Shown here: positions 1 to 64,000 of the stretch, piece by piece
Layout of the letters: each line of letters opens with the position of its first letter
Position numbering within the stretch: position 1 is the first letter of the stretch
Assembly: GCA_019054805.1 (NCBI GenBank)
Contig: JAHQIY010000016.1
Coordinates: forward strand, 1,488,001 to 1,552,000
DNA length: 64,000 nucleotides
Direction: 5' to 3'
DNA from: Brachionus manjavacas
Lineage: Eukaryota > Rotifera > Eurotatoria > Ploima > Brachionidae
Notes under the pieces: model-generated
Databases searched by the model: none
What the model saw: the letters and a program-made list of their open reading frames with translations, nothing else
Told to the model about the DNA's origin: nothing
Position numbers and translations under genes: made by a program

Positions 1-10
1 TGCTCGGTTA

Positions 11-575
11 TTACTAAAAGGGTCTTATTTTTCGTGCTATAATAATTTAATTGTTTGCTATAAAAAAATAATGCTATAAGAATATTATTTTTATTTTATT
101 ATTTTCTGCTATAATTCTTTATTTTTCTAGTATAATAAAAATACAAATGATATAAAAATAAAAAAAAAAAATAAAAAAAAAAACAAAGAAAAAAAGGTCA
201 ACTATTTTCTTTTTTGTCTTTTATGAGTATTAGACCCGGTTGATTGATCTTTTGGTTTATTCTTTTGGTTTATGTATCTTATATATAAAAATTTCTACTC
301 AGCTTAATTTATCAATTAATTCAAAATTGAAACCAAAATTCACTAATTAGTTAATGCTCAATTAATATATTGTCATTACATATAGCATCGGTATTTTTAT
401 TTTATATCACAGGTATTATTTATTATTTCAGATTGTGTCAATTATATATCAATTTTATTTTTTAGTTTATATCATTTCCGTTAATTTATATATCATTTAA
501 TTTTTTTTATTATAGCAAAGAATTAAAATATTATAGCACGAAAAAATATAAGTCTTACTAAAACAGGGTCATCCA
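11..575. mobile_element. Non-autonomous TIR element (MITE-like)
   Basis: The two ends are imperfect inverted copies. The left end carries TTTTTCGTGCTATAATAATT (about 28-47) and the reverse complement of the right end (about 515-545) carries nearly the same string, followed in both by TTGCTATAA. The interior is AT-rich, repeats the word TGCTATA and has no open frame. This resembles a short non-autonomous DNA transposon. The transposase family and exact ends cannot be fixed because no clear target duplication is visible. Confidence 0.5.
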
Positions 576-936
576 GTTTTTGAAAAAAACACGGACCCAT
601 ACTTACCTCCCCAAGAAATACTTCACCACTTCTCCGACAAAGTTTTTCATTCGGTTAAGTCTCCATTTAAGCTTGAAATCACATTAAGAGAGTTTTAAAA
701 AGTTTATTTTAAAATTTCAAATTTTTTAAATATTAATATTTCATTTTTCTTACTTATAAATTTTAGTTTTATTTTTTTCTTTGTAATCTCCGTTTCAGGC
801 CATTTTTTAAAAATTTCTCTTTTTTTCTTTCTTGTTGCTTTTGTCCCAATTTTACTCCATACATTTGCTTTAGCTTCGAATTTTTTGTACAATTTAGAAA
901 CATCAAGGTCGACAGATCGGATCATTGTTAATTTAG

Positions 937-3935
937 ATGAGTTCATTTGACCATTCACATGGTGGAATATGTTGGGCTATAAATAAAAAATTTGGAATTG
1001 AAAAATGTGAAATGTTTGATATGGATATCATCTTAATAGAATTAACATTGCCCAACTTTAAAATTAATATTCAAGGAGTTTGGATGCCATTCGATGATGG
1101 AACAATAACGAAAATGGCTGAATTTGAATCTAACATAGCTCTCTTAGAGGCAAATGTGAAAATGTCTCCGGTAGAAGCACATATTATACTTGGCGATTTT
1201 AATTCTGCAATACATAGGAATAATATCAAAAGATTTGATATTAGACTGAATGAAATGATATCAAAAATTAGATTTACAAATATGTACGATCATTTCAATA
1301 AAGAGGATGATTTAACATATGAAAAAGGAGATTACAAATCTCGAATTGATCACATCTTTTCAAACAACGCAGCATGCGGTATAATTAATGATTGTATTAT
1401 AATGCATGATGAAATGAATCTAAGTGATCACAATCCGATAGCTGCTGTTATACAATATCTAAGCGGCTCGGAAAATATACAAACAACTCAAACTGAAAAA
1501 AATTTTCATAGATTTGATTGGAAAAATTGTGATTTTATAAATGAATTTCGTAATGAAATGAAAAATAATTTAGAAAATAATGACAATAAATTTGATTTAA
1601 AAGCAGTTAAAACGGCTAATGAATTCAAGGCTTTAGCAAAAGAAAATATTACTAAACTAAATAAAATATTTTTAAAAAGTGCTAGGAACGCAGAGAATTA
1701 TTTAATTAAATCTAGAAAAAATAAATTAGCACCGAGACCAAATAATTATTTAAATAAATTATGGCATGACATCACAATTAGCAATGTAAAAAGCCAATTC
1801 AAAAAAATACAATTTAATAGAATACGTAAAAACATGCGTAGATATCAGAGAAATAATCATTACAAAAAAAATGAAAAAAAATGTATTCAAATTGACAAAA
1901 TGTTGAATTGTGATAAGCAAGATTTCTGGAATATAATTAAAAAATACAAAAACAATCTCAAAAATAATCAAGAAGAAAACAAACTTGAGTGTGATGATTT
2001 TGCTAAATACTACTCTAAACTGTTTTCACACCATGATCGAACTTCTAATGCTGAACAACAACTTGTAGAAGAAAAAGTTAAACAGTTGTATGACGCAGCA
2101 ATGCTGATTGAAAATAAAAATGATTTTTTCACGGAAATGGAGCTACTGACATGTATTAGTAATTTGGAGCTTGGTAAAGCTATTGGTTATGATGGTATCA
2201 GTAATGAAATGTATAAATATGGTATTGGTTTGCAAATCACAGACATGTTAATTCAGCTATTCAACGGTATGATGAGACACGGTGTAGTACCGGAAGACCT
2301 AAACATATCACTAGTCACGCCTATACCAAAAAAAGGTACAATGAAAATCGTTGGGGACTATAGACCAATATCAGTGTCCACATCATTAGCTCTTCTAATG
2401 GAGGCATTAATTTTACAAAAAATTGATTTCAAATCAATGTTAAACAAAAATCAATTTGGTTACCAGCCAAAAACATCGTGCAAGCATGCTTACTTCAAAG
2501 TGAATGAAACCATCAATTACTATGTAAATGGCAAATCCGAAATTAAGCTGGTAAGTCTTGATGCTACAAAAGCTTTTGATAAATTATGGCGTGAAGGCCT
2601 TTTTTTAAAACTGTACAACAAAATTGATTTATTTATATGGCGTCTTTTGGTATCATATTATAAAATGTCAAAAATAATAGTAAAAGTTGGAAATGGTAAG
2701 TCTGAGCTGTACCATACAACACAAGGCGTAAAACAGGGTGGAATTTTATCACCGTTTCTGTTTAATTACTTCATTAATGGCCTTTTGGAGGAATGCCAGA
2801 TCTTAAACATTGGAGCTAAAATTGGGGAGCAAAATCTTTCTTTTATTGGATACTGTGATGATATAATGCTAATGGCCACAAACAGTACTGATATGAATCA
2901 GTTATTGCAAGTTTGTCATGATTATGCTATTAAATGGAAAATGGAATTTAATCAAAGCAAATCGAACTTTGTCAACTTCGGAAATCCTTTCCATAACACC
3001 AAAATAATGATGAATGGTGTTGAAATACCATTCACTTCTAATTTTGAATATTTAGGCTTGCCTATAGGAGACCGAGATTATAAGTTAAAATTTATTGAGA
3101 AAATATTTCACAAATGCGAACGGTCATTTTACTCATTATATGGTTTTGGTTGCAAGCCTGGTGGGTTGAATCCCAAAACTATTGGTTTCATTTATAAACA
3201 ATTTTGTCAATCAATATTTAAGAATGGACTTGAGATGCTTCACATCAGCAAAACGCAATTGAATAAATTTAACATTCGTCAAAATATATTAATAAAAAAA
3301 TCAATAGGAGTTTCAAAATTTGCCAAAACGTCTCCTCTTTTAAGGTACTTAATATTGATTCTATTCAAACTGTTTATAGAAAACATAAATTATTTATGTT
3401 CAATCAAATCCACACTAATGAATTAACGAAACAAATTTACGAGGAACTAAAATCGTTGTATGACAAGAAGCTGCTGAGTCAAAGTAATGAATCGTTTTAC
3501 AAGCAGTATGCAATGGTTGCTGATGAATACCAAGTCGATGGTCCATTAGCTAGCAAATTAATATCAAAGCTAATTGGAAATGGACACAAATGTGAAAATT
3601 TGTGTCTATTAGACTCAATCAAATTTATTTTCAATAGTCTCTATAATAGAGAAGTCTCAAATTATCAGCAAAACATTAATCTATTAAGACACTTGTTGGA
3701 CTATAATAATTATAATGAAAACAATATAAATATTGAAGATTTAAATAACATAAATTTATATGAGCATATAGGTTGAATATTTAAATTCGTCGTAAAACAA
3801 CGAAAATTGACTTTGTCAGATTCAATTACTTTTATATTTATTTTATTTAATTTTGAAATTATTTTTTTTTATAACTTTTTGACCTATGAGGTCTATACAG
3901 GTTTTTTTGTCAATAAATAGTAATAGTAATTAACC
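937..3935 (+). mobile_element. Non-LTR retrotransposon (LINE), endonuclease + reverse transcriptase, frameshifted
   Basis: A long frame (937-3426) encodes the C-terminal half of an endonuclease/exonuclease/phosphatase domain (GDFNS at about 1192; SDHNPI at about 1423) followed by a reverse transcriptase. RT signs are PIPKKG, DYRPIS, SLDATKAFD, QGVKQGGILSPFLF and the active-site block GYCDDIMLMA at about 2850. The usual YADD/FADD is YCDD here; both catalytic aspartates remain. The N-terminal half of the endonuclease is missing, so the copy is 5'-truncated. Near 3340 a one-base shift moves the natural continuation (LNIDSIQTVYRKHKL) into the frame that runs to 3776, so the copy is broken. The 3' UTR holds a small hairpin (GACCTATGAGGTC, about 3880) and ends in a TAATAGTAATAGTAATT-type tail near 3935. 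Confidence 0.85.
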
Positions 3936-3989
3936 ATCTCTTCGAGAAAGCTGAATATTTCAGTCAAATTATTTTTTGCTTTCGGGATT

Positions 3990-4720
3990 CTTTTATTGAA
4001 TTATTAAATTCTTCTATGCCATTGGTCGTATAATACCTATTTAACTTAACTTATCTTAAATTGGGTCTTACAAAAAAATCATAAATCTTCTGGCTTTATT
4101 TTCTAAGAACCAATCTGAAAAACTTTTCATATTTGACTTTCCTTTGAGTGATTCAAAATATTTAGAAATGAAGTCAAGTTTTTCAATGTATTCTTTTTTG
4201 CTGTTGCTCGCAATTTAAAATCTAAAATTCGTTAATAAAGCTTTAAGTTTATTATTTTATCCAAATTATAAGTAGTTTCAAAGTAAATTACTGAATAATA
4301 TTTTTCAAAACTTCCAAAACGTACAAGATCAAATAACTGTTGGTCTTTAAAACAGACTATAATCAAATTATCTTTTGTAAAATTAAGTGATTGGGCATAA
4401 TCGCCTTATTTGAATTGATTTAGAGTAATAGAAAAAAATAAAAATCTTTTATACTTATTTTTTTTCATATTAAAGATTGCATCGACAAAATTGTCTCTAG
4501 TAGAATATGAAGGTGCTAATAAATAAAAATTCTTCTTCCAATATGATCGATTTTCATCAGAAATTATATCATCATATTTTGTTAAATTCAAGTCAAAAAC
4601 ATAGTGACTTTATTCTAACAGCATTTGGAAGGTTCATTGTTATTTTATGGTTAAATAAAATTGAAATTACATCTTTAAGTTTTAGCTTTTCAAAATCAAA
4701 ACCTAAAAAAGTGATGTAAT
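3990..4720 (-). pseudogene. Decayed coding relic, unidentified (possibly transposase)
   Basis: On the minus strand short open stretches are separated by stops and shifts. One reads NLTKYDDIISDENRSYWKKN (about 4535-4580); a later one reads TTNGIEEFNNSIKE (about 4010-4045), the kind of block seen near the end of some MULE-type transposases. No stretch is long enough to name a family. It is probably transposon debris; 3936-3989 and 4721-5595 show only AT-rich sequence. Confidence 0.25.
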
Positions 4721-5595
4721 AATTTTTGTAAAAATTAAAAAAATTTTTTTTGAATTTTAATCAATTTAAATATACTTGTTTTTTCAGTAAAGGATTGAAA
4801 AAGGTCATCATTTTCAGCCTCACTGTTCAATTCCTGATTTTTAGTTTTATTTTTTATTATATTATTATTAAGCACAATCAAAATTCGCGGATTTACCGGA
4901 ATTTAAAATTTTTTAGGAAAAATTAAATTTTGGTATTTAAAAAGATATTAATTCAATTAAGATTCATCATTTAAGAACTCGTAATCTAAAGAAACGATCG
5001 AATTATCAAAATTTTTTTTTAACTTTTTCCTAATTGAATTTAAATGATTTTTTTTTATTAAAAATGCATAATTTTATTTTCTTTTGACAAAAAGCTTTCA
5101 TTTTTTAATTTAAAAGTGGGGTTGGAAGTTATTAAAAGTACTTAAAGTTTAAGTTTATCTGAATTGAAACGATCGAATTGAAATGATTTTCACAACCCCT
5201 TTTAAAGTCTGATTCTCAAAAAAATTTATCAAAATCTCAAATGATTTATTATTTACCGACAATTTTATTTATTGTAATTTTAAAGCAAATTTTTTTCAAA
5301 TAAAATTTTGGACTTTTTTTTTCTTTTATTACCTTTTTAGAATTGGTGACTAACCGTTTATTCCTTCTATCACTGATCATTCCATTTGGTAAATATTTAA
5401 CTAGAAAAAGAATTTTATTTTTAAATTTTGGTTTATTTTATGGAAAAAAAATGAAATGCGGACCGAATTAATCTAGGTTCACAACTATGATCTAATTTTA
5501 GATTTAAACAAAAAAAAATTGGATGGGCTGAATTTTTTATTTGTTATGAAATTAAATTTAAATTTATGTGATTGTTTAAATTTGAGGAAAAAAAG

Positions 5596-5667
5596 GGGCC
5601 TGACCGGGGATCGAACCCGGAGCCTCTCGCACCCAAAGCGAGAATCATACCACTAGACCATCAGGCC
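5596..5667 (-). tRNA. tRNA-Pro(UGG): tRNA-Pro (anticodon UGG)
   Basis: The reverse complement folds as a complete cloverleaf without an intron. The acceptor stem is GGCCTGA/TCAGGCC, the D arm is GGTCTAGTGGTATGATT, the anticodon stem is TCTCGC/GCGAGA around loop TTTGGGT with anticodon TGG, and the T arm is CCGGGTTCGATCCCCGG. The discriminator base is C (position 5596). CCA is not encoded, as usual in eukaryotes. The internal A and B boxes (TGGTCTAGTGG and GGTTCGATCC) match the RNA polymerase III promoter pattern. Confidence 0.95.
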
Positions 5668-5717
5668 TTGATATTTTTTTGTCGAAATTTTTTTTTTAAA
5701 AAAATAAAAAATAACAT

Positions 5718-6156
5718 TAAATACTTATTCAAAAAAATCGGCTTCAGATTTATTTTTCTGCTTCATTGAATTTTAGGCATCAATTTAACTTTGAAAAAAT
5801 CAAACTTTTAAATTTTGGCATTATTTTTTTTAACATAAAAAATTAACATGGGTTTACATTGATTGTTAATTTTAAAAAATGCAATAAAAGTTTGTTGTGT
5901 TTAAAAAAAATTTTCTAGTCTAAGTTAACAAAACCTAACAAACATATTTGAAAACAGGCAATTTTTGCTCTATTTATTTTTTAATTTCATTTGATTAACA
6001 AAATATCTTAAACTAAAAATTATGCCAAAATAATTTAGAATTTAAAAGTTTGATTTTTAATGAAAATTATTTGATTTTTTCAAAGTTAAATTGATGCCTA
6101 AATTGAATGGAGCAGAAAAATAAATCTGAAGTCGATTTCTTGAATAAGTATTTAGA
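5718..6156. repeat. Inverted duplication of the WD40 gene 5' end
   Basis: Plus-strand 5718-5826 is an inverted, diverged copy of 6022-6156, which is the promoter-proximal DNA and first ~15 codons of the WD40 gene. The left arm read backwards has ATGAAGCAGAAAAATAAATC where the gene has ATGGAGCAGAAAAATAAATC, followed by a shared leader (GGCATCAATTTAACTTTG read on the plus strand). The right arm has about 25 extra bases (around 6056-6080). The spacer is about 195 bp of AT-rich sequence. The mirrored copy hits a stop after about 13 codons. Confidence 0.75.
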
Positions 6157-7138
6157 TTATTCAAAATTGAGAAAAACTATGAGCTTTTTTGGTTTAAAGT
6201 ATAAGTACTGTTTAGGACAAATTTTTGATGGATGTATTTCAAAAATAGAAGAATTTGATGACAATGAAAAGCTTTTAATTTCATCTTTTGGCTGCAAACA
6301 AAAGATGAAAACCGTTAGGTTTAACCAGCTTAAATTTGACCAGCTAGATATTCCACAAGACTATATTTATTTTATTTTAAATAAGAAAAAAGATATAATC
6401 TTAGCAATTGGAAAAAAACAGATCGGCATTTATTTGGTTGATTCCAAATTATTTTATCAAAAGTATTTTTATAAGAATCTAAGTTTTTCAGCCTTTGTAG
6501 AAAATTCTTACATTTTTTTATCTTCTGCAGAAGCAAATTTTATTGAAATTCAATATTGGGATAATTTTTTTCCAGGTAATATCAGTAATGTTAAGCATTT
6601 GGTCGGGCACACTGATGGTGTTATTCGTCTGTGTATAGTTGATGATGATTATTTGCTAAGTGCATCTAGAGATGCAACCTTAAAATATTGGAAAATATCA
6701 ACACTTGAATGTATTAGAACTTTTGCTGGACATAAAGGTTTTGTCACCTCTCTCATGCTTTTGAGTGCTTCAACGATATTTGTTAGTGGATCAGATGATA
6801 CGACTTTGAAACTGTGGAATCTAGAAACAGGAGAGTGCTTAAAAACTTTTATTGGTCATAAAAATGACATTTATGATATTCAAGAGACTAGAAATGGAGA
6901 AATAGCTAGTTTGGATATAAATGGTATGCTAAAATTTTGGAATATTGAAACAGCAACATGTTTGCTTTCTCTTTCAAGTGAAACAAATGATAATTGGTCC
7001 TGTTTTAGAATATTGCGATCAGGAAAATTGATAACTGGTTCTCAAAGTGGCAAAATTGAAATCTGGTCAAATGAGCAGATAATTTTCGATCATGACGAAA
7101 ATATTTACAAAACAAAAAAAGGTTGTAATATTTTGTGA
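6107..7138 (+). CDS. WD40-repeat protein, single exon
   Basis: The intronless frame encodes 343 aa. The first ~160 residues have no motif I recognise. From about residue 160 there are at least four WD40 blades: GHTDGVIRL...SASRDATLKYW, GHKGFVTSL...SGSDDTTLKLWNL, GHKNDIYDI...DINGMLKFWNI and a degenerate last blade ending SQSGKIEIWS. Such propellers are protein-protein scaffolds; no F-box, kinase or NACHT domain is present, so the role is unknown. Lack of introns contrasts with most neighbours and would fit an old retrocopy or fragment of a larger propeller protein, which usually needs seven blades. The ATG at 6107 is the first in frame. The 5' end lies inside a long inverted repeat. Confidence 0.75.
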   Translation: MEQKNKSEVDFLNKYLDYSKLRKTMSFFGLKYKYCLGQIFDGCISKIEEFDDNEKLLISSFGCKQKMKTVRFNQLKFDQLDIPQDYIYFILNKKKDIILAIGKKQIGIYLVDSKLFYQKYFYKNLSFSAFVENSYIFLSSAEANFIEIQYWDNFFPGNISNVKHLVGHTDGVIRLCIVDDDYLLSASRDATLKYWKISTLECIRTFAGHKGFVTSLMLLSASTIFVSGSDDTTLKLWNLETGECLKTFIGHKNDIYDIQETRNGEIASLDINGMLKFWNIETATCLLSLSSETNDNWSCFRILRSGKLITGSQSGKIEIWSNEQIIFDHDENIYKTKKGCNIL

Positions 7139-7800
7139 TTTTTTATTAAATAAATCGTAAATCTAAAATAAATCCTTTTATTCAAAAAAAAAAACATTTA
7201 AAATTTGAATTAACTTTTATTAAGTTTTTTTTTCAAATGAGAAAACTAAATTTTGCAAAAAAATTTTGTACGGATTATTTTGTCATTCAGAATTAAAATC
7301 TAAAAGCCTTGCGCGTTTCATGATAAAGTAAAAACAATTTTAATTCGGAATTATTAAATGATGCATGCATATAATTCAGATGTACTTCATTAAAATTTTA
7401 TTTTTTTTTAAATAAAAATTTTGAAAAAACTACAAAATAGTAGATTTTATTTTAAAGTTTATCTTTAAATAAAATGAAAAATTGACTAGAGAGAAATAAA
7501 AATTAATAAACAAAAAGTATCCGAGCATTTTAATAATTCTTAAAAATTAAAAAAAATTTTTAGTCACGATTTTTATTTGAATAATTATTATTATTGATTA
7601 TTAGTTAATCATTTTAATTTTTAATCGTCAAGTTTAGTAACGAAAATACAATTTTAGATATTAAGCACATTGTCATTACAATTACTATAAAAAATTTCAT
7701 TGTATGTGGTAAAAATCTAGCTCTGTTTTTTAAGCAAGAGCAATAATTTCTTGGCCTTCAATTGCATCACTTGGGTTTTTAAAAAATATTAAAATAAAAA
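7139..7800. other. Intergenic AT-rich DNA
   Basis: Only AT-rich sequence between the WD40 gene and the LINE fragment. No open frame, tRNA or convincing repeat is seen; a short ATGCATGCAT palindrome sits at about 7361-7370. Confidence 0.5.
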
Positions 7801-8704
7801 ATTTAATTTTTTTTTTTAATCAGCTAAAAGTTGATTACATAATAATCAACTCAGTAGCTTGTCAATTCTCTTTTTAAAAATGTTCGAATTAGTGACGCTC
7901 TTAGTCACCGCATCCAGAGTGTTCCAATTTCCTTTTGTCCGGTTTGTAAAAAAGTTGTGTCTTACCCCACAATTGCGGATAAGTTGCTCACTCGATCGCT
8001 TTTTGACAAGTTCTTGTATTTCCTGCCGGGCTGCCTATACCGTCCGAAGCCATTTTTTGATTCCCATTAATGAATGTCATCAGATCATGACCTTGTGTAT
8101 CTAATGGAGTTGGATAAGATCACCACGCCTGCGACTCTCTTCAAGTGTGCTCCAGCCTAGAGCCTCTCTTTTTTCGAGGTATGGTTTGGATTTCAGTTCA
8201 GGAACTATTTTTGAAAATCTACGGTGAATTTACTCAGGAATATCGGTATCACTTCGTCGATACGGGTTCCAGGCTGCTACTGCGAATTTTAGATGAGGAC
8301 GAACAAAGGACTTGAAAAGGAGGTCAACTAATTTTAATGAAAATATTTAAAAGTGAGTCGTATTCGACTTGCCACCTTCGTTGCTCTTGCCGCTGCTCGC
8401 TTAACTTGTTCGCTTGACTTCAGATCAGAAGTGACGATGATGCCGAGATCGCGTTCTTTCGTTGTTTTATTTTGCGTTAGGTCACCAAGCTGGTGGTCAT
8501 TTCTCCTATTTTTTGCTCCGAAATGCATGCAACGCACTTTTCTTTGTTAAATTTTGTTTGCCATGTATTCGACCATTCAACCAATCTGTCTAGATCTGAC
8601 TGCATTTCCTTCGTATCTTCTAGACGCATCACTGTTCTTAGCACTTTGCTATCGTCCGCGTAGAGCTTAAAAAGCGAGCATGCATAATTTCTTTGCATCC
8701 ACAA
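7801..8704 (-). mobile_element. 5'-truncated LINE fragment, RT C-terminal part
   Basis: On the minus strand the fragment starts inside the reverse transcriptase at the YADD box (KLYADDSKVLR, about 8650-8680). It continues through VEWSNTWQTKFNKEKC and KERDLGIIVTSDLKSSEQVK, then thumb/C-terminal sequence with frameshifts. It ends at the typical LINE tail RNCGVRHNFFTNRTKGNWNT...KKRIDKLLS near 7855. Just after the stop is a perfect hairpin, GTTGATTA-CATAA-TAATCAAC (7830-7850), then an A-rich tail. A second piece of the same family lies at 26850-27110. Confidence 0.8.
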
Positions 8705-8966
8705 AAAAATTAAATCTTAATATTTAAAACCCAAATGTGTGAAAAAAAGTAAAATTTTCATGCATATACTTACGATAAATAACATTAATATTTGAATATA
8801 GTGCTTTTATAATTGTCCTAATCCATTTTTTTAGATCACATATATATAATATTTACTAATTTTTAAATCTTAAAAAAAATTTTAATTAAAAAATTAAGAA
8901 AAGAAAAAAATATTTAAATTCATTGAAATTCATTCATTCAAGTTTTTCTTAAAGATATGTTGTTTG

Positions 8967-9279
8967 TACAGTATGTCACAAAAAGTTAGAATCAAGTTGA
9001 AAAAAATAAAAATATTGTTTTTTTGCATTTAAAAAAATCGTTAACTATGAATTTTTTTCAAATGATAGCTTTTTTAAAGTAAGGCTACCCAAAAATCTGA
9101 CAAAATAGAAAAAAAATGGGTAAAAATAAAGTAACTGATCAACAGTGATGGCAAATTCCATGTTTTTTGAAAAATCAGACAAAGACTGAAAGAGAAATAG
9201 CCGAGTTAACGAAAAAATGAACAAAAAAACAATCAATTAGAAAAAAAAGTTTGATTCTAACTTTTTATGACATACTGTA
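8967..9279 (+). mobile_element. Tc1/mariner-type deletion derivative (MITE)
   Basis: The ends are ~27-bp terminal inverted repeats beginning CAGTATGTCACAAAAAGTTA on the left and CAGTATGTCATAAAAAGTTA on the reverse complement of the right. They are flanked by TA dinucleotides (8967-8968 and 9278-9279), the target duplication of Tc1/mariner elements. Inside, from 9116, a start codon and short frame read MGKNKVTDQQ, a stop, then FLKNQTKTEREIAELTK. This looks like the N-terminal DNA-binding helix region of a Tc1-type transposase, so the element is an internally deleted copy that kept the transposase start. Confidence 0.8.
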
Positions 9280-9804
9280 CAGAAATATTCATTAAATCAT
9301 TTAATCAACACTTATTAAAAAATTCTTTAAAATCAATTTTTAATTATTTTTTATTAATTAAATTTTATTAATTTCTGGAAGGTTTGTAGGAATATTTTAG
9401 TGTTGTAAACAAATAGCATTTGAATCGACTTTTTGAAAAATTGATTTTTTTTAATCTGAGTTAGAAAAAAAAAAATTGAATAAAAGCATTCAAATTCTTT
9501 TAGTTTATTTCATTTTTTTACATATCTAAATTTTAGTCAAAATTTATCTATCTCAATTTGGATGATATGTCATTCGCGACTATCAAATTTCATCTTTCTT
9601 CTTTATCTTTAGACAATTGATATCCTATGTAAATTTTTTGACAAATTAATTTAAATAAATTTATTTTTTTAGCTTTAATAAATAAATAATTTATCTATTT
9701 TTACATGTATATTGTTGAAATATTAAATAAAATTTAAATAATTTAAATAAATTTAAATTAAATAAAATATGCAAAAGAAAATATTAAATTAAAAGGTTTG
9801 ATTT

Positions 9805-10110
9805 AAGATATGAGCCCAAATCCATTTTTTTTCTTTTAGAGTTAATTACATAGTTTAAATGTTATAGCAATTAAGATTTAATAGATACTCTGAATATTGG
9901 ATATTTTCCAAAAAAAAGCCCAAATTTAGCTATTACTCCATCAAAAAAATTGTCTTTACTCTCAAAAAAAATTAATATTTGAAAAAATTGTAGAGTTAAT
10001 TTAGAAAAAAAAATTAAGTCAAATTTAGGCTTATTTCCATTTTTGAACTAAACTCTAGAGCATTTTTGTAAGAAAGTAAAGATAAAATTAGAGAGTTTTT
10101 ACAAAAAAAT
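9805..10110. repeat. Diverged foldback-repeat copy
   Basis: The block TTTTAGAGTTAATTACATAG, then a GTTATA word, AAGCCCAAATTTAG and TCTTTACTCTC, matches the arms of the large palindrome at 33725-34835 in the GAK intron (there TTTTAGAGTCAATTACATAG and AAGCCCAAATTTAAC). A weaker inverted half follows to about 10110. It is an older copy of the same foldback family. The DNA from 9280 to 9804 shows nothing else. Confidence 0.5.
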
Positions 10111-10257
10111 TTATTGTATTCAATTCGATAATTGGGTTTAAGAATAAATTAAATTTCTTTAGATTCCTATCGGAAGTTTTTATAGAAAAAAAAGCAAATT
10201 TAATTTCTATTTATTAATTCAAATCTGGAGTAGAAAATAATTTGAAAAAATTAGATT

Positions 10258-11499
10258 TCAGAACCCGCCCAAGCCAAACAACTTTCTAATCTCTTCATAA
10301 GTCAGCCAAAAAGTTAAAGACCATGGTGCCTAAATGAAAATTATTTAAAGTTATAACAAACAAAAACTTTCTCAAGTACCATTCTAAGCCATATAGGCCA
10401 GTATCCTTTATATAAACCGAAAAATCCTTCATTTTTAACAGTCAAAACCAAACAGTGCCATGACGAGCGGTACAACTGGCCCCTATTTACATTAATTTAA
10501 TTTCCACATTAATTTACCTTGTTTTAAACAAACTTTCCAGAGGCATCTGTAGGCTGACACATAACCCTAGTCTTAATCAAATCAGCCGGAGTTCCCATCG
10601 TTGCTGCCACAAGACCTGACAAGATGCTCGACATGGTGTGAACTTTGTAGTCATCTTTAAAACTGAATTTTTTTATCAAATAATGTTTAACGTAATCATA
10701 GGTAGCCAAGTCGCCTAGGTTGACCAGCGCTGCTCTTTGAACATTTACCAGACAGCCCCGCCACAATCCTTTAAAACCTCCTTGTCTATAAATTTCGAGA
10801 AAAGCTTGGTTCACGCTTTTTATCTTTGGAGCATGTCCCTCAAGCTTTCGCTTTCCTTCCGCTTGCATCATCGATTTCACCAAATCAGTTGGACTGGCAA
10901 TAAACTGAGCCAAAGCTCCAGATGTAACACCTATTATCACGGCTTGCCAAACCGGAAAACCTTCACTTTTTTTCCATAAATCACGAAAATTTTCATAAAT
11001 AACCAAACGAAATCCGGTATAAACCACTTGTCTGTAAACAGCAGGAGTAACACCGGCCCAGAGACTAAAAACACCTTCATGCTTGACTAACTAATAATAA
11101 ATAATGGTTTAAAAAACTTTAGATATTCTGGTTACCTAAATTCACGCCAATTCTGAACATGCCGTGAGGTAAATTTTTTGTGTCCAAAACTTTATGCTGT
11201 TTAATTAACTCATTTTGAATTTGAAGCCGCGTTTTTATCATATCAAGTGGATATGTGACTTAAATAAATAAAATAAGAAATAAAAAATTTTGTTTTTATT
11301 TGACTGCAAAGCACAAACCGGATAAAATAAAACAAATCTGAAAATATAAATGAAAAAAATGAGACACGCACAAAAAAAACATGAACTTACCTGTTTCGGC
11401 GACCATTGCCGCGGATGACGATAAAAAAAATCTTGAAAATAAATACTTAATTTGTTCTTCTTGACTCAAATGTTGTTGTACAACATAAGAACCCCTCAT
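10258..11499 (-). CDS. SLC25A27: Mitochondrial carrier, UCP4-like uncoupling protein
   Basis: Five exons (11391-11499, 11136-11258, 10534-11086, 10380-10482, 10258-10329), all GT-AG, join to 319 aa, the usual carrier length. All three carrier signatures are present: PLDMIK, PTDLVK and PADLIK, one per ~100-residue repeat, giving six membrane helices in the mitochondrial inner membrane. Sequence such as [32 protein letters not shown] and [17 protein letters not shown] is characteristic of the UCP4/UCP5 branch rather than UCP1-3. These are proton/anion carriers linked to mild uncoupling; transport specificity is not shown by sequence. It lies 135 bp downstream of the protein C10 homologue on the same strand. 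Confidence 0.9.
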
Positions 11500-11634
11500 T
11501 TCTTAAGATTAAAATTTTTGAGAAAAAAATTCTTTTATTTATCACCTTACTTGTTAATTAGTAAGTATCAAAAAAAATTTAAAATAACTTATTATAAAAA
11601 AATATTAAAACTTTATTTTTACAAAAAAATGTCT

Positions 11635-12025
11635 TCAAATGCATTTAGTGCGTAAGTTTAGTGGTGGCATGAGAACGTTTTTGAAATTATCAAATAAATT
11701 AGCGACTAAATCGTCCTGAGATGACAATTCTTTGACCTTTTTAGTAAAATCAATCAGACCAGAGTTATCAGGCAAAAATCCGTAAGAGGATATTATTTTG
11801 TACTGAATTTCGTTTACTAATGGAATGTAATTTTCAGCATACTTGAGCATATCAGTTGAGTAACTTTCTCTCAATTGTCTTAACTTGGAATCTTGGTCAA
11901 TTTGCTTTAAAATTTCAATGAGAGCATCTAGAAATTAAGAGTTTGAATTTTTGTTTCAAAAAAGGTTTGAACCAACCTCTAGCGTTGTTGACATCAAATT
12001 TTGTACTAATATGGTCACAGCTCAT
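11635..12025 (-). CDS. C12orf57: Protein C10 homologue
   Basis: Two exons (11977-12025 and 11635-11927) give 113 aa, close to the 126 aa of the human protein. Diagnostic blocks are YIPLVNEIQYKIISSYGF (human counterpart FVLPVATQIQQEVIKAYGF) and a C-terminal leucine-rich end with LMPPLNL. Protein C10 is a small conserved helical protein needed for brain development in vertebrates; its molecular role is poorly understood. The start is the only ATG that splices in frame into the conserved region. The short gap to the UCP4 gene on the same strand means the two may share a transcription neighbourhood, but no operon evidence is seen. Confidence 0.85.
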
Positions 12026-12282
12026 TATAACAAAATTTTGGCATCAATTACTAAAAACTAGATTTTAAAATTATAATTTTTTTTTTATAAATAAAGTAAG
12101 CTATTTTCAAATATAAATAACTTAAGAAACTTAACAATAGAAGCAAAAAAAAATTATGATATAGAGAAGCATATGGAGTTTAATGATCAATTCAAAATAT
12201 CATTTCAATTAAGAGAGTTTATCTTTAGATATTAAAATTAATGTTTGATTTAATTTAGATAAATTTAATGTAATTTTCTCTA

Positions 12283-12648
12283 CATGTTATGCATTTGAAA
12301 AATTTGAAATTTTTAGATTTAAAAAATAAGAATTATTTAAAAAAATTTCAGTTCATTTTAAAAATCAATTTTTAAATATAAATCTATTAACTGATTTTTT
12401 GTAGAGTTTATTTTAATTTTTTTATCTCAAAAGTTTATGTATCTAGCATTCAAAATTTAATTCAAAATCTAAATTCAAATATTAAATTTGTTTTAAGTAA
12501 TAAAATGAAAAGGTCGAGCTTTCCTAGCAATATTTTTGAAATAAATAGATTTAAAATAAAAATTAGTTAATTAATTTAAATTTAAAAATTGATTTTTAAA
12601 AAGAGCTGAATTTTTTTTAAATTTTTTAAATCTACATAGCATAACATG
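12283..12648. repeat. Foldback (palindromic) AT-rich element
   Basis: The ends carry CATGTTATGC and its inverse GCATAACATG (12639-12648). Inside, the left arm's TTTTAAAAATCAATTTTTAA and flanking ~65 bases recur inverted around 12560-12610. It has no coding potential and is likely a MITE or old foldback element. Confidence 0.5.
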
Positions 12649-13134
12649 CAAAAAATTTTAAATGTTATGAACAGTGAATTTCAGCACCGAGTTCAGCTTT
12701 TAAAAATTTAATAATTATTAAAATTATTTAATTGTGGTCAATGTTAAAATTTCAATTAAAATAATTGAAATTGCACATTTTATTTTATTATTTAAATTTT
12801 TTTGTTTGGTAAATTTAATAATAAATGACAAATTAGAAAAATGAAGAAATATTCCAATATTATTTAGAACAAAAAAAAATTACAATAAAAAGCAAGCAAA
12901 AAAAGGAAGTAAAATAATTAAACAATAAAGATCTGAACATTTGATTGAAAAATTAAATTACTAGATTAAACTAAAAAAAATCGAGTTTATTCTAATATTG
13001 ATCTCAATATATATAATTTTAGACTCAATTAACTAGACAAAGTTTCCGGATATTTACAGAGAATGTTAGAAATATATCCTGAGAATCCAGTAATGATTAC
13101 TAAAAATATATAAGTTGAAAGTGAGTTAGAATAA

Positions 13135-13640
13135 TTACCCATTAAAACTCCTGGAGACGGGAATTGCCTTTACAATTTGGTTTCCTTATGTAAATTTGGC
13201 CATACAAAATATTCAACATTATTAAGATCTTTAATTGTTTATTTTATTTATAATAAAGAATATTTAAAAAAAAATAAAAGAAGAAATTTTTGAAGAAAGA
13301 CCAAAGTTAACCGATAGAATTATCAAAGATAAAATTCGGGCAAATTTATCTTTTTCTTTACAATGCAAGAATGAATGGAAGATGGTGCAATCAGAATCAT
13401 TTGATCGCTTTAAGTTCAATTTTTAAATTTAATATTTACATATATTTAAAAATTAGATTTGATATTAACGATAATTGTACTCCTGATCTACTTTTTGAAA
13501 AATACCTTCAAAGACCCAGAAATCTTTGTCATACGTTAAGATAAACTTCAATCTTCAATGATTCTAGAAAAAATTCTATTTGTGGCCTTTATGAAGCAAA
13601 CTCTCACTATTCTTCATTAAAGCCAAAAACTTAAAAAATT
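13135..13640 (+). pseudogene. Decayed OTU-family cysteine protease
   Basis: At 13141 the plus strand reads IKTPGDGNCLYNLVSLCKFG, with the D-G-N-C-L active-site signature of OTU deubiquitinases. After a one-base shift near 13270 it continues KEEIFEERPKLTDRIIKDKI...NEWKMVQSESFDRFK. Around 13590 it reads GLYEANSHYSSLKP, matching the region of the catalytic histidine. Stops and at least two frame changes show it is dead. OTU domains are common in transposable elements of animals, so this may be transposon cargo, but no ends were found. Confidence 0.6.
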
Positions 13641-14136
13641 TAGATTTTAACACCTGTAATAATAAAATTCAAATGGAAAATGGAAACTTAAAGAAAGAAA
13701 AAAACAAATTACTTGGAAAAAATTGAAACTTTCAAGTTTATTTGAAATTTATTTTATTTATTTCCATTCTAAGGAAGGAGGAATGTAGGATAGTGACATT
13801 ATCAGGCTATAAATATAACTTTTCATTTGGAAATTATTTGTTATTTTTCTAAACTTAATTAAATAAATTATTTAGCTAAACACTTAGCTTTTTATTCACA
13901 CACTCGATCTTTACCACACATATATTAATAATAAAAAAGTTTAATTAATTAACTTTTTATTCTTTTAAAAAAAATTTAATTATCGAATTTAATTTTAAAA
14001 TTAAAGCTTAAATGTTCCGTTTTTTTATATGAGAAAATAAAGGCTGTATAGTATTTTGCGAATTTACAAAAATGCAAAATATTAAAATTTTTATAATAAA
14101 TTAAAATGGAAGACTTATAAAAATTAAAAAAAAAAG

Positions 14137-17049
14137 TTAAGCTCGAGTGTTTCTAGTCGATGGAGGTGATCTGTTCGAAGGGTATTTCATGCCGGCGTGG
14201 TTATAGCCCTTCATTTCGTATGCATCGATAGCTCCGCTGTTAGCTCTGCTGGATCGCTGTCTCTGTAAGTCAAATTGAGCTGAAATTTTTTCTTCGCCAA
14301 TATCCTCTTCTAGTAGTTCATCATAGCGGTAATATTTTCTTAATAAATCGGCTTGGACAAAAGCAAAACAGCAAATGACAAAAAATAAAATTGCCAGAGC
14401 ATACAAAGTTGTCCAAAATGTATTAAAATTATCCATAAACTCGTAGCACACTGACAAGGTAAGTGACTGGTACAAGTTAGACAGGATTCGGCATGAGGGT
14501 ACAGCATCGAGTAACTCTTGGATCTTAGTGTCTTTTAATATTTCGACCTCAGGTAGAGTGAATAAGCTTAAAATATTCTCCAGTGAATTTCCGAAATTTT
14601 TCTGGATGTTAACATTGTTTAATTCCTTTTTAACTTTCTTGATCTCTTCAAGTAACTTTTCAAAAGCTTCTTTGGTTTTTGAATCATTAACCAGTTGACT
14701 AAAATCTTTTAAATCTTCAACGTCCGATTTAAATGCTTCTGAAAGTTTCTCTTCTTCTAAATTATTGATAGTTATCAATATGCTATCTAAAATATTTTGG
14801 TCCAAAATATCATTTGTGTCTGAGTTGTTTAACTTTTCAGTTATTTGTAAAATAAATGATTCAAAACTTTCTATCGATTTGGATATTGAACCAAAGTCAA
14901 TCTTCGAAATTTCCGGCTTAAATCGCTCAATAAGTCCACTAGTCTTTAGGAATAAAATTTAAAAAAAAGATTTTTTTTTACATAATTTACCGATTCTCCA
15001 ATTCTTTTGTCAAGGAATTGTTTTAACTTTGAGTTAAAAAATTTTGAAGAATTTTTTTGATCACACTCACTAATTAAAAAAAAATTAAATTATTTTTATT
15101 TAGTTTAAAATTTTAACTTACTAAACTATTTTTCTCACAGACGAATTTTCTAAAAATTTATCAAAACCTGCCAATTTTGCTCCAATCTTAATAGAGTAGA
15201 TTAAATTTTACAAAAAAAATTAATTATTGAAAAATGTTTGGCTGACCGCTGGTCAGCTAGTTTTTATTAAAAGTTAAGTTTCGAAAGCTGTCCGATTCAC
15301 TGTTAGCAGCTATTAATTATTAATAAAAAAAAATGTTTTTTTTTTACCTGAAAAATTTGGTTATCTTCGAGTTCAAAAGTTGGTTTGCACACAACCTGCC
15401 GGAAAGCAATGCCCGGCACAAACATAATTACACACAAAACAATCAAAAAAAATGCAAACAAAAAATAGAAAGCCGTACCAGCTAGAAAAAAATTAGCCGA
15501 TATACCGCGGTGGCAGGACTGCTTGTAATTATTGTGCATTCGGCGCGAGCACATGCCAGCCAGACCCAACGAATGCAAAATGAACAAGCTTAGCATAAAA
15601 ACGCCCGCACCCAACAGTACATAGTAAAAGTAATGATAATACTGGAGGGATAATTTGAGAAATTCATGATTTTGCTCTGAATTCTAAATGAGTTTAAAAA
15701 TTAATTTTTATCTTTTGTAAAATTTTAAAATTTACTATTTCTGAACTGAAAAAAACTAGCTCTTTTTCAATATAATTTTTAAAATCCCCAAATTGATCTT
15801 GTATTTTTTTTACAAAATTATTAACATTTTGAATGAAATCTTAAAAAAAAGATAAAATAAAAAAAAATCTAAAATTCAAATTAGTTTACTTGATTGAATT
15901 TCTGTGGATTTTTGGTTCATCAAAAGCATAAGAGAATTTTGGTCAAAATTTTCCGATTTAATAATGTTCAAAATTTGAAATTTTTCGATCATGCTGATTT
16001 TTTTTGTTTCAAACTTAAAAAAATTATTAAAATCTCTTATTTTGGTATTAATAATTTATTACATTATCTATTAACTCTTTTGCTTGCTGGGACACATTTG
16101 CAGAATTGGTTGGCGTTTTAGTTAAATTGACGTACAAATAATGAAGCTTGTTTAGTACTTGATTCAGAAAAGCAAATAAAATAAATAAATTTTTATTTTC
16201 CTAAGATAATACTTGGTGACAGTTCATTTGTATACACTTCAAAAAAAGACCCCAGAGCTAAAGAATCAGTCGAATCCTCAAGAGTTTTTTTCAGTGTGTT
16301 GTCAAATATTTTTATCGATTCGGAATTTATTTGGCCGATTAGTTCATGGGACTGGCTGAAAAAACGTGGAATTTCTTGGCGTGAAAAATCGTCTATTTGA
16401 CTAGAAGATGAATTTAGAAGCTTTGGAAAATTTTTAAACGCCAGCAAAGTATTCTGACCGGTAAAAAATACAATAACAGTTCCAATTCTTAAATTGAAAA
16501 AGTTAAATAAAAAAAAATAAAAAATTTGTGAGAATCTTACAAAGATGTTATTAGAAGTATAAACAAAATAAAAGAATAGAATTTTCTTTTGTAAGTATCG
16601 AATTTATGATCAAAAGGACTAAATTTCCCGCGGCAGCATGTACGGTACGAACAAATGCAAAATCCAATAATCGGAATAAAAATGGAGACAAATATTGAGA
16701 TAATTATGAAATTTACAAGTCCTGGTAAAACTATTGATGAAAACTTTAGGTCATGGAACCAGCTGGATTTTAGTTCATAGTCATCGAGTACTTGGTCAAC
16801 AAAATTGGTTAAGCTGGCGTTATTTGCTGCCTGTTTTATTTGCGCTGGAATGTGAGGCTCGAACAAATTATCAATAAAAAAATTGGTAAACAAATAGAAT
16901 GGTTCGAATCCGGCTCTGAGAGAATTGCTTGAAAAATTATACAAACTTATTAGAGACAGAGAATCGTTGTCCATTTGGATTTCTGAGGCTGAACCACTTG
17001 TAAACGCCAAGAGTAACAAGCAAAAACTAATCCTATTCAGACTAAACAT
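14137..17049 (-). CDS. Prominin-like pentaspan membrane glycoprotein
   Basis: Nine exons with consistent phases (16541-17049, 16213-16487, 16063-16157, 15890-16013, 15736-15839, 15348-15683, 15122-15186, 14991-15069, 14137-14943) join to 797 aa, near the usual ~850. A signal peptide (residues 1-22) is followed by TM1 and a juxtamembrane Cys cluster (CICSYRTCCRGKF), TM2, a large extracellular loop, TM3 and TM4 around SRRMHNNYKQSCHRG, a second large loop with coiled segments, TM5 near residues 695-725 and a short cytoplasmic tail. This is the prominin (CD133) topology. Prominins bind cholesterol and organise plasma-membrane protrusions, cilia and microvilli. The second loop is the least certain part: the third-last and second-last exons are short (65 and 79 nt). 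The family call rests on topology and Cys pattern. Confidence 0.75.
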
Positions 17050-18544
17050 TCTAAAACATAAATAAAAATTGAGGAAAATATTAAGACCTCAAATATTTGA
17101 GTTTAAGATTTAAGAAACGCTGAGTCTTTTGTAAATATTTGACCAGAATATTTCATCAGTGAGGTGAGTGCATTTTATGGATTTTTTGTTTAAATTAAGA
17201 AAAAAACAAGCTTAATAATTTGAATCACACTATGTGTATTAGTTGGCGGCATTGATTTGTATGTAAAGCTAGCAAATAGTCTAAAGCTGCATGCACTTTG
17301 TTCATATCAAAAGATTGAATTTTATTTTTAAACTGTTTCAAAATTTTCTCTTCATTGGGTTTAATTCAAATGCGTCATTAAAAAATAAGGAAATAGATAA
17401 CATTTATCTCGAAATTTTATTGATAAATCGGCTCTTATCAATTTTGTAATTAGTCCTCTTGGGGCTGTACACAACCACCTGCTATGCACTGATTTTGACT
17501 TTCTCAAATAGACCTTTATAGATAAATAAAAAGTAAATATCAAATAATTTTTTTTTTTAAAATAAATAATTGTCTCATTTAGAAAATAATTATTAAATGT
17601 TGAATTGAAAAAAAAACACTCTGAAATATTAAACTAGTGTTCGATTTGTCCCTAAAAGGTGCTAAAATTTTATTCAAAAAATATCACGATCATTAATCTT
17701 GTCTGTTCAAAAAATCTAGTTCATAAATCAAAAAATTTTTTATTAAAATTTTAGCGGCATTTTTGCTCGACAAAAAAAAATTGTCTTTCAAATTTTTTTT
17801 AACAATTTTTTTTAAATTAAATTATAACTCTTTTACTATTTGAAATTTTCGGTCTTTTTGCTTAAAAATGTAATCTTTTTAAAATAAACTAATTTGACGT
17901 CATAAAACTTCAAACTAAAAATATCAAAATTGGAATTTATCTAAAACTTTTTATAACAAGATAAATTAAATATTATAATAAAAAAAAAAATTTAATAAAA
18001 ACCAAAATTTTTAATTAAAAAAATTGATTTATTTTACAACAACACTAGAATTCGTACTTACCAAATTTATTTTAAACTTTAAAATATCTGGTCATTAATC
18101 ATCTACAATAGATTTTGACAATTCAAACTGCACAAAAAACTGGAATAGATTAAGAACAAATTTCTTAAATAGTTTATTAAATGAAATCTTTGAAAAGTCG
18201 GTCTCTTAAGCACTTAATTAAGCGATTTAAATCAACGAAATGAATTTGGAATCAAAATCTGAAGTCTGAAAATTATGAGAATTTTTCTTCTAATAAGGTT
18301 AAGAGACATTTAGATGATTTCTCGTTGATAAATCGTGACCTAAAAAATAAAACACCAGGACTCAAATTACAATTTAACTTTTTTTTAAATTTTATTCTCA
18401 TTACAAAAAAAAAGCTTAAATAAATTTTTAACAAGTTTAACAAAGTAAACAAAACTTCTTGTTGGATTCGGTTTTCCTAAAACTCTAGCTAAAACGTACA
18501 CAAATGTACAAAAAATGTGTAGAAGAATACGGTCGATTCGGAAA
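17050..18544. other. Intergenic AT-rich DNA
   Basis: No gene is supported between prominin and TIM44. Open stretches such as 17361-17543 have no homology that I recognise and no intron signals. Confidence 0.4.
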
Positions 18545-20101
18545 TTAGACAAACATTTCTGATTGATGTGCAGCACATTCCATTAGGCGCCAGGCTGAGT
18601 TTGGATTCAAGTCGGATGGATCGCGGCACAATGCCCAAACATGATGCACTCGTTTGATTCTGTCCCTATCTCCTTCGACTACTTTGCCTTCCGAGTTGGT
18701 CACGTAAATGATCTGCTGCGCTGTGAATGAAACAATCAGCACTGGACCTTGTTCCATCATTTTACAAGCTGCTATCTAAAATAAACTAATTAAAATTTTT
18801 TTTTTCTAATTTTTCAATTCCCACATCCAAATTGTTTATGTCCAGAACTTGGTTGTAATAGTTGAATTTGAGTTGTTCGCATTGGGCTATCGGGTGTGTT
18901 AGAATGGTATAAGCAGTTTCGGTGCACCAGTCTTGAAGAATTTCGAGCTCTTTTTGACTTAGTGCTTCGAGTATATTTGGAATAATTTCATGCTGGACTC
19001 GATTCAAAAATTCACTTAACTCAAAATTTGGTTCCGATTTTACAATCTCTGTCAGCACTTCACTCATTTCTGTCGACTTGAATATACCTCCGAAAACCGA
19101 GGTAAATTTTTCTGTAACTGACCGAGTCGCTCTCACTAAAGGATTATCGCTCTCATCATATTGAGTCTTAATTTCAAATAATTCTTTTTTTTTTAAATAA
19201 AAAAAAAAATTAACTTTTATTAATAATTAAATAATTTGTTTACTGTTGACATAAGTGTTGTTTTCTTTGAAGTTTTGCCAACTTTGATACCATTTTGAGT
19301 CTTTGTGCAAGACCATACCTGTGACATCACTTGAGAGTTAAAAATTAAAAATTGAAAAAAAATTAAATTTCAAAAAATACTCGTTGCTTTCGTAGACTTT
19401 TTGGTCATTTGTTTCAGCTATCTCTGTTCTTTTTTTGAGCTTGATTGGTGCTCGGTAGGGTCTTGCACGAGATAGCTGAGTGGCCTCGTCAAAATTTTCC
19501 GTAATTGTCTTCACATTTTCCGAAACTGCTTTGAAAGCCGTGTTTTTGGACAATTCAGCTGTTTGTTTGCTCAAGTTTTCGGCAGCTTTTTGAGCCTGTT
19601 TAGCAAAGTCACCGCCGAATTCTGTCGCTTTTTTGGCAAATTCGCTGTCTTTTACACTGCCTGCAAATTTACCAAACGCTTCTTTAAACACTTGAGAGCT
19701 TTTATCTGTCTCATCACCAAGTTCTTTCTAAAAAATCGATTAAAAATTTGTTTCTTGGAAAAATGTCCAAAATTACTTACATATTTTTTCCTAGCTTCCT
19801 GTAAAGCAGTCGATTGTTCCAATTTTTCGGCCTCTTGACGAAATTTTTTTATAGAATCCTTCATTTCTTTATTCTTGTTGATTTCTTCTTTGATGTTATC
19901 AATCAAACTTCCGAGAAAAGATCGCTGTCCATTTGACATATGTCTTGTCTTAAGTAAAAGAGTTCAGTTATTTGGAAAATGGTAAAAATATTAGCTTACA
20001 TTATGGGTCACGAGGCCTTGTTTGAGTAAACAATTTGGATTCAAAAGAACCATTGATTGTTTAAAAATAATAGCAGATTTAAATGAGGTTATTTTAGCCA
20101 T
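18545..20101 (-). CDS. TIMM44: TIM44, inner-membrane import motor subunit
   Basis: Six exons (20000-20101, 19781-19948, 19727-19381, 19329-19244, 19183-18825, 18775-18545) join to 430 aa, the usual length. A basic N-terminal presequence (MAKITSFKSAIIFKQS...) precedes the charged coiled region (IKEEINKNKEMKDSIKKF). The conserved C-terminal Tim44 domain reads TSVFGGIFKSTEMSEVLTEI, QDWCTETAYTILTHPIAQ, PVLIVSFTAQQIIYVTN and ends VWALCRDPSDLNPNSAWRLM. TIM44 tethers mitochondrial Hsp70 to the TIM23 channel on the matrix side. All introns are GT-AG and short (49-73 nt). Confidence 0.95.
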
Positions 20102-20837
20102 TTTTTCCAATAAATCGGAATTGTTTTTGAATAATTTTGATTTTTTTCAAAAGGAGATTTTTTTCTATTTAAATATTTGATAGTTGTAAAATTTCAAAAA
20201 TTTCAAAGGCAAGATTTCATCAGAGAAATTGTTAATTTAGATGCATGTACTCATTTTTTTTAAATTCTACCTAAAATGAGCTTTTGTTAATTTATTTTAT
20301 TTTTTTCAAATAAATTAATCATTATCATGTAATAAATTTTTTGCTTTAATTACTTGTGCCTTGAAGTTTAAAGAATAAAGCTTCTTAAAGTTCTATCAAA
20401 ATCAGAGATCAAGTAAATCTAATTTATGCTTGAACAGACTTAAGAAGAAAACGATCATAGAGTATATTTAAGTAATATCAAAAAATTACAGATCTTTGTT
20501 TAAAATAAACTTTTGAAATGTTCACTCACTGTTTAAACATCGTTTCTGGGATCTCTTTCTGACAAATAGATTGAAAAAAATATTCTAAAAGTTTTCAAGT
20601 TTGCTTTTGAATTAATTGATCATTAATTTTAAAAAAATAAATAAAACACAATCGCTTTATTCTAAATAAATTTAAATCCCCAAAAACCTTATTGAGAATT
20701 GAAAGGATTTTTAAAAATATTTAATTTCATTTTGATTAAATTGATTTTCCGTCAATTTTTTTAACTCTATTCATTTGAGAAAGTTTTTAAAAATTGTTTT
20801 CAACACAAAGGCTCTTCTAAATATTAAAATTTTAAAG

Positions 20838-21060
20838 CTTCTAGTAGTAGTAGTAAGGGGTAGGCTACAAGTCGCGATTTGCATGCAGAATGATGCAAAA
20901 CGCGATGGGTGACGACACCCTATGTGGCAGCCACTTGCCGTAATTAAGTTGCTGTTTTGTCAAGCTTGCTTTTGAAGTCGTTGGTACTTTTGGCGGTGGT
21001 GATGGAGTCGTTAAGATCGTTCCAGTCATTGACAATTCGGTTGCAGAAAAAGTTATACTT
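20838..21060 (-). mobile_element. LINE 3' end fragment (second family)
   Basis: The minus strand encodes NFFCNRIVNDWNDLNDSITT...NDFKSKLDKTAT and a stop, the typical last residues of LINE ORF2 proteins. A 3' UTR follows with hairpins (GGGTGTCGTCACCC) and a (CTA)n tail at 20838-20850. Only the last ~220 bp were inserted or survive. Flanking DNA (20102-20837 and 21061-21711) holds nothing else recognisable. Confidence 0.7.
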
Positions 21061-21711
21061 CTATTAAATATATCTAAAAATTTCGAAAAGGTAATTATTA
21101 GAATTCAATCTGGCTTAGATTTTAAAAATTGTTTGTGATAGCCGAGTTGGTATTAGAAAATCTAAGATTTCTAAAAAAAATTTTTATTAGAATAATAATA
21201 TCAAAACTTTTTTAAAAACTGTCTGAATTTTATAATTTTGTTTGATTCGATTTTCAAGATTATCCATCTCAAAATTCATGCAAAAATGAAAGAATAATTT
21301 TTCTTAATTTCTTAAATTTGGAATCTGGAAAATCTTAAAATTGTCATACCTCTAATCATTGTTAATTATCAAGACAAATATTATTTAAAGAATCAAGAAA
21401 AACATTAAAAATAAAGTTAATATAGAACATTTTTAGAAAATAAATCATATTTATATTATTACATTTAATAGTTAATTAAATGGTCTTTTAATTTTTTTTT
21501 GTCTTTAAAATTGCTTGAATTTTATAAAAAATAAATTTTCGAATCCAATGTTGCGCCAAAAAATTAGCTAAAGAAAACAAATTTACTTGATATTTTGGCC
21601 CCTTTATTTCTTTGAGAGAAGATATTTAAGTTGAAATTAAAATTTATTCAAAAAATGTTTATCATTTATTTTTATTTTGACAAAATAATAAATTTTTATT
21701 CTGATGATTGC

Positions 21712-22086
21712 TTATCGACAATATTGGTGTAGTTCTTTGGGATAATCCTCAGGTCTATGAACTAAATTAAAAATATTTAGCAAAAAAAAAAAAGACTTAT
21801 ACTTAAAATATGTCAAGTATACCTGCATAAAAAACTTTTTGATGGGCTATTCCTTTTGGGGTAGCGTTAATTTGACCAAGCAAATAAGCAATAGTCGGTA
21901 TCCCTATAGCAATTCCCATCAAAGTCGAGAAAAACACAGCTGGACTTTCATTAGCCATATATTTAATAATTCCCACTAAATATTTGATTAATAATTTAGT
22001 TTTTTTTTCTAATAAAATTAAATTTAACCTTTATTTTGGGCCCATGGTCTTATTTTGAGAGCTGCGCTAGCTTTTGGCCAAATCAT
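21712..22086 (-). CDS. Small single-pass, probably mitochondrial protein
   Basis: Three exons (22029-22086, 21823-21975, 21712-21761), all GT-AG with matching phases, give 86 aa. A basic N-terminus (MIWPKASAALKIRPW) precedes one hydrophobic helix (PAVFFSTLMGIAIGIPTIAY) and a polar tail with HRPEDYPKEL. Size and layout resemble accessory subunits of respiratory complexes (for example the NDUFA3 type), but I cannot identify it. Its start is 222 bp from the start of the small plus-strand frame at 22309, so the two could share a bidirectional promoter. Confidence 0.6.
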
Positions 22087-22308
22087 TTTTTAAATAAAAC
22101 AGATTGATTTTCAGTTTTTTTTAAATTTAAGTATTCTCTAATGCTAGCTTTTAGATGCATAATTTGAACGCTGGTACAAATTTTGATTTTAATTTGCAAT
22201 CAAAGCTATAGTTTTAAATTTGTCTTTAGTTTTTTTTTATTTCAAATTAAATGCTTCATCGATTTAGTGAAAATTTGAGATGTTTGATAGAGAAAAATTT
22301 AGATCTAA

Positions 22309-22485
22309 ATGGGTTTTAAAAAAATGTTTAATCGATTGTCTCGAATGACCGCCAGATTTGGATTTGCCAGTAGTGCTAAATTATCAAAAGATCAACCAGA
22401 GCAAATGAGTGAAAATGAAAAATGTGATAGGTATGATTTCTTTGAGCTAAATCCCACAGTCTTAATGCGTGATGATAATTTTTGA
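22309..22485 (+). CDS. Putative 58-aa basic small protein
   Basis: An uninterrupted 59-codon frame starts at 22309. The N-terminus is rich in Arg, Phe and Ser with no acidic residues (MGFKKMFNRLSRMTARFGFA), as in mitochondrial presequences. The C-terminus is acidic (KCDRYDFFELNPTVLMRDDNF). Composition and codon use are protein-like and unlike the AT-rich flanks. It may be complete or the first exon of a longer gene. Function is unknown. Confidence 0.4.
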   Translation: MGFKKMFNRLSRMTARFGFASSAKLSKDQPEQMSENEKCDRYDFFELNPTVLMRDDNF

Positions 22486-22666
22486 CGTATAATAATGATT
22501 TAACATATATTTTCCTTAATCATTATCATCAATGGTATAAATTAGAAATTTATTTTAGGAATTTTTTTTATTTTTGAATTAAAGTTTACATAAGAACTGA
22601 AATTTCTATTATAAATTCATTCTTCATAACATGTATGAATTCAAATTTAACTTTTTGTTTTAAAAA

Positions 22667-23731
22667 ATGATTAGAAATCTGGTAAGAATGGCATCAACTG
22701 GCGCATCAGCTGTAGAGAAAGTAATCATAATAGGGAGTGGTCCGGCAGCTCACACTGCTGCTATTTACACTGCGAGGGCTGAGTTAAAGCCTGTTCTTTT
22801 CGAGGGTTGGATGGCAGGTGGAGTCGCTGCAGGCGGCCAGTTGACAACAACAACAGATGTAGAAAACTTTCCCGGATTCCCCGAAGGAATTTTGGGCTTT
22901 GAACTTATGGAAAATATGAAAAAACAATCGGAGCGCTTTGGCACAAGGATTTTTAGTGAAACTGTCACCGAAATCAACCTGCAGAAACGACCTTTCGAGG
23001 TTAAGACAGAAGATAGAAGTATGCTGGCGCACACTGTGATTATTTCGACTGGGGCCACAGCCAGAAGAATGGATATTAAGGGAGCTGGAGAAGATGAATT
23101 ATGGAATAAGGGAATATCAGCCTGTGCGGTAAATAATTTATTAATAATTAATTAAAGAAAAAAAATTTTTTTCAATTTTTATTTTATTTTATCCTATTAG
23201 GTTTGTGATGGAGCAATTCCGATGTTTAGGAATAAGCCATTAGCGGTAGTTGGTGGTGGAGACTCTGCTTTGGAAGAAGCAAGCTTTTTGACCAAGTATG
23301 GCTCTAAAGTTTATGTGATTCATAGACGTGACGAATTGAGAGCGTCGAAGATAATGCAGCAACGAGCGCGCGAAAATCCCAAGATAGAATTTTTGTTTTC
23401 TCATGTGGTCGTTGAGGCTTGCGGCACCGAAAAACTTGAGAAATTAATTATCAAAGATGTGAAATCAAATCAAGTAAAAGATTTGCCAGTGGCCGGCCTG
23501 TTTTTTGCAATAGGTCATGAGCCAAATACAAAGTTTTTAAATGGTCAACTGAAACTGGACGAAACAAATTATATTTTGACAGAAAAAGGCACTACAAAAA
23601 CATCGGTGTCTGGCGTTTTTGCAGCAGGAGATGTTCAAGATAAACGCTACAGACAAGCGATTACTGCCGCAGGATCTGGCTGCATGGCTGCACTTGAAGT
23701 TGAGCATTATTTGACAGAGAACGGCTTATAA
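22667..23731 (+). CDS. Thioredoxin reductase, low-molecular-weight type
   Basis: Two exons (22667-23128 and 23201-23731) give 330 aa, the length of bacterial, fungal and plant NADPH-thioredoxin reductases. Visible parts are the FAD-binding [33 protein letters not shown], the redox-active C153-A-V-C156, the NADPH-binding [10 protein letters not shown] and HRRDELRAS, and the second FAD motif [20 protein letters not shown]. It reduces thioredoxin disulfides with NADPH through FAD. The intron falls between Ala154 and Val155, inside the active-site motif, so this is a eukaryotic nuclear gene and not contamination. Most animals rely on the larger selenocysteine/glutathione-reductase-like TrxR, so this copy points to lineage-specific retention or transfer. 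The ATG at 22667 or at 22688 may be used. Confidence 0.93.
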
Positions 23732-25799
23732 TTTTTAACATTTTGTGACTTAGTCTAATTTTTAATTAATTTTTACTTGGTTTTAATTAGGATAAATTTA
23801 TGAATTTTTTGTTTAATTTTTTTAATATCTATTGATTGATTAAATAAAAGATCATCATTTTTATTGTTTTTTTTTTTAAAGAAATTTATCAAGTTAGCTT
23901 GGAGACAACGAATAAACACGATTCTTCTAAAATACCTCAAATCTAGAAATCTTTAATATTGATTTTTTAATTTTTTTTTATAATAATTTTAGCGATACCT
24001 CAATACAGGCTGCTTAGAATGAATTTTTTTTCAATATTTTGACGATTTGACACATTTGAAAGGAATATAATTTTTTTGATAATACTATTCCCCTTTCAAC
24101 AAAAAAACATTAAAATAAGATAATGAAATTTTTAAATAACGAGACAAAAAATCACAAAAAATAAAGTCATTCAAAAATGTGCAAAATTAACAAATCCCCA
24201 GATTGACTTTTACGATATCACATTTAACATTTTATTAGAAGAATGTGCGATTAAACAAACTTAAATAATTCAAAAAATAATCATATTTACTTTATTACTA
24301 TTTTGTTATTTGTCTTAACTTATTTTATTTATTTAAAGTAAATTTATTATATAAAATTATTATTTTAAACATAAACAATAAACATCATATTAAAATTAAA
24401 TTTAATAAAATTAAATAAATAAATTAGCACTGTATCAGAATTAGTACCGAGACCATTTGAATAATTCTTTCAAATGGTCTCGGTGCAAATTCTTCTTTGG
24501 CAAATTCCTCAATAGAATTTGCCATTTTAATTTCCTATTTTTTAAAGGATATCAAACAAATTTTTTGCTGTTAGTCCTTAAATTTTTCAAATAGTTTTAA
24601 TAAGTTTCATTATTTGTTTAATCAATATATTATTTTTACGACAAGTAAACTTAAACAATAAAATTCGACGAACTAATTTTCAAATAAAATATATTTGACA
24701 TGTTTTTTTGTATTTTTTTCCCATTATTTTATTTTTTTCTTTAAACATAATAAATTTTAATTTTTTTATAAAATAGATAAAAATTCTTATATTTATTTAA
24801 AATTTGATTTTGTATCTTATTATAAAAGAAAGCCTGGTTACATTATTCAGGAAGAACATATATCAATCAAATTTTGAATGATTATATTACTCAAGATGTT
24901 AATCAATAACTAACTAATTTATCTCAATATTAATTTTTTTAATCTAAAAATTTTTAAAATATAAACCCATTTTTTCTTAATGTTTTTTTTTTAATTTTTA
25001 TTTGTCTAATTTATCTTGCTGGAAATTGCCTTTACGAAATTTCCTTGTTGAAAGAACGCAGATTCTTTAAATTCATAAATTTATCAATTTCTGATGATCA
25101 AATGTAATTAAGTCTGGTAATTATGATTTAAATTTTTTCAATAATTTTTAATTTTTACAAACAAAAAATAGAAAAAAACAATTTTATACGATGTAAGTCC
25201 TGATCGGGATAAGATGGTATTGGGTTCAAGGTAGTGGTTTCGGTCCAAGTCTCAGTACCAGACCATTATAAGACCAAGGATCATGGGATTGTTACCAATC
25301 ACTACTTTATATTGGACTCTTGGGTCTTGGATCAGTTGTCTAAAATGTGACCAAATGATCAATAAAAAAAAGAGATTATTTTGCTGATGTTTATTTGGTG
25401 AACAAGACCGATCAAAATTTTTATAAATGCTTCCAAGTTTCCAGTTAATTGATCAAAGTTTTTGATTTTTGACTCAAAACTAAATTTATTTAAAGTAAAA
25501 AAAATGAAAAAGACAGTGAATTTACTTCCAAATCTTTAAATTAAATTGAGTTTTTTTTTCAAGATTTTAGCCTAGTCAACCAAGTTTTAAGCTTTTTTGT
25601 CTATAGAAAAGAAGCAAAACTGTCTCATTTGAAAGAACATTAACGAAATTGTCTTTCTGTTTAACTGTGAAAGTGAAGTTGAATTTAATCAACTGTCCTT
25701 GACACAGTCAACTAAACAGTCTAAGATCTAATGACACCCAAAATTATTCCGATCAGCTATTAAAAAAAATTAAAAAAAGAATCATCAAAAATTGATTTA
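23732..25799. other. Intergenic AT-rich DNA with hairpins
   Basis: No gene is seen. It contains the strong hairpin listed at 24446-24523. A less AT-rich patch at about 25190-25370 (GTCCTGATCGGGATAAGATG...) is probably an unrecognised repeat. Confidence 0.4.
24446..24523. repeat. Two adjacent perfect hairpins
   Basis: Positions 24446-24461 (ACCGAGACCATTTGAA) pair perfectly with 24469-24484 (TTCAAATGGTCTCGGT) across a 7-nt loop. Fifteen bases later GGCAAATT (24499-24506) pairs with AATTTGCC (24516-24523). The first stem has a much higher G+C content than the surroundings. No promoter or poly-T terminator is evident, so expression is unknown. Confidence 0.6.
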
Positions 25800-26150
25800 A
25801 ATGTTCCATAAAAACTACAACACCATGAAAGAATGACATTCTCAACATTGGTGGATCTAATGTGTCGAGAAGCTGAGATTAAATTGTTCCTTAATAAAAT
25901 TCATCCTCTATAATACTTTCCATAATCTTGCAGAGAACACAGGTCAATGAAACAGGTCTATAGTGTTTAGCAAGCAATTTAGTGCCTCCTTAATGAAGAG
26001 GAGTAACAAATGCTTGCTTCCGATTAAGCGGAAGTTCTGCCACATCAAAAGAACAACTTTTTGAACAAAATAGACAATGGCGAAACAAGAGCGTCAGCGC
26101 AATTTTTTAGGACCGTTCCATGAATTTTATCTGGTGGGATTTTTAAACCT
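25800..26150 (-). mobile_element. LINE reverse transcriptase relic
   Basis: The minus strand, across three frames, reads KIPPDKIHGTVLKNCADALV, SPLSILFKKLF, then ELPLNRKQAFVTP, KHYRPVSLTCVLCKIMESII and NLISA. These are the successive N-terminal blocks of LINE reverse transcriptases (PDGIHPxVLKxCA, YRPVSLTxxxxKxME). Frameshifts and stops show decay. The end of another copy (26850-27110) lies upstream in this orientation, so the two are separate insertions. Confidence 0.7.
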
Positions 26151-26314
26151 ATTAAAGTATATTAAAGGGATATTTTAAAATTTTATATATGAAAATAAAC
26201 TTGACATAACATGCCAAATAATTTCTAAGAAAATTTTTTTTATTTCTCTTTTAATAAAATAAAATATGACATTTTATATTTTGATCTTTTGATCTTAATA
26301 GAAGTAGTAGTATA

Positions 26315-26690
26315 AATGCTGTGGGAGCCTTGAGTCTCCAAGTTAGTGCTGACAGACGGCCAATTTTGGCCCGCCAACTTGGGGTCCAAACATTAAAATA
26401 CGACCGGTCCCAAAAGCGGCCGGCCATAAAAACGGCCATGGACCGCCATTTGGATTGGTCGCTTTTTGGACCAGCCGACGGCCAAAATTGCCGGTCCAAA
26501 GTAAAATTTTTTTTAAATTAATTTTTTTAATTAAAAAAAAAAATTGGCTGCGGTCGGTCGTATTTTGAACCAGCCGCTTTTTTGACCGGCTGTTTCAGTG
26601 GTCCGGCCGCGGTCATATTTTTTTTTTGGACCGGCTACTTAGTATATTAAGGCTACCAAGTAGTGGTGCACTAAGACGCCCCACTATAAC
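26315..26690. repeat. GC-rich inverted-repeat island
   Basis: This patch is far richer in G+C than anything around it. Variants of one word, GGTCCAAAAxxxACGACCGG and its complement, occur several times in both orientations: GGTCCAAACATTAAAATACG at 26380, GGTCGTATTTTGAACC at 26565, ACCGGC at 26583 and 26632. The outer parts GCCTTGAGTCTCCAAGTTAG and CTACCAAGTAGTGGTGC bracket it. It is self-complementary with no real coding frame. It is probably a non-autonomous mobile element of uncertain class. Confidence 0.45.
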
Positions 26691-26849
26691 AGCCTCAGCC
26701 ATTTTTTTTAAATAAGTTATTTTTAGATAACTTATTTTCACATATTTTAAATAACTTTTTTAACATATTTCTGAATATCCTATTTTTAGATGCAAGAAAA
26801 ATTTTTTTAATTTAACTCGCATCAAACAAAGAATTTTATAGAATATTTT

Positions 26850-27110
26850 AACTCAGTAGCTTGTCAATTCTTTTTTTTTAAGTATTCGTCTTAATATGAA
26901 TTCGTATTAGTGACGCTTTTAGTCACTGCATCCAGAATGTTCCAATTTCCTGCTGTCCGGTTTGTGAAAAAGTTGTGTCTCACCCCACAATTGCGGATAA
27001 GTGGTCTCTCGATCGATTTATGACAAGTTCTTGTAATCCCTGCCGGGCTGTCTAAACCGTCGGAAGCCAGCTTTTGATGTCCATCATTGAATGTCACGCG
27101 ATCATGACCG
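26850..27110 (-). mobile_element. LINE 3' end fragment (same family as 7.8-8.7 kb)
   Basis: The minus strand reads RNCGVRHNFFTNRTAGNWNI, LDAVTKSVTNTNS and ends KELTSY, nearly the same as the tail of the copy at 7801-8704. The DNA is also alike (GTTGTGTCTCACCCCACAAT versus GTTGTGTCTTACCCCACAAT). The copy lacks the terminal hairpin. Confidence 0.75.
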
Positions 27111-27380
27111 TGTTGTAATTTTTTCGATGAGAGAAATAAAATAGAAAATTGAGAATTTTTTTGGGATAGAAATTTATTAAAAAATAATTTGACTTTAGAA
27201 TAAAAAAGTAAAACTCATATATTTCGTTAAGGAGCTTTTGTTTTCCAACAAATTAATTTAAATTATTTATACACGTAAACATTTTTAATAAAATCATTCT
27301 GCTCTGAGTGTTGAAGAGAATTTTTATCACAGGTAAATGAAGGAAACACAAATCGGAATAAATATATTGGAATAGACATC

Positions 27381-30300
27381 TTAGAATAAATTTTGTTGAC
27401 CATCTTTTTGAAACTGGGCCCATGCATCATTCAACTCGACAAATATCATGCGAGCCAAATTGGCTTGCGGATGATCAGCCATCTTGTCCGGATGCACACA
27501 TAAACACGCTTTATGGTATGCTTTCTTAACATCCACTGCCGTTATCAACTGATTCATGCCGATCGGCTTCCACCTTGTTTCTCCGTCCCACAAAACCTTG
27601 TTCAACGAGCATAGCAATGCTCGAATATTTGCGCTTTTTCCATCGCTCCATTCCATCACTTTCACCTTGTCCGGGTCCATTTCTTTCACATTTTGTTCTC
27701 TTTTCAAATCTTTAAGTGTCATATTTTTCATATTTTGACTTTTGGCAAAGCTAGATGGCAAAAATTCGTCAAAAATAGCCGATGAATTTTTGGAACCAGA
27801 CCCAGTTGGCTTGGTCGAGTTTGCATTCGAAAAAGAGTTGACATTGTAATTTGGTCTGTTTAAGTTGTCAAATGTGGGCGATGGTGTTTTGGCATTGGCA
27901 GATTGTGTCTTAGAAGTTTGACTAGAATTGGCAAAAGCGTTTAGTTCAGCAAACGGATCAGGCTTAGCCGAAAAATTAGGAGTACTTGAATCACTGTTTT
28001 TACCAGAGTTTTTCGATGCTGATATATCAAAATTAGCAAATGGATCGAACATCAGATTAGTTGGCGGAGTTGGCTTTTTGGTTTCACTAAATGAATCAAA
28101 ATTAAGCAAATCATTAGAATTTTTGGTATTGGGGGCGTTTGAACTGGAGAATATGTCAAAAATGTCATTTTTAGGAGCTTGACTTGGCTCGGTATTGGGA
28201 CCCAGATCAAGCAGGATGTCAAAATCGCTGGCTATTTTGGTCTCTGCCGCACTTGGTTGATTTGTTTGCGAATTTTCCACTGGCGACTGAACAGTGTCAC
28301 CAAAGTCATCTAAATCTAGCAAGGTGGCGAATTGTGTTTCTGTTGGAGCTTGGGTTTGTGCATCCGGCGAAGAAGACATGTCACTTTGGTTGCTAGTGGC
28401 AAGTTGGTCACAGCCTTCAGTTTCAGTTACTGTTTCTTCAAGATGAATATTTATACTCGGAGTAGTTGCTGTGTCCGAATACTTTTCATTTTCGTAAACC
28501 CTGATTGCTTCGTTCATCTCTTCTTGGTTACTGAATAAGGCGCTTTTATCCACTTTTCTGATCTGTGACTCGAATTCTAGAGTGTTGGTCCACGGATCGT
28601 CCACAGCTGCGGTAGAGTCTATGTTTTTGTACTCGATGGTGGCCAGAATTTGGAAAGAGTCGGGATACTTGTCTGGTGCATCCAAACAATCCAACTCGTT
28701 GCGGCCAAACTTAAGCTGATTATTAGTGGTTAAGTAATTGTAGGCAAATGATGTGTGGAACTGAAATTGACAAATTTTGGTTGTCATTACTTTTTCGGTG
28801 CCTAAAAGCGATTTTGCATGAAATAGCATAACCAAAATTTCTCCGTAAAATTTGTGGCAATTGACTGGTATTTGTATAATTGTGTCTTTGGTTGTGTATT
28901 TTCTTAAAAAAATTTAACTTAATTTTATCTAATTTTAAAAGATCTAAATTTTGGCGGCTTAGTTGAATTTTTTTTCTCTAGTCAAATAATTGATTTTAAT
29001 TGAATAAAAAAATTTACTTAAAATCTAACTGGAAATTTCAATAAAATATTGATAACATTTTTGCTAAAAAAATTTATTAATTTTAAGAAGCTAACTTTAG
29101 AAACTCAAATTTTTAGTTTCATTTTTAAAGTTGATGAAAGTTCAATTTATCAAATGATTGTGAATTATTTTTTTAAAGAAAATTTTCAATGGATTAAATA
29201 AAGAAATAATTAAAAGAAAATTTATCAATAACTCTTTTTTTACACAATAATAATTTCTCGTAATTTTTCATGGAAAAAATTTTAATAATTTCAGAGGTCA
29301 TTTTTTTGTGTTATTAATTTTTTAATTAAATTTACAATTTTTTCTAAAATAAAACAGCTTTTATTAATTTAATTTTTTTATTAAATAAATAATTCTATGT
29401 TTTTTGTTGTATTAATTTTCTATGAATCTATACTTCATCTTAAAAATTAGTGACATACATTTCTTTAATTATAAGCCTACGATTGAATAGTTCTTATTAC
29501 CTAAAAAACTAAGTTAAAAAGAAGATTTAAAACTAATTAAAAAAATAAACTATTGATTTATTTTGTCTTTTAATAAATTTCAGATGATTTAAAATAAAAA
29601 TTTGTGAAAAGAATTTAAATCGTTACCAATTTTTATTTTTATAAAAATTTTATTTATTCATTTTAAGAAAATCTCGAGAATTAGATAGATAAAAAATGAA
29701 CAAAAAGAAAAAAAAAGGAAAAAGGGAAGAATTAAAATAAAATAAAATATTGATAACATTTTTGCTAAAAAAATTTATTAATTTTAAGAAGCTAACTTTA
29801 GAAACTCAAATTTTTAGTTTCATTTTTAAAGTTGATGAAAGTTCAATTTATCAAATGATTGTGAATTATTTTTTTAAAGAAAATTTTCAATGGATTAAAT
29901 AAAGAAATAATTAAAAGAAAATTTATCAATAACTCTTTTTTTACACAATAATAATTTCTCGTAATTTTTCATGGAAAAAATATTTATAAATTTCAGAGGT
30001 CATTTTTTTGTGTTATTAATTTTTTAATTAAATTTACAATTTTTTCTAAAATAAAACAGCTTTTATTAATTTAATTTTTTTATTAAATAAATAATTCTAT
30101 GTTTTTTGTTGTATTAATTTTCTATGAATCTATACTTCATCTTAAAAATTAGTGACATACATTTCTTTAATTATAAGCCTACGATTGAATAGTTCTTATT
30201 ACCTAAAAAACTAAGTTAAAAAGAAGATTTAAAACTAATTAAAAAAATAAACTATTGATTTATTTTGTCTTTTAATAAATTTCAGATGATTTAAAATAAA

Positions 30301-33300
30301 AATTTGTGAAAAGAATTTAAATCGTTACCAATTTTTATTTTTATAAAAATTTTATTTATTCATTTTAAGAAAATCTCGAGAATTAGATAGATAAAAAATG
30401 AACAAAAAGAAAAAAAAAGGAAAAAGGGAAGAATTAAAATAAAATAAAATATTGATAACATTTTTGCTAAAAAAATTTATTAATTTTAAGAAGCTAACTT
30501 TAGAAACTCAAATTTTTAGTTTCATTTTTAAAGTTGATGAAAGTTCAATTTATCAAATGATTGTGAATTATTTTTTTAAAGAAAATTTTCAATGGATTAA
30601 ATAAAGAAATAATTAAAAGAAAATTTATCAATAACTCTTTTTTTACACAATAATAATTTCTCGTAATTTTTCATGGAAAAAATTTTAATAATTTCAGAGG
30701 TCATTTTTTTGTGTTATTAATTTTTTAATTAAATTTACAATTTTTTCTAAAATAAAACAGCTTTTATTAATTTAATTTTTTTATTAAATAAATAATTCTA
30801 TGTTTTTTGTTGTATTAATTTTCTATGAATCTATACTTCATCTTAAAAATTAGTGACATACATTTCTTTAATTATAAGCCTACGATTGAATAGTTCTTAT
30901 TACCTAAAAAACTAAGTTAAAAAGAAGATTTAAAACTAATTAAAAAAATAAACTATTGATTTATTTTGTCTTTTAATAAATTTCAGATGATTTAAAATAA
31001 AAATTTGTGAAAAGAATTTAAATCGTTACCAATTTTTATTTTTATAAAAATTTTATTTATTCATTTTAAGAAAATCTCGAGAATTAGATAGATAAAAAAT
31101 GAACAAAAAGAAAAAAAAAGGAAAAAGGGAAGAATTAAAAAAATAAATGATAGTTAGGATATTAGAATATTTGAATTATTATGGAGATATCTTATCAACT
31201 AGTCATTTGGATTAGATTTAAATTAAAATTAAATATGAATTATTTTTTTTTGTTTTTTTTGAGTGTCTAGAAAAACAGACAGGTACCAAAACTAGAATAC
31301 AATCAACTTCGCTCCGCAGATATCCTCTTTAGCTTATACTATTATTATCTTAATAAAATTTTCTAAATAATAAATCAAATTCGAATAGTAGTGAAATTGC
31401 TTCACACAAAACAATTAAAAAAATTAAATTTTTTTTTTAAAAAAGATAACTTTTAATTGAATTTAGTTAATTAACAAAAAGTTTACAATCTCTAAATTTT
31501 CTTAGTTTTGAAATGTTTTCAACTTAATTAAAAATTTGCCAAATGAACTATTTTCAATAATTACATAAATTTTGATTTTAAATACTTTTTCCTAGACAAT
31601 ACTAGACAATAATTAAATTGAAAGTTGAGAATTATTTTGTTGGCTTTAATTATATATTTTAGACATCACTAGAATTAGACATACTAAGCTCTGATATAAA
31701 TTTAATTAAAACAATATCAAAAATAAAATTTTCAAGGTCAATTTATGTAAACCTAAATCAGGATAAATTTATTTTTAAACAATTTTTTCTCGACTACTAA
31801 AATATTTGGTTTTCGATTCAGCCTAGATAAAAAATTACCTTATTTTAAATTGTAATAATTAATTTTTTTTATAACTCATTGGAAAAAAATACTTACTTCA
31901 TTAGATCATAATCTTGAATATTTGAGTAGATTTTTTTATCCTTATTGTAGACCTCAACAAATGGGGTACATCCATTCCTAATTTTACAAAATAAAATTTA
32001 ACTAATAATCTCTTTAATAATTTTTGTAAAAAAAAATCGAATAAGTAAAAATTTATCCTACCTTGATCTATTGAACAAAGGACATCCCACAAGAATTATC
32101 TCTGTCAAAATACACTCATTTGAATTGGTTACAAACGGCCGAGGAATTTCATTACGTGCTGTAGCAAACAATTTTTGACCATCCATCAAGTATTTATACT
32201 GGCAAGGCGATAGCTGTGCATTACAACCTCGTTTAATATGGAACATGTTGAGAGCTGATTCAGCACTTTTTACAACACCAAAGTACATCAGTATTGTACC
32301 AACTGCTATGGCTGATATCACTTTTCCATCAGTACAATTGATTATGCATACATTTTTGCCATTTTCACCCAAAAATTTGCTTACGTTGGCTGCCAGCTTG
32401 CACATGAGAGCGACTGGGGGCGCTTTATTAGCGCTTAATTGAGAGCCCAAATCAATGACTTGGGCAAATTTTTCTTTTCGGTAATTTTTATTAGCTAAAT
32501 TGTAAATTCTATAGTTTCTACCATGTTTTGTCTCAATTATTTCTTTGATTAAATCAATGTTGTTGCCGAATGCGGCAGACTCGATGCCTTCAGTTGGACA
32601 GGACATGACTATCAACCGAGAAGTTATGTAACTCAAATCAATATCAGTTCGATTGATGGAACTTTGCACTGAGTCCATTACTTTGCTAGATGCATCTTTG
32701 ATTGTCTTCAAAAATGATGAACCCTTGAACAGACCAGCACTCCAGTTGTTTACTTGTTGACTTGGTTGAGAGGAATTTTGCACCGGTGAAGCAATCGGTG
32801 CGTGCAGTAAACTCTCAGTTTTGGTCAAAAAATTTAAACTATTTGTCAAATTAATTGACTTAGATTGGCATATATTTTCCAAATGAAAGAGAATTTCATT
32901 AACATTAGGCCTGCTATTTGGATTTGTGTTAAGCATAAGCCTGATCAAGTCATGAAGCTCAGAAAAATCATTATCACTAGCCGGAATTTGGTATTTACCA
33001 TTTATTATTCTCAGTTTAGAACCATCTTCGAACGGATGCTTGTTAAAACACAGCAAATACAAAACACAGCCCAGTGCCCATATGTCGCTTTGAGAGTCTA
33101 TTCGATAGTTGTTGTACAAATCGAGCATTTCAGGTGCTCGATACATTGGAGTTGTTTGCTTGGCTATTTCGTCCTCGACCAAATTTCGCTTATTTACCGA
33201 CCATGTGTCATCCGGCTCGTAAATCTCGGTCGTGGCACTACCGAAATCACATAACTTTATTTCGTTAGCTTTGGACACCAAAAAATTTTCCAACTTTAAA

Positions 33301-35473
33301 AAAATTGAATAAAATTATAAAAAAACATGTTCATTTATTTTGGGATTTTTCCATCCATACAATGTTTAACAATTTTTTTAATTCATTTTAGAAATAAACT
33401 TAATTTTAGCTCTTCTTCCATTTTATTAAAGTCACAATTTTAACTTTCTTTTCTACCCGAAAATTTAACTTTATTCTAAAAATAATATATCTAAAATAAA
33501 GTATTTTAATAGTATTGGCCAAAAGAGTGGCGGTGTCATCTTCAAAGTGCTTAAATCTACTTTATGAAATAAAAAAAGTTCACATTAAATGTATTTTCAT
33601 TTAATCATGTTGAATTTTTGGTTAGAAAAAGATAAAAATTGGACTTTATTAAATGAAAGATAAGCTAAATTTAAAAAAAAAAATTTAAAATTTTTTTACA
33701 TGATTTGGTTGATAAAAACTCTCAATTTAATAATCAGAATTTTTTTTTCTATTTAACTACAAAAATAATGATGTAAATGGCAATTTAAAAAGCTGATCAC
33801 ATTCTTAGCATTCGATTCTAATATTTTTTGAATAATAAAAATTATTAATACACTCTTATAATAGCTAAATCAATTAATTTGAATAATATTGAATTTTTTT
33901 GTTACCGTAAACTCTTATAAATGAGGCGAACTTATTATTTTTGAATTTTTACCATTCAAATAATGTTATAACAATTATTTAATTTTTTCTTAAATAAATT
34001 TAAATTTAGATATCGTAAACTCGTGTTGAGGACTCTAAGAGTAAAGATCAAATCCAATATTTTTTCTTTTAGAGTCAATTACATAGTTTCTATGTTATAA
34101 CAGTTAAAATTAAATTAGAAAACAATTTTAATATGGGATATTTTCCCAAAATAAAGCCCAAATTTAACTTTTACTCTAAAAAAAACTTTCTTTACTCTTA
34201 TAAAAATAAGTTTAAAGGTGACTTATACTCTATTTTGAAATTAACTCCGCAATTTTTTTTTTGATTTTTAATTTATTTATGAGAGTAAAGATAATTTTTT
34301 AAAAATTAAATAATTTTTTAATATTTTGATAATTTTTTATTTGTTAGAGTGAAAGTTAAATTTGGGCTTTATATTTGCAATAATCCCAAATTAAAGGTAT
34401 TTTATAATTTAATTTATAGCTAATTTAATTTTAACTGTTATAACATAGAAACTATGTAATTGACTCTAAAAGAAAAAATATTGGATTTGATCTTTACTCT
34501 TAGAGTCCTGGGAATAAAATTAAAAAAATGTTTTTTCATGATTAAAAAATTTTACATTATTTGGATGGTTAAAAGTCCAAAATAAATTAACTTGAAGTTC
34601 GTCTTATTTCCAAGAGTTTACGGGAACAAAAATATTTAATTTTTTTCTTATTTTATTGTTACATTCTACTATTACAAGAAAAAATTAATAATTTTTTATT
34701 TTCTCAAAAATATTAGAATGGAATGCCAAGAATGTGATCAGAATCGCGTTTTGTCTAGATTGACATTTAAAGCATTAATTTTGAAGTTAAATAGATTTTA
34801 AATTTCTGATTATTAACATTTTTTTAATTATTAAAAATTACTATTATTTTTTTTTTCAAAATTAGCTTACCTTGAGATCACGGTGTATAATTGGCTGGTC
34901 TTGTGTGTGCAAATATTGAACAGCTCGACATATTTGATAAAAAATTTGTATGACTTGTTCCAAATTAAAAGCTGAACCACTTGGCAGAGTAAGTCCTGCT
35001 CTCAAGTGATCTATAAGCGGATCTTTGCACAATTCAGTGAGAATTAAAAACTCTCTAGAACGAGAAATTTGTGTTTCCTCACAAGCCGCGGCAATAAAGT
35101 TTATTATATTGGGGTGATTTGCCAACTGTTTCTAGTGAAAAATTTAGACCCATTCAAAATCTTTGCCAAAAATTCTTACCAGATAGGATATTTCTTGTTT
35201 AATGGCCTGGTTAGATGGTTCATCAGCGGAAAAGATTCTTTTTAGAGCATATTCTTGGCCAGAACTGACATCTTGTACTATATACACAATAGCATAGCCG
35301 CCCTCAGCTAACAATTTGGTAACTTTAAGTCCCAGATTGCCTACCATTATGCTCTGGCCGACAAAGTCATTTGTGGAAGCCGAAAAAGACAAAGAGCCCG
35401 GGCCAGACATCGAGCTTGGACCCGCATTTTGTGAATTAAATATTCCGAATGCTGACTTAAAAAAATCGGTCAT
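27381..35473 (-). CDS. GAK: Cyclin-G-associated kinase / auxilin
   Basis: Five exons (35180-35473, 34871-35131, 32062-33293, 31897-31977, 27381-28902) join in phase to 1129 aa. An NAK-family kinase comes first (residues ~40-320: glycine-rich LAEGGYAIVYIV, ALKRIF lysine, HRDLKLENFL, CDFGSATT, YRAPEM). A PTEN-like phosphatase/C2 region follows (~400-700); its loop NCTDGKVIS lacks the catalytic arginine, as in other auxilins. Then comes a disordered region with clathrin/AP2 motifs (LLDLDDFGD, FDPFAN, DPFAEL) and a C-terminal J domain with HPD (CLCVHPDKM). GAK recruits Hsc70 to uncoat clathrin vesicles and phosphorylates AP2 mu. Two introns are very large: 28903-31896 holds a tandem triplication and 33294-34870 a long palindrome. 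Confidence 0.95.
29041..31138. repeat. Three tandem ~701-bp units in a GAK intron
   Basis: Three head-to-tail copies begin at 29041, 29742 and 30444, each starting ATAAAATATTGATAACATTT and ending AAAGGGAAGAATTAAAA. They are nearly identical. One visible difference is AAAAAATTTTAATAATTTC in copies 1 and 3 against AAAAAATATTTATAAATTTC in copy 2. Each unit is AT-rich with no usable frame. The array lies within the fourth GAK intron and makes up about two thirds of it. Confidence 0.95.
33725..34835. repeat. ~1.1-kb imperfect palindrome in a GAK intron
   Basis: Successive left-arm blocks recur inverted in mirror order around a centre near 34250: CTGATCACATTCTTAGCATT (33796) with CTGATCACATTCTTGGCATT; CCGTAAACTCTTATAAATGA (33905) with CCGTAAACTCTTGGAAATAA; TAAGAGTAAAGATCAAATCC (34039), nearly perfect over ~85 bp; and AAGCCCAAATTTAACTTTTA with AAGCCCAAATTTAACTTTCA. 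The middle block (34035-34510) is much better preserved than the outer parts, which suggests nested insertion of a younger foldback in an older one. It has no coding content. Confidence 0.8.
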
Positions 35474-36764
35474 TATCTGCCGAAACTAAAATATCTTAAT
35501 ATTTGTGATAAAAATTAGACTTAGTGAATATAATTTTTAAAATGATGATGTTTAGTGTTTTTTTGTGCATTATGGTATTGTGTCGAAGGAGCTCGGAATT
35601 AATTATTAAAATTTCAAATGGCAAAATGCAAATTTTATTCTTATAATTTCGAAATTATGGAAAGAATTGTTGGGTAAAAGAATATCTGAATAAGTTATGT
35701 ACAAATCAATGAGAGACATATCTGCTCTTGTTTGTTAAAACTTTGTTTTTTTTTTTTTTTGATGTTGAAATTAATCTTTTATTTTTTATCATTTAGCAAA
35801 AAAAAGTTAATAAAAATTTTTAAATTTTATTTTTTTTCTCAAAACATGCTCCGGCTCATATTCCGTAGATCTAATATTTTTATCAGCCAAAGTTTTCAAC
35901 TTAGCAAACATTTTCATTTATTCTAATTTCGTAATCAAAGTTCAGTGGAAAAAAAAGAAGGATTTATTTCCTTTTAGAATAATATCAAAAATAAAGTCTC
36001 AGAAAGGATTATTTTTCAAGTCAATTTATCATTAGCAATAAAAAGATTCATTTTTTTTAGACAAAAAGTAGTCGTAAAGGATCCAAAAATAATAGAGAGA
36101 TTCAATTTTTTTAGAGTACGAAGAGAAGCCAGCAGCTGCTGCAACAGAATCTCAATAAGCCACTCTTTCCTTCACCGATCTAAGCCAATTTTAAACTTTA
36201 AAATTAGAGTAGTTTTAAATTTTAAATTTGAGTACAATTTTTGTTTTTTTACTTTTTGTTTCACCTATTATAATGAAAAGATGATAATTTCAGCAAATGT
36301 CTTGCATAGACACCTTTCTTTTAGTGAGAATAAATTATTCCCACAACAAAAAATTGACATATTTTTCCAAATTAATTTACCTTGGTAATTACATAACATA
36401 GGCAAATCTTTAAGCTATGTGTTGAAGTAAAACAAATTTGTGCCCTAATTGCAAATAAAAACTTGTTTTTTTTTACTTTTTTTAAATAGTATAGAATATT
36501 TTAATATTTGGCAGTAGTTGAAAATTTAAATTTTTTTATCTTATCTCAAAAAATAAATAAATCTAAATTTAAAGCGTGAAAAAATTTTTGAACTGAATTT
36601 AACATTTTTTTGTGATTTGTAGGAGACATTTTTTAAGAAACAAAGCATCATGAATGTTAGACATGATTAGGAAAAATATGCAAGGGCGAATTAGTAATGG
36701 CACATCAATAAACATCATGCAAAATTCTATTTAAATAAGAGGAAAAATATGAGAATTTGACGGA
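35474..36764. other. Intergenic region upstream of GAK
   Basis: This is the divergent gap between GAK and the SAM-domain gene. A short frame at 35848 (MLRLIFRRSNIFISQSFQLS) looks like a mitochondrial presequence, and EYEEKPAAAATESQ plus a stop is readable at about 36117-36160. A tiny spliced gene is possible, but I could not build a consistent exon chain, so no gene is called. Confidence 0.3.
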
Positions 36765-37080
36765 CACGTGTGTGTGCGTTAAGTTGCTCTCGACACAGGC
36801 CAAATAGAAAACAAAGTATCGTCAACACCTTTATTATAATTCAAAAAAGAAAATAAATAAAAAAATTATACAAAAATTTTAAAATTAACCCAATTTTTAA
36901 TTTAAATCGCCAAATTGGATTTAAGAAAAGTATCTTTGTGTGAGTTGTGCTAGATTTGCGAGCTCATCGCTATAAATTATTATAATTCAGGTATAGCGAC
37001 AAGCAAATATGTTGTATAACCGAGTCGGTCGAGTGCCTCTCTCCTCCCGCCGCCGCCTCGGATCAAGCATCATCGACAGT
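36765..37080 (+). promoter_or_regulatory. Probable promoter and 5' UTR of the SAM-domain gene
   Basis: A CACGTG E-box lies at 36765-36770 and a TATAAAT box at 36971-36977. A GC- and CT-rich stretch (CTCTCTCCTCCCGCCGCCGC, about 37040) stands out from the AT-rich surroundings and resembles a transcribed leader. A possible 3' splice site (TTTTTGTTAAAG, ending 37398) precedes the start codon by 36 bases, so the leader may be spliced. Confidence 0.4.
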
Positions 37081-37434
37081 TTTCGTGTTCATCATTTCAA
37101 ATCGGTTCTCCTTCTCTTTTTCTCTCATATTTTTTTATTTTCTCTCTCTTTGTTGATCAAGTTTTAACATAATTTTTTTCCTTTTTTCTCATTTTGGCGT
37201 TCATAATTTGCAATTTTTTTCAATTTGATCTTCTTAAACTACTCGAATTCTTCACGATAAATAAAACTTACTAATTGTAATTTATTATAAAAAAAATTTA
37301 AGATTAAAACAAAATTTATTTAGCTCTATTTTTTTCTAAAAAATAAATTCACCTGATTAATTTGAGCAATTTTTTTCTATTTTTTATTTTTGTTAAAGAA
37401 AAACATAGAGACCCAAAGACTCGAGTTATTCGGC

Positions 37435-39444
37435 ATGAGCACAGGACCGGTGGCCCGTTGGTTGGACACGTTCGTGTACAACTCGAAGCAGTACGCCGAA
37501 ATTTTCAAAAAATTCGGCGTCGACAACTTGAACGAAGTGTGCAAACTGGACCCGATTCAGTTGTCCAACATGGGGGTGAACTCTGGCGATAGCGAGAAAA
37601 TAATGGAGAACATTTTTGTCCTGCGACAGACATTACAAGTGTCCAAAATGAGCAGCACGGTCGCTGCCCCTGCCACCAGCCAAAAGCCGGCCAGAAAATC
37701 CGTAATTACTACTTGGCAAATTTATTTTTTTCTCACTAAAATTCTATTTCGTCTTTGCAGAAAGCCAAAGCTACCAAGCAGCAAGCAGTGGCGCCGAACG
37801 TTACCATAAATCAAGGTACGTCTAACTTTATCAAATTTTCACCCTGCCCCGTATTTAGGTCACCTATTTATTCAAATAATTAATTTAAGCTCTTCGCTTA
37901 TGTTTGATTGATTAGCAGGTTGAATTTTAATGTATGCAGATAAAAAAGATAAATCAAGTTCTAAGCCTTATGAATCTATTAAAAACAAAATTTTTGCAAT
38001 TTTTAATTATTAATCCCCTTCTTCTTCTATTTTGTTTTTAAATAATAATTAATAAAATATTTTGATTCAGAAAAAGCCATTCAAGTACTAAAATTTTTTG
38101 TTCTTGTTGGCTTCTCGTTATTTAATTTTCTCAAAAATCTAAAAAAATTTATTAATAATTTTTCTGTATGCAATACAACAAAATGCACCGCAAATCTTAT
38201 CTTGACGAAATTCAGTCCGGATGTAAAATTAAGATTTGAGAAATTTTCTATAGCTCAGTCGACCGCTTGGTTGTGGCTTGTATGTCACAATATTGTCTCA
38301 ATATTGGCTCATCGTGGTTCTGCCCTCGATTTTAGCCAAACAAAAAAACATTTCTAATTAAATTAGTGATGCCATTTTGGGATAAAACGTGACACTTAAT
38401 CTTAATAGAAGAATTTTTGTTTTTGTTGTTGTTGAAAAGTGATTGAGCTTCAGAAATTATTTAATAAAGTTTTTAATAAAAAAATTTTAAAATTTTTTAA
38501 TAGTTAATTCAAACGGAATGCCAGTTAGTTCAATGCCTGCGATGAGACATGCCATGGCAAATCCGGAAGCAGCTAAAAAAATCGGCACTGAAATTATGCA
38601 AATGGCCAACAGCACCCAGGCAAACACAAAATACACATGTATTCCTATCAATCAAAACCAGAACTATAATTACCAAAATCAGTACAATTATAATGCCACA
38701 CCAGGCTATCAGTACAACAACGGAATGAATTCTTCATACAGACCAATGAACCCGAGCTACGGCTACTACAACAACTGGAACCAGTCACAAGAATACTATA
38801 GCAATAACTATTACCAAGGCCAACAGTATCAAACTACACAACAGTCACATTCCAACGAAATGTACCCGCCAAGCTACAACAAGCCAAGCAACAGTTCACC
38901 ACTTGAGTCTTTGGAACGCTTGGCTCAAATGCCCGAGTCAAGTCAAGTGGTTGATCCGAAGAGCATTGTGAACACTGAAGGCCAGCCGATGGACGGCATA
39001 AATTTTGATGACATCAACAAAAACAACAAACGAATGAATTTGGATGGATCAGATAATGGAGGAAAAAAAGTTTGCTCATCGGCTTCGAGCTCGAGTTCAA
39101 ATTCGCCTAATTTCAAGCTCGGCAGCCAGCATCGATACCTGAACATATCAAGTGATTCACCGTCTAGCTCTAGTACTTGCTCTAGCTCTTCTTCGGCCCA
39201 ACAACCTTTGCTTAATAACCAAACTGACATTGTTTCGGCTAATCTAATAGACACAAGTAATTTTGATTTTTTGGACTATTTGCCCGAACTGAATTCGAAC
39301 ACCATTGATCAGACTATTACATCGTCACTTGACCAAAACGAGCCGATTGCATCTTCCACATCATCTGCGTCCAGCTCATCTCAAATTGATAACCTTTTGA
39401 CGCATGAGCAGGTCTCGCAAAATTTTCAATTTAATAACATTTAA
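37435..39444 (+). CDS. SAM-domain protein with Ser-rich acidic tail
   Basis: Three coding exons (37435-37701, 37761-37815, 38504-39444) join to 420 aa. Residues 1-75 form a SAM-like helical domain (GPVARWLDTFVYNSKQYAEI, VCKLDPIQLSNMGV, KIMENIFVLRQTL). A basic linker follows (KPARKSKAKATKQQ), then a long Asn/Tyr/Gln-rich low-complexity stretch, a run of serines and an acidic hydrophobic patch (TSNFDFLDYLPELNSN) resembling a transactivation motif. SAM domains mediate oligomerisation or RNA/protein binding. The overall build suggests a nuclear co-regulator or RNA-granule protein, which is inference. I do not recognise the exact family. Codon use in the first exon is notably GC-rich. Confidence 0.8.
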
Positions 39445-40085
39445 ATTATCTCATAAATGATCGTAAGATGTAAATACTTTATTTATTTTGGTGTCAAGTA
39501 CTGATAGAGATATGAAGAAAAGAAAATTTTGTGTATCGTTATGTTAAGCCGTATGTTTTAATTTTTTTTCTCTTAATTTTGATAATTATGTCGTTTAAAT
39601 CGACTTATTGCCAATTTTATCTTTTTGTGATAAGTTTATTTTTTGAAATTTTTTTTTCTCATTTCTGATCATAATTTTTTTAATCTTACAGTAATTTTTT
39701 TTGAAAAATCAAAAACTTTTATTCAAGTTTATTTTTTTTCAAATTTTAATAAAATTTTAAATTATTTTTTAATTCTTAAAGTGTGTTAAATTAATAATTA
39801 AATTTGAAATTTTAAAATAAAAAAACAAACAAAAAGAACTAGAGCAATAGAAATTTAGAAAATTATAATTAAGAAAAATTGAATAAAATAATGTATTATT
39901 TTAATTGTGTAAATATAAAAAACTGGATCTTTCTACGAAACGTATCTGGATTGGTAATAGAAATACCTAAAGGAGTATTTTTAAGAAAATGATAAATAAT
40001 TTTCTTTTAATTTTAACAAAATTATGCGTGTTAAAATTTTATACTAATTTACATTTTAATAATAATAAATAAATATTAAATTTAA

Positions 40086-40150
40086 GCTACAGCAAGACTA
40101 GCTTGCGGAGGTGGCCTACTAGGAGGTCACCTATGGTAGCTCCTTGCTTA
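40086..40150 (-). repeat. Structured 3' tail of a retroelement (copy A)
   Basis: GCAAG-ACTAG-CTTGC is followed by AGGTGGCC-TACTAGGA-GGTCACCT (40109-40132, one G-T pair) and ATGGTAGCT. An (AAT)-rich tract lies on the low-coordinate side, so on the minus strand this would be hairpins followed by a simple tail, the layout of LINE/SINE 3' ends. It matches the copy at 58457-58530. Confidence 0.55.
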
Positions 40151-40611
40151 TAACACATAGAAAAGTACTGAAATAATGTTTGAATTTTTGATCAAAATAA
40201 GAGTTAAGATTACAGATAGAAAAAGCTGTAAAAGAAAAATTTTATAAAAAAATGTTCATGTTCAAGATTGCTGACTTGACCAAAAGTCATCGTATCCGTT
40301 CTTTATTTTTGATTTTATTGATAATAAACTTGGAGAAGATGAAGGTTCAATTAAAATAATCAGTGGTTTATTTAAAAAGTTCTTGATTATGAAATTATGA
40401 AATAGAATGAATTTAATTTTTTATGGAAATTTGAAAAAAATATTGAAAATTCTTTTTTTAAACTTTAAATAATTTATTTATTTGTTTAACTGTACCGAGC
40501 TTATTCTCCTTCAGAAAAAAAAAGGAAAAAAAGTTAAAAGCAAACTTAAATAAGATTAGAAAAAAAATATAAATAATTCATTTAGATTAGAATTTATCAA
40601 TCGTTGAAAAA

Positions 40612-41062
40612 CTTGGTCTAGTAGGTTAGGTGAACCATGGTTTACCTATTACGCGAACAATTCTTGTTCTCAGGTTTTCTGAACTATTAATTCACCTAAT
40701 TTTTTGTTTACTTAGAGAACCAAAATATAATTTGGTGAACAAATTTCAAATTATGTGAATATATTGAATAAAACTATTTAATAAATAAACAATTGAAATT
40801 AATAATTTTTTGTTTTTTTGTTTTGTAAATTTGAAGAAGCTTCAGAAATAGCATTTAATCTGATCTGGTTGACCTGGTGTTGACATAGATTCATCTAAAA
40901 ATCGCATTATATTACCCAGCCCACCCAACTTTAAATTTTTTATCTTATTGTTTTTTATCTCTCCTATTTTTTAATATTTAGTTTATTTCTAAAAAGATGA
41001 AAAAAACTCAATAGGTGAATTAAATCTGAGAAAAAGAATTGTTCCAGTAACTTGACCTCAAA
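40612..41062. repeat. Foldback element with TIR-like arms
   Basis: The left arm has GAACAATTCTTGTTCTCAGG then TTAATTCACCTAAT. The reverse complement of 41005-41060 has GAACAATTCTTTTTCTCAGA then TTAATTCACCTATT. The interior is AT-rich and non-coding. It is probably a decayed non-autonomous transposon. Confidence 0.4.
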
Positions 41063-41589
41063 AAATTTGATATTTTCCTTTTAATTTTTGAATTTAGTGA
41101 TAATTGACGTTTGTTTGGTGCATTTTAACAAAATCTCAATTGATAAAAATGGATAACAGAGCGTAGATAGTTTTCGAAATAATAAGCATAATCTTAAGGA
41201 TCATCATATCACAGACCCAAAGTCAAAATTTATAAAAACATAAAGTTTTTCATGCTTGCAATATAAACTTAAAATTATTTTTTTATTTGAAACTGAAAAA
41301 AATATTTGAAACATCGCACTTTTTCAATGTTATTTCAACATTGGATTCATTTTGTTATTCAAACACAAAAGATTAAAGCAAATTCTTTAGAAAAAATACA
41401 CAATGAAACTATAGTACTAACATTTTTAGTTAGAAATTGAATTCCATGTGAAGTTAAATTTGAGATTTTAAAAGATAAAATTTTAAAAGTTTCCACTACC
41501 TCTACTATTATGTGATGTTAGTTACAATTTTTTTTCAAATTAACTTAAAGTCAGCTTTATTTTTATCTTTTGATTTTTTTTGAAAATTC

Positions 41590-42330
41590 CGGAATTTCCA
41601 AATACCGCAATTATTGATGGTATTTGGAAAGTTTTTTAAGAGCTTTATTCTCCCGGATTTTGACTATTGCTGTACGCTTTTATGCTATTTTTCAAAAGAA
41701 GCAATAAATAAATTAGCTAAGAGTTATTATATCTCAATCATAAAACTTTTAAATGTTAAGCTTGAAGCAAACAGCGTTAATTGAAATAAATAACTCATTA
41801 GAAAAGTATGGTCTTTATTCATTTCAACATCGAATTTTTGAATTTTTGCTAACTTTCTCTTATAAATGTCTATTATTTTTCAATCCTCCGCTAAATCTAA
41901 AAGAAAAATTAAAGAAAAATGACTTAAGAAATTTGAATTATATTTTAAGGAACAATAACAACCTCATTGAACCAATGGCCAAGCCAAAAAGCGGAGAAAA
42001 AACATTTGAACATTTGTATTCAAGATTAATAAATTGCTTTGTGATTAAGAGATCAATGTTGAAGTTTTCAACGTTTAAGCTTTCAATTTTCAATAATATA
42101 AATTTAATTTACACAGATTTTGTTTCTAAATTTGAATTTTTTAATTTAAATAGCTTGTTGTTGAATTTTTTCAAATGACTATTAAATCTATAACTCTAAT
42201 CAATTTTTTTTTATAATTTTATGTATTTTTGTTTTAACATTTTATATTTTTATTAACAATGAATTTAAATAAATGAAGTGTTAATCGGTCTCATGAGGCA
42301 TGGGCACTAGCCTGTTGATTAACCTTGAAA
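41590..42330 (+). mobile_element. LINE C-terminal fragment (third family)
   Basis: After decayed upstream sequence (FDYCCT-like block near 41655, with stops), an open stretch at 41753-42178 reads INNSLEKYGLYSFQHRIFEF, LLTFSYKCLLFFNPPLNL and ends FSTFKLSIFNNINLIYTDFV, a C-terminal signature of jockey-like LINEs common in rotifers (recalled, not searched). The 3' UTR has nested pairs, GTTAATC with GATTAAC and AGGC with GCCT, at about 42280-42326, probably the RT recognition structure. Confidence 0.65.
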
Positions 42331-43974
42331 TTGAAACATTTTAGTAATTTACCAACTACATTTATTTGTTTTAAAAATAAAATTTTTTTTTGTTAAAAAT
42401 TAGCGATTGCAAATTTCGAAATAAAGAACAACAACAACAACAAGAACTAAAGATAGAATTTATTTTTTCTTCAGACCTAAAACTCGTTCTGTAAAATTTA
42501 TCATCTGATAAAACTTTGCCAAATTTAATCTTTGCTATAACTCTGCAATTTAATCTTAATGATTTAGTAATGCATTCAGTGCTTAGCTGACTCACAGATT
42601 TTTTGCAGAGACTTAATTTAAATGACACAAAACTTAAGCAGCTGATAAATTTTACAAAAAGAGTTTCGGACCTTAACAAGTAACTTTGTATCAATTTTTA
42701 TTTCTTGTTCTTGGTTCCAAGTTTCACTTTGTCCAAAATTTATTAGTTAGAAATTTTTAGTAAAATTTAATAACACAATTTAAATTATTGATTAATTTTT
42801 TTTATAACTTATTTGGTTGACATTCTGACATTTCTTACAAGTAAGAATTAAAAAAAAAAAAAGAAATTTTCAAGAAAAGTATTGTTTATTTATTTATTTA
42901 TAAAATAGTTTAGGTCGGTTGGAATGAAGAATTAATTTTACATGATGATCTTTATAAATCGTGATTTATAAAATGTGAAATACAGAAATTCACACTTTTT
43001 TACACAAAGAAATTGTAAAAAAAAGTAAAGAGTCAAATAAGTAAAATTTTATTAGTTTTTAAATTGTGTCAGGTAATGACAGCGGTCTGCTTATAATTTT
43101 TATCTTTGTAAGTTTTTACTTTTTTTATCTTTTTTGACTATTTTTTACTGTAAAAATTGTAAATTTCTGTATTTTTTTTTAGAAAAAGCTTAAAAAATAA
43201 CTTCACGAAAATTTACGTAAAATTACCGTCGATAATCAATACTGTATTTAAAAAAAAAGATTTTTTTGAGTCTTTCAAAATTCATTCAATTAAGAATTAT
43301 TTATAATTATTTTATTGATAATAAATTTTAGTTAAGTAATTATCAAAATTTGCCGATTACGAAAAAAAAGATTTTTTGTGATCATATTCATCTAATCTTT
43401 AAAATAAATTTAATTATAACTCATCTAAGGATTTACTTGAATCTGCAATAGTGTAGTATGCATCAAAACCAAAATAAAATTTTGGAATAATTAAGCAATT
43501 TAATTCAATGAATAATATTAATTAATAAAGTAAGTCAAATTTAAAAATTAAAGAAAAAAATGAATATCAATTGGCTTTCTGTAATTACTAAACCACACTA
43601 ATGATTAAAAAAACTGAAATTTGATTAAAATCTCTAAATAATTCTTAAAAGATAAATAATTGATTTTTAATCAATAGTTTGAAATTTTCGAAAACAAATT
43701 TTACCATTATTTTATAGTCATTTGAATGTAATTTTATTTTAAAAATTAAAAAAATTAACATTGATTTTTTTAACTATAATTTAAAAAAATTTTATTTAAA
43801 AAAATATTTATTAAATGAAAATTTTTTACTTTTTTTGTCATTAATAAATTTTCAAAATTCAAATTATAAAAGAAACAACGTAATCCAATTCTATGGATCC
43901 ACTCTCCGTAGCTTAAAGCGACAATTGTAAACGATTAATGATAGTTAGTTTATTTTTTAATTCAAAATATAAAA
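42331..43974. other. Intergenic AT-rich DNA
   Basis: No gene is supported. A weak palindrome around 42990-43165 (AATACAGAAATTCACAC against AATACAGAAATTTACAA inverted) may be a decayed MITE. A short CAA microsatellite is at 42428-42440. Confidence 0.4.
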
Positions 43975-44645
43975 TTAGCTTAAATCTAAATTAGCATTAT
44001 ACAATTGGTTTAGTGATTGAATAATAATTGACCTTATTGCAATGGTCATTTCATGTATCGAGAATGTTTCCTCTGATGGAACGTGAACAAACAGCGATTT
44101 TGTCGAATCTTTACTAAGCGATAAGTAGTAAGTAAACGCGCATAAATATCTTCCCGGATCTACAGACGAGCCACAATAAGCCTTTGAATTTCGCTGGCAA
44201 AAAATTTTATTTGATACTTTACATAAATCTTCAACATCTAGTTTAGTTGACAAAATTTCTGCTGAATTTTCTAAACAACACTGACTAGCAGGACACTGAC
44301 TATTAATATCCTTCAATTCATAGCAGCCATTAAATGACTGTTTTTCTAAACTTATTTGAGTATCATTTTTGCTAACCCCCACATGAATCATCAGCTGAAA
44401 AAATTAAATTTAGCAAAAAAAATGGTTAAAAAAATAATTACATCAGGACTTTCTTGATTCCATAAATCTTCTATTTGCTTACGGACAATGTCGTAGACAA
44501 CCGGCAATTCCCTAGTAATTAATTTTATGTTGTCTGGCAGTTTTTCGTCCCATAGACCTGACACAGCACACCAGGACTCATTTACAGGCACACCTTGGAA
44601 GGGTCCGAAGCCTGTCACAACCACTTTGAAATTCTGATCTGTCAT
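43975..44645 (-). CDS. PGPEP1: Pyroglutamyl-peptidase I
   Basis: Two exons (44442-44645 and 43975-44394) join to 207 aa, the family length. It removes N-terminal pyroglutamate from peptides in the cytosol (peptidase family C15). Visible are the N-terminal VVVTGFGPFQGVPVNESW, the region of the catalytic Glu (LMIHVGVSKNDTQISLEKQS), the catalytic cysteine in DPGRYLCAFTYY and the catalytic histidine in FVHVPSEE. The C-X-C-C block NSQCPASQCCLEN is typical of animal members. It lies 180 bp from the coatomer epsilon gene on the same strand. Confidence 0.95.
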
Positions 44646-44826
44646 TTCTTTGAAATTCAGATTAAAACTAGCTTTTTTTTCTTTGACTGGGATTTAGTGT
44701 TTTCTAAGACACTAAAATAAAACGAAAAAAAATTACGTTTTAATTAATTTATTAATCTATTAGTTAGAATAGATAAAAAAAGTCTAAAATAATAAAAATA
44801 TTTCGAGATAAATTAGAAAGAAAAAA

Positions 44827-45791
44827 TTATTTTGATGGGTGATAGTGTTGGGCTATGCGATTAAATTCGCTCTCTTTAAGCAATAGATCTTTAACAAATG
44901 GATGATTTTTAGAGGAGTCCTTTATTTGGGATATGTATCGATTTGTGACTTCAACAGGCTTTCCCAAATGCTGGTTCAACACAATTGAATTCACCATCGC
45001 ATCTGCATTATTGCTATCTTTATCAAGCGCTTCTTGAAGCAAAGATTGAGCTTCATCAAACTTCTCTTGACTTATCTGGCACAACGCTTGATTGTTTAGA
45101 AGCAAAGAAGTAGCTGAATTTTTATCTGCTTGCTCTTGAAATGTAAAATAGGCATCTTGAATCTTTTCACCAGTTGCCATGTAGACCCAAGCACCAGCCA
45201 GTTGGGTAATTATGGCATCTTCATCCAAATCAACTAATTTTTTAAGCTCTTTTCGAGCAAGATCGTGACGATCCATTTTAAGATAAATCTGAATTGCCAA
45301 AGCACCACTTTGATTTAGAAAATTTTAAAGATCAATAGAAAAGAATTTATTTAAAATGAAGAAGAGTACCATTCTAGTAGTTGACATGAGTCACAATTAT
45401 GCAATAGTTTGAGAGCAGTCTCTAGATTGTCATGAAGGACAAATATGTTGGCTATAATTAGTAGAACTAGAGGATTTGTGATGTTCAAAGATGCTAATTT
45501 GGAGTCCAATTCATCAATGATGGCGTCTCTTCTTGATTCATTGGACAAGTATTCGGCCATAAGGCGAACAAACTTTAATTCATCACTGGCATTAGGTTGG
45601 ATGTCATCTAATACGACTCCATACTTTTTTTGGGCAATAAAAGCCCGGTACATGTACACATCTTTTTCTGTTTGAGTGTTGGGTTCCGAGACTCTAAGCT
45701 TTTGGGCCTCGGTTATTGCTTGCTGAAAATTTCCCAAATAGAAAGAGGTCTTAAGGTCAAAAAGCTCATCGGCAGAGTTGTCTTTGTGCAT
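44827..45791 (-). CDS. COPE: Coatomer subunit epsilon
   Basis: Two exons (45370-45791 and 44827-45307) join to 300 aa, as in other animals. Tetratricopeptide-like helices run throughout. Diagnostic blocks include [36 protein letters not shown] across the splice, [35 protein letters not shown] and [20 protein letters not shown]. Epsilon-COP stabilises alpha-COP in the outer layer of the COPI coat for Golgi-to-ER transport. The 62-bp intron is GT-AG. Confidence 0.95.
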
Positions 45792-46239
45792 TTTTTGGCG
45801 TTTTTACTAGATTAGAGAATTATTTTATTTATGACAAGTCATCTAAAATTATTTTATAAATGAATAATTTAAAATTTTTAAAATATTTCAGTAAGCCACG
45901 TTAACTGAGCGCATGATGGTTGAAAAAAAATTGTCTTCTCATAGTTACAGAAATCTTGGGTAAATAGGCTTTTTGTTTTTTAGGGATGACTTTTTCGAAC
46001 ATTGCCAATAAACCTCCTATACTCTTTGATAAATAAATGCAAATTTTTATTAGTTTTTTTTTTGTTAATAATAAAATTTCATATATGTTGCTCAAGCTTT
46101 TATCAGGAGAATTGCCATGGTGATATTGAAAATAAAAGAATAAACCTTTAGATTTTATTAAAAAAAAAGATTTAGATTTAAAAATATTTAGACTCGCACA
46201 ATAAATTAAGAAAAAAACAATTTTTCCTAAGCCTAAAAA

Positions 46240-49200
46240 ATGGGTAAAGAAGATTATGGGTAAGCTAGTTGATAAAGAATAGATTTTATAGTAAGCTTAA
46301 TATTTTGTTTTATTTCTTAAGACCGATTTCGCAGTACAACAGCTTAACTGATCCTTATCTCCAAGGATACTTCAGCAAGAACATAATAAGAACTCATCTG
46401 AGACAATCAGGATTAGTGAGTTTTTTCTTCATTAAAAATTTAATGTTTTTTATAATTTATTTTTTAAGATAAGCCGCAAAGGTGATATAATCCCTGAAGA
46501 AGTATGGCGCAAGCGCATCGCTACCAAAGAAAAAATGCAACAAGCTAGTCGCTTGATTGCTAGCAAAATAGTTCAACAGTACTGGCATTTTTTTTCTTTT
46601 ATTAGATAAAAAAATTTTTTATTTAAAGAGCCATTGAGTTGAAAAATTTAGAACAAGCTGAATTTAGACGAAAACTAGACGATGTTGCCAAGAAAGAATT
46701 GGTCAGAAGAATACGAGTAATTTATTTGTGTCTAAATAATAAAATTTTTTAAGCTTTTTTATTTTTATTAATTAGGGTCAAAGTGCTCAAACCAGAGAAC
46801 TGCCATTGTTGTGGCCGAATAACCGCGGCTATTCCGAGGAAAGACTGCGAACTAGATCCAGATCAAGATCACCTAAAGTTTATGAAGAAGCTACTTTTGT
46901 TGAAGACAGCCAAAGCTTTGTTAACGACAGGCATAGACAATACCGCCGAACCGGACAAAAACTAGGCTCCAAGCGACTAAGCTCGAAAAAGAGACTCACA
47001 AAATTGAACAGAGGCTATGCTCTCTTGCCCAAACCAGAGCCAACTCCAGTAATGGTAACAATGTACTATTACGGAAAGAGTATCAATATTCCATTTGATA
47101 CCCAAGTGTTTGAATACAGAGATGAAATATCCATTTATCAGCAACATTGTGGAGGCGAAAATTTACTGGTCTATTCTGGCTTACACCAAGCTGGCGATAA
47201 ATTTGAATTTAGATCAAAAAGACATAAGGAATATCCATTTAGCTTGACCATTTACATTAATAGCACATATGACTGCCGTATTTCGACTTGTTGTGAATAC
47301 AAGCATCAATTGAATGTTAAAATTGGCGGAAAAGGTGGAAAATTTGCCATTACTAATGTGACTGGAAGCGAGCCTTGCATTAAATGCTTGTTGGAAAAAT
47401 CAGAGAAAGAAGCTAAAAGAAAAAGAGAACGAGATGCCAAACAAAAAGAAGAGGAAACTAGAGTTGATGACATTGAAGTCGACCCAGAACAACCAGTAAG
47501 ACCTTCTTGAGTTAAAAAAATTTTCTATAAAAAGGCTATTTTGTCCATTGTGTTGATATAGTCATTGCAATTTGTCATTCCTTACGTAAATTTATGTAAG
47601 AAAACAGTAAAACTTTAAAATCCTAAATAAAATTTTTTTGGTAATTTGTCAAAAAAAAATAGAATTTTCTAAAATTTAAAATCAGTTCTGAGAATACAAC
47701 ATGCTGCATCATAAATCTTCTAAAAATATACAAATTCTCTGCACTAGGCTCGAAAACATTGAAATTTAGTTTCAACAAAATTTTCAGAATTTAGTTAATA
47801 ATGCAACTACAAATATTGCACCATGTTGCATTCACAGAATTAATTTTAGATTTTCTAGAAAATAATTATTATCATCATTGTTATTATTAGACTTTTTATC
47901 ATTTTGTTCTGTCTTTTTGCTTTGAGTTTCAAAAAAAACCTCTAATTTATGGTAAATTTTGGTCAAAAAATGTAATAAAAAATAAAATAGAATAAGTGGA
48001 AAAAAATTTTGACAAAAATTTTTTCGAAAAAATAAAAAATACAAAACTCAAAATTTAGAATGTAATTTTTTTAATGATGCCACATGTTTTTAAAGCTTAA
48101 AGCGAACCGTAAAGGTTTTTAATTTTTTTTTTTGGATCCTTTTTACATAAATTACAGAAATTTAGCAAAAAAAAAATTTAAATTTAAAAAAGAATACGTA
48201 AGTAATTACGTAAGAAATTAAAAGTTTTAATGATCATGCCAATACTTAATTAAAATGAATTTAATTTTTTTTTCATATTAAAGACCAATTCGAGAAAGAA
48301 TTCAGACCAAGAAGCGACTGAGATCGAAGTAAAGCACGAGGAGGATAAGGACGAGATCTATGATGATGAATGGAACAAAGCTGATGATCAAAACGAAGAG
48401 GAATCGCATGCAGAAAGCTCTAAATCCGAGCCAGAAAAGTCAATTCTTTCAATTGTTGAAGAAGAGATAAATAAAATTAAGATACCAGTCAAGCATGAAG
48501 AAGATGAAGCAACAGATGTAAGCAGCAGTGAATCGAAGACAAAATCTCCCCCTCAATCGAAACGAAAATCTTCTGCTTCGTCAAATGGCTCAGTCAAAGA
48601 ACAACCAAACCGATATTCTAGCAATGATGTAATTGGTATCATTGAAAAGGAGGCTGATACCAAGAGAACTGCTAGCAGAACATCCAAAATATCAATTACT
48701 GACAATACATCTGAAGACGAAAGCAAATTGGAATCAGCTAGAGAAAAAGCCAAAAGTCCGTCCCACAAAAGCTCTAAGGCTTCGAGCCGAGCCGGCTCTG
48801 CCAAAAGCAAAATTTCGGACAGTGCCAGTATATCCGATGATCAAAACGACAGTGACACTGAAAAGTTATTGAACCGAATTAAAAGTGGACGTACAAATCA
48901 ATCAAAAGCAGCAAGTCCAACTAAATCAAAAACTCCGTCACAAAAAGGTTCTAGAAATGCAAGTCCAGCTGGATCAGTAATTAAAAGTCCTTCTTTGAAA
49001 TCACCAAAAGGATCTAAGCCATCAACTCCGGCTGAAAAAGATGAAACCGAATCACAAAAAAGGTCCAGAGCTGCCAGTCCTGCACAAGCCAAATCCCCTT
49101 CGCAAAAAGGATCCAGAAACAGTAGTCCTGCTAGATCACTGAACAAAAGTCCTTCCTTGAAATCATCAAAAGGATCAAAACCATCAAGTCCAACTAAAAA

Positions 49201-49948
49201 TGCATCTAAACCCTCTTCTCCAGTACTAACAAAATTTTTCTTTTCCTTGAGCTGTTTTTAAATGCACTTATTTTAGATCGAAGAAGATAAGCCAAGCAGA
49301 AAATCAAGTGCCAGATCGCAAAAATCACTTGAAAATGAAGATTTGAGACTTAAAAAATCTCCAAGTCCGTCAAAAAGTCCTGTTCAAAATGAACCACTTT
49401 TTTCAGACAATGATGACACCAAGGATTCTTCAGATTTAATGGATAGTGATGAAAAAGGTGAGATTGAACAACTAAAGACTAAACCTAGTGAATATCCTCA
49501 GAGTGAAACTAACAATGTAGTTGATGATACTAACCCTAGAGGCTCTCCTACTAAAAACTCTAATTCTTCTTCTGATTTGGTTAAATCACCAAATGGCTCT
49601 CGTCAAAGTTTAAAGCAGAATATTGAAAGACCAGCGTCATCGGAGTCAAAAAAATCTGATGCAAAGGTTGAGTCACCCAAGCAATTAAGTCGAGCTGGAT
49701 CAGCGGCCTCAAAGAAATCCAGTCGGCCACCATCTGAAAATGAGAAGAGCGATGAAAAAGTTGATGAAAGACCAGCTTCATCAGGGTCAAAAAAGTCCAG
49801 TAGACGTTCGTCAAAAAGCTCACAAATAGTTGAAAAACCACCAGTGCCCCAAGTAAATATTATTCCTAGTTCGGATGTGGAAAAGAGCTCGAATGCATCG
49901 TTTAATGACGAAACAAAATGGTATAAAGATGAAGATGTGCAACCCTAA
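46240..49948 (+). CDS. ERICH3: ERICH3-like protein (DUF4590)
   Basis: Seven exons (46240-46259, 46322-46415, 46469-46578, 46629-46716, 46776-47495, 48284-49222, 49277-49948) keep frame throughout and give 880 aa. The N-terminus YNSLTDPYLQGYFSKNIIRT then HLRQSGLISRKGDII matches the conserved start of vertebrate ERICH3. The DUF4590 block is clear: MYYYGKSINIPF, EISIYQQHCGGENLLVYSG, SKRHKEYPFSLTIYIN, CCEYKHQ and EPCIKCLLE. The second half is disordered, rich in Ser, Lys and Glu, with a ~42-residue tandem duplication (KTPSQKGSRNASPAGS and AKSPSQKGSRNSSPARS). ERICH3 is linked to cilia and vesicle biology in vertebrates, but its biochemical role is unclear. The 788-nt fifth intron separates conserved and disordered halves. 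Confidence 0.85.
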
Positions 49949-51633
49949 ACACGAAAAATTTTTAACTAACTTTTAAAGGAAATTTTTAATTTTTTTAAAA
50001 TTTTTTAAAAATTAAAAATTTCTATTTTTAATTAACTGATTTTTATCTGATTTTTATCTAGTTTTTAGTTTGATTTTATCTAGTTAAAATGATTTAGTCA
50101 ATTTTTAAAAGAAATTTTTTTATAGCTTAATAGAAACGAAATTAGAGATTCATGATGACACGATTTAAACGCAACAGTTTTGTTTTTTCAATTAAAAGCT
50201 TTTTCAATTTATACCATTTAAAATAAAATTTAACTATAATCTTGGTTTTTGTTATTTCATCTCATTTTATTTTAAAAAAAATGTAAAATAATATTTTTAA
50301 TTGTTGAAAAGGGTTAAAATTTAAAAAATTACGATACTTATTCGGCGATTTAAATTAAATTTTTTGGAATAAAAAGTGTGCGATTAAAATTTTTTTTTGA
50401 ATTAAATTTTTGAAAAAATTTAAAATATGATTACAAATAGATAAAAAAATTACTATTTTTGGATTTTTTTTTCATTTTAATTTTCTTTTTGTGCCTTTTA
50501 TTTCTTGGTTTACCTTGGCTTGTCAACTTTTTTACTGACTTGTCTTGATGTTCACATAACTGTGTTGTTAAGACCTCTTTAATGAATATGGTTACATAAA
50601 AATTACTTTTTTGGACCAAATGTAGTTGAAAATATCTTAGTTCGTTTTCATTTTAAAAATAACAAAAATTTTAAAATTGAAGGATTATAAATGAATAAAA
50701 TTTAGCTAGTAAATGTTGTTTAAATAAAGATTAAGCTATTTGAAAGGGTACTTTATTCAATCTACCCTATGCACATAGACTAAATTTTAGTCACTAAAAC
50801 AATTTAATCTACATAATCTAATTTTTTTTTATTTATCTAATTTCGTTCATTTTCTCGCATCAAAAGCAGCTACATTCCTTCTTCCGAGAGACTTAAATCC
50901 TCTCAATTATCCGGAACTATTGTTGCCATAGAACAAGCGAATAAGTATTAATTAAATAATTTGTTGCTGATTTCAATTTTTAATAAATTAAAATTTTGCC
51001 TAAGTTTCATTGAAAATTTTAAACAGGAATTCTAATTTGGTTTTAATTAAAAAATTTTTGCCTTTAAAAAAAAAGAGAAAAAGACTGTTTGTAATTAAAA
51101 ATTTCTAACCAAAACAATTTTCAACGAAAGAGAGTTCAATTTTCAAAATTTAAAAAATATTTGAATTTTTTTTCTAATTAAAAAAATCAGATGATCAAAA
51201 ACAGATTTTACAATTGTTCTTTATCTTGATATTTTCAATCTTAAGATTTTCTAGAAATTGTAAATTTTTTAAAGAAAACAATTTGAATAATTTAAAATGC
51301 GAGTTTTTATCACATCAAAGTTGGTTGCTTATCTAATCATACATTTAGGCTAATAGCCATTTTATTGATTATTTTGAATACTTAATTCTTACTAGATAAT
51401 TTTATCAACTTAACTCTCATAAACTATTTTATATTTTATAACTTGTTCACATTTTATTCAACTTGTTATTTTTTTTTATCAAAAATATTAAATTTCCAAA
51501 AATCAGAACAAATCTAAAGATAAAGCTATCTTATTTTACCATTTCATTATTTGATTTTTATTTAATTTAAAAAAATTGAATAAAATCTAAAACTTAATGC
51601 ATTTGATTTAAGAAAAAAATAATTTAGATAAAA
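49949..51633. other. Intergenic AT-rich DNA
   Basis: No gene, RNA or clear repeat is seen between the ERICH3-like gene and the transporter. Confidence 0.4.
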
Positions 51634-53496
51634 ATGAACCCTGATTATGTTGAAGTCAAGCGATTTAGCAGAGTTGTCAAAATTCTTAAGACACACTGGC
51701 TATTGGTGAGTATATTAATTAGTATAGTGATAGGTTTTTCCATCGGAATTGGTCTCAAAAGCGCCAAAATAGATAAAGAAATAGTCGAATGGCTGACATT
51801 GCCTGGCAATTTGTTCATCCGATCACTTGAATTGCTAATAGTGCCTGTAGTTTTTGTTGGTGTAGTTGCTGCAACCGGGTCTCTTAGCGCCAAATCAAAT
51901 TTAAAAATAACCCTAATATGTGTTGGTCTTTGCTTTCTAACTCACATCTTGGCAACTATAGTGGGCCTGTTCGGATCATTAGTACTAGTAAGTTTATCAT
52001 CTAAAAACATTGACTCCTCAGACCGAGTTGAATCTGTTGGAAAACAAAAAACAGCTTACGATATCATAGCTGACATACTGAGAAATTTAATTCCGAAAAA
52101 CATTATCAAAGCAACTACTAATCAAGAATTAACCAGATATTTTTTGGTAAATACAACAAATTCAAGTGTTTATGTGAGGAAAGTTGAGTATATTGAAGGA
52201 ACAAATATCTTGGGAATTTTAATTTTTGCTCTTTTGATCGGTTTATCTGCGAGTGTTTTAGACAAACGAGCCGAATTGTTCCGCGAGTTTTTCCGCTCGT
52301 GCAATGATGTAGTAATATTGGTTCTCAGATGGCTGATTTTGGTGGCTCCGCTAGGCATCGCATCACTCATAATCGAGGCCATATATGATGTTGATGATCT
52401 TGGTGAAAGTTTTAAAAAAATCGGCCTATTCACTGGTATATGCATTGCCGCGCTTTTAGTTTATGGAATCTTTGTTCTTGGTTTAATGTTTTTTATTTTG
52501 ACCAGAAAAAATCCACTAAAGTATTACCTAAGTTTTTTGGAGCCAATGCTTCTAGCATTTGCTAGCACAAGTGGAGCAGTATGCATCCATAAATCTATAG
52601 ATATATGCGAAAATGAATTAGAAATAGACTCAAGAATGGCACGGTTTACCATTCCTTTTTACACCACTCTTCAAGCTGATGGAAGTTCGATTTTTATTGT
52701 GATGGCCTGTGCTTTTTTATCTAATTATTTTGGTTTTGAGCTCACTGCCGGCGATTACATAGTCATCATAATAATGACCAGTATTCTGTGCTTGTGCTTG
52801 CCTTCTGTGCCTAGCTCTTCCATAGTCACTATTCTTGTTGTACTAAATGCAATCAATTTTACCGAAGTAAATATAGCAATTCTATATACTGTTGAATGGC
52901 TACTTGACAGGTAAAAATTTTTCCATTGAGGCATGTGACCAAAAAAATACCAGAAAGATATTGTAGAAAAAAGATATTCTTTAGTTGTAATATGGTTGTT
53001 CAAACATATTACAACATTCACCAACTAAATAGAAATCGAAAGCATTCAATTTCTATCAAGGAACTCTTGACCAAAAATCCAAGTTTTTTTATTTCAAGTT
53101 CAAGGGTTCATTTAGTTGTTCTCATATAAATATATTTAATATGTTTTTAAATTAAGTGAATATAAAGAAAAATGAAAATTAATTTTTTTTTTTTTAAATA
53201 ATTAATTTTTCTATAAGTTAATAAGACTAATAGAATTTTTTTAAAAAATTCATTTTTGTCACACGCTACAATATCAAAGAATCAAATCAATGTGAAAAAA
53301 TTTCTTTAGAACCCGAACAGCGGTAAATTTGTACAGTCATTGTTTTTGTGCAGTAATTACATTCGAACTGTGTAAAAAAGATTTGGACCACTTGGAATTA
53401 GGTGATCATGCTCATGTTCATATAGAAGATAGTCAAGTGCCTCTCAATCAAATTTCCAATGAGACCAATTTAGAAGAGGACATTACTAAAGTTTAA
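51634..53496 (+). CDS. Divergent SLC1 (EAAT-like) transporter
   Basis: Two exons (51634-52910 and 53310-53496) give 487 aa with the SLC1 layout: N-terminal GIGLKSAKIDKE-type TM2, FIRSLELLIVPVVFVGVV, a long N-glycosylable loop (NTTNSS), then a C-terminal transport core. The core is recognisable but altered. HP1 SSSAT-P reads ASTSGAVC, TM7 NMDGT reads QADGS, HP2 IPxAG reads VPSSS, and TM8 DxxRTxxNVxGD reads DRTRTAVNLYSH. In GltPh numbering D394, R397 and N401 are kept while D405 (a Na1 ligand) is His and N310 is Gln. Ordinary Na-coupled glutamate transport is therefore doubtful; it may move another substrate, act as a channel, or be a scaffold. The cytoplasmic tail is acidic with HAHVH. Confidence 0.85.
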
Positions 53497-53940
53497 TAAA
53501 TATATTTATACATATACAAAATTAAATAAATAAAAATAAAGATTTTTTAAAAGTTAAATTTTCCAAATCTTTAATTTCGTCTAAAAATTAAAGTTTTTTG
53601 ATTTAGTTTATTTTACATTTTGAATAAAAAAATTAAAGTAAGTTTTACCTATTGAAATTTACCACTGCGAAAAAGTATTCAAACAATAATTTTAAGTGCT
53701 TTTGTTAGCAGTTAATTTTGTTCGCTCAAGACTAATATATCTGTCTATATTTTTTATTAAAATCAACTAATTGTAATAATCTTGAAAAAATCAACAAAAT
53801 CCAGCTTTTAAAAATTCTAATCAAGTTTAAAAAAGAATAAATTATTTCAAGTGTTGAAAATTATTTGCCTTTGACAATAAAAAAGTAAGCTTTGACAACT
53901 AACGCTTAATGTCACGCTTTGGCTTCAATATGCTTCTTAA

Positions 53941-54643
53941 ATGAAAACTAGCACCAACGAGCCAATGCTTAACACAGACACTATAGCTGCATCGGCCAAA
54001 TTATCGGCCAGTGCGGGCATTTATACCAAGCCAGCTGCCTCTTTAGCAGGATCTCTGAATGGCTTGGGTGTAGATGCCAACTCCGAAGCTGCTTTGCCGA
54101 ACACCGCCACTAATTGTCTTAATAACCACACTCTTTTTAAATCTGAGACTTTTGGGGAGCAGAATACATTTTTTAATGATAAATTATTACATCAAATAGG
54201 TACGAATCTCGTTGATTTATCCGTTTGCTGGCACAGAATGTCCGAAGCGAAAAACTCTGATTTAAGTGATGAATTGATAGCCAAAATTGGTCCTGTTCAA
54301 GATAATGTTGACGGAACAATTCGCACTGACGAACTGACCAAAAAAAGCTATCAGCAAGAATTTTCGTCATTAATTATCAAAAAAACTTATGAGCGCACTG
54401 GGTTTGATGCATCAAAAATTTTAAATTTCAAAGATCAATCTTTTGGCAAAATCACTGAGCAGCTTCAATTTATCACAATTCAAAGTCCTAATTTACTAAG
54501 CTCTTCGACCAAGTATTTCTGAATTTATTCTTGTTTCTAATTATTATTATTTTTTTATTAAAAGGACTTTGATTGAACAAATTAATGTATTCAACAGATA
54601 TAATCAATCGAAATTTAATGAACTTAAGTATAAGTTGGTGAAT
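53941..54643 (+). CDS. N-terminal exons, probably of the RASSF gene
   Basis: Two exons (53941-54512 and 54565-54643) join in frame to 217 codons and end in phase 0 at a strong donor (AAT|GTAAGTA). The first 190 residues match nothing I recognise; they start low-complexity (Ala/Ser/Asn) and become helical (FNDKLLHQIGTNLVDLSVCW). The second exon (TLIEQINVFNRYNQSKFNEL) lines up with the segment just upstream of the conserved core in vertebrate RASSF2/4/6 (LLLHLKTYNLYYEG-type). It fits in phase with the exon at 56749. If joined, the protein is 465 aa with a novel N-terminal extension. Alternatively this is a separate short gene. Confidence 0.6.
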
Positions 54644-55186
54644 GTAAGTAATTTTAAAATAATTTTTTTAAATAAAGCAATCTATTGTCTTCAGATTAGC
54701 TGATTCTCTTGTGTATTTAGAAAAAAAGAAAATTTGAAAAAATTAATTATAAAGCTAATTATTTGACTGATACTAATTTTTTAATAAAAAACTAAATGTT
54801 TTTCATTGCACTTGTTTATTTTAAAAGATTTGAGACAATGATCGGATGATTTTGAAAGAAAATTTAAAGTTTTACAAAGTTTATCTATTAAAATTTTTAA
54901 TCTTACCATTCTTTCTTATCATATCTATTAATTTGTCATTTAATTCAATGACAACGGGAAATTTATAAATTCATGCAAACTTACTTGTCATTTTGGAAAA
55001 AATCAAACTTGGATTTTTTTATTTATATTTTCCCAGACAAATGCCTAACTTGTTTATGGTTAAAAAACTCTTTCCAATTTTTTAATAAGACTTTAAACAT
55101 TTAAGTAAAATTTATACACCATAATAATAAACTTTATAAACTATATTTTTATTTTTTGAAACAAAAAAGCAAAAGTTAGATTATAG

Positions 55187-56049
55187 CAGAGTTGTTTTTA
55201 ATTTACAAGTCATAAGTAAGGTCAAGTCAATGACTTAATTTTTTAAAAAAATTTTTTGACTCAGACTTAAAACTGTGACTTATAAACAAGTCTGGTTTAT
55301 AGTCATCATTTAATGGACTGACAAGAAAAAAATAAAAAAATAAATAGAGTAGCAACTGACAAAAACTAATTTCAATCGAAAAGGTAGAGAATGAGCCTAG
55401 GGCAAGATGCAGGGGCTAAATTATTATTGAGATTCTAAAAATTTCGGAAAATCCGATTAATCAAGTTTGTCTAAAAATACTTTCAAAGATATTACCTATC
55501 ACACTTTATGCAAAAAATACTTTAAAAAGTATTAAGTTGATTTCGAATAGACAGACTTTAATGAGCATTTATTTAAATTTTTTTTGCTGAATTTTTTTTA
55601 CTAAAAATTAAAATTTTTCTATTAAAATTAAAAATTAAAATTACAATCAATCAATTAAAACAGTAAAATAACTAAAAAATAACAATAATTTAATAATTAT
55701 TCTCCTAGTTAATAATAGAAATGATAATCTCCGACACGGAGACTTGTGAAGAATACATCAATGGTATCTAGATGTGCTGAAATCTTTGCTGATAAATAAA
55801 GACACTAATATTTTAATATTTAAAATAAGTCCAATAAGTTTATTTTTCAAGTCAATTAATTAAATTTTTCATAAAAGTCCGAACAATATGAATTTTTTGA
55901 CGTTCCAGGTAGGAAATGCGGCGGCCAAATGTTCATTTTACCGTTCCAGGTAGTTATTAGGGCGGCCTAGTTAAAGTCAAAGTCACTAAAATTAAAGTCA
56001 AGTCATTGACTTGACTTGACTTATGACTTGTAACTTAAAAATAACTCTG
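55187..56049. mobile_element. TIR element in the presumed RASSF intron
   Basis: The left end CAGAGTTGTTTTTAATTTAC (continuing AAGTCATAAGTAAGGTCAAG) is matched by the reverse complement of the right end, CAGAGTTATTTTTAAGTTAC (continuing AAGTCATAAGTCAAGTCAAG). The arms are at least 50 bp. The CAG start recalls hAT-type ends, but no 8-bp target duplication is visible. The interior carries a GTTCCAGGTAG...GCGGCC direct repeat (about 55906-55966) and no transposase frame. The rest of the gap to 56748 shows an unassigned less AT-rich patch near 56210-56310. Confidence 0.65.
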
Positions 56050-56748
56050 CAAAAAATATTCGTTAAATAAGGAAGTTAGAAAAAAGGAGATTAAGAGCAG
56101 GATGATTCAACATTTTTAGAAAAAAATTGAAAGCATCTTAACTGATTTTGAATTTATTGACTGTTGAAACTTACAATGGCAAACCATTCTTTTATTCTTG
56201 ACTCTATTGTTGAATAAGTTGGTCCTAAGCAAGCGGTTTGGTAGAGGCCTAACCAGAGTTTCTTTTCACATGCCCTTTGATCTCCTGAGGAGGTTGAGTC
56301 CGACATTCTTGAAGTGATGCTTAGCACTGGACTATTTTATTCATTTTTTTAATAACTGCCATGATTTACCAAAAACTTTCAAAACTCTGAAAAAATTTTT
56401 AGTAAGATTTGAAATCTTTATTTTTGACAAGGATTTAAGAAAAGCTACACAAAAGATGTATTTTTTAAACTAAAATAAATTATTAAAAATTTTCGATCAG
56501 TTTCAAGGTTAATTAATAGGCTACTATTGAAGTGATTTTTTAAACTAAAATAAGATTATTAAAAAAATTCAGATAAAGAATTTGAGATTCATTTTTCAAA
56601 AATTTTTAATTCTTTTATTATTCCGGCTAGTTTTCAATTTTTGATAAATCTAATTAAAATTTTTTGGTAACAGGCCGAATCAATTTTCAAAGAACGAATA
56701 TAAACCTTGTTCGTCTGAATGAAAGAAATTTAATTATTTTACTAAAAG

Positions 56749-57495
56749 GATGAAACGGATATAGAAATAATTGGTTATATGAAAATTCATTGGAATCTAA
56801 AAAAACCGATCAAGCTAAGTGACAAAAGCATTGAAATGAATGAATTGAGCGAAAAAGATGATTCCTACTCGAGCTTTAAAGCAACCTCAGTTCGAGACCT
56901 AAAGAAAAAGAGGGAACTAATTAGCCTGGATGATACATTTTCAAAGACATCGGCAAAAATGTCTGAAAATTTTTTTCGAAATCAAACTGTTAAAGTTAAA
57001 TCTTTGTCAAAATCGTCAAATAGAGGTTCTATTTTACAAGACGATTTACTGGAAGAGAAAAAATCCACCAAAGACGAAATGTTTTTGCCAAGCTATGGAA
57101 GTGCATCAAACATATGTGTAGATAATAAAACAACATGCTACAAAGCCATTAAAATTTTGCTCGAAAAATTTCATATACTTAACTCACCTGAAGATTACTC
57201 TTTGTACAAAGTGTACCAGTCAGGCGAGATTAGAGAGCTAAATAGTGGTGATTTTCCACTAATGCAAAGACTCTACATGGGGCCTTTCAATGAGGACAAA
57301 ATTTTCATCATGGAAAAAGGACACGTGGTAGACATGGATCCAGATGTAATGAATTTGGTCACTTTGCCAAAAGCTTTACTTAAGGCTTTAATTGAGAGCT
57401 CGAAAAAAGAGGAATCAAAAGAAATAAGCGAGTTCAAGCAAAAATATAAAATTTACCGAGATATTCTCAATCATAGATTAAAATCTCTCAAATAA
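56749..57495 (+). CDS. RASSF-family protein (RA + SARAH), last exon
   Basis: The exon opens after a splice acceptor (ACTAAAAG|GATGAAAC). It reads DETDIEIIGYMKIHWNLKKP, the conserved start of RASSF2/4/6, so coding begins upstream of the ATG at 56779. A Ras-association domain follows (FLPSYGSASNICVDNKTT, KILLEKFHILNSPEDYSLYK, then PLMQRLYMGPFN, IFIMEKG). A C-terminal SARAH helix (SEFKQKYKIYRDILNHRLKS) runs to the stop. RASSF proteins link Ras-type GTPases to MST/Hippo kinases through SARAH pairing. The length from the acceptor is 248 aa; missing N-terminal residues are probably those at 53941-54643. Confidence 0.88.
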   Translation, partial: DETDIEIIGYMKIHWNLKKPIKLSDKSIEMNELSEKDDSYSSFKATSVRDLKKKRELISLDDTFSKTSAKMSENFFRNQTVKVKSLSKSSNRGSILQDDLLEEKKSTKDEMFLPSYGSASNICVDNKTTCYKAIKILLEKFHILNSPEDYSLYKVYQSGEIRELNSGDFPLMQRLYMGPFNEDKIFIMEKGHVVDMDPDVMNLVTLPKALLKALIESSKKEESKEISEFKQKYKIYRDILNHRLKSLK

Positions 57496-57696
57496 TTTTC
57501 TATTTTATTTTATTTATCTATTGGCTCGATATTTTAGTTTAATCTTAATAAATTTTTTTATCAGAACTTTTTTTCAGTCATGATTCAATCGAATGATATT
57601 TGTCTGCAATAATAAATTAACCTTTTTGTTTCTTATTTTTTTTTATAAGAGATTTATTTAACTAAAACTTGGCTAATTTATTAAAACAGCATCGAA

Positions 57697-58185
57697 ATGA
57701 ATAATTTATCTTTTGTTTTCTTATCTGTCTTGATAGGCTTATGCTTGTCTGAGACCAATCCCTTTTTAAGTTTGAGAGACGCTTCGGAATTCACGGAAAA
57801 AAAGGCACCGTCCAAGCGATTTTTTTATAATGGAAAAGAACAGCGAAGAGAAGCTAAAGAGAACTATGAGGAAAAATGTGAAAGAAATTTCATTAGCGCT
57901 GCACTGAACAAACCGCGATGGTGTCCCGAACTGGAAGAATGGCCTGCATGGAATTACGAGGCTAGGAACGATGGTTACAAATCCAAAACTAAAATGCTTA
58001 GCCCTGGTTCTCATTATAACCAATATCAAAGACCTGGTTATACTGAAAATCATCATTTTTTTAACCATCATAGTAACAGCAAGAACAATTTTGACATTAA
58101 TAAATATCCTTTTAACCAAAATGGAAACATTAACTTTAACAATCAGTTCAAACCAAATCAACCAAATTATCCTACTGGAAATTAA
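57697..58185 (+). CDS. Secreted Gla-like peptide 1
   Basis: A single exon encodes 162 aa. A signal peptide (residues 1-18) precedes a short pro-region ending in a dibasic KR (40-41). The core FFYNGKEQRREAKENYEEKC follows, with E55-x3-E59-x-C61, the pattern associated with gamma-carboxyglutamate domains. A second cysteine 15 residues on (PRWCPELEEWPAW) probably closes a loop, followed by aromatic residues. The C-terminal ~75 residues are Asn/His/Phe-rich and absent from the two paralogues. Calling it a Gla protein is inference from motif, secretion signal and layout. Confidence 0.75.
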   Translation: MNNLSFVFLSVLIGLCLSETNPFLSLRDASEFTEKKAPSKRFFYNGKEQRREAKENYEEKCERNFISAALNKPRWCPELEEWPAWNYEARNDGYKSKTKMLSPGSHYNQYQRPGYTENHHFFNHHSNSKNNFDINKYPFNQNGNINFNNQFKPNQPNYPTGN

Positions 58186-58456
58186 TAAATTTTTAAAAAT
58201 TACTAAACTAATTTTTTTGCTTAATTTTTTTTTTCATTAAATAAAATTATGAGATTTAAAATTTTTCTTTCAATTAACTTCAAAATGATTGCTTCTAAAT
58301 TTTAAAAAATTTACTGCTGTTCTTCGAGTTTTATAATTGCATTACAAAATTTGATATTTTAGATTAATAAATTTTTTTATGCAAGGCTAAGTATTAAAAT
58401 TTAAAATTTTGTTAGCCTAAATTACTAGAATTAATAATAATTAAAATAATAATATA

Positions 58457-58530
58457 AGTTACATCAAGCTAGCAAGCTAGACTTGCGAAGATGGGAAACA
58501 GTAGGATCCCATCTATGGTAACTGTAGTAT
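58457..58530 (-). repeat. Structured 3' tail of a retroelement (copy B)
   Basis: GCAAG-CTAGA-CTTGC then AGATGGGA-AACAGTAGGA-TCCCATCT (58489-58514, perfect) and ATGGTAACT. Compared with copy A at 40086, both sides of the second stem changed together (G-C to A-T, C-G to G-C, C-G to A-T). An AAT-rich tract lies on the low-coordinate side, as in copy A. Confidence 0.55.
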
Positions 58531-58907
58531 GTACACTTAATCAGTAAAATTCATTATGTCAGTATATAATTAATTAAAAGATGATAATAATGTTTGAAAA
58601 GGAAGAAGAGTGTCGTGGAGAACTTGTTGGCTTTTGGTAATTTGGTTCGATGTTGAGATGGATAGGGGCCTCGGGTCCGATTTAATTAAACTTTCATTTT
58701 TTATTAGTTTTGGGTTTTCTATTATAATTATTGAATTTAAAAACAAATACTAATTGAATATGGTCTACTTAAACGGTTCTTTTTTTTCATGATGAAAAAA
58801 CTAAATTTTCTTTAAAAAAAATAATTTTTTTTTAAAAATTTTATTTAAACCAAAACTAAATAATTAAAAATCATAAAAATATTTTATTAAATTCAAAATC
58901 ATGTGGT

Positions 58908-59270
58908 CTATTCACCATTTTCGTAAGCTCTAAATTCTTTCCTTAAAATAAAAAAATTAGAAAGTTTTCTCAATCTGACAAATATTTGTTACCATCTTTT
59001 GATATCCGGACAAAATCTTTGAGTCGGGATAATACTCTCACACTTTTCTTCATAAACTTCGCGAGTCTCTCTCTTTATTTCCTCGTTTTTGGTGCTAAAT
59101 GGATGGAAAAAACTGCGCTTGAAAAATTCCGAAGCTTCTTTTTTCTCCATAAGCTCATCTTCCAATTCTCGTTTGAACTGATCTTCGGCTAGAGCATCCA
59201 GAACCAAATTAGCTCGCACCAAAGTCACGAACGCCAAAACAAATACAGTAGCAGCTATAATTTTTTTCAT
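58908..59270 (-). CDS. Secreted Gla-like peptide 2
   Basis: Two exons (58993-59270 and 58908-58941) join to 103 aa. The reading frame also closes without splicing two bases after the donor, but the spliced version restores the tail KEFRAYENGE, which lines up with the W-P-x-W ends of the two paralogues. A signal peptide (1-20), an acidic pro-region with KR pairs (33-34, 51-52) and the core KRETREVYEEKCE with E71-x3-E75-x-C77 are visible; the second Cys is in RFCPDIKRW, 10 residues on. It is divergent from peptide 3: starts lie 202 bp apart, implying a shared promoter. Confidence 0.75.
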
Positions 59271-59354
59271 TTTTTAAATCTTCAAACTAAGAAATAACTC
59301 AGATCAATTTATTTTCTAAGATATTCGATTAGAATAATCAGTTAATTTATTTTT

Positions 59355-59360
59355 TATAAA
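59355..59360 (+). promoter_or_regulatory. TATA box candidate in the peptide 2/3 divergent promoter
   Basis: TATAAA lies 113 bp upstream of the peptide 3 start codon, inside the 202-bp gap between two divergent paralogues. In this AT-rich genome the match alone is weak; the position is what makes it plausible. Confidence 0.3.
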
Positions 59361-59472
59361 TGGTTTTGGAATTGCGTTTGATTTTTAGATGATTATGCAA
59401 ACTCCATAAGCTATCCGAGTTTAAAAACTTAAACTTCAATTCAATAGATTAACACAAAAAAGAAATCTAAAA

Positions 59473-59796
59473 ATGCATCTGAGCTTGGTTTTTGTGGTTT
59501 TAATAGGCATATCGGTAAGCAACGCTTACCCAGAAGCCGATTTTGCCCAACGAGATGAAGCAATGGAATTTTTGAACGAGAAACGGCAACTGGACACAGT
59601 TAAGAGATTTTTTTATTCTGGAAAAGAGCAGAGACGCGAAGTTAGAGAAAGATATGAGGAAAAATGCGAAGGCAACTTACTTAGACAAGCATTGAAAAAG
59701 CCTCGCTGGTGCCCGGAATTGGATACTTGGCCAGAGTGGAGAGCTGCTGAAGGACTATCAAATTCTCAAAATTTAAAGAAAAAAATATCTGGTTGA
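59473..59796 (+). CDS. Secreted Gla-like peptide 3
   Basis: A single exon encodes 107 aa. A signal peptide (1-18, ending SNA) is followed by a pro-region with KR at 37-38 and 44-45. The core FFYSGKEQRREVRERYEEKC contains E59-x3-E63-x-C65. The second Cys is in PRWCPELDTWPEW, 15 residues later. The core is nearly the same as in peptide 1 (FFY-x-GKEQRRE, YEEKCE, KPRWCPEL, W-P-x-W), so the two are recent paralogues, while peptide 2 is more distant. It is a compact version without the Asn-rich tail of peptide 1. Confidence 0.78.
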   Translation: MHLSLVFVVLIGISVSNAYPEADFAQRDEAMEFLNEKRQLDTVKRFFYSGKEQRREVRERYEEKCEGNLLRQALKKPRWCPELDTWPEWRAAEGLSNSQNLKKKISG

Positions 59797-59864
59797 TTTT
59801 AAATTTTTTTTATTAAAAATAAAGAGTGAATTTTAGTTTTATTTGAATAAAATTTTTTAACAAA

Positions 59865-60911
59865 TTAATTTTTATAATTAACTAAATTTTGAGGGTTCAA
59901 GATTTGTGAATTATTCACCACGGTTCGATAAGGTGGTGGTAGATCGGCTGAATATGCTGAATTGGTTCTACTGATATGACTGTAAAATGGCACATTGCTT
60001 ACCATGCGGACTGTTCGTCTTTGTCTTTTTTTAACACACATTATAATTAGACAAATTATCAGAAAAAAAAAGCTGGATGAAAACGAAAAAACCAACCCTG
60101 GAAAATTGGCAAAAATAAATCTTAAACTTTGCTTAATTTTATAATTTCTTACAGTAATATTGGTTGTAAAACAAATAACAACATTGTTCTTGGTTAAATC
60201 CACAACAATAACTATCATAGTAAGCTTTGGAGAATAAAATTATAAGTTTTGATGATTTGAATTTTATAAAGGTCAAAATATTTTTTTATATCAACTTTTT
60301 ATCACCTTTTTAATAAAAGCTCATAATAAAAATAAATTTTTTGTAACGAAAAATAACAATTCAAAATTTAATCTCTTTAGAAAAAAAATTAATTTTTAGT
60401 GACAAAGAAAATGAATCATTTTCAAAATTCACCTATAAAAATATTAATTGAAAGCTAAATGTTTAATCAAAAGTTCAAAAAGAAAACGGAGAATGGCATT
60501 AATGAATAATCCTTGATTTTGTCTGCGTCAATATAGAGAATAGGTTTAGAAAATTAAATTATAGCATTTTTTTATGTCATATTTGGGATTAGTTCTAAAT
60601 TTTATTGTTATAACATTTTAGAATCCAGTTCTTGATCGTCATAAATTGTTTAATATAATTTTGTATTAAACGCTAATTTAATGGCAAAAAATTTACAAAA
60701 AAGATTGTAAACGTAACTAACTGTTTTGCCTTACTTTAAAAAATAGCCAAGCATATACATTTAAGAAAGTTTCATGTATATCTTAAAAATTGTTTTTTAG
60801 TGATAGAATTTTTTTTAGCTTACCATTGCATATTGTTTCTCCGCACTTTCCGGCACTATTAACCTTACTCAAAACTCCAAGAATTGCAGCAATAAAAAAA
60901 GTTTTATTCAT
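59865..60911 (-). CDS. Cys-rich single-pass membrane protein with PPPY motif, 1
   Basis: Three exons (60824-60911, 60153-60224, 59865-60097; phases 1 and 1) join to 130 aa. A signal peptide (MNKTFFIAAILGVLSKVNSA) is followed by a short Cys-rich ectodomain (KCGETIC, then SYCCGFNQEQCC). One TM helix (about 54-75) precedes a basic stop-transfer KKRQRR and a cytoplasmic tail with ADLPPPYRTVV. This is the plan of the Shisa/CYYR1/WBP1/VOPP1 (STMC6) superfamily: paired cysteines, one helix, and PPxY motifs that bind WW domains, often of NEDD4 ubiquitin ligases. The exact member cannot be named. The first intron is ~600 nt, the second short. It is a paralogue of the next gene. Confidence 0.75.
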
Positions 60912-61111
60912 TTTAACAAAAATTAAAACTAATTTTATTAAAAAGATTTCAATTTAAATAGAAATCTCATGATTATTTATGTAATTAGATAACAAGAGCT
61001 TTAAAAACGTAAATATCATTCTCATGCTTTTAATTTTATTAAAATTATCTTCAAAAAATTTAGAAATTATTTTCAAATTTTTTTTCTTCTTTTCAACATT
61101 AAATAAAATTT

Positions 61112-61590
61112 TTAATTGTAATTTGGATTTGCATATTTTTGTTCTATTGCTTGATTGTAGCTAGGAGGAATCTGTAAAATTGTTGGGCCAAAATTTATTC
61201 CTGGTGTTGAAATTTGGTTAATGTTTGGTCTTAGCAAGATAACCCGTCTTCTTCGTCCTGCCCGTAAACATCCGACAATGAAACAAACTAGTAAAAATAA
61301 AAATACCACAGCCCCAGCACCACTATCTAATATTTTTTTAAAAAAAATTATTTACTAATAAAAATAATTACATATATAAACTCTCGGATTTATGAAGCAA
61401 CATTCAGAGTATTTAAAACCACAGCAATATACATCCAATGTATCTTTATGATTTTATTTAATTTTTTTGCTAATTAGTTGAAAAAAAGCCTACTGCTGTA
61501 GCAAATTTTTGTTTTTCCGCATATTTTGGTCTCCATTAGTACGGGGCTCATTAATTGAATTGAAAATAATAAAGCTAGAAATGTAATCAT
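61112..61590 (-). CDS. Cys-rich single-pass membrane protein with PPxY motif, 2
   Basis: Three exons (61494-61590, 61372-61443, 61112-61326) join to 127 aa. The middle exon is 72 nt, as in the neighbouring paralogue, with the same phases. A signal peptide is followed by TKICGKTKIC, then VYCCGFKYSECCF, one TM helix (GAGAVVFLFLLVCFIVGC), a basic RAGRRRR and a tail with QIPPSYNQAI, a PPxY match. Only the YCCGF...CC core, TM and PPxY are shared with paralogue 1; the tails differ, so the duplication is old. Confidence 0.75.
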
Positions 61591-61751
61591 TTTAAGAAAA
61601 TTATCTAATTTAAAAAATATTCAACTCTCTTAAATGTTTTAAAAATTATTAATTTAAACAAGATAAATATTTATTTATCATTTGATTCTATTTTAAAATA
61701 TTTATAAAAAATTGAAAAAAAAATAATCAGATGACATAGAAGCAATCTATT

Positions 61752-63123
61752 TCATCTATCAACAGTTAATTTTTTTTTGCCATTATTAGTCACTTTATTG
61801 GAAAAAATGGTGCCGTGACTATTATTATTCCAGTGAGGAGGATGTGGATTTTTAATCGGATTTAACTGATTACTTCTAGTACTCAAGTTGGCTTTTTCAG
61901 TTGACTCCTCGTTTTTTGCTTTTGAATTTGCAGATAAAAGACTCCTCTCTTTTACATATCTTTCGTACATATTCAAAGCCAATTTTGGATTTTCATTTTT
62001 AAACTCGGTCCATTGTGGTGAGCTGGTTAAATCAATGCTTTCTTTTTGGATAAAATTCAAGCATTTCTTTTTCAATCGTTCATGATTGAGCTCAAATGCT
62101 TCAATTAAAATAGGAATGCAAGTAAGTCTATTCAACTGGCCTTCCATAAAAACAAGACACGAGGTTCGTAAGCCATTCAGTTCCAAGACATCAGCTGCCT
62201 TCATAATACTTTGTACATTTTTTTCATTAATGCTCTCGGTTTCTCCTGAGTAAATGAAATTAATAACAAATGGCATTATGTTCGGATCAACTTCTTTTAG
62301 CTCAATTACGTTTGAGCTATTTTCCGAGTGGGTTTTAGAATTGTGGTTTAATTGAGGATTCAAGACTGTAGATTCATCTAGCTTACTGAATTTGTCTTTT
62401 CGGATTCGGCTTTTATCTGTCTTGTTTTGGACTTGTGGCAATGGAAGAGGCAGAGGAGTTGGTGACATGGTAGAGACCAAGTCGACTAAATTTTTTAGAA
62501 CTGGAGACCGAGCCGATATAATGCACCTATGAGCTGGATATCTTATCTCATTTATATTGAGAAAGCAATCAGCATAATTTTGACTTTTGAGCAAGTTTTT
62601 CATATCACGAATAAACTCGTACTTGGCTTTAAAATCATCGGTCATTTTGTCACATTTGACTTGAATTTTTTCATTTGTTTTAGATAAATATTCATTTATT
62701 TCCTTTAAATTGGTAATTTGTGTTTTGAGCTCGTCGTTTTGGCGGCGCAAATTGGCTATTTGTTTTTTTAGATCCTCATTTGTCCGAATATCCGAGTCAA
62801 TCCGATTAAGCTTGTGCTGCAGGTCGAATATTTCGGCATCTTTTTTGTCCAGGATTATTTTTAAAGTTTTGTAAGACGGAGCACATTTTATACCTTTAGA
62901 AATATTATTATTAAACAAATTATTAATAATTATTAAATAATTAGCAAAATTTTTATTAAATTTTATTTTTATTACAAATTGATGATGGTGCATCTAGGTT
63001 TTTAGCAGGACGGCAAATGTCACATAATAAAAAATTTCTTCCGCAAGTTTCACAGCTTCTAAGAACGTCGTTGGATCGTTTTTCGTGCTTTTTACATTCT
63101 CTTTTGCGTCTAGCTGAATCCAT
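61752..63123 (-). CDS. Zinc-finger, coiled-coil, BTB/POZ protein
   Basis: Two exons (62976-63123 and 61752-62893) join to 429 aa. The N-terminus is a Cys-rich, B-box/zinc-ribbon-like region (ECKKHEK, SCETCGRNFLLCDICRPA, SICIKC across the splice). A coiled coil follows (~60-145), then a BTB domain (ADCFLNINEIRYPAHRCIIS, FVINFIYSGETESINEKNVQ, LELNGLRTSCLVFM) and a BACK-like helical segment (TCIPILIEAFELNHERLKKK). A ~45-residue insert rich in Ser/Pro/Lys splits the BTB fold. BTB proteins commonly act as Cullin-3 substrate adaptors. Because the insert interrupts the fold after helix 2, Cullin binding is uncertain. Confidence 0.8.
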
Positions 63124-64000
63124 GTTTTTACAACTTTTCCAAATATGAGCTATGTTAATATATTTTGTTTAAATTACATTGAGATTAAAATGAGATGTAA
63201 TTTGAATTTTTTTTCTCAATAACAATAACAAATCAAATACCTAAGAGAATTTAATGCGTTCTATTTTTCCAAAAAATAATAACAGGAGAGTTGAAACGAA
63301 TAAGTGAGCGTGTTGAACAATTATTTAAAAGGTGACAAAAATTGAATTTTTTAAATTTTTTTTAATATTTTTATTGAATTAATTATTAAGGTTTATGCCA
63401 TGTTCTATCAGTGTAACTATGGATATAGTGATTTATAATTTTAAACATCGAAAGTGTTCTTACTGGTATTTGTTTACTAAATTTTTTTTTACATTTTTAG
63501 CTATTCCCTAATCTTAAGAGTCCATGAATACTATTTGATCTACCAAATATTGATCAGTTGAATTTGACTTTTTTTAATATATTTATTATATAAATATTAC
63601 ATCATTACCGGTAAGTTGGAGGTGAAGCTTTACCATATTTACAAAGGTTAAATCTTTAGGGTTTCCTTTTTAATAAAATAATAATAAATACAAATAAAAC
63701 CATAGCAATAAAGCAAATTTATTAAATAATTTAAAAAAATACTTGTTTTCATGATATTAATCAATGGATATCGAAGGTTATGAATTTGAGAATAAAAATA
63801 ATAAACTAGTTAAATTAAAACATTTAAGACTGAGTTTCAAAATTAATGAATTGCCTCTTCAGGGAAAATGTAAAAAAAGAGAAAAAATTTTAATTTTACC
63901 TTTTTTTATCAAAATCACATTAGATTTTCTTTAAGTAAACCATTTCATTGAATCTTCATAAAAGCGTTTGACTGAATATTGGACCAAAAGAAACGCGTTT
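63124..64000. other. Intergenic AT-rich DNA
   Basis: Upstream region of the BTB gene to the window edge. No gene or repeat is supported. Confidence 0.4.

What the first reader, a model, noticed from the sequence alone, without database searches (positions are those of the whole stretch)
57697..59796. Cluster of three secreted peptides with the E-x3-E-x-C pattern of Gla proteins
Seen: three paralogues in 2.1 kb, each with signal peptide, dibasic pro-region, [R/K]-x-[R/K]E-x-x-[R/K]E-x-YEEKCE core and a second Cys followed by W-rich residues. Known: E-x3-E-x-C is the conserved substrate motif within vitamin K-dependent Gla domains. Inference: these may be an undescribed invertebrate family of gamma-carboxylated secreted peptides (calcium or membrane binding). 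The three copies are one family, so the motif counts as one observation; still, it is kept while flanks diverged.
Basis: partly seen in the sequence, partly recalled or inferred. Interest (0 to 1): 0.75.

Follow-up and report, generated by a model that had tools for sequence, protein, structure and literature searches.

The report
Candidate vitamin K-dependent secreted peptide family
Three neighbouring genes of an invertebrate encode small secreted peptides that look like substrates of the vitamin K-dependent enzyme that activates vertebrate clotting and bone proteins, and the genome carries that enzyme, but it has not been shown that the peptides are modified.

Summary
Three short, divergent, constrained genes (57697-58185 +, 58989-59270 -, 59473-59796 +) encode a signal-like start, a pro-region with dibasic sites, and a 17-residue core in which six Glu and the Cys are invariant. 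tblastn finds no other credible copy in the 114-Mb genome.

E-x3-E-x-C alone is close to chance here (254 pattern hits against 186 for the reversed control). Three further facts lift the interpretation. (1) The genome has a GGCX gene keeping the catalytic Lys218, and two VKOR-like loci. (2) Each pro-region carries [F/L]-x5-A-x-E-F, the F-16/A-10 spacing of vertebrate carboxylation propeptides; from its Ala to the motif Cys are 32, 31 and 35 residues, against 32 in factor IX. (3) Five of the six Glu columns differ only by silent codon changes.

Against: no Gla or UCMA profile match; propeptide scores below all eight vertebrate propeptides used; a weak P2 pro-region; and periostin, which has the same spacing but was found not carboxylated. 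Resemblance to UCMA (Gla-rich protein) is suggestive only.

My reading: about even odds that this is a new family of small Gla peptides; one mass-spectrometry experiment would decide.

The parts
57697..58185 (+). P1: secreted-peptide precursor gene, 162 aa, single open frame with stop; long Asn/His/Gln-rich tail
   Evidence: constrained against P3
58989..59270 (-). P2: secreted-peptide precursor gene, 93 aa, the most divergent copy, without the WxxW tail
59473..59796 (+). P3: secreted-peptide precursor gene, 107 aa
57763..57792 (+). P1 pro-region element FLSLRDASEF (F-x5-A-x2-F), candidate GGCX docking site
   Evidence: matrix score 6.6 bits, 1.6% of shuffles reach it
59124..59153 (-). P2 pro-region element LMEKKEASEF; weak and of uncertain alignment
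   Evidence: 2.2 bits, 31% of shuffles reach it; MAFFT places it differently
59542..59571 (+). P3 pro-region element FAQRDEAMEF followed by L (F-x5-A-x3-L)
   Evidence: 6.6 bits, 2.6% of shuffles reach it
57832..57882 (+). P1 core GKEQRREAKENYEEKCE with E-x3-E-x-C
59037..59087 (-). P2 core NEEIKRETREVYEEKCE with E-x3-E-x-C
59620..59670 (+). P3 core GKEQRREVRERYEEKCE with E-x3-E-x-C

Best explanation
[quoted passage not shown] In the ER the pro-region, probably helical, docks on GGCX through F/L, A and F in the spacing of vertebrate -16/-10/-7 positions. GGCX converts several of the six invariant core Glu to Gla, a convertase cuts at KR, and a small peptide with two Cys, probably paired, is released. 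With calcium the Gla at i, i+4, i+7, i+11 and i+14 on one helix face would form a metal-dependent surface for anionic membrane, matrix or a receptor. Shown here: the genes, selection on the core, the pro-region element and its distance to the core, and the presence of GGCX and VKOR-like genes. Inferred: secretion, docking, carboxylation, cleavage, disulfide, calcium binding and any physiological role.
For: GGCX gene: three matches at C2:5510706-5513680 over the curated cut-off; translated exons match solved GGCX chains at E 2.1e-24, 1.4e-66 and 1.5e-36; of the residues that PMC12589487 names within the two stretches compared, 6 of 8 (K217, K218 included) and 13 of 14 are identical. Two VKOR-like loci. 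[FL]-x5-A-x-E-F in 3 of 3 pro-regions; vertebrate consensus F-16, A-10, L-6 (PMC5578492, passages). Ala to motif Cys 32, 31, 35 residues; factor IX 32. Six Glu columns invariant in 3 of 3, five of them with silent codon changes. Signal-like start plus upstream AxxF plus motif: 3 of 3 here, 0 of 92 control cores.
Against: E-x3-E-x-C alone is near background. No Gla-domain or UCMA profile match. Pro-region matrix scores 6.6, 2.2 and 6.6 bits against 9.3-19.1 for eight vertebrate propeptides left out in turn; 4 of 327 background segments reach 6.6, 20 of 327 reach 2.2. AxxF alone arises in 26-45% of shuffled pro-regions. Glu columns are not significantly more conserved than other core columns (Fisher p 0.08). 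Periostin has F-x5-A-x3-L and was found not carboxylated (PMC4537219, passages). No peptide data.
Confidence: 0.5

Rival explanations
1. Ordinary, unmodified secreted peptides (hormone-like or matrix-like): a charged Glu/Arg/Lys amphipathic helix and one disulfide. Glu is kept for salt bridges with the interleaved Arg/Lys; AxEF is just part of a helical pro-region.
For: E-x3-E-x-C alone is near background; no Gla or UCMA profile match; weak matrix score for P2; periostin precedent (PMC4537219, passages); basic residues are also conserved in the core (R6, K15; [RK]5, [KR]9); helix predicted over residues 25-66 of P3 at low confidence.
Against: It does not predict that AxEF, its F/L six residues upstream and a factor-IX-like distance to the motif should go together, nor the absence of this combination from 92 control cores.
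Confidence: 0.37
2. Lineage-specific, fast-evolving secreted effector or defence peptides in which the Glu-rich core serves some other purpose.
For: Small local cluster of single open frames; pro-regions and tails change fast (dN 0.61 with saturated dS before KR); only three copies found in the genome.
Against: The P1/P3 mature part is under purifying selection (dN 0.20, dS 1.55). No relatives were found in genome contigs or viral contigs, but these do not hold animal genomes, so that is uninformative.
Confidence: 0.1
3. Not functional genes: chance ORFs or decayed copies.
For: Short, single open frames in AT-rich DNA; no expression data.
Against: Silent changes dominate in the mature part of P1/P3; 8 of 10 invariant core columns differ only in silent codon positions; all three frames are intact with start and stop.
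Confidence: 0.03

Closest known systems
Vertebrate Gla-domain precursors (coagulation factor IX as example; Pfam Gla PF00594)
   Same: Signal-like start, propeptide with F-x5-A spacing, KR, then Glu-rich segment with E-x3-E-x-C; Ala-to-Cys distance 32 against 32, 31, 35.
   Different: No PF00594 match at the locus; whole-precursor similarity is at chance for P1 and P2 and weak for P3 (1259, 440, 150 of 3000 shuffles); the first Cys of the factor IX Cys pair is missing; no EGF or protease part.
Matrix Gla protein (MGP) and osteocalcin (BGP)
   Same: Short secreted protein; AxxF (MGP: PMC8117146, one passage); E-x3-E-x-C (recalled); P1 ETNPFLSLRDASEF resembles MGP ELNPFINRRNANTF (MGP recalled; 133 of 40000 shuffles).
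   Different: P3 (364 of 3000) and P2 (66 of 3000) resemble MGP less or not; profile comparison at chance (75 of 200); osteocalcin not clearly above chance (170, 70, 290 of 1000); Cys spacing differs (9 or 14 residues between the Cys).
UCMA / Gla-rich protein (PF17085)
   Same: AxxF pro-region, dibasic site, Glu/Arg-rich mature part, WxxW tail in P1 and P3; P1 alignment 77 of 40000 shuffles, P3 88 of 3000; profile against UCMA beats 200 of 200 shuffles, over 22 tail columns.
   Different: No PF17085 match; P2 not similar (781 of 3000); UCMA's mature part has no Cys (recalled letters, family confirmed); UCMA has five coding exons and is reported as apparently absent from invertebrates (PMC13204790, passages).
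Cone-snail Gla peptides (conantokins)
   Same: Small secreted precursors of an invertebrate; the Glu stripe i, i+4, i+7, i+11 is like the Gla positions of conantokin-G (recalled).
   Different: Not compared by sequence here; no E-x3-E-x-C in conantokins as far as I recall; nothing points to a venom here.

Membership tests
GGCX substrate (vitamin K-dependent protein, broad sense) | Gla residues present in the mature protein | not testable with these tools
   needs mass spectrometry
GGCX substrate (vitamin K-dependent protein, broad sense) | GGCX and vitamin K reductase encoded by the organism | tested here: met
GGCX substrate (vitamin K-dependent protein, broad sense) | Recognition propeptide with F-16, A-10, L-6 | tested here: inconclusive
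   F-x5-A in P1 and P3, L-x5-A in P2; the L-6 position is T, F and L; scores 6.6, 2.2, 6.6 bits against 9.3-19.1 for vertebrate propeptides
GGCX substrate (vitamin K-dependent protein, broad sense) | Secreted (signal peptide) | tested here: inconclusive
   hydrophobic start in 3 of 3 by a simple rule; no dedicated predictor or experiment
Gla domain PF00594 | Profile match over the cut-off | tested here: not met
   best of 4 places E 6.4, on C13, none at this locus
Gla domain PF00594 | E-x3-E-x-C | tested here: met
   3 of 3, but the pattern is common in this genome
UCMA / Gla-rich protein PF17085 | Profile match over the cut-off | tested here: not met
   positive control, recalled human UCMA, 258.7 bits
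UCMA / Gla-rich protein PF17085 | Collinear sequence similarity | tested here: inconclusive
   P1 77 of 40000, P3 88 of 3000, P2 781 of 3000 shuffles; profile 7.7% probability; no hit of UCMA by tblastn in the genome
MGP / osteocalcin | AxxF docking element and E-x3-E-x-C with a Cys pair | tested here: inconclusive
   elements present, Cys spacing 9 or 14, sequence similarity only for P1; no Pfam model for MGP matched recalled MGP

The most novel reading that the evidence does not exclude
A native Gla-peptide family in a protostome outside the cone snails that shares ancestry with vertebrate UCMA/MGP-type small Gla proteins, so that the AXXF-bearing, dibasic-processed Gla precursor predates vertebrates and mineralised skeletons and is a dedicated substrate of invertebrate GGCX.
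Probability: 0.13. Interest if true: 0.82.

Novelty: new variant of a known kind. Interest (0 to 1): 0.6.

Why it matters
GGCX and VKOR occur in invertebrates, yet fly GGCX knock-outs show no apparent defect (PMC5578492, passages), so what the enzyme is for outside vertebrates and cone-snail venom is open. A three-gene candidate substrate family in a small animal would make that question directly testable. If kinship with UCMA or MGP held, the small Gla proteins would be older than skeletons.

Tried and rejected
Relatives elsewhere: scans of genome contigs and viral contigs gave none, but these hold prokaryote genomes and viral contigs, so this says nothing about other animals. The weak tblastn hit L004 (C15, E 4.2) and the weak UCMA-profile hit L012 (C1, E 0.39; SWIM/transposase-like by eye) were read and dismissed. 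The four weak Gla-profile hits on C13 are copies of one reverse-transcriptase-like stretch, by eye. P3 matched solved chains weakly (CnrR, E 0.0019; ten chains up to E 10, none a Gla protein); I take this as helix and composition. P1 matched none at E up to 10; P2 was not searched there. The structure model of P3 (mean pLDDT 59.8) was too weak for a fold search, so none was run. The promoter/terminator scan is for bacteria and uninformative. The species was not established; searches for a matching assembly paper gave nothing usable.

Literature: ten paper searches. I saw no paper on gamma-carboxylation in rotifers. Brachionus plus glutamyl carboxylase gave 2 papers, both on fish by title and abstract. 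The rotifer / carboxyglutam / vitamin K search showed only 10 of 897 papers. This is not proof of absence, and subscription journals are mostly not held.

Full report
What is there. Three ORFs lie in 2.1 kb: P1 57697-58185 (+), P2 58989-59270 (-), P3 59473-59796 (+). The precursors are 162, 93 and 107 aa. Each starts with a hydrophobic stretch, followed by a pro-region with dibasic sites, a Glu-rich core and a second Cys. P1 alone has a long Asn/His/Gln-rich tail. The genome held for the window has 114.17 Mb in 61 contigs. tblastn with each of the three finds these three; the only other hit, E 4.2 on C15, was dismissed on reading.

They are genes under constraint. The longest DNA stretch shared by P1 and P3 is 139 nt at 73%, from KR into the W-rich part. 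From KR to the first W of the tail dN is 0.20 and dS 1.55; before KR dN is 0.61 with dS saturated. In the 17-column core (Cys = 16) ten columns are invariant: E3, R6, E7, E10, Y12, E13, E14, K15, C16, E17. Eight of these ten, and five of the six Glu columns, have silent codon differences. The Glu columns are not significantly more conserved than the rest of so short a block (Fisher p 0.08).

The motif alone is weak. The DNA pattern for E-x3-E-x-C-E occurs 254 times in the genome, the same pattern reversed 186 times. As a control I took the 100 places that the tool listed (100 of 254); 92 have an open core. Within 45 residues upstream 1 of 92 has AxxF and 1 of 92 has hydrophobic-x5-A-x2-hydrophobic; 2 of 92 have a signal-like start, and 0 of 92 have such a start with either element. 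Under the same rules the cluster scores 3 of 3, which is one family and so one observation.

The enzyme is there. The HTTM/GGCX family gives three matches at C2:5510706-5513680. Translated exons match solved GGCX chains at E 2.1e-24, 1.4e-66 and 1.5e-36. Of the residues that PMC12589487 (parts 1 and 2 of 3 read) names within the two stretches I compared, 6 of 8 are identical in the TM5 exon, K217 and K218 among them (D220 and E230 differ), and 13 of 14 in the propeptide-binding part (Q503 differs). The WNNHSYLYGL stretch, which I take to hold N158, N159 and H160, is kept. VKOR-like genes lie on C10 and C3 over the cut-off, with a third weak match on C7 under it; those on C10 and C3 match solved VKOR or VKOR-like chains, and their open frames show C-x7-C and CIVC.

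The pro-region. All three carry [FL]-x4-[DE]-A-x-E-F: FLSLRDASEF, LMEKKEASEF, FAQRDEAMEF. Vertebrate recognition propeptides have F-16, A-10 and L-6 (PMC5578492, passages); in factor IX F31 enters a GGCX pocket and L41 makes contacts. P3 has exactly F-x5-A-x3-L. One review places AXXF in MGP (PMC8117146, one passage; it calls it a cleavage site followed by the recognition site). From the Ala to the Cys of E-x3-E-x-C there are 32, 31 and 35 residues, and 32 in factor IX (factor IX letters confirmed).

How strong is this? A matrix from eight vertebrate propeptides (factor IX checked, seven recalled) gives 6.6 (P1), 2.2 (P2) and 6.6 (P3) bits, against 9.3-19.1 for the vertebrate ones left out in turn. 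Of 327 background ORF segments 4 reach 6.6 and 20 reach 2.2. Shuffled pro-regions reach the score in 1.6% (P1), 31% (P2) and 2.6% (P3). AxxF alone turns up in 26-45% of shuffles. MAFFT aligns the P2 ASEF elsewhere, so in P2 the element is either mis-aligned or not homologous in place. Periostin is a direct warning: F540, A546 and L550 have this spacing, UniProt listed it as a Gla protein, and it was found not carboxylated (PMC4537219, abstract start and passages). There the element sits inside a folded domain, here in what looks like a cleavable pro-region.

Kinship. Pfam has no match for P1 or P3; P2 has only matches under the cut-off, best E 0.014 to DUF7202; trimmed P3 matches CotJB at E 0.11, under the cut-off. 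The Gla-domain profile misses the locus, as do the UCMA profile and the UCMA sequence. With shuffles of the rotifer-side sequence as control, P1 resembles UCMA (59; 77 of 40000) and MGP (49; 133 of 40000), and P3 resembles UCMA (50; 88 of 3000). P2 does not resemble UCMA (781 of 3000); P2 to MGP gives 66 and P3 to MGP 364 of 3000; factor IX gives 1259, 440 and 150 of 3000 for P1, P2 and P3. These are nine comparisons without correction. In one search, with other gap costs, osteocalcin gave 170, 70 and 290 of 1000. Of 722 genome ORF pieces, 0 score as high against UCMA as P1, 25 as P2 and 2 as P3; against MGP 2, 5 and 20; against factor IX 65, 11 and 1. A three-sequence profile against UCMA beats all 200 shuffles, but over 22 tail columns only and with 7.7% probability; for MGP 75 of 200 and for factor IX 6 of 200 shuffles reach the score. 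This is a lead, not membership. UCMA is reported as apparently absent from invertebrates (PMC13204790, passages).

Mechanism proposed. Shown: genes, constraint, element, spacing, enzymes. Inferred: ER entry, docking, carboxylation of core Glu, KR cleavage, disulfide, calcium-dependent surface. The invariant Glu at 3, 7, 10, 14 and 17 fall on one face of a helix, a spacing like that of conantokin-G Gla (recalled). A helix over residues 25-66 of P3 is predicted at low confidence (mean pLDDT 59.8); true recognition propeptides tend to be helical in vitro (PMC4537219, passage). I put gamma-carboxylation at about even odds.

Verdict. Observation confirmed. Not proven. The species, its relatives and the peptides themselves were out of reach.

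Noticed in passing
window 56746-57492 (+): Neighbouring gene with a Ras-association domain (PF00788, E 3.7e-7) and a weak SARAH-like end: RASSF-like, not part of the cluster.
   Followed up: partly
window 59865-60285 (-): Gene next to P3 that reads by eye as a single-pass membrane protein with a Cys/Tyr-rich outer part and a PPPY inner tail (Shisa/WBP1/CYYR-like look); no Pfam match over the cut-off.
   Followed up: partly
window 60783-60911 (-): Open frame MNKTFFIAAILGVLSKVNSAGKCGETICNGK..., perhaps the first exon of another small secreted Cys-containing protein (no Pfam match).
   Followed up: partly
window 937-3426 (+): Long open frame that reads by eye like a non-LTR retrotransposon endonuclease/reverse transcriptase.
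   Followed up: no
window 51628-52911 (+): Sodium:dicarboxylate symporter family gene (PF00375, 248 bits), an excitatory-amino-acid-transporter-like carrier.
   Followed up: partly
G000 C13:480869-511102 (-), loci L013-L015: Four near-identical repeats of a decayed reverse-transcriptase-like stretch that give weak chance matches to the Gla profile.
   Followed up: partly
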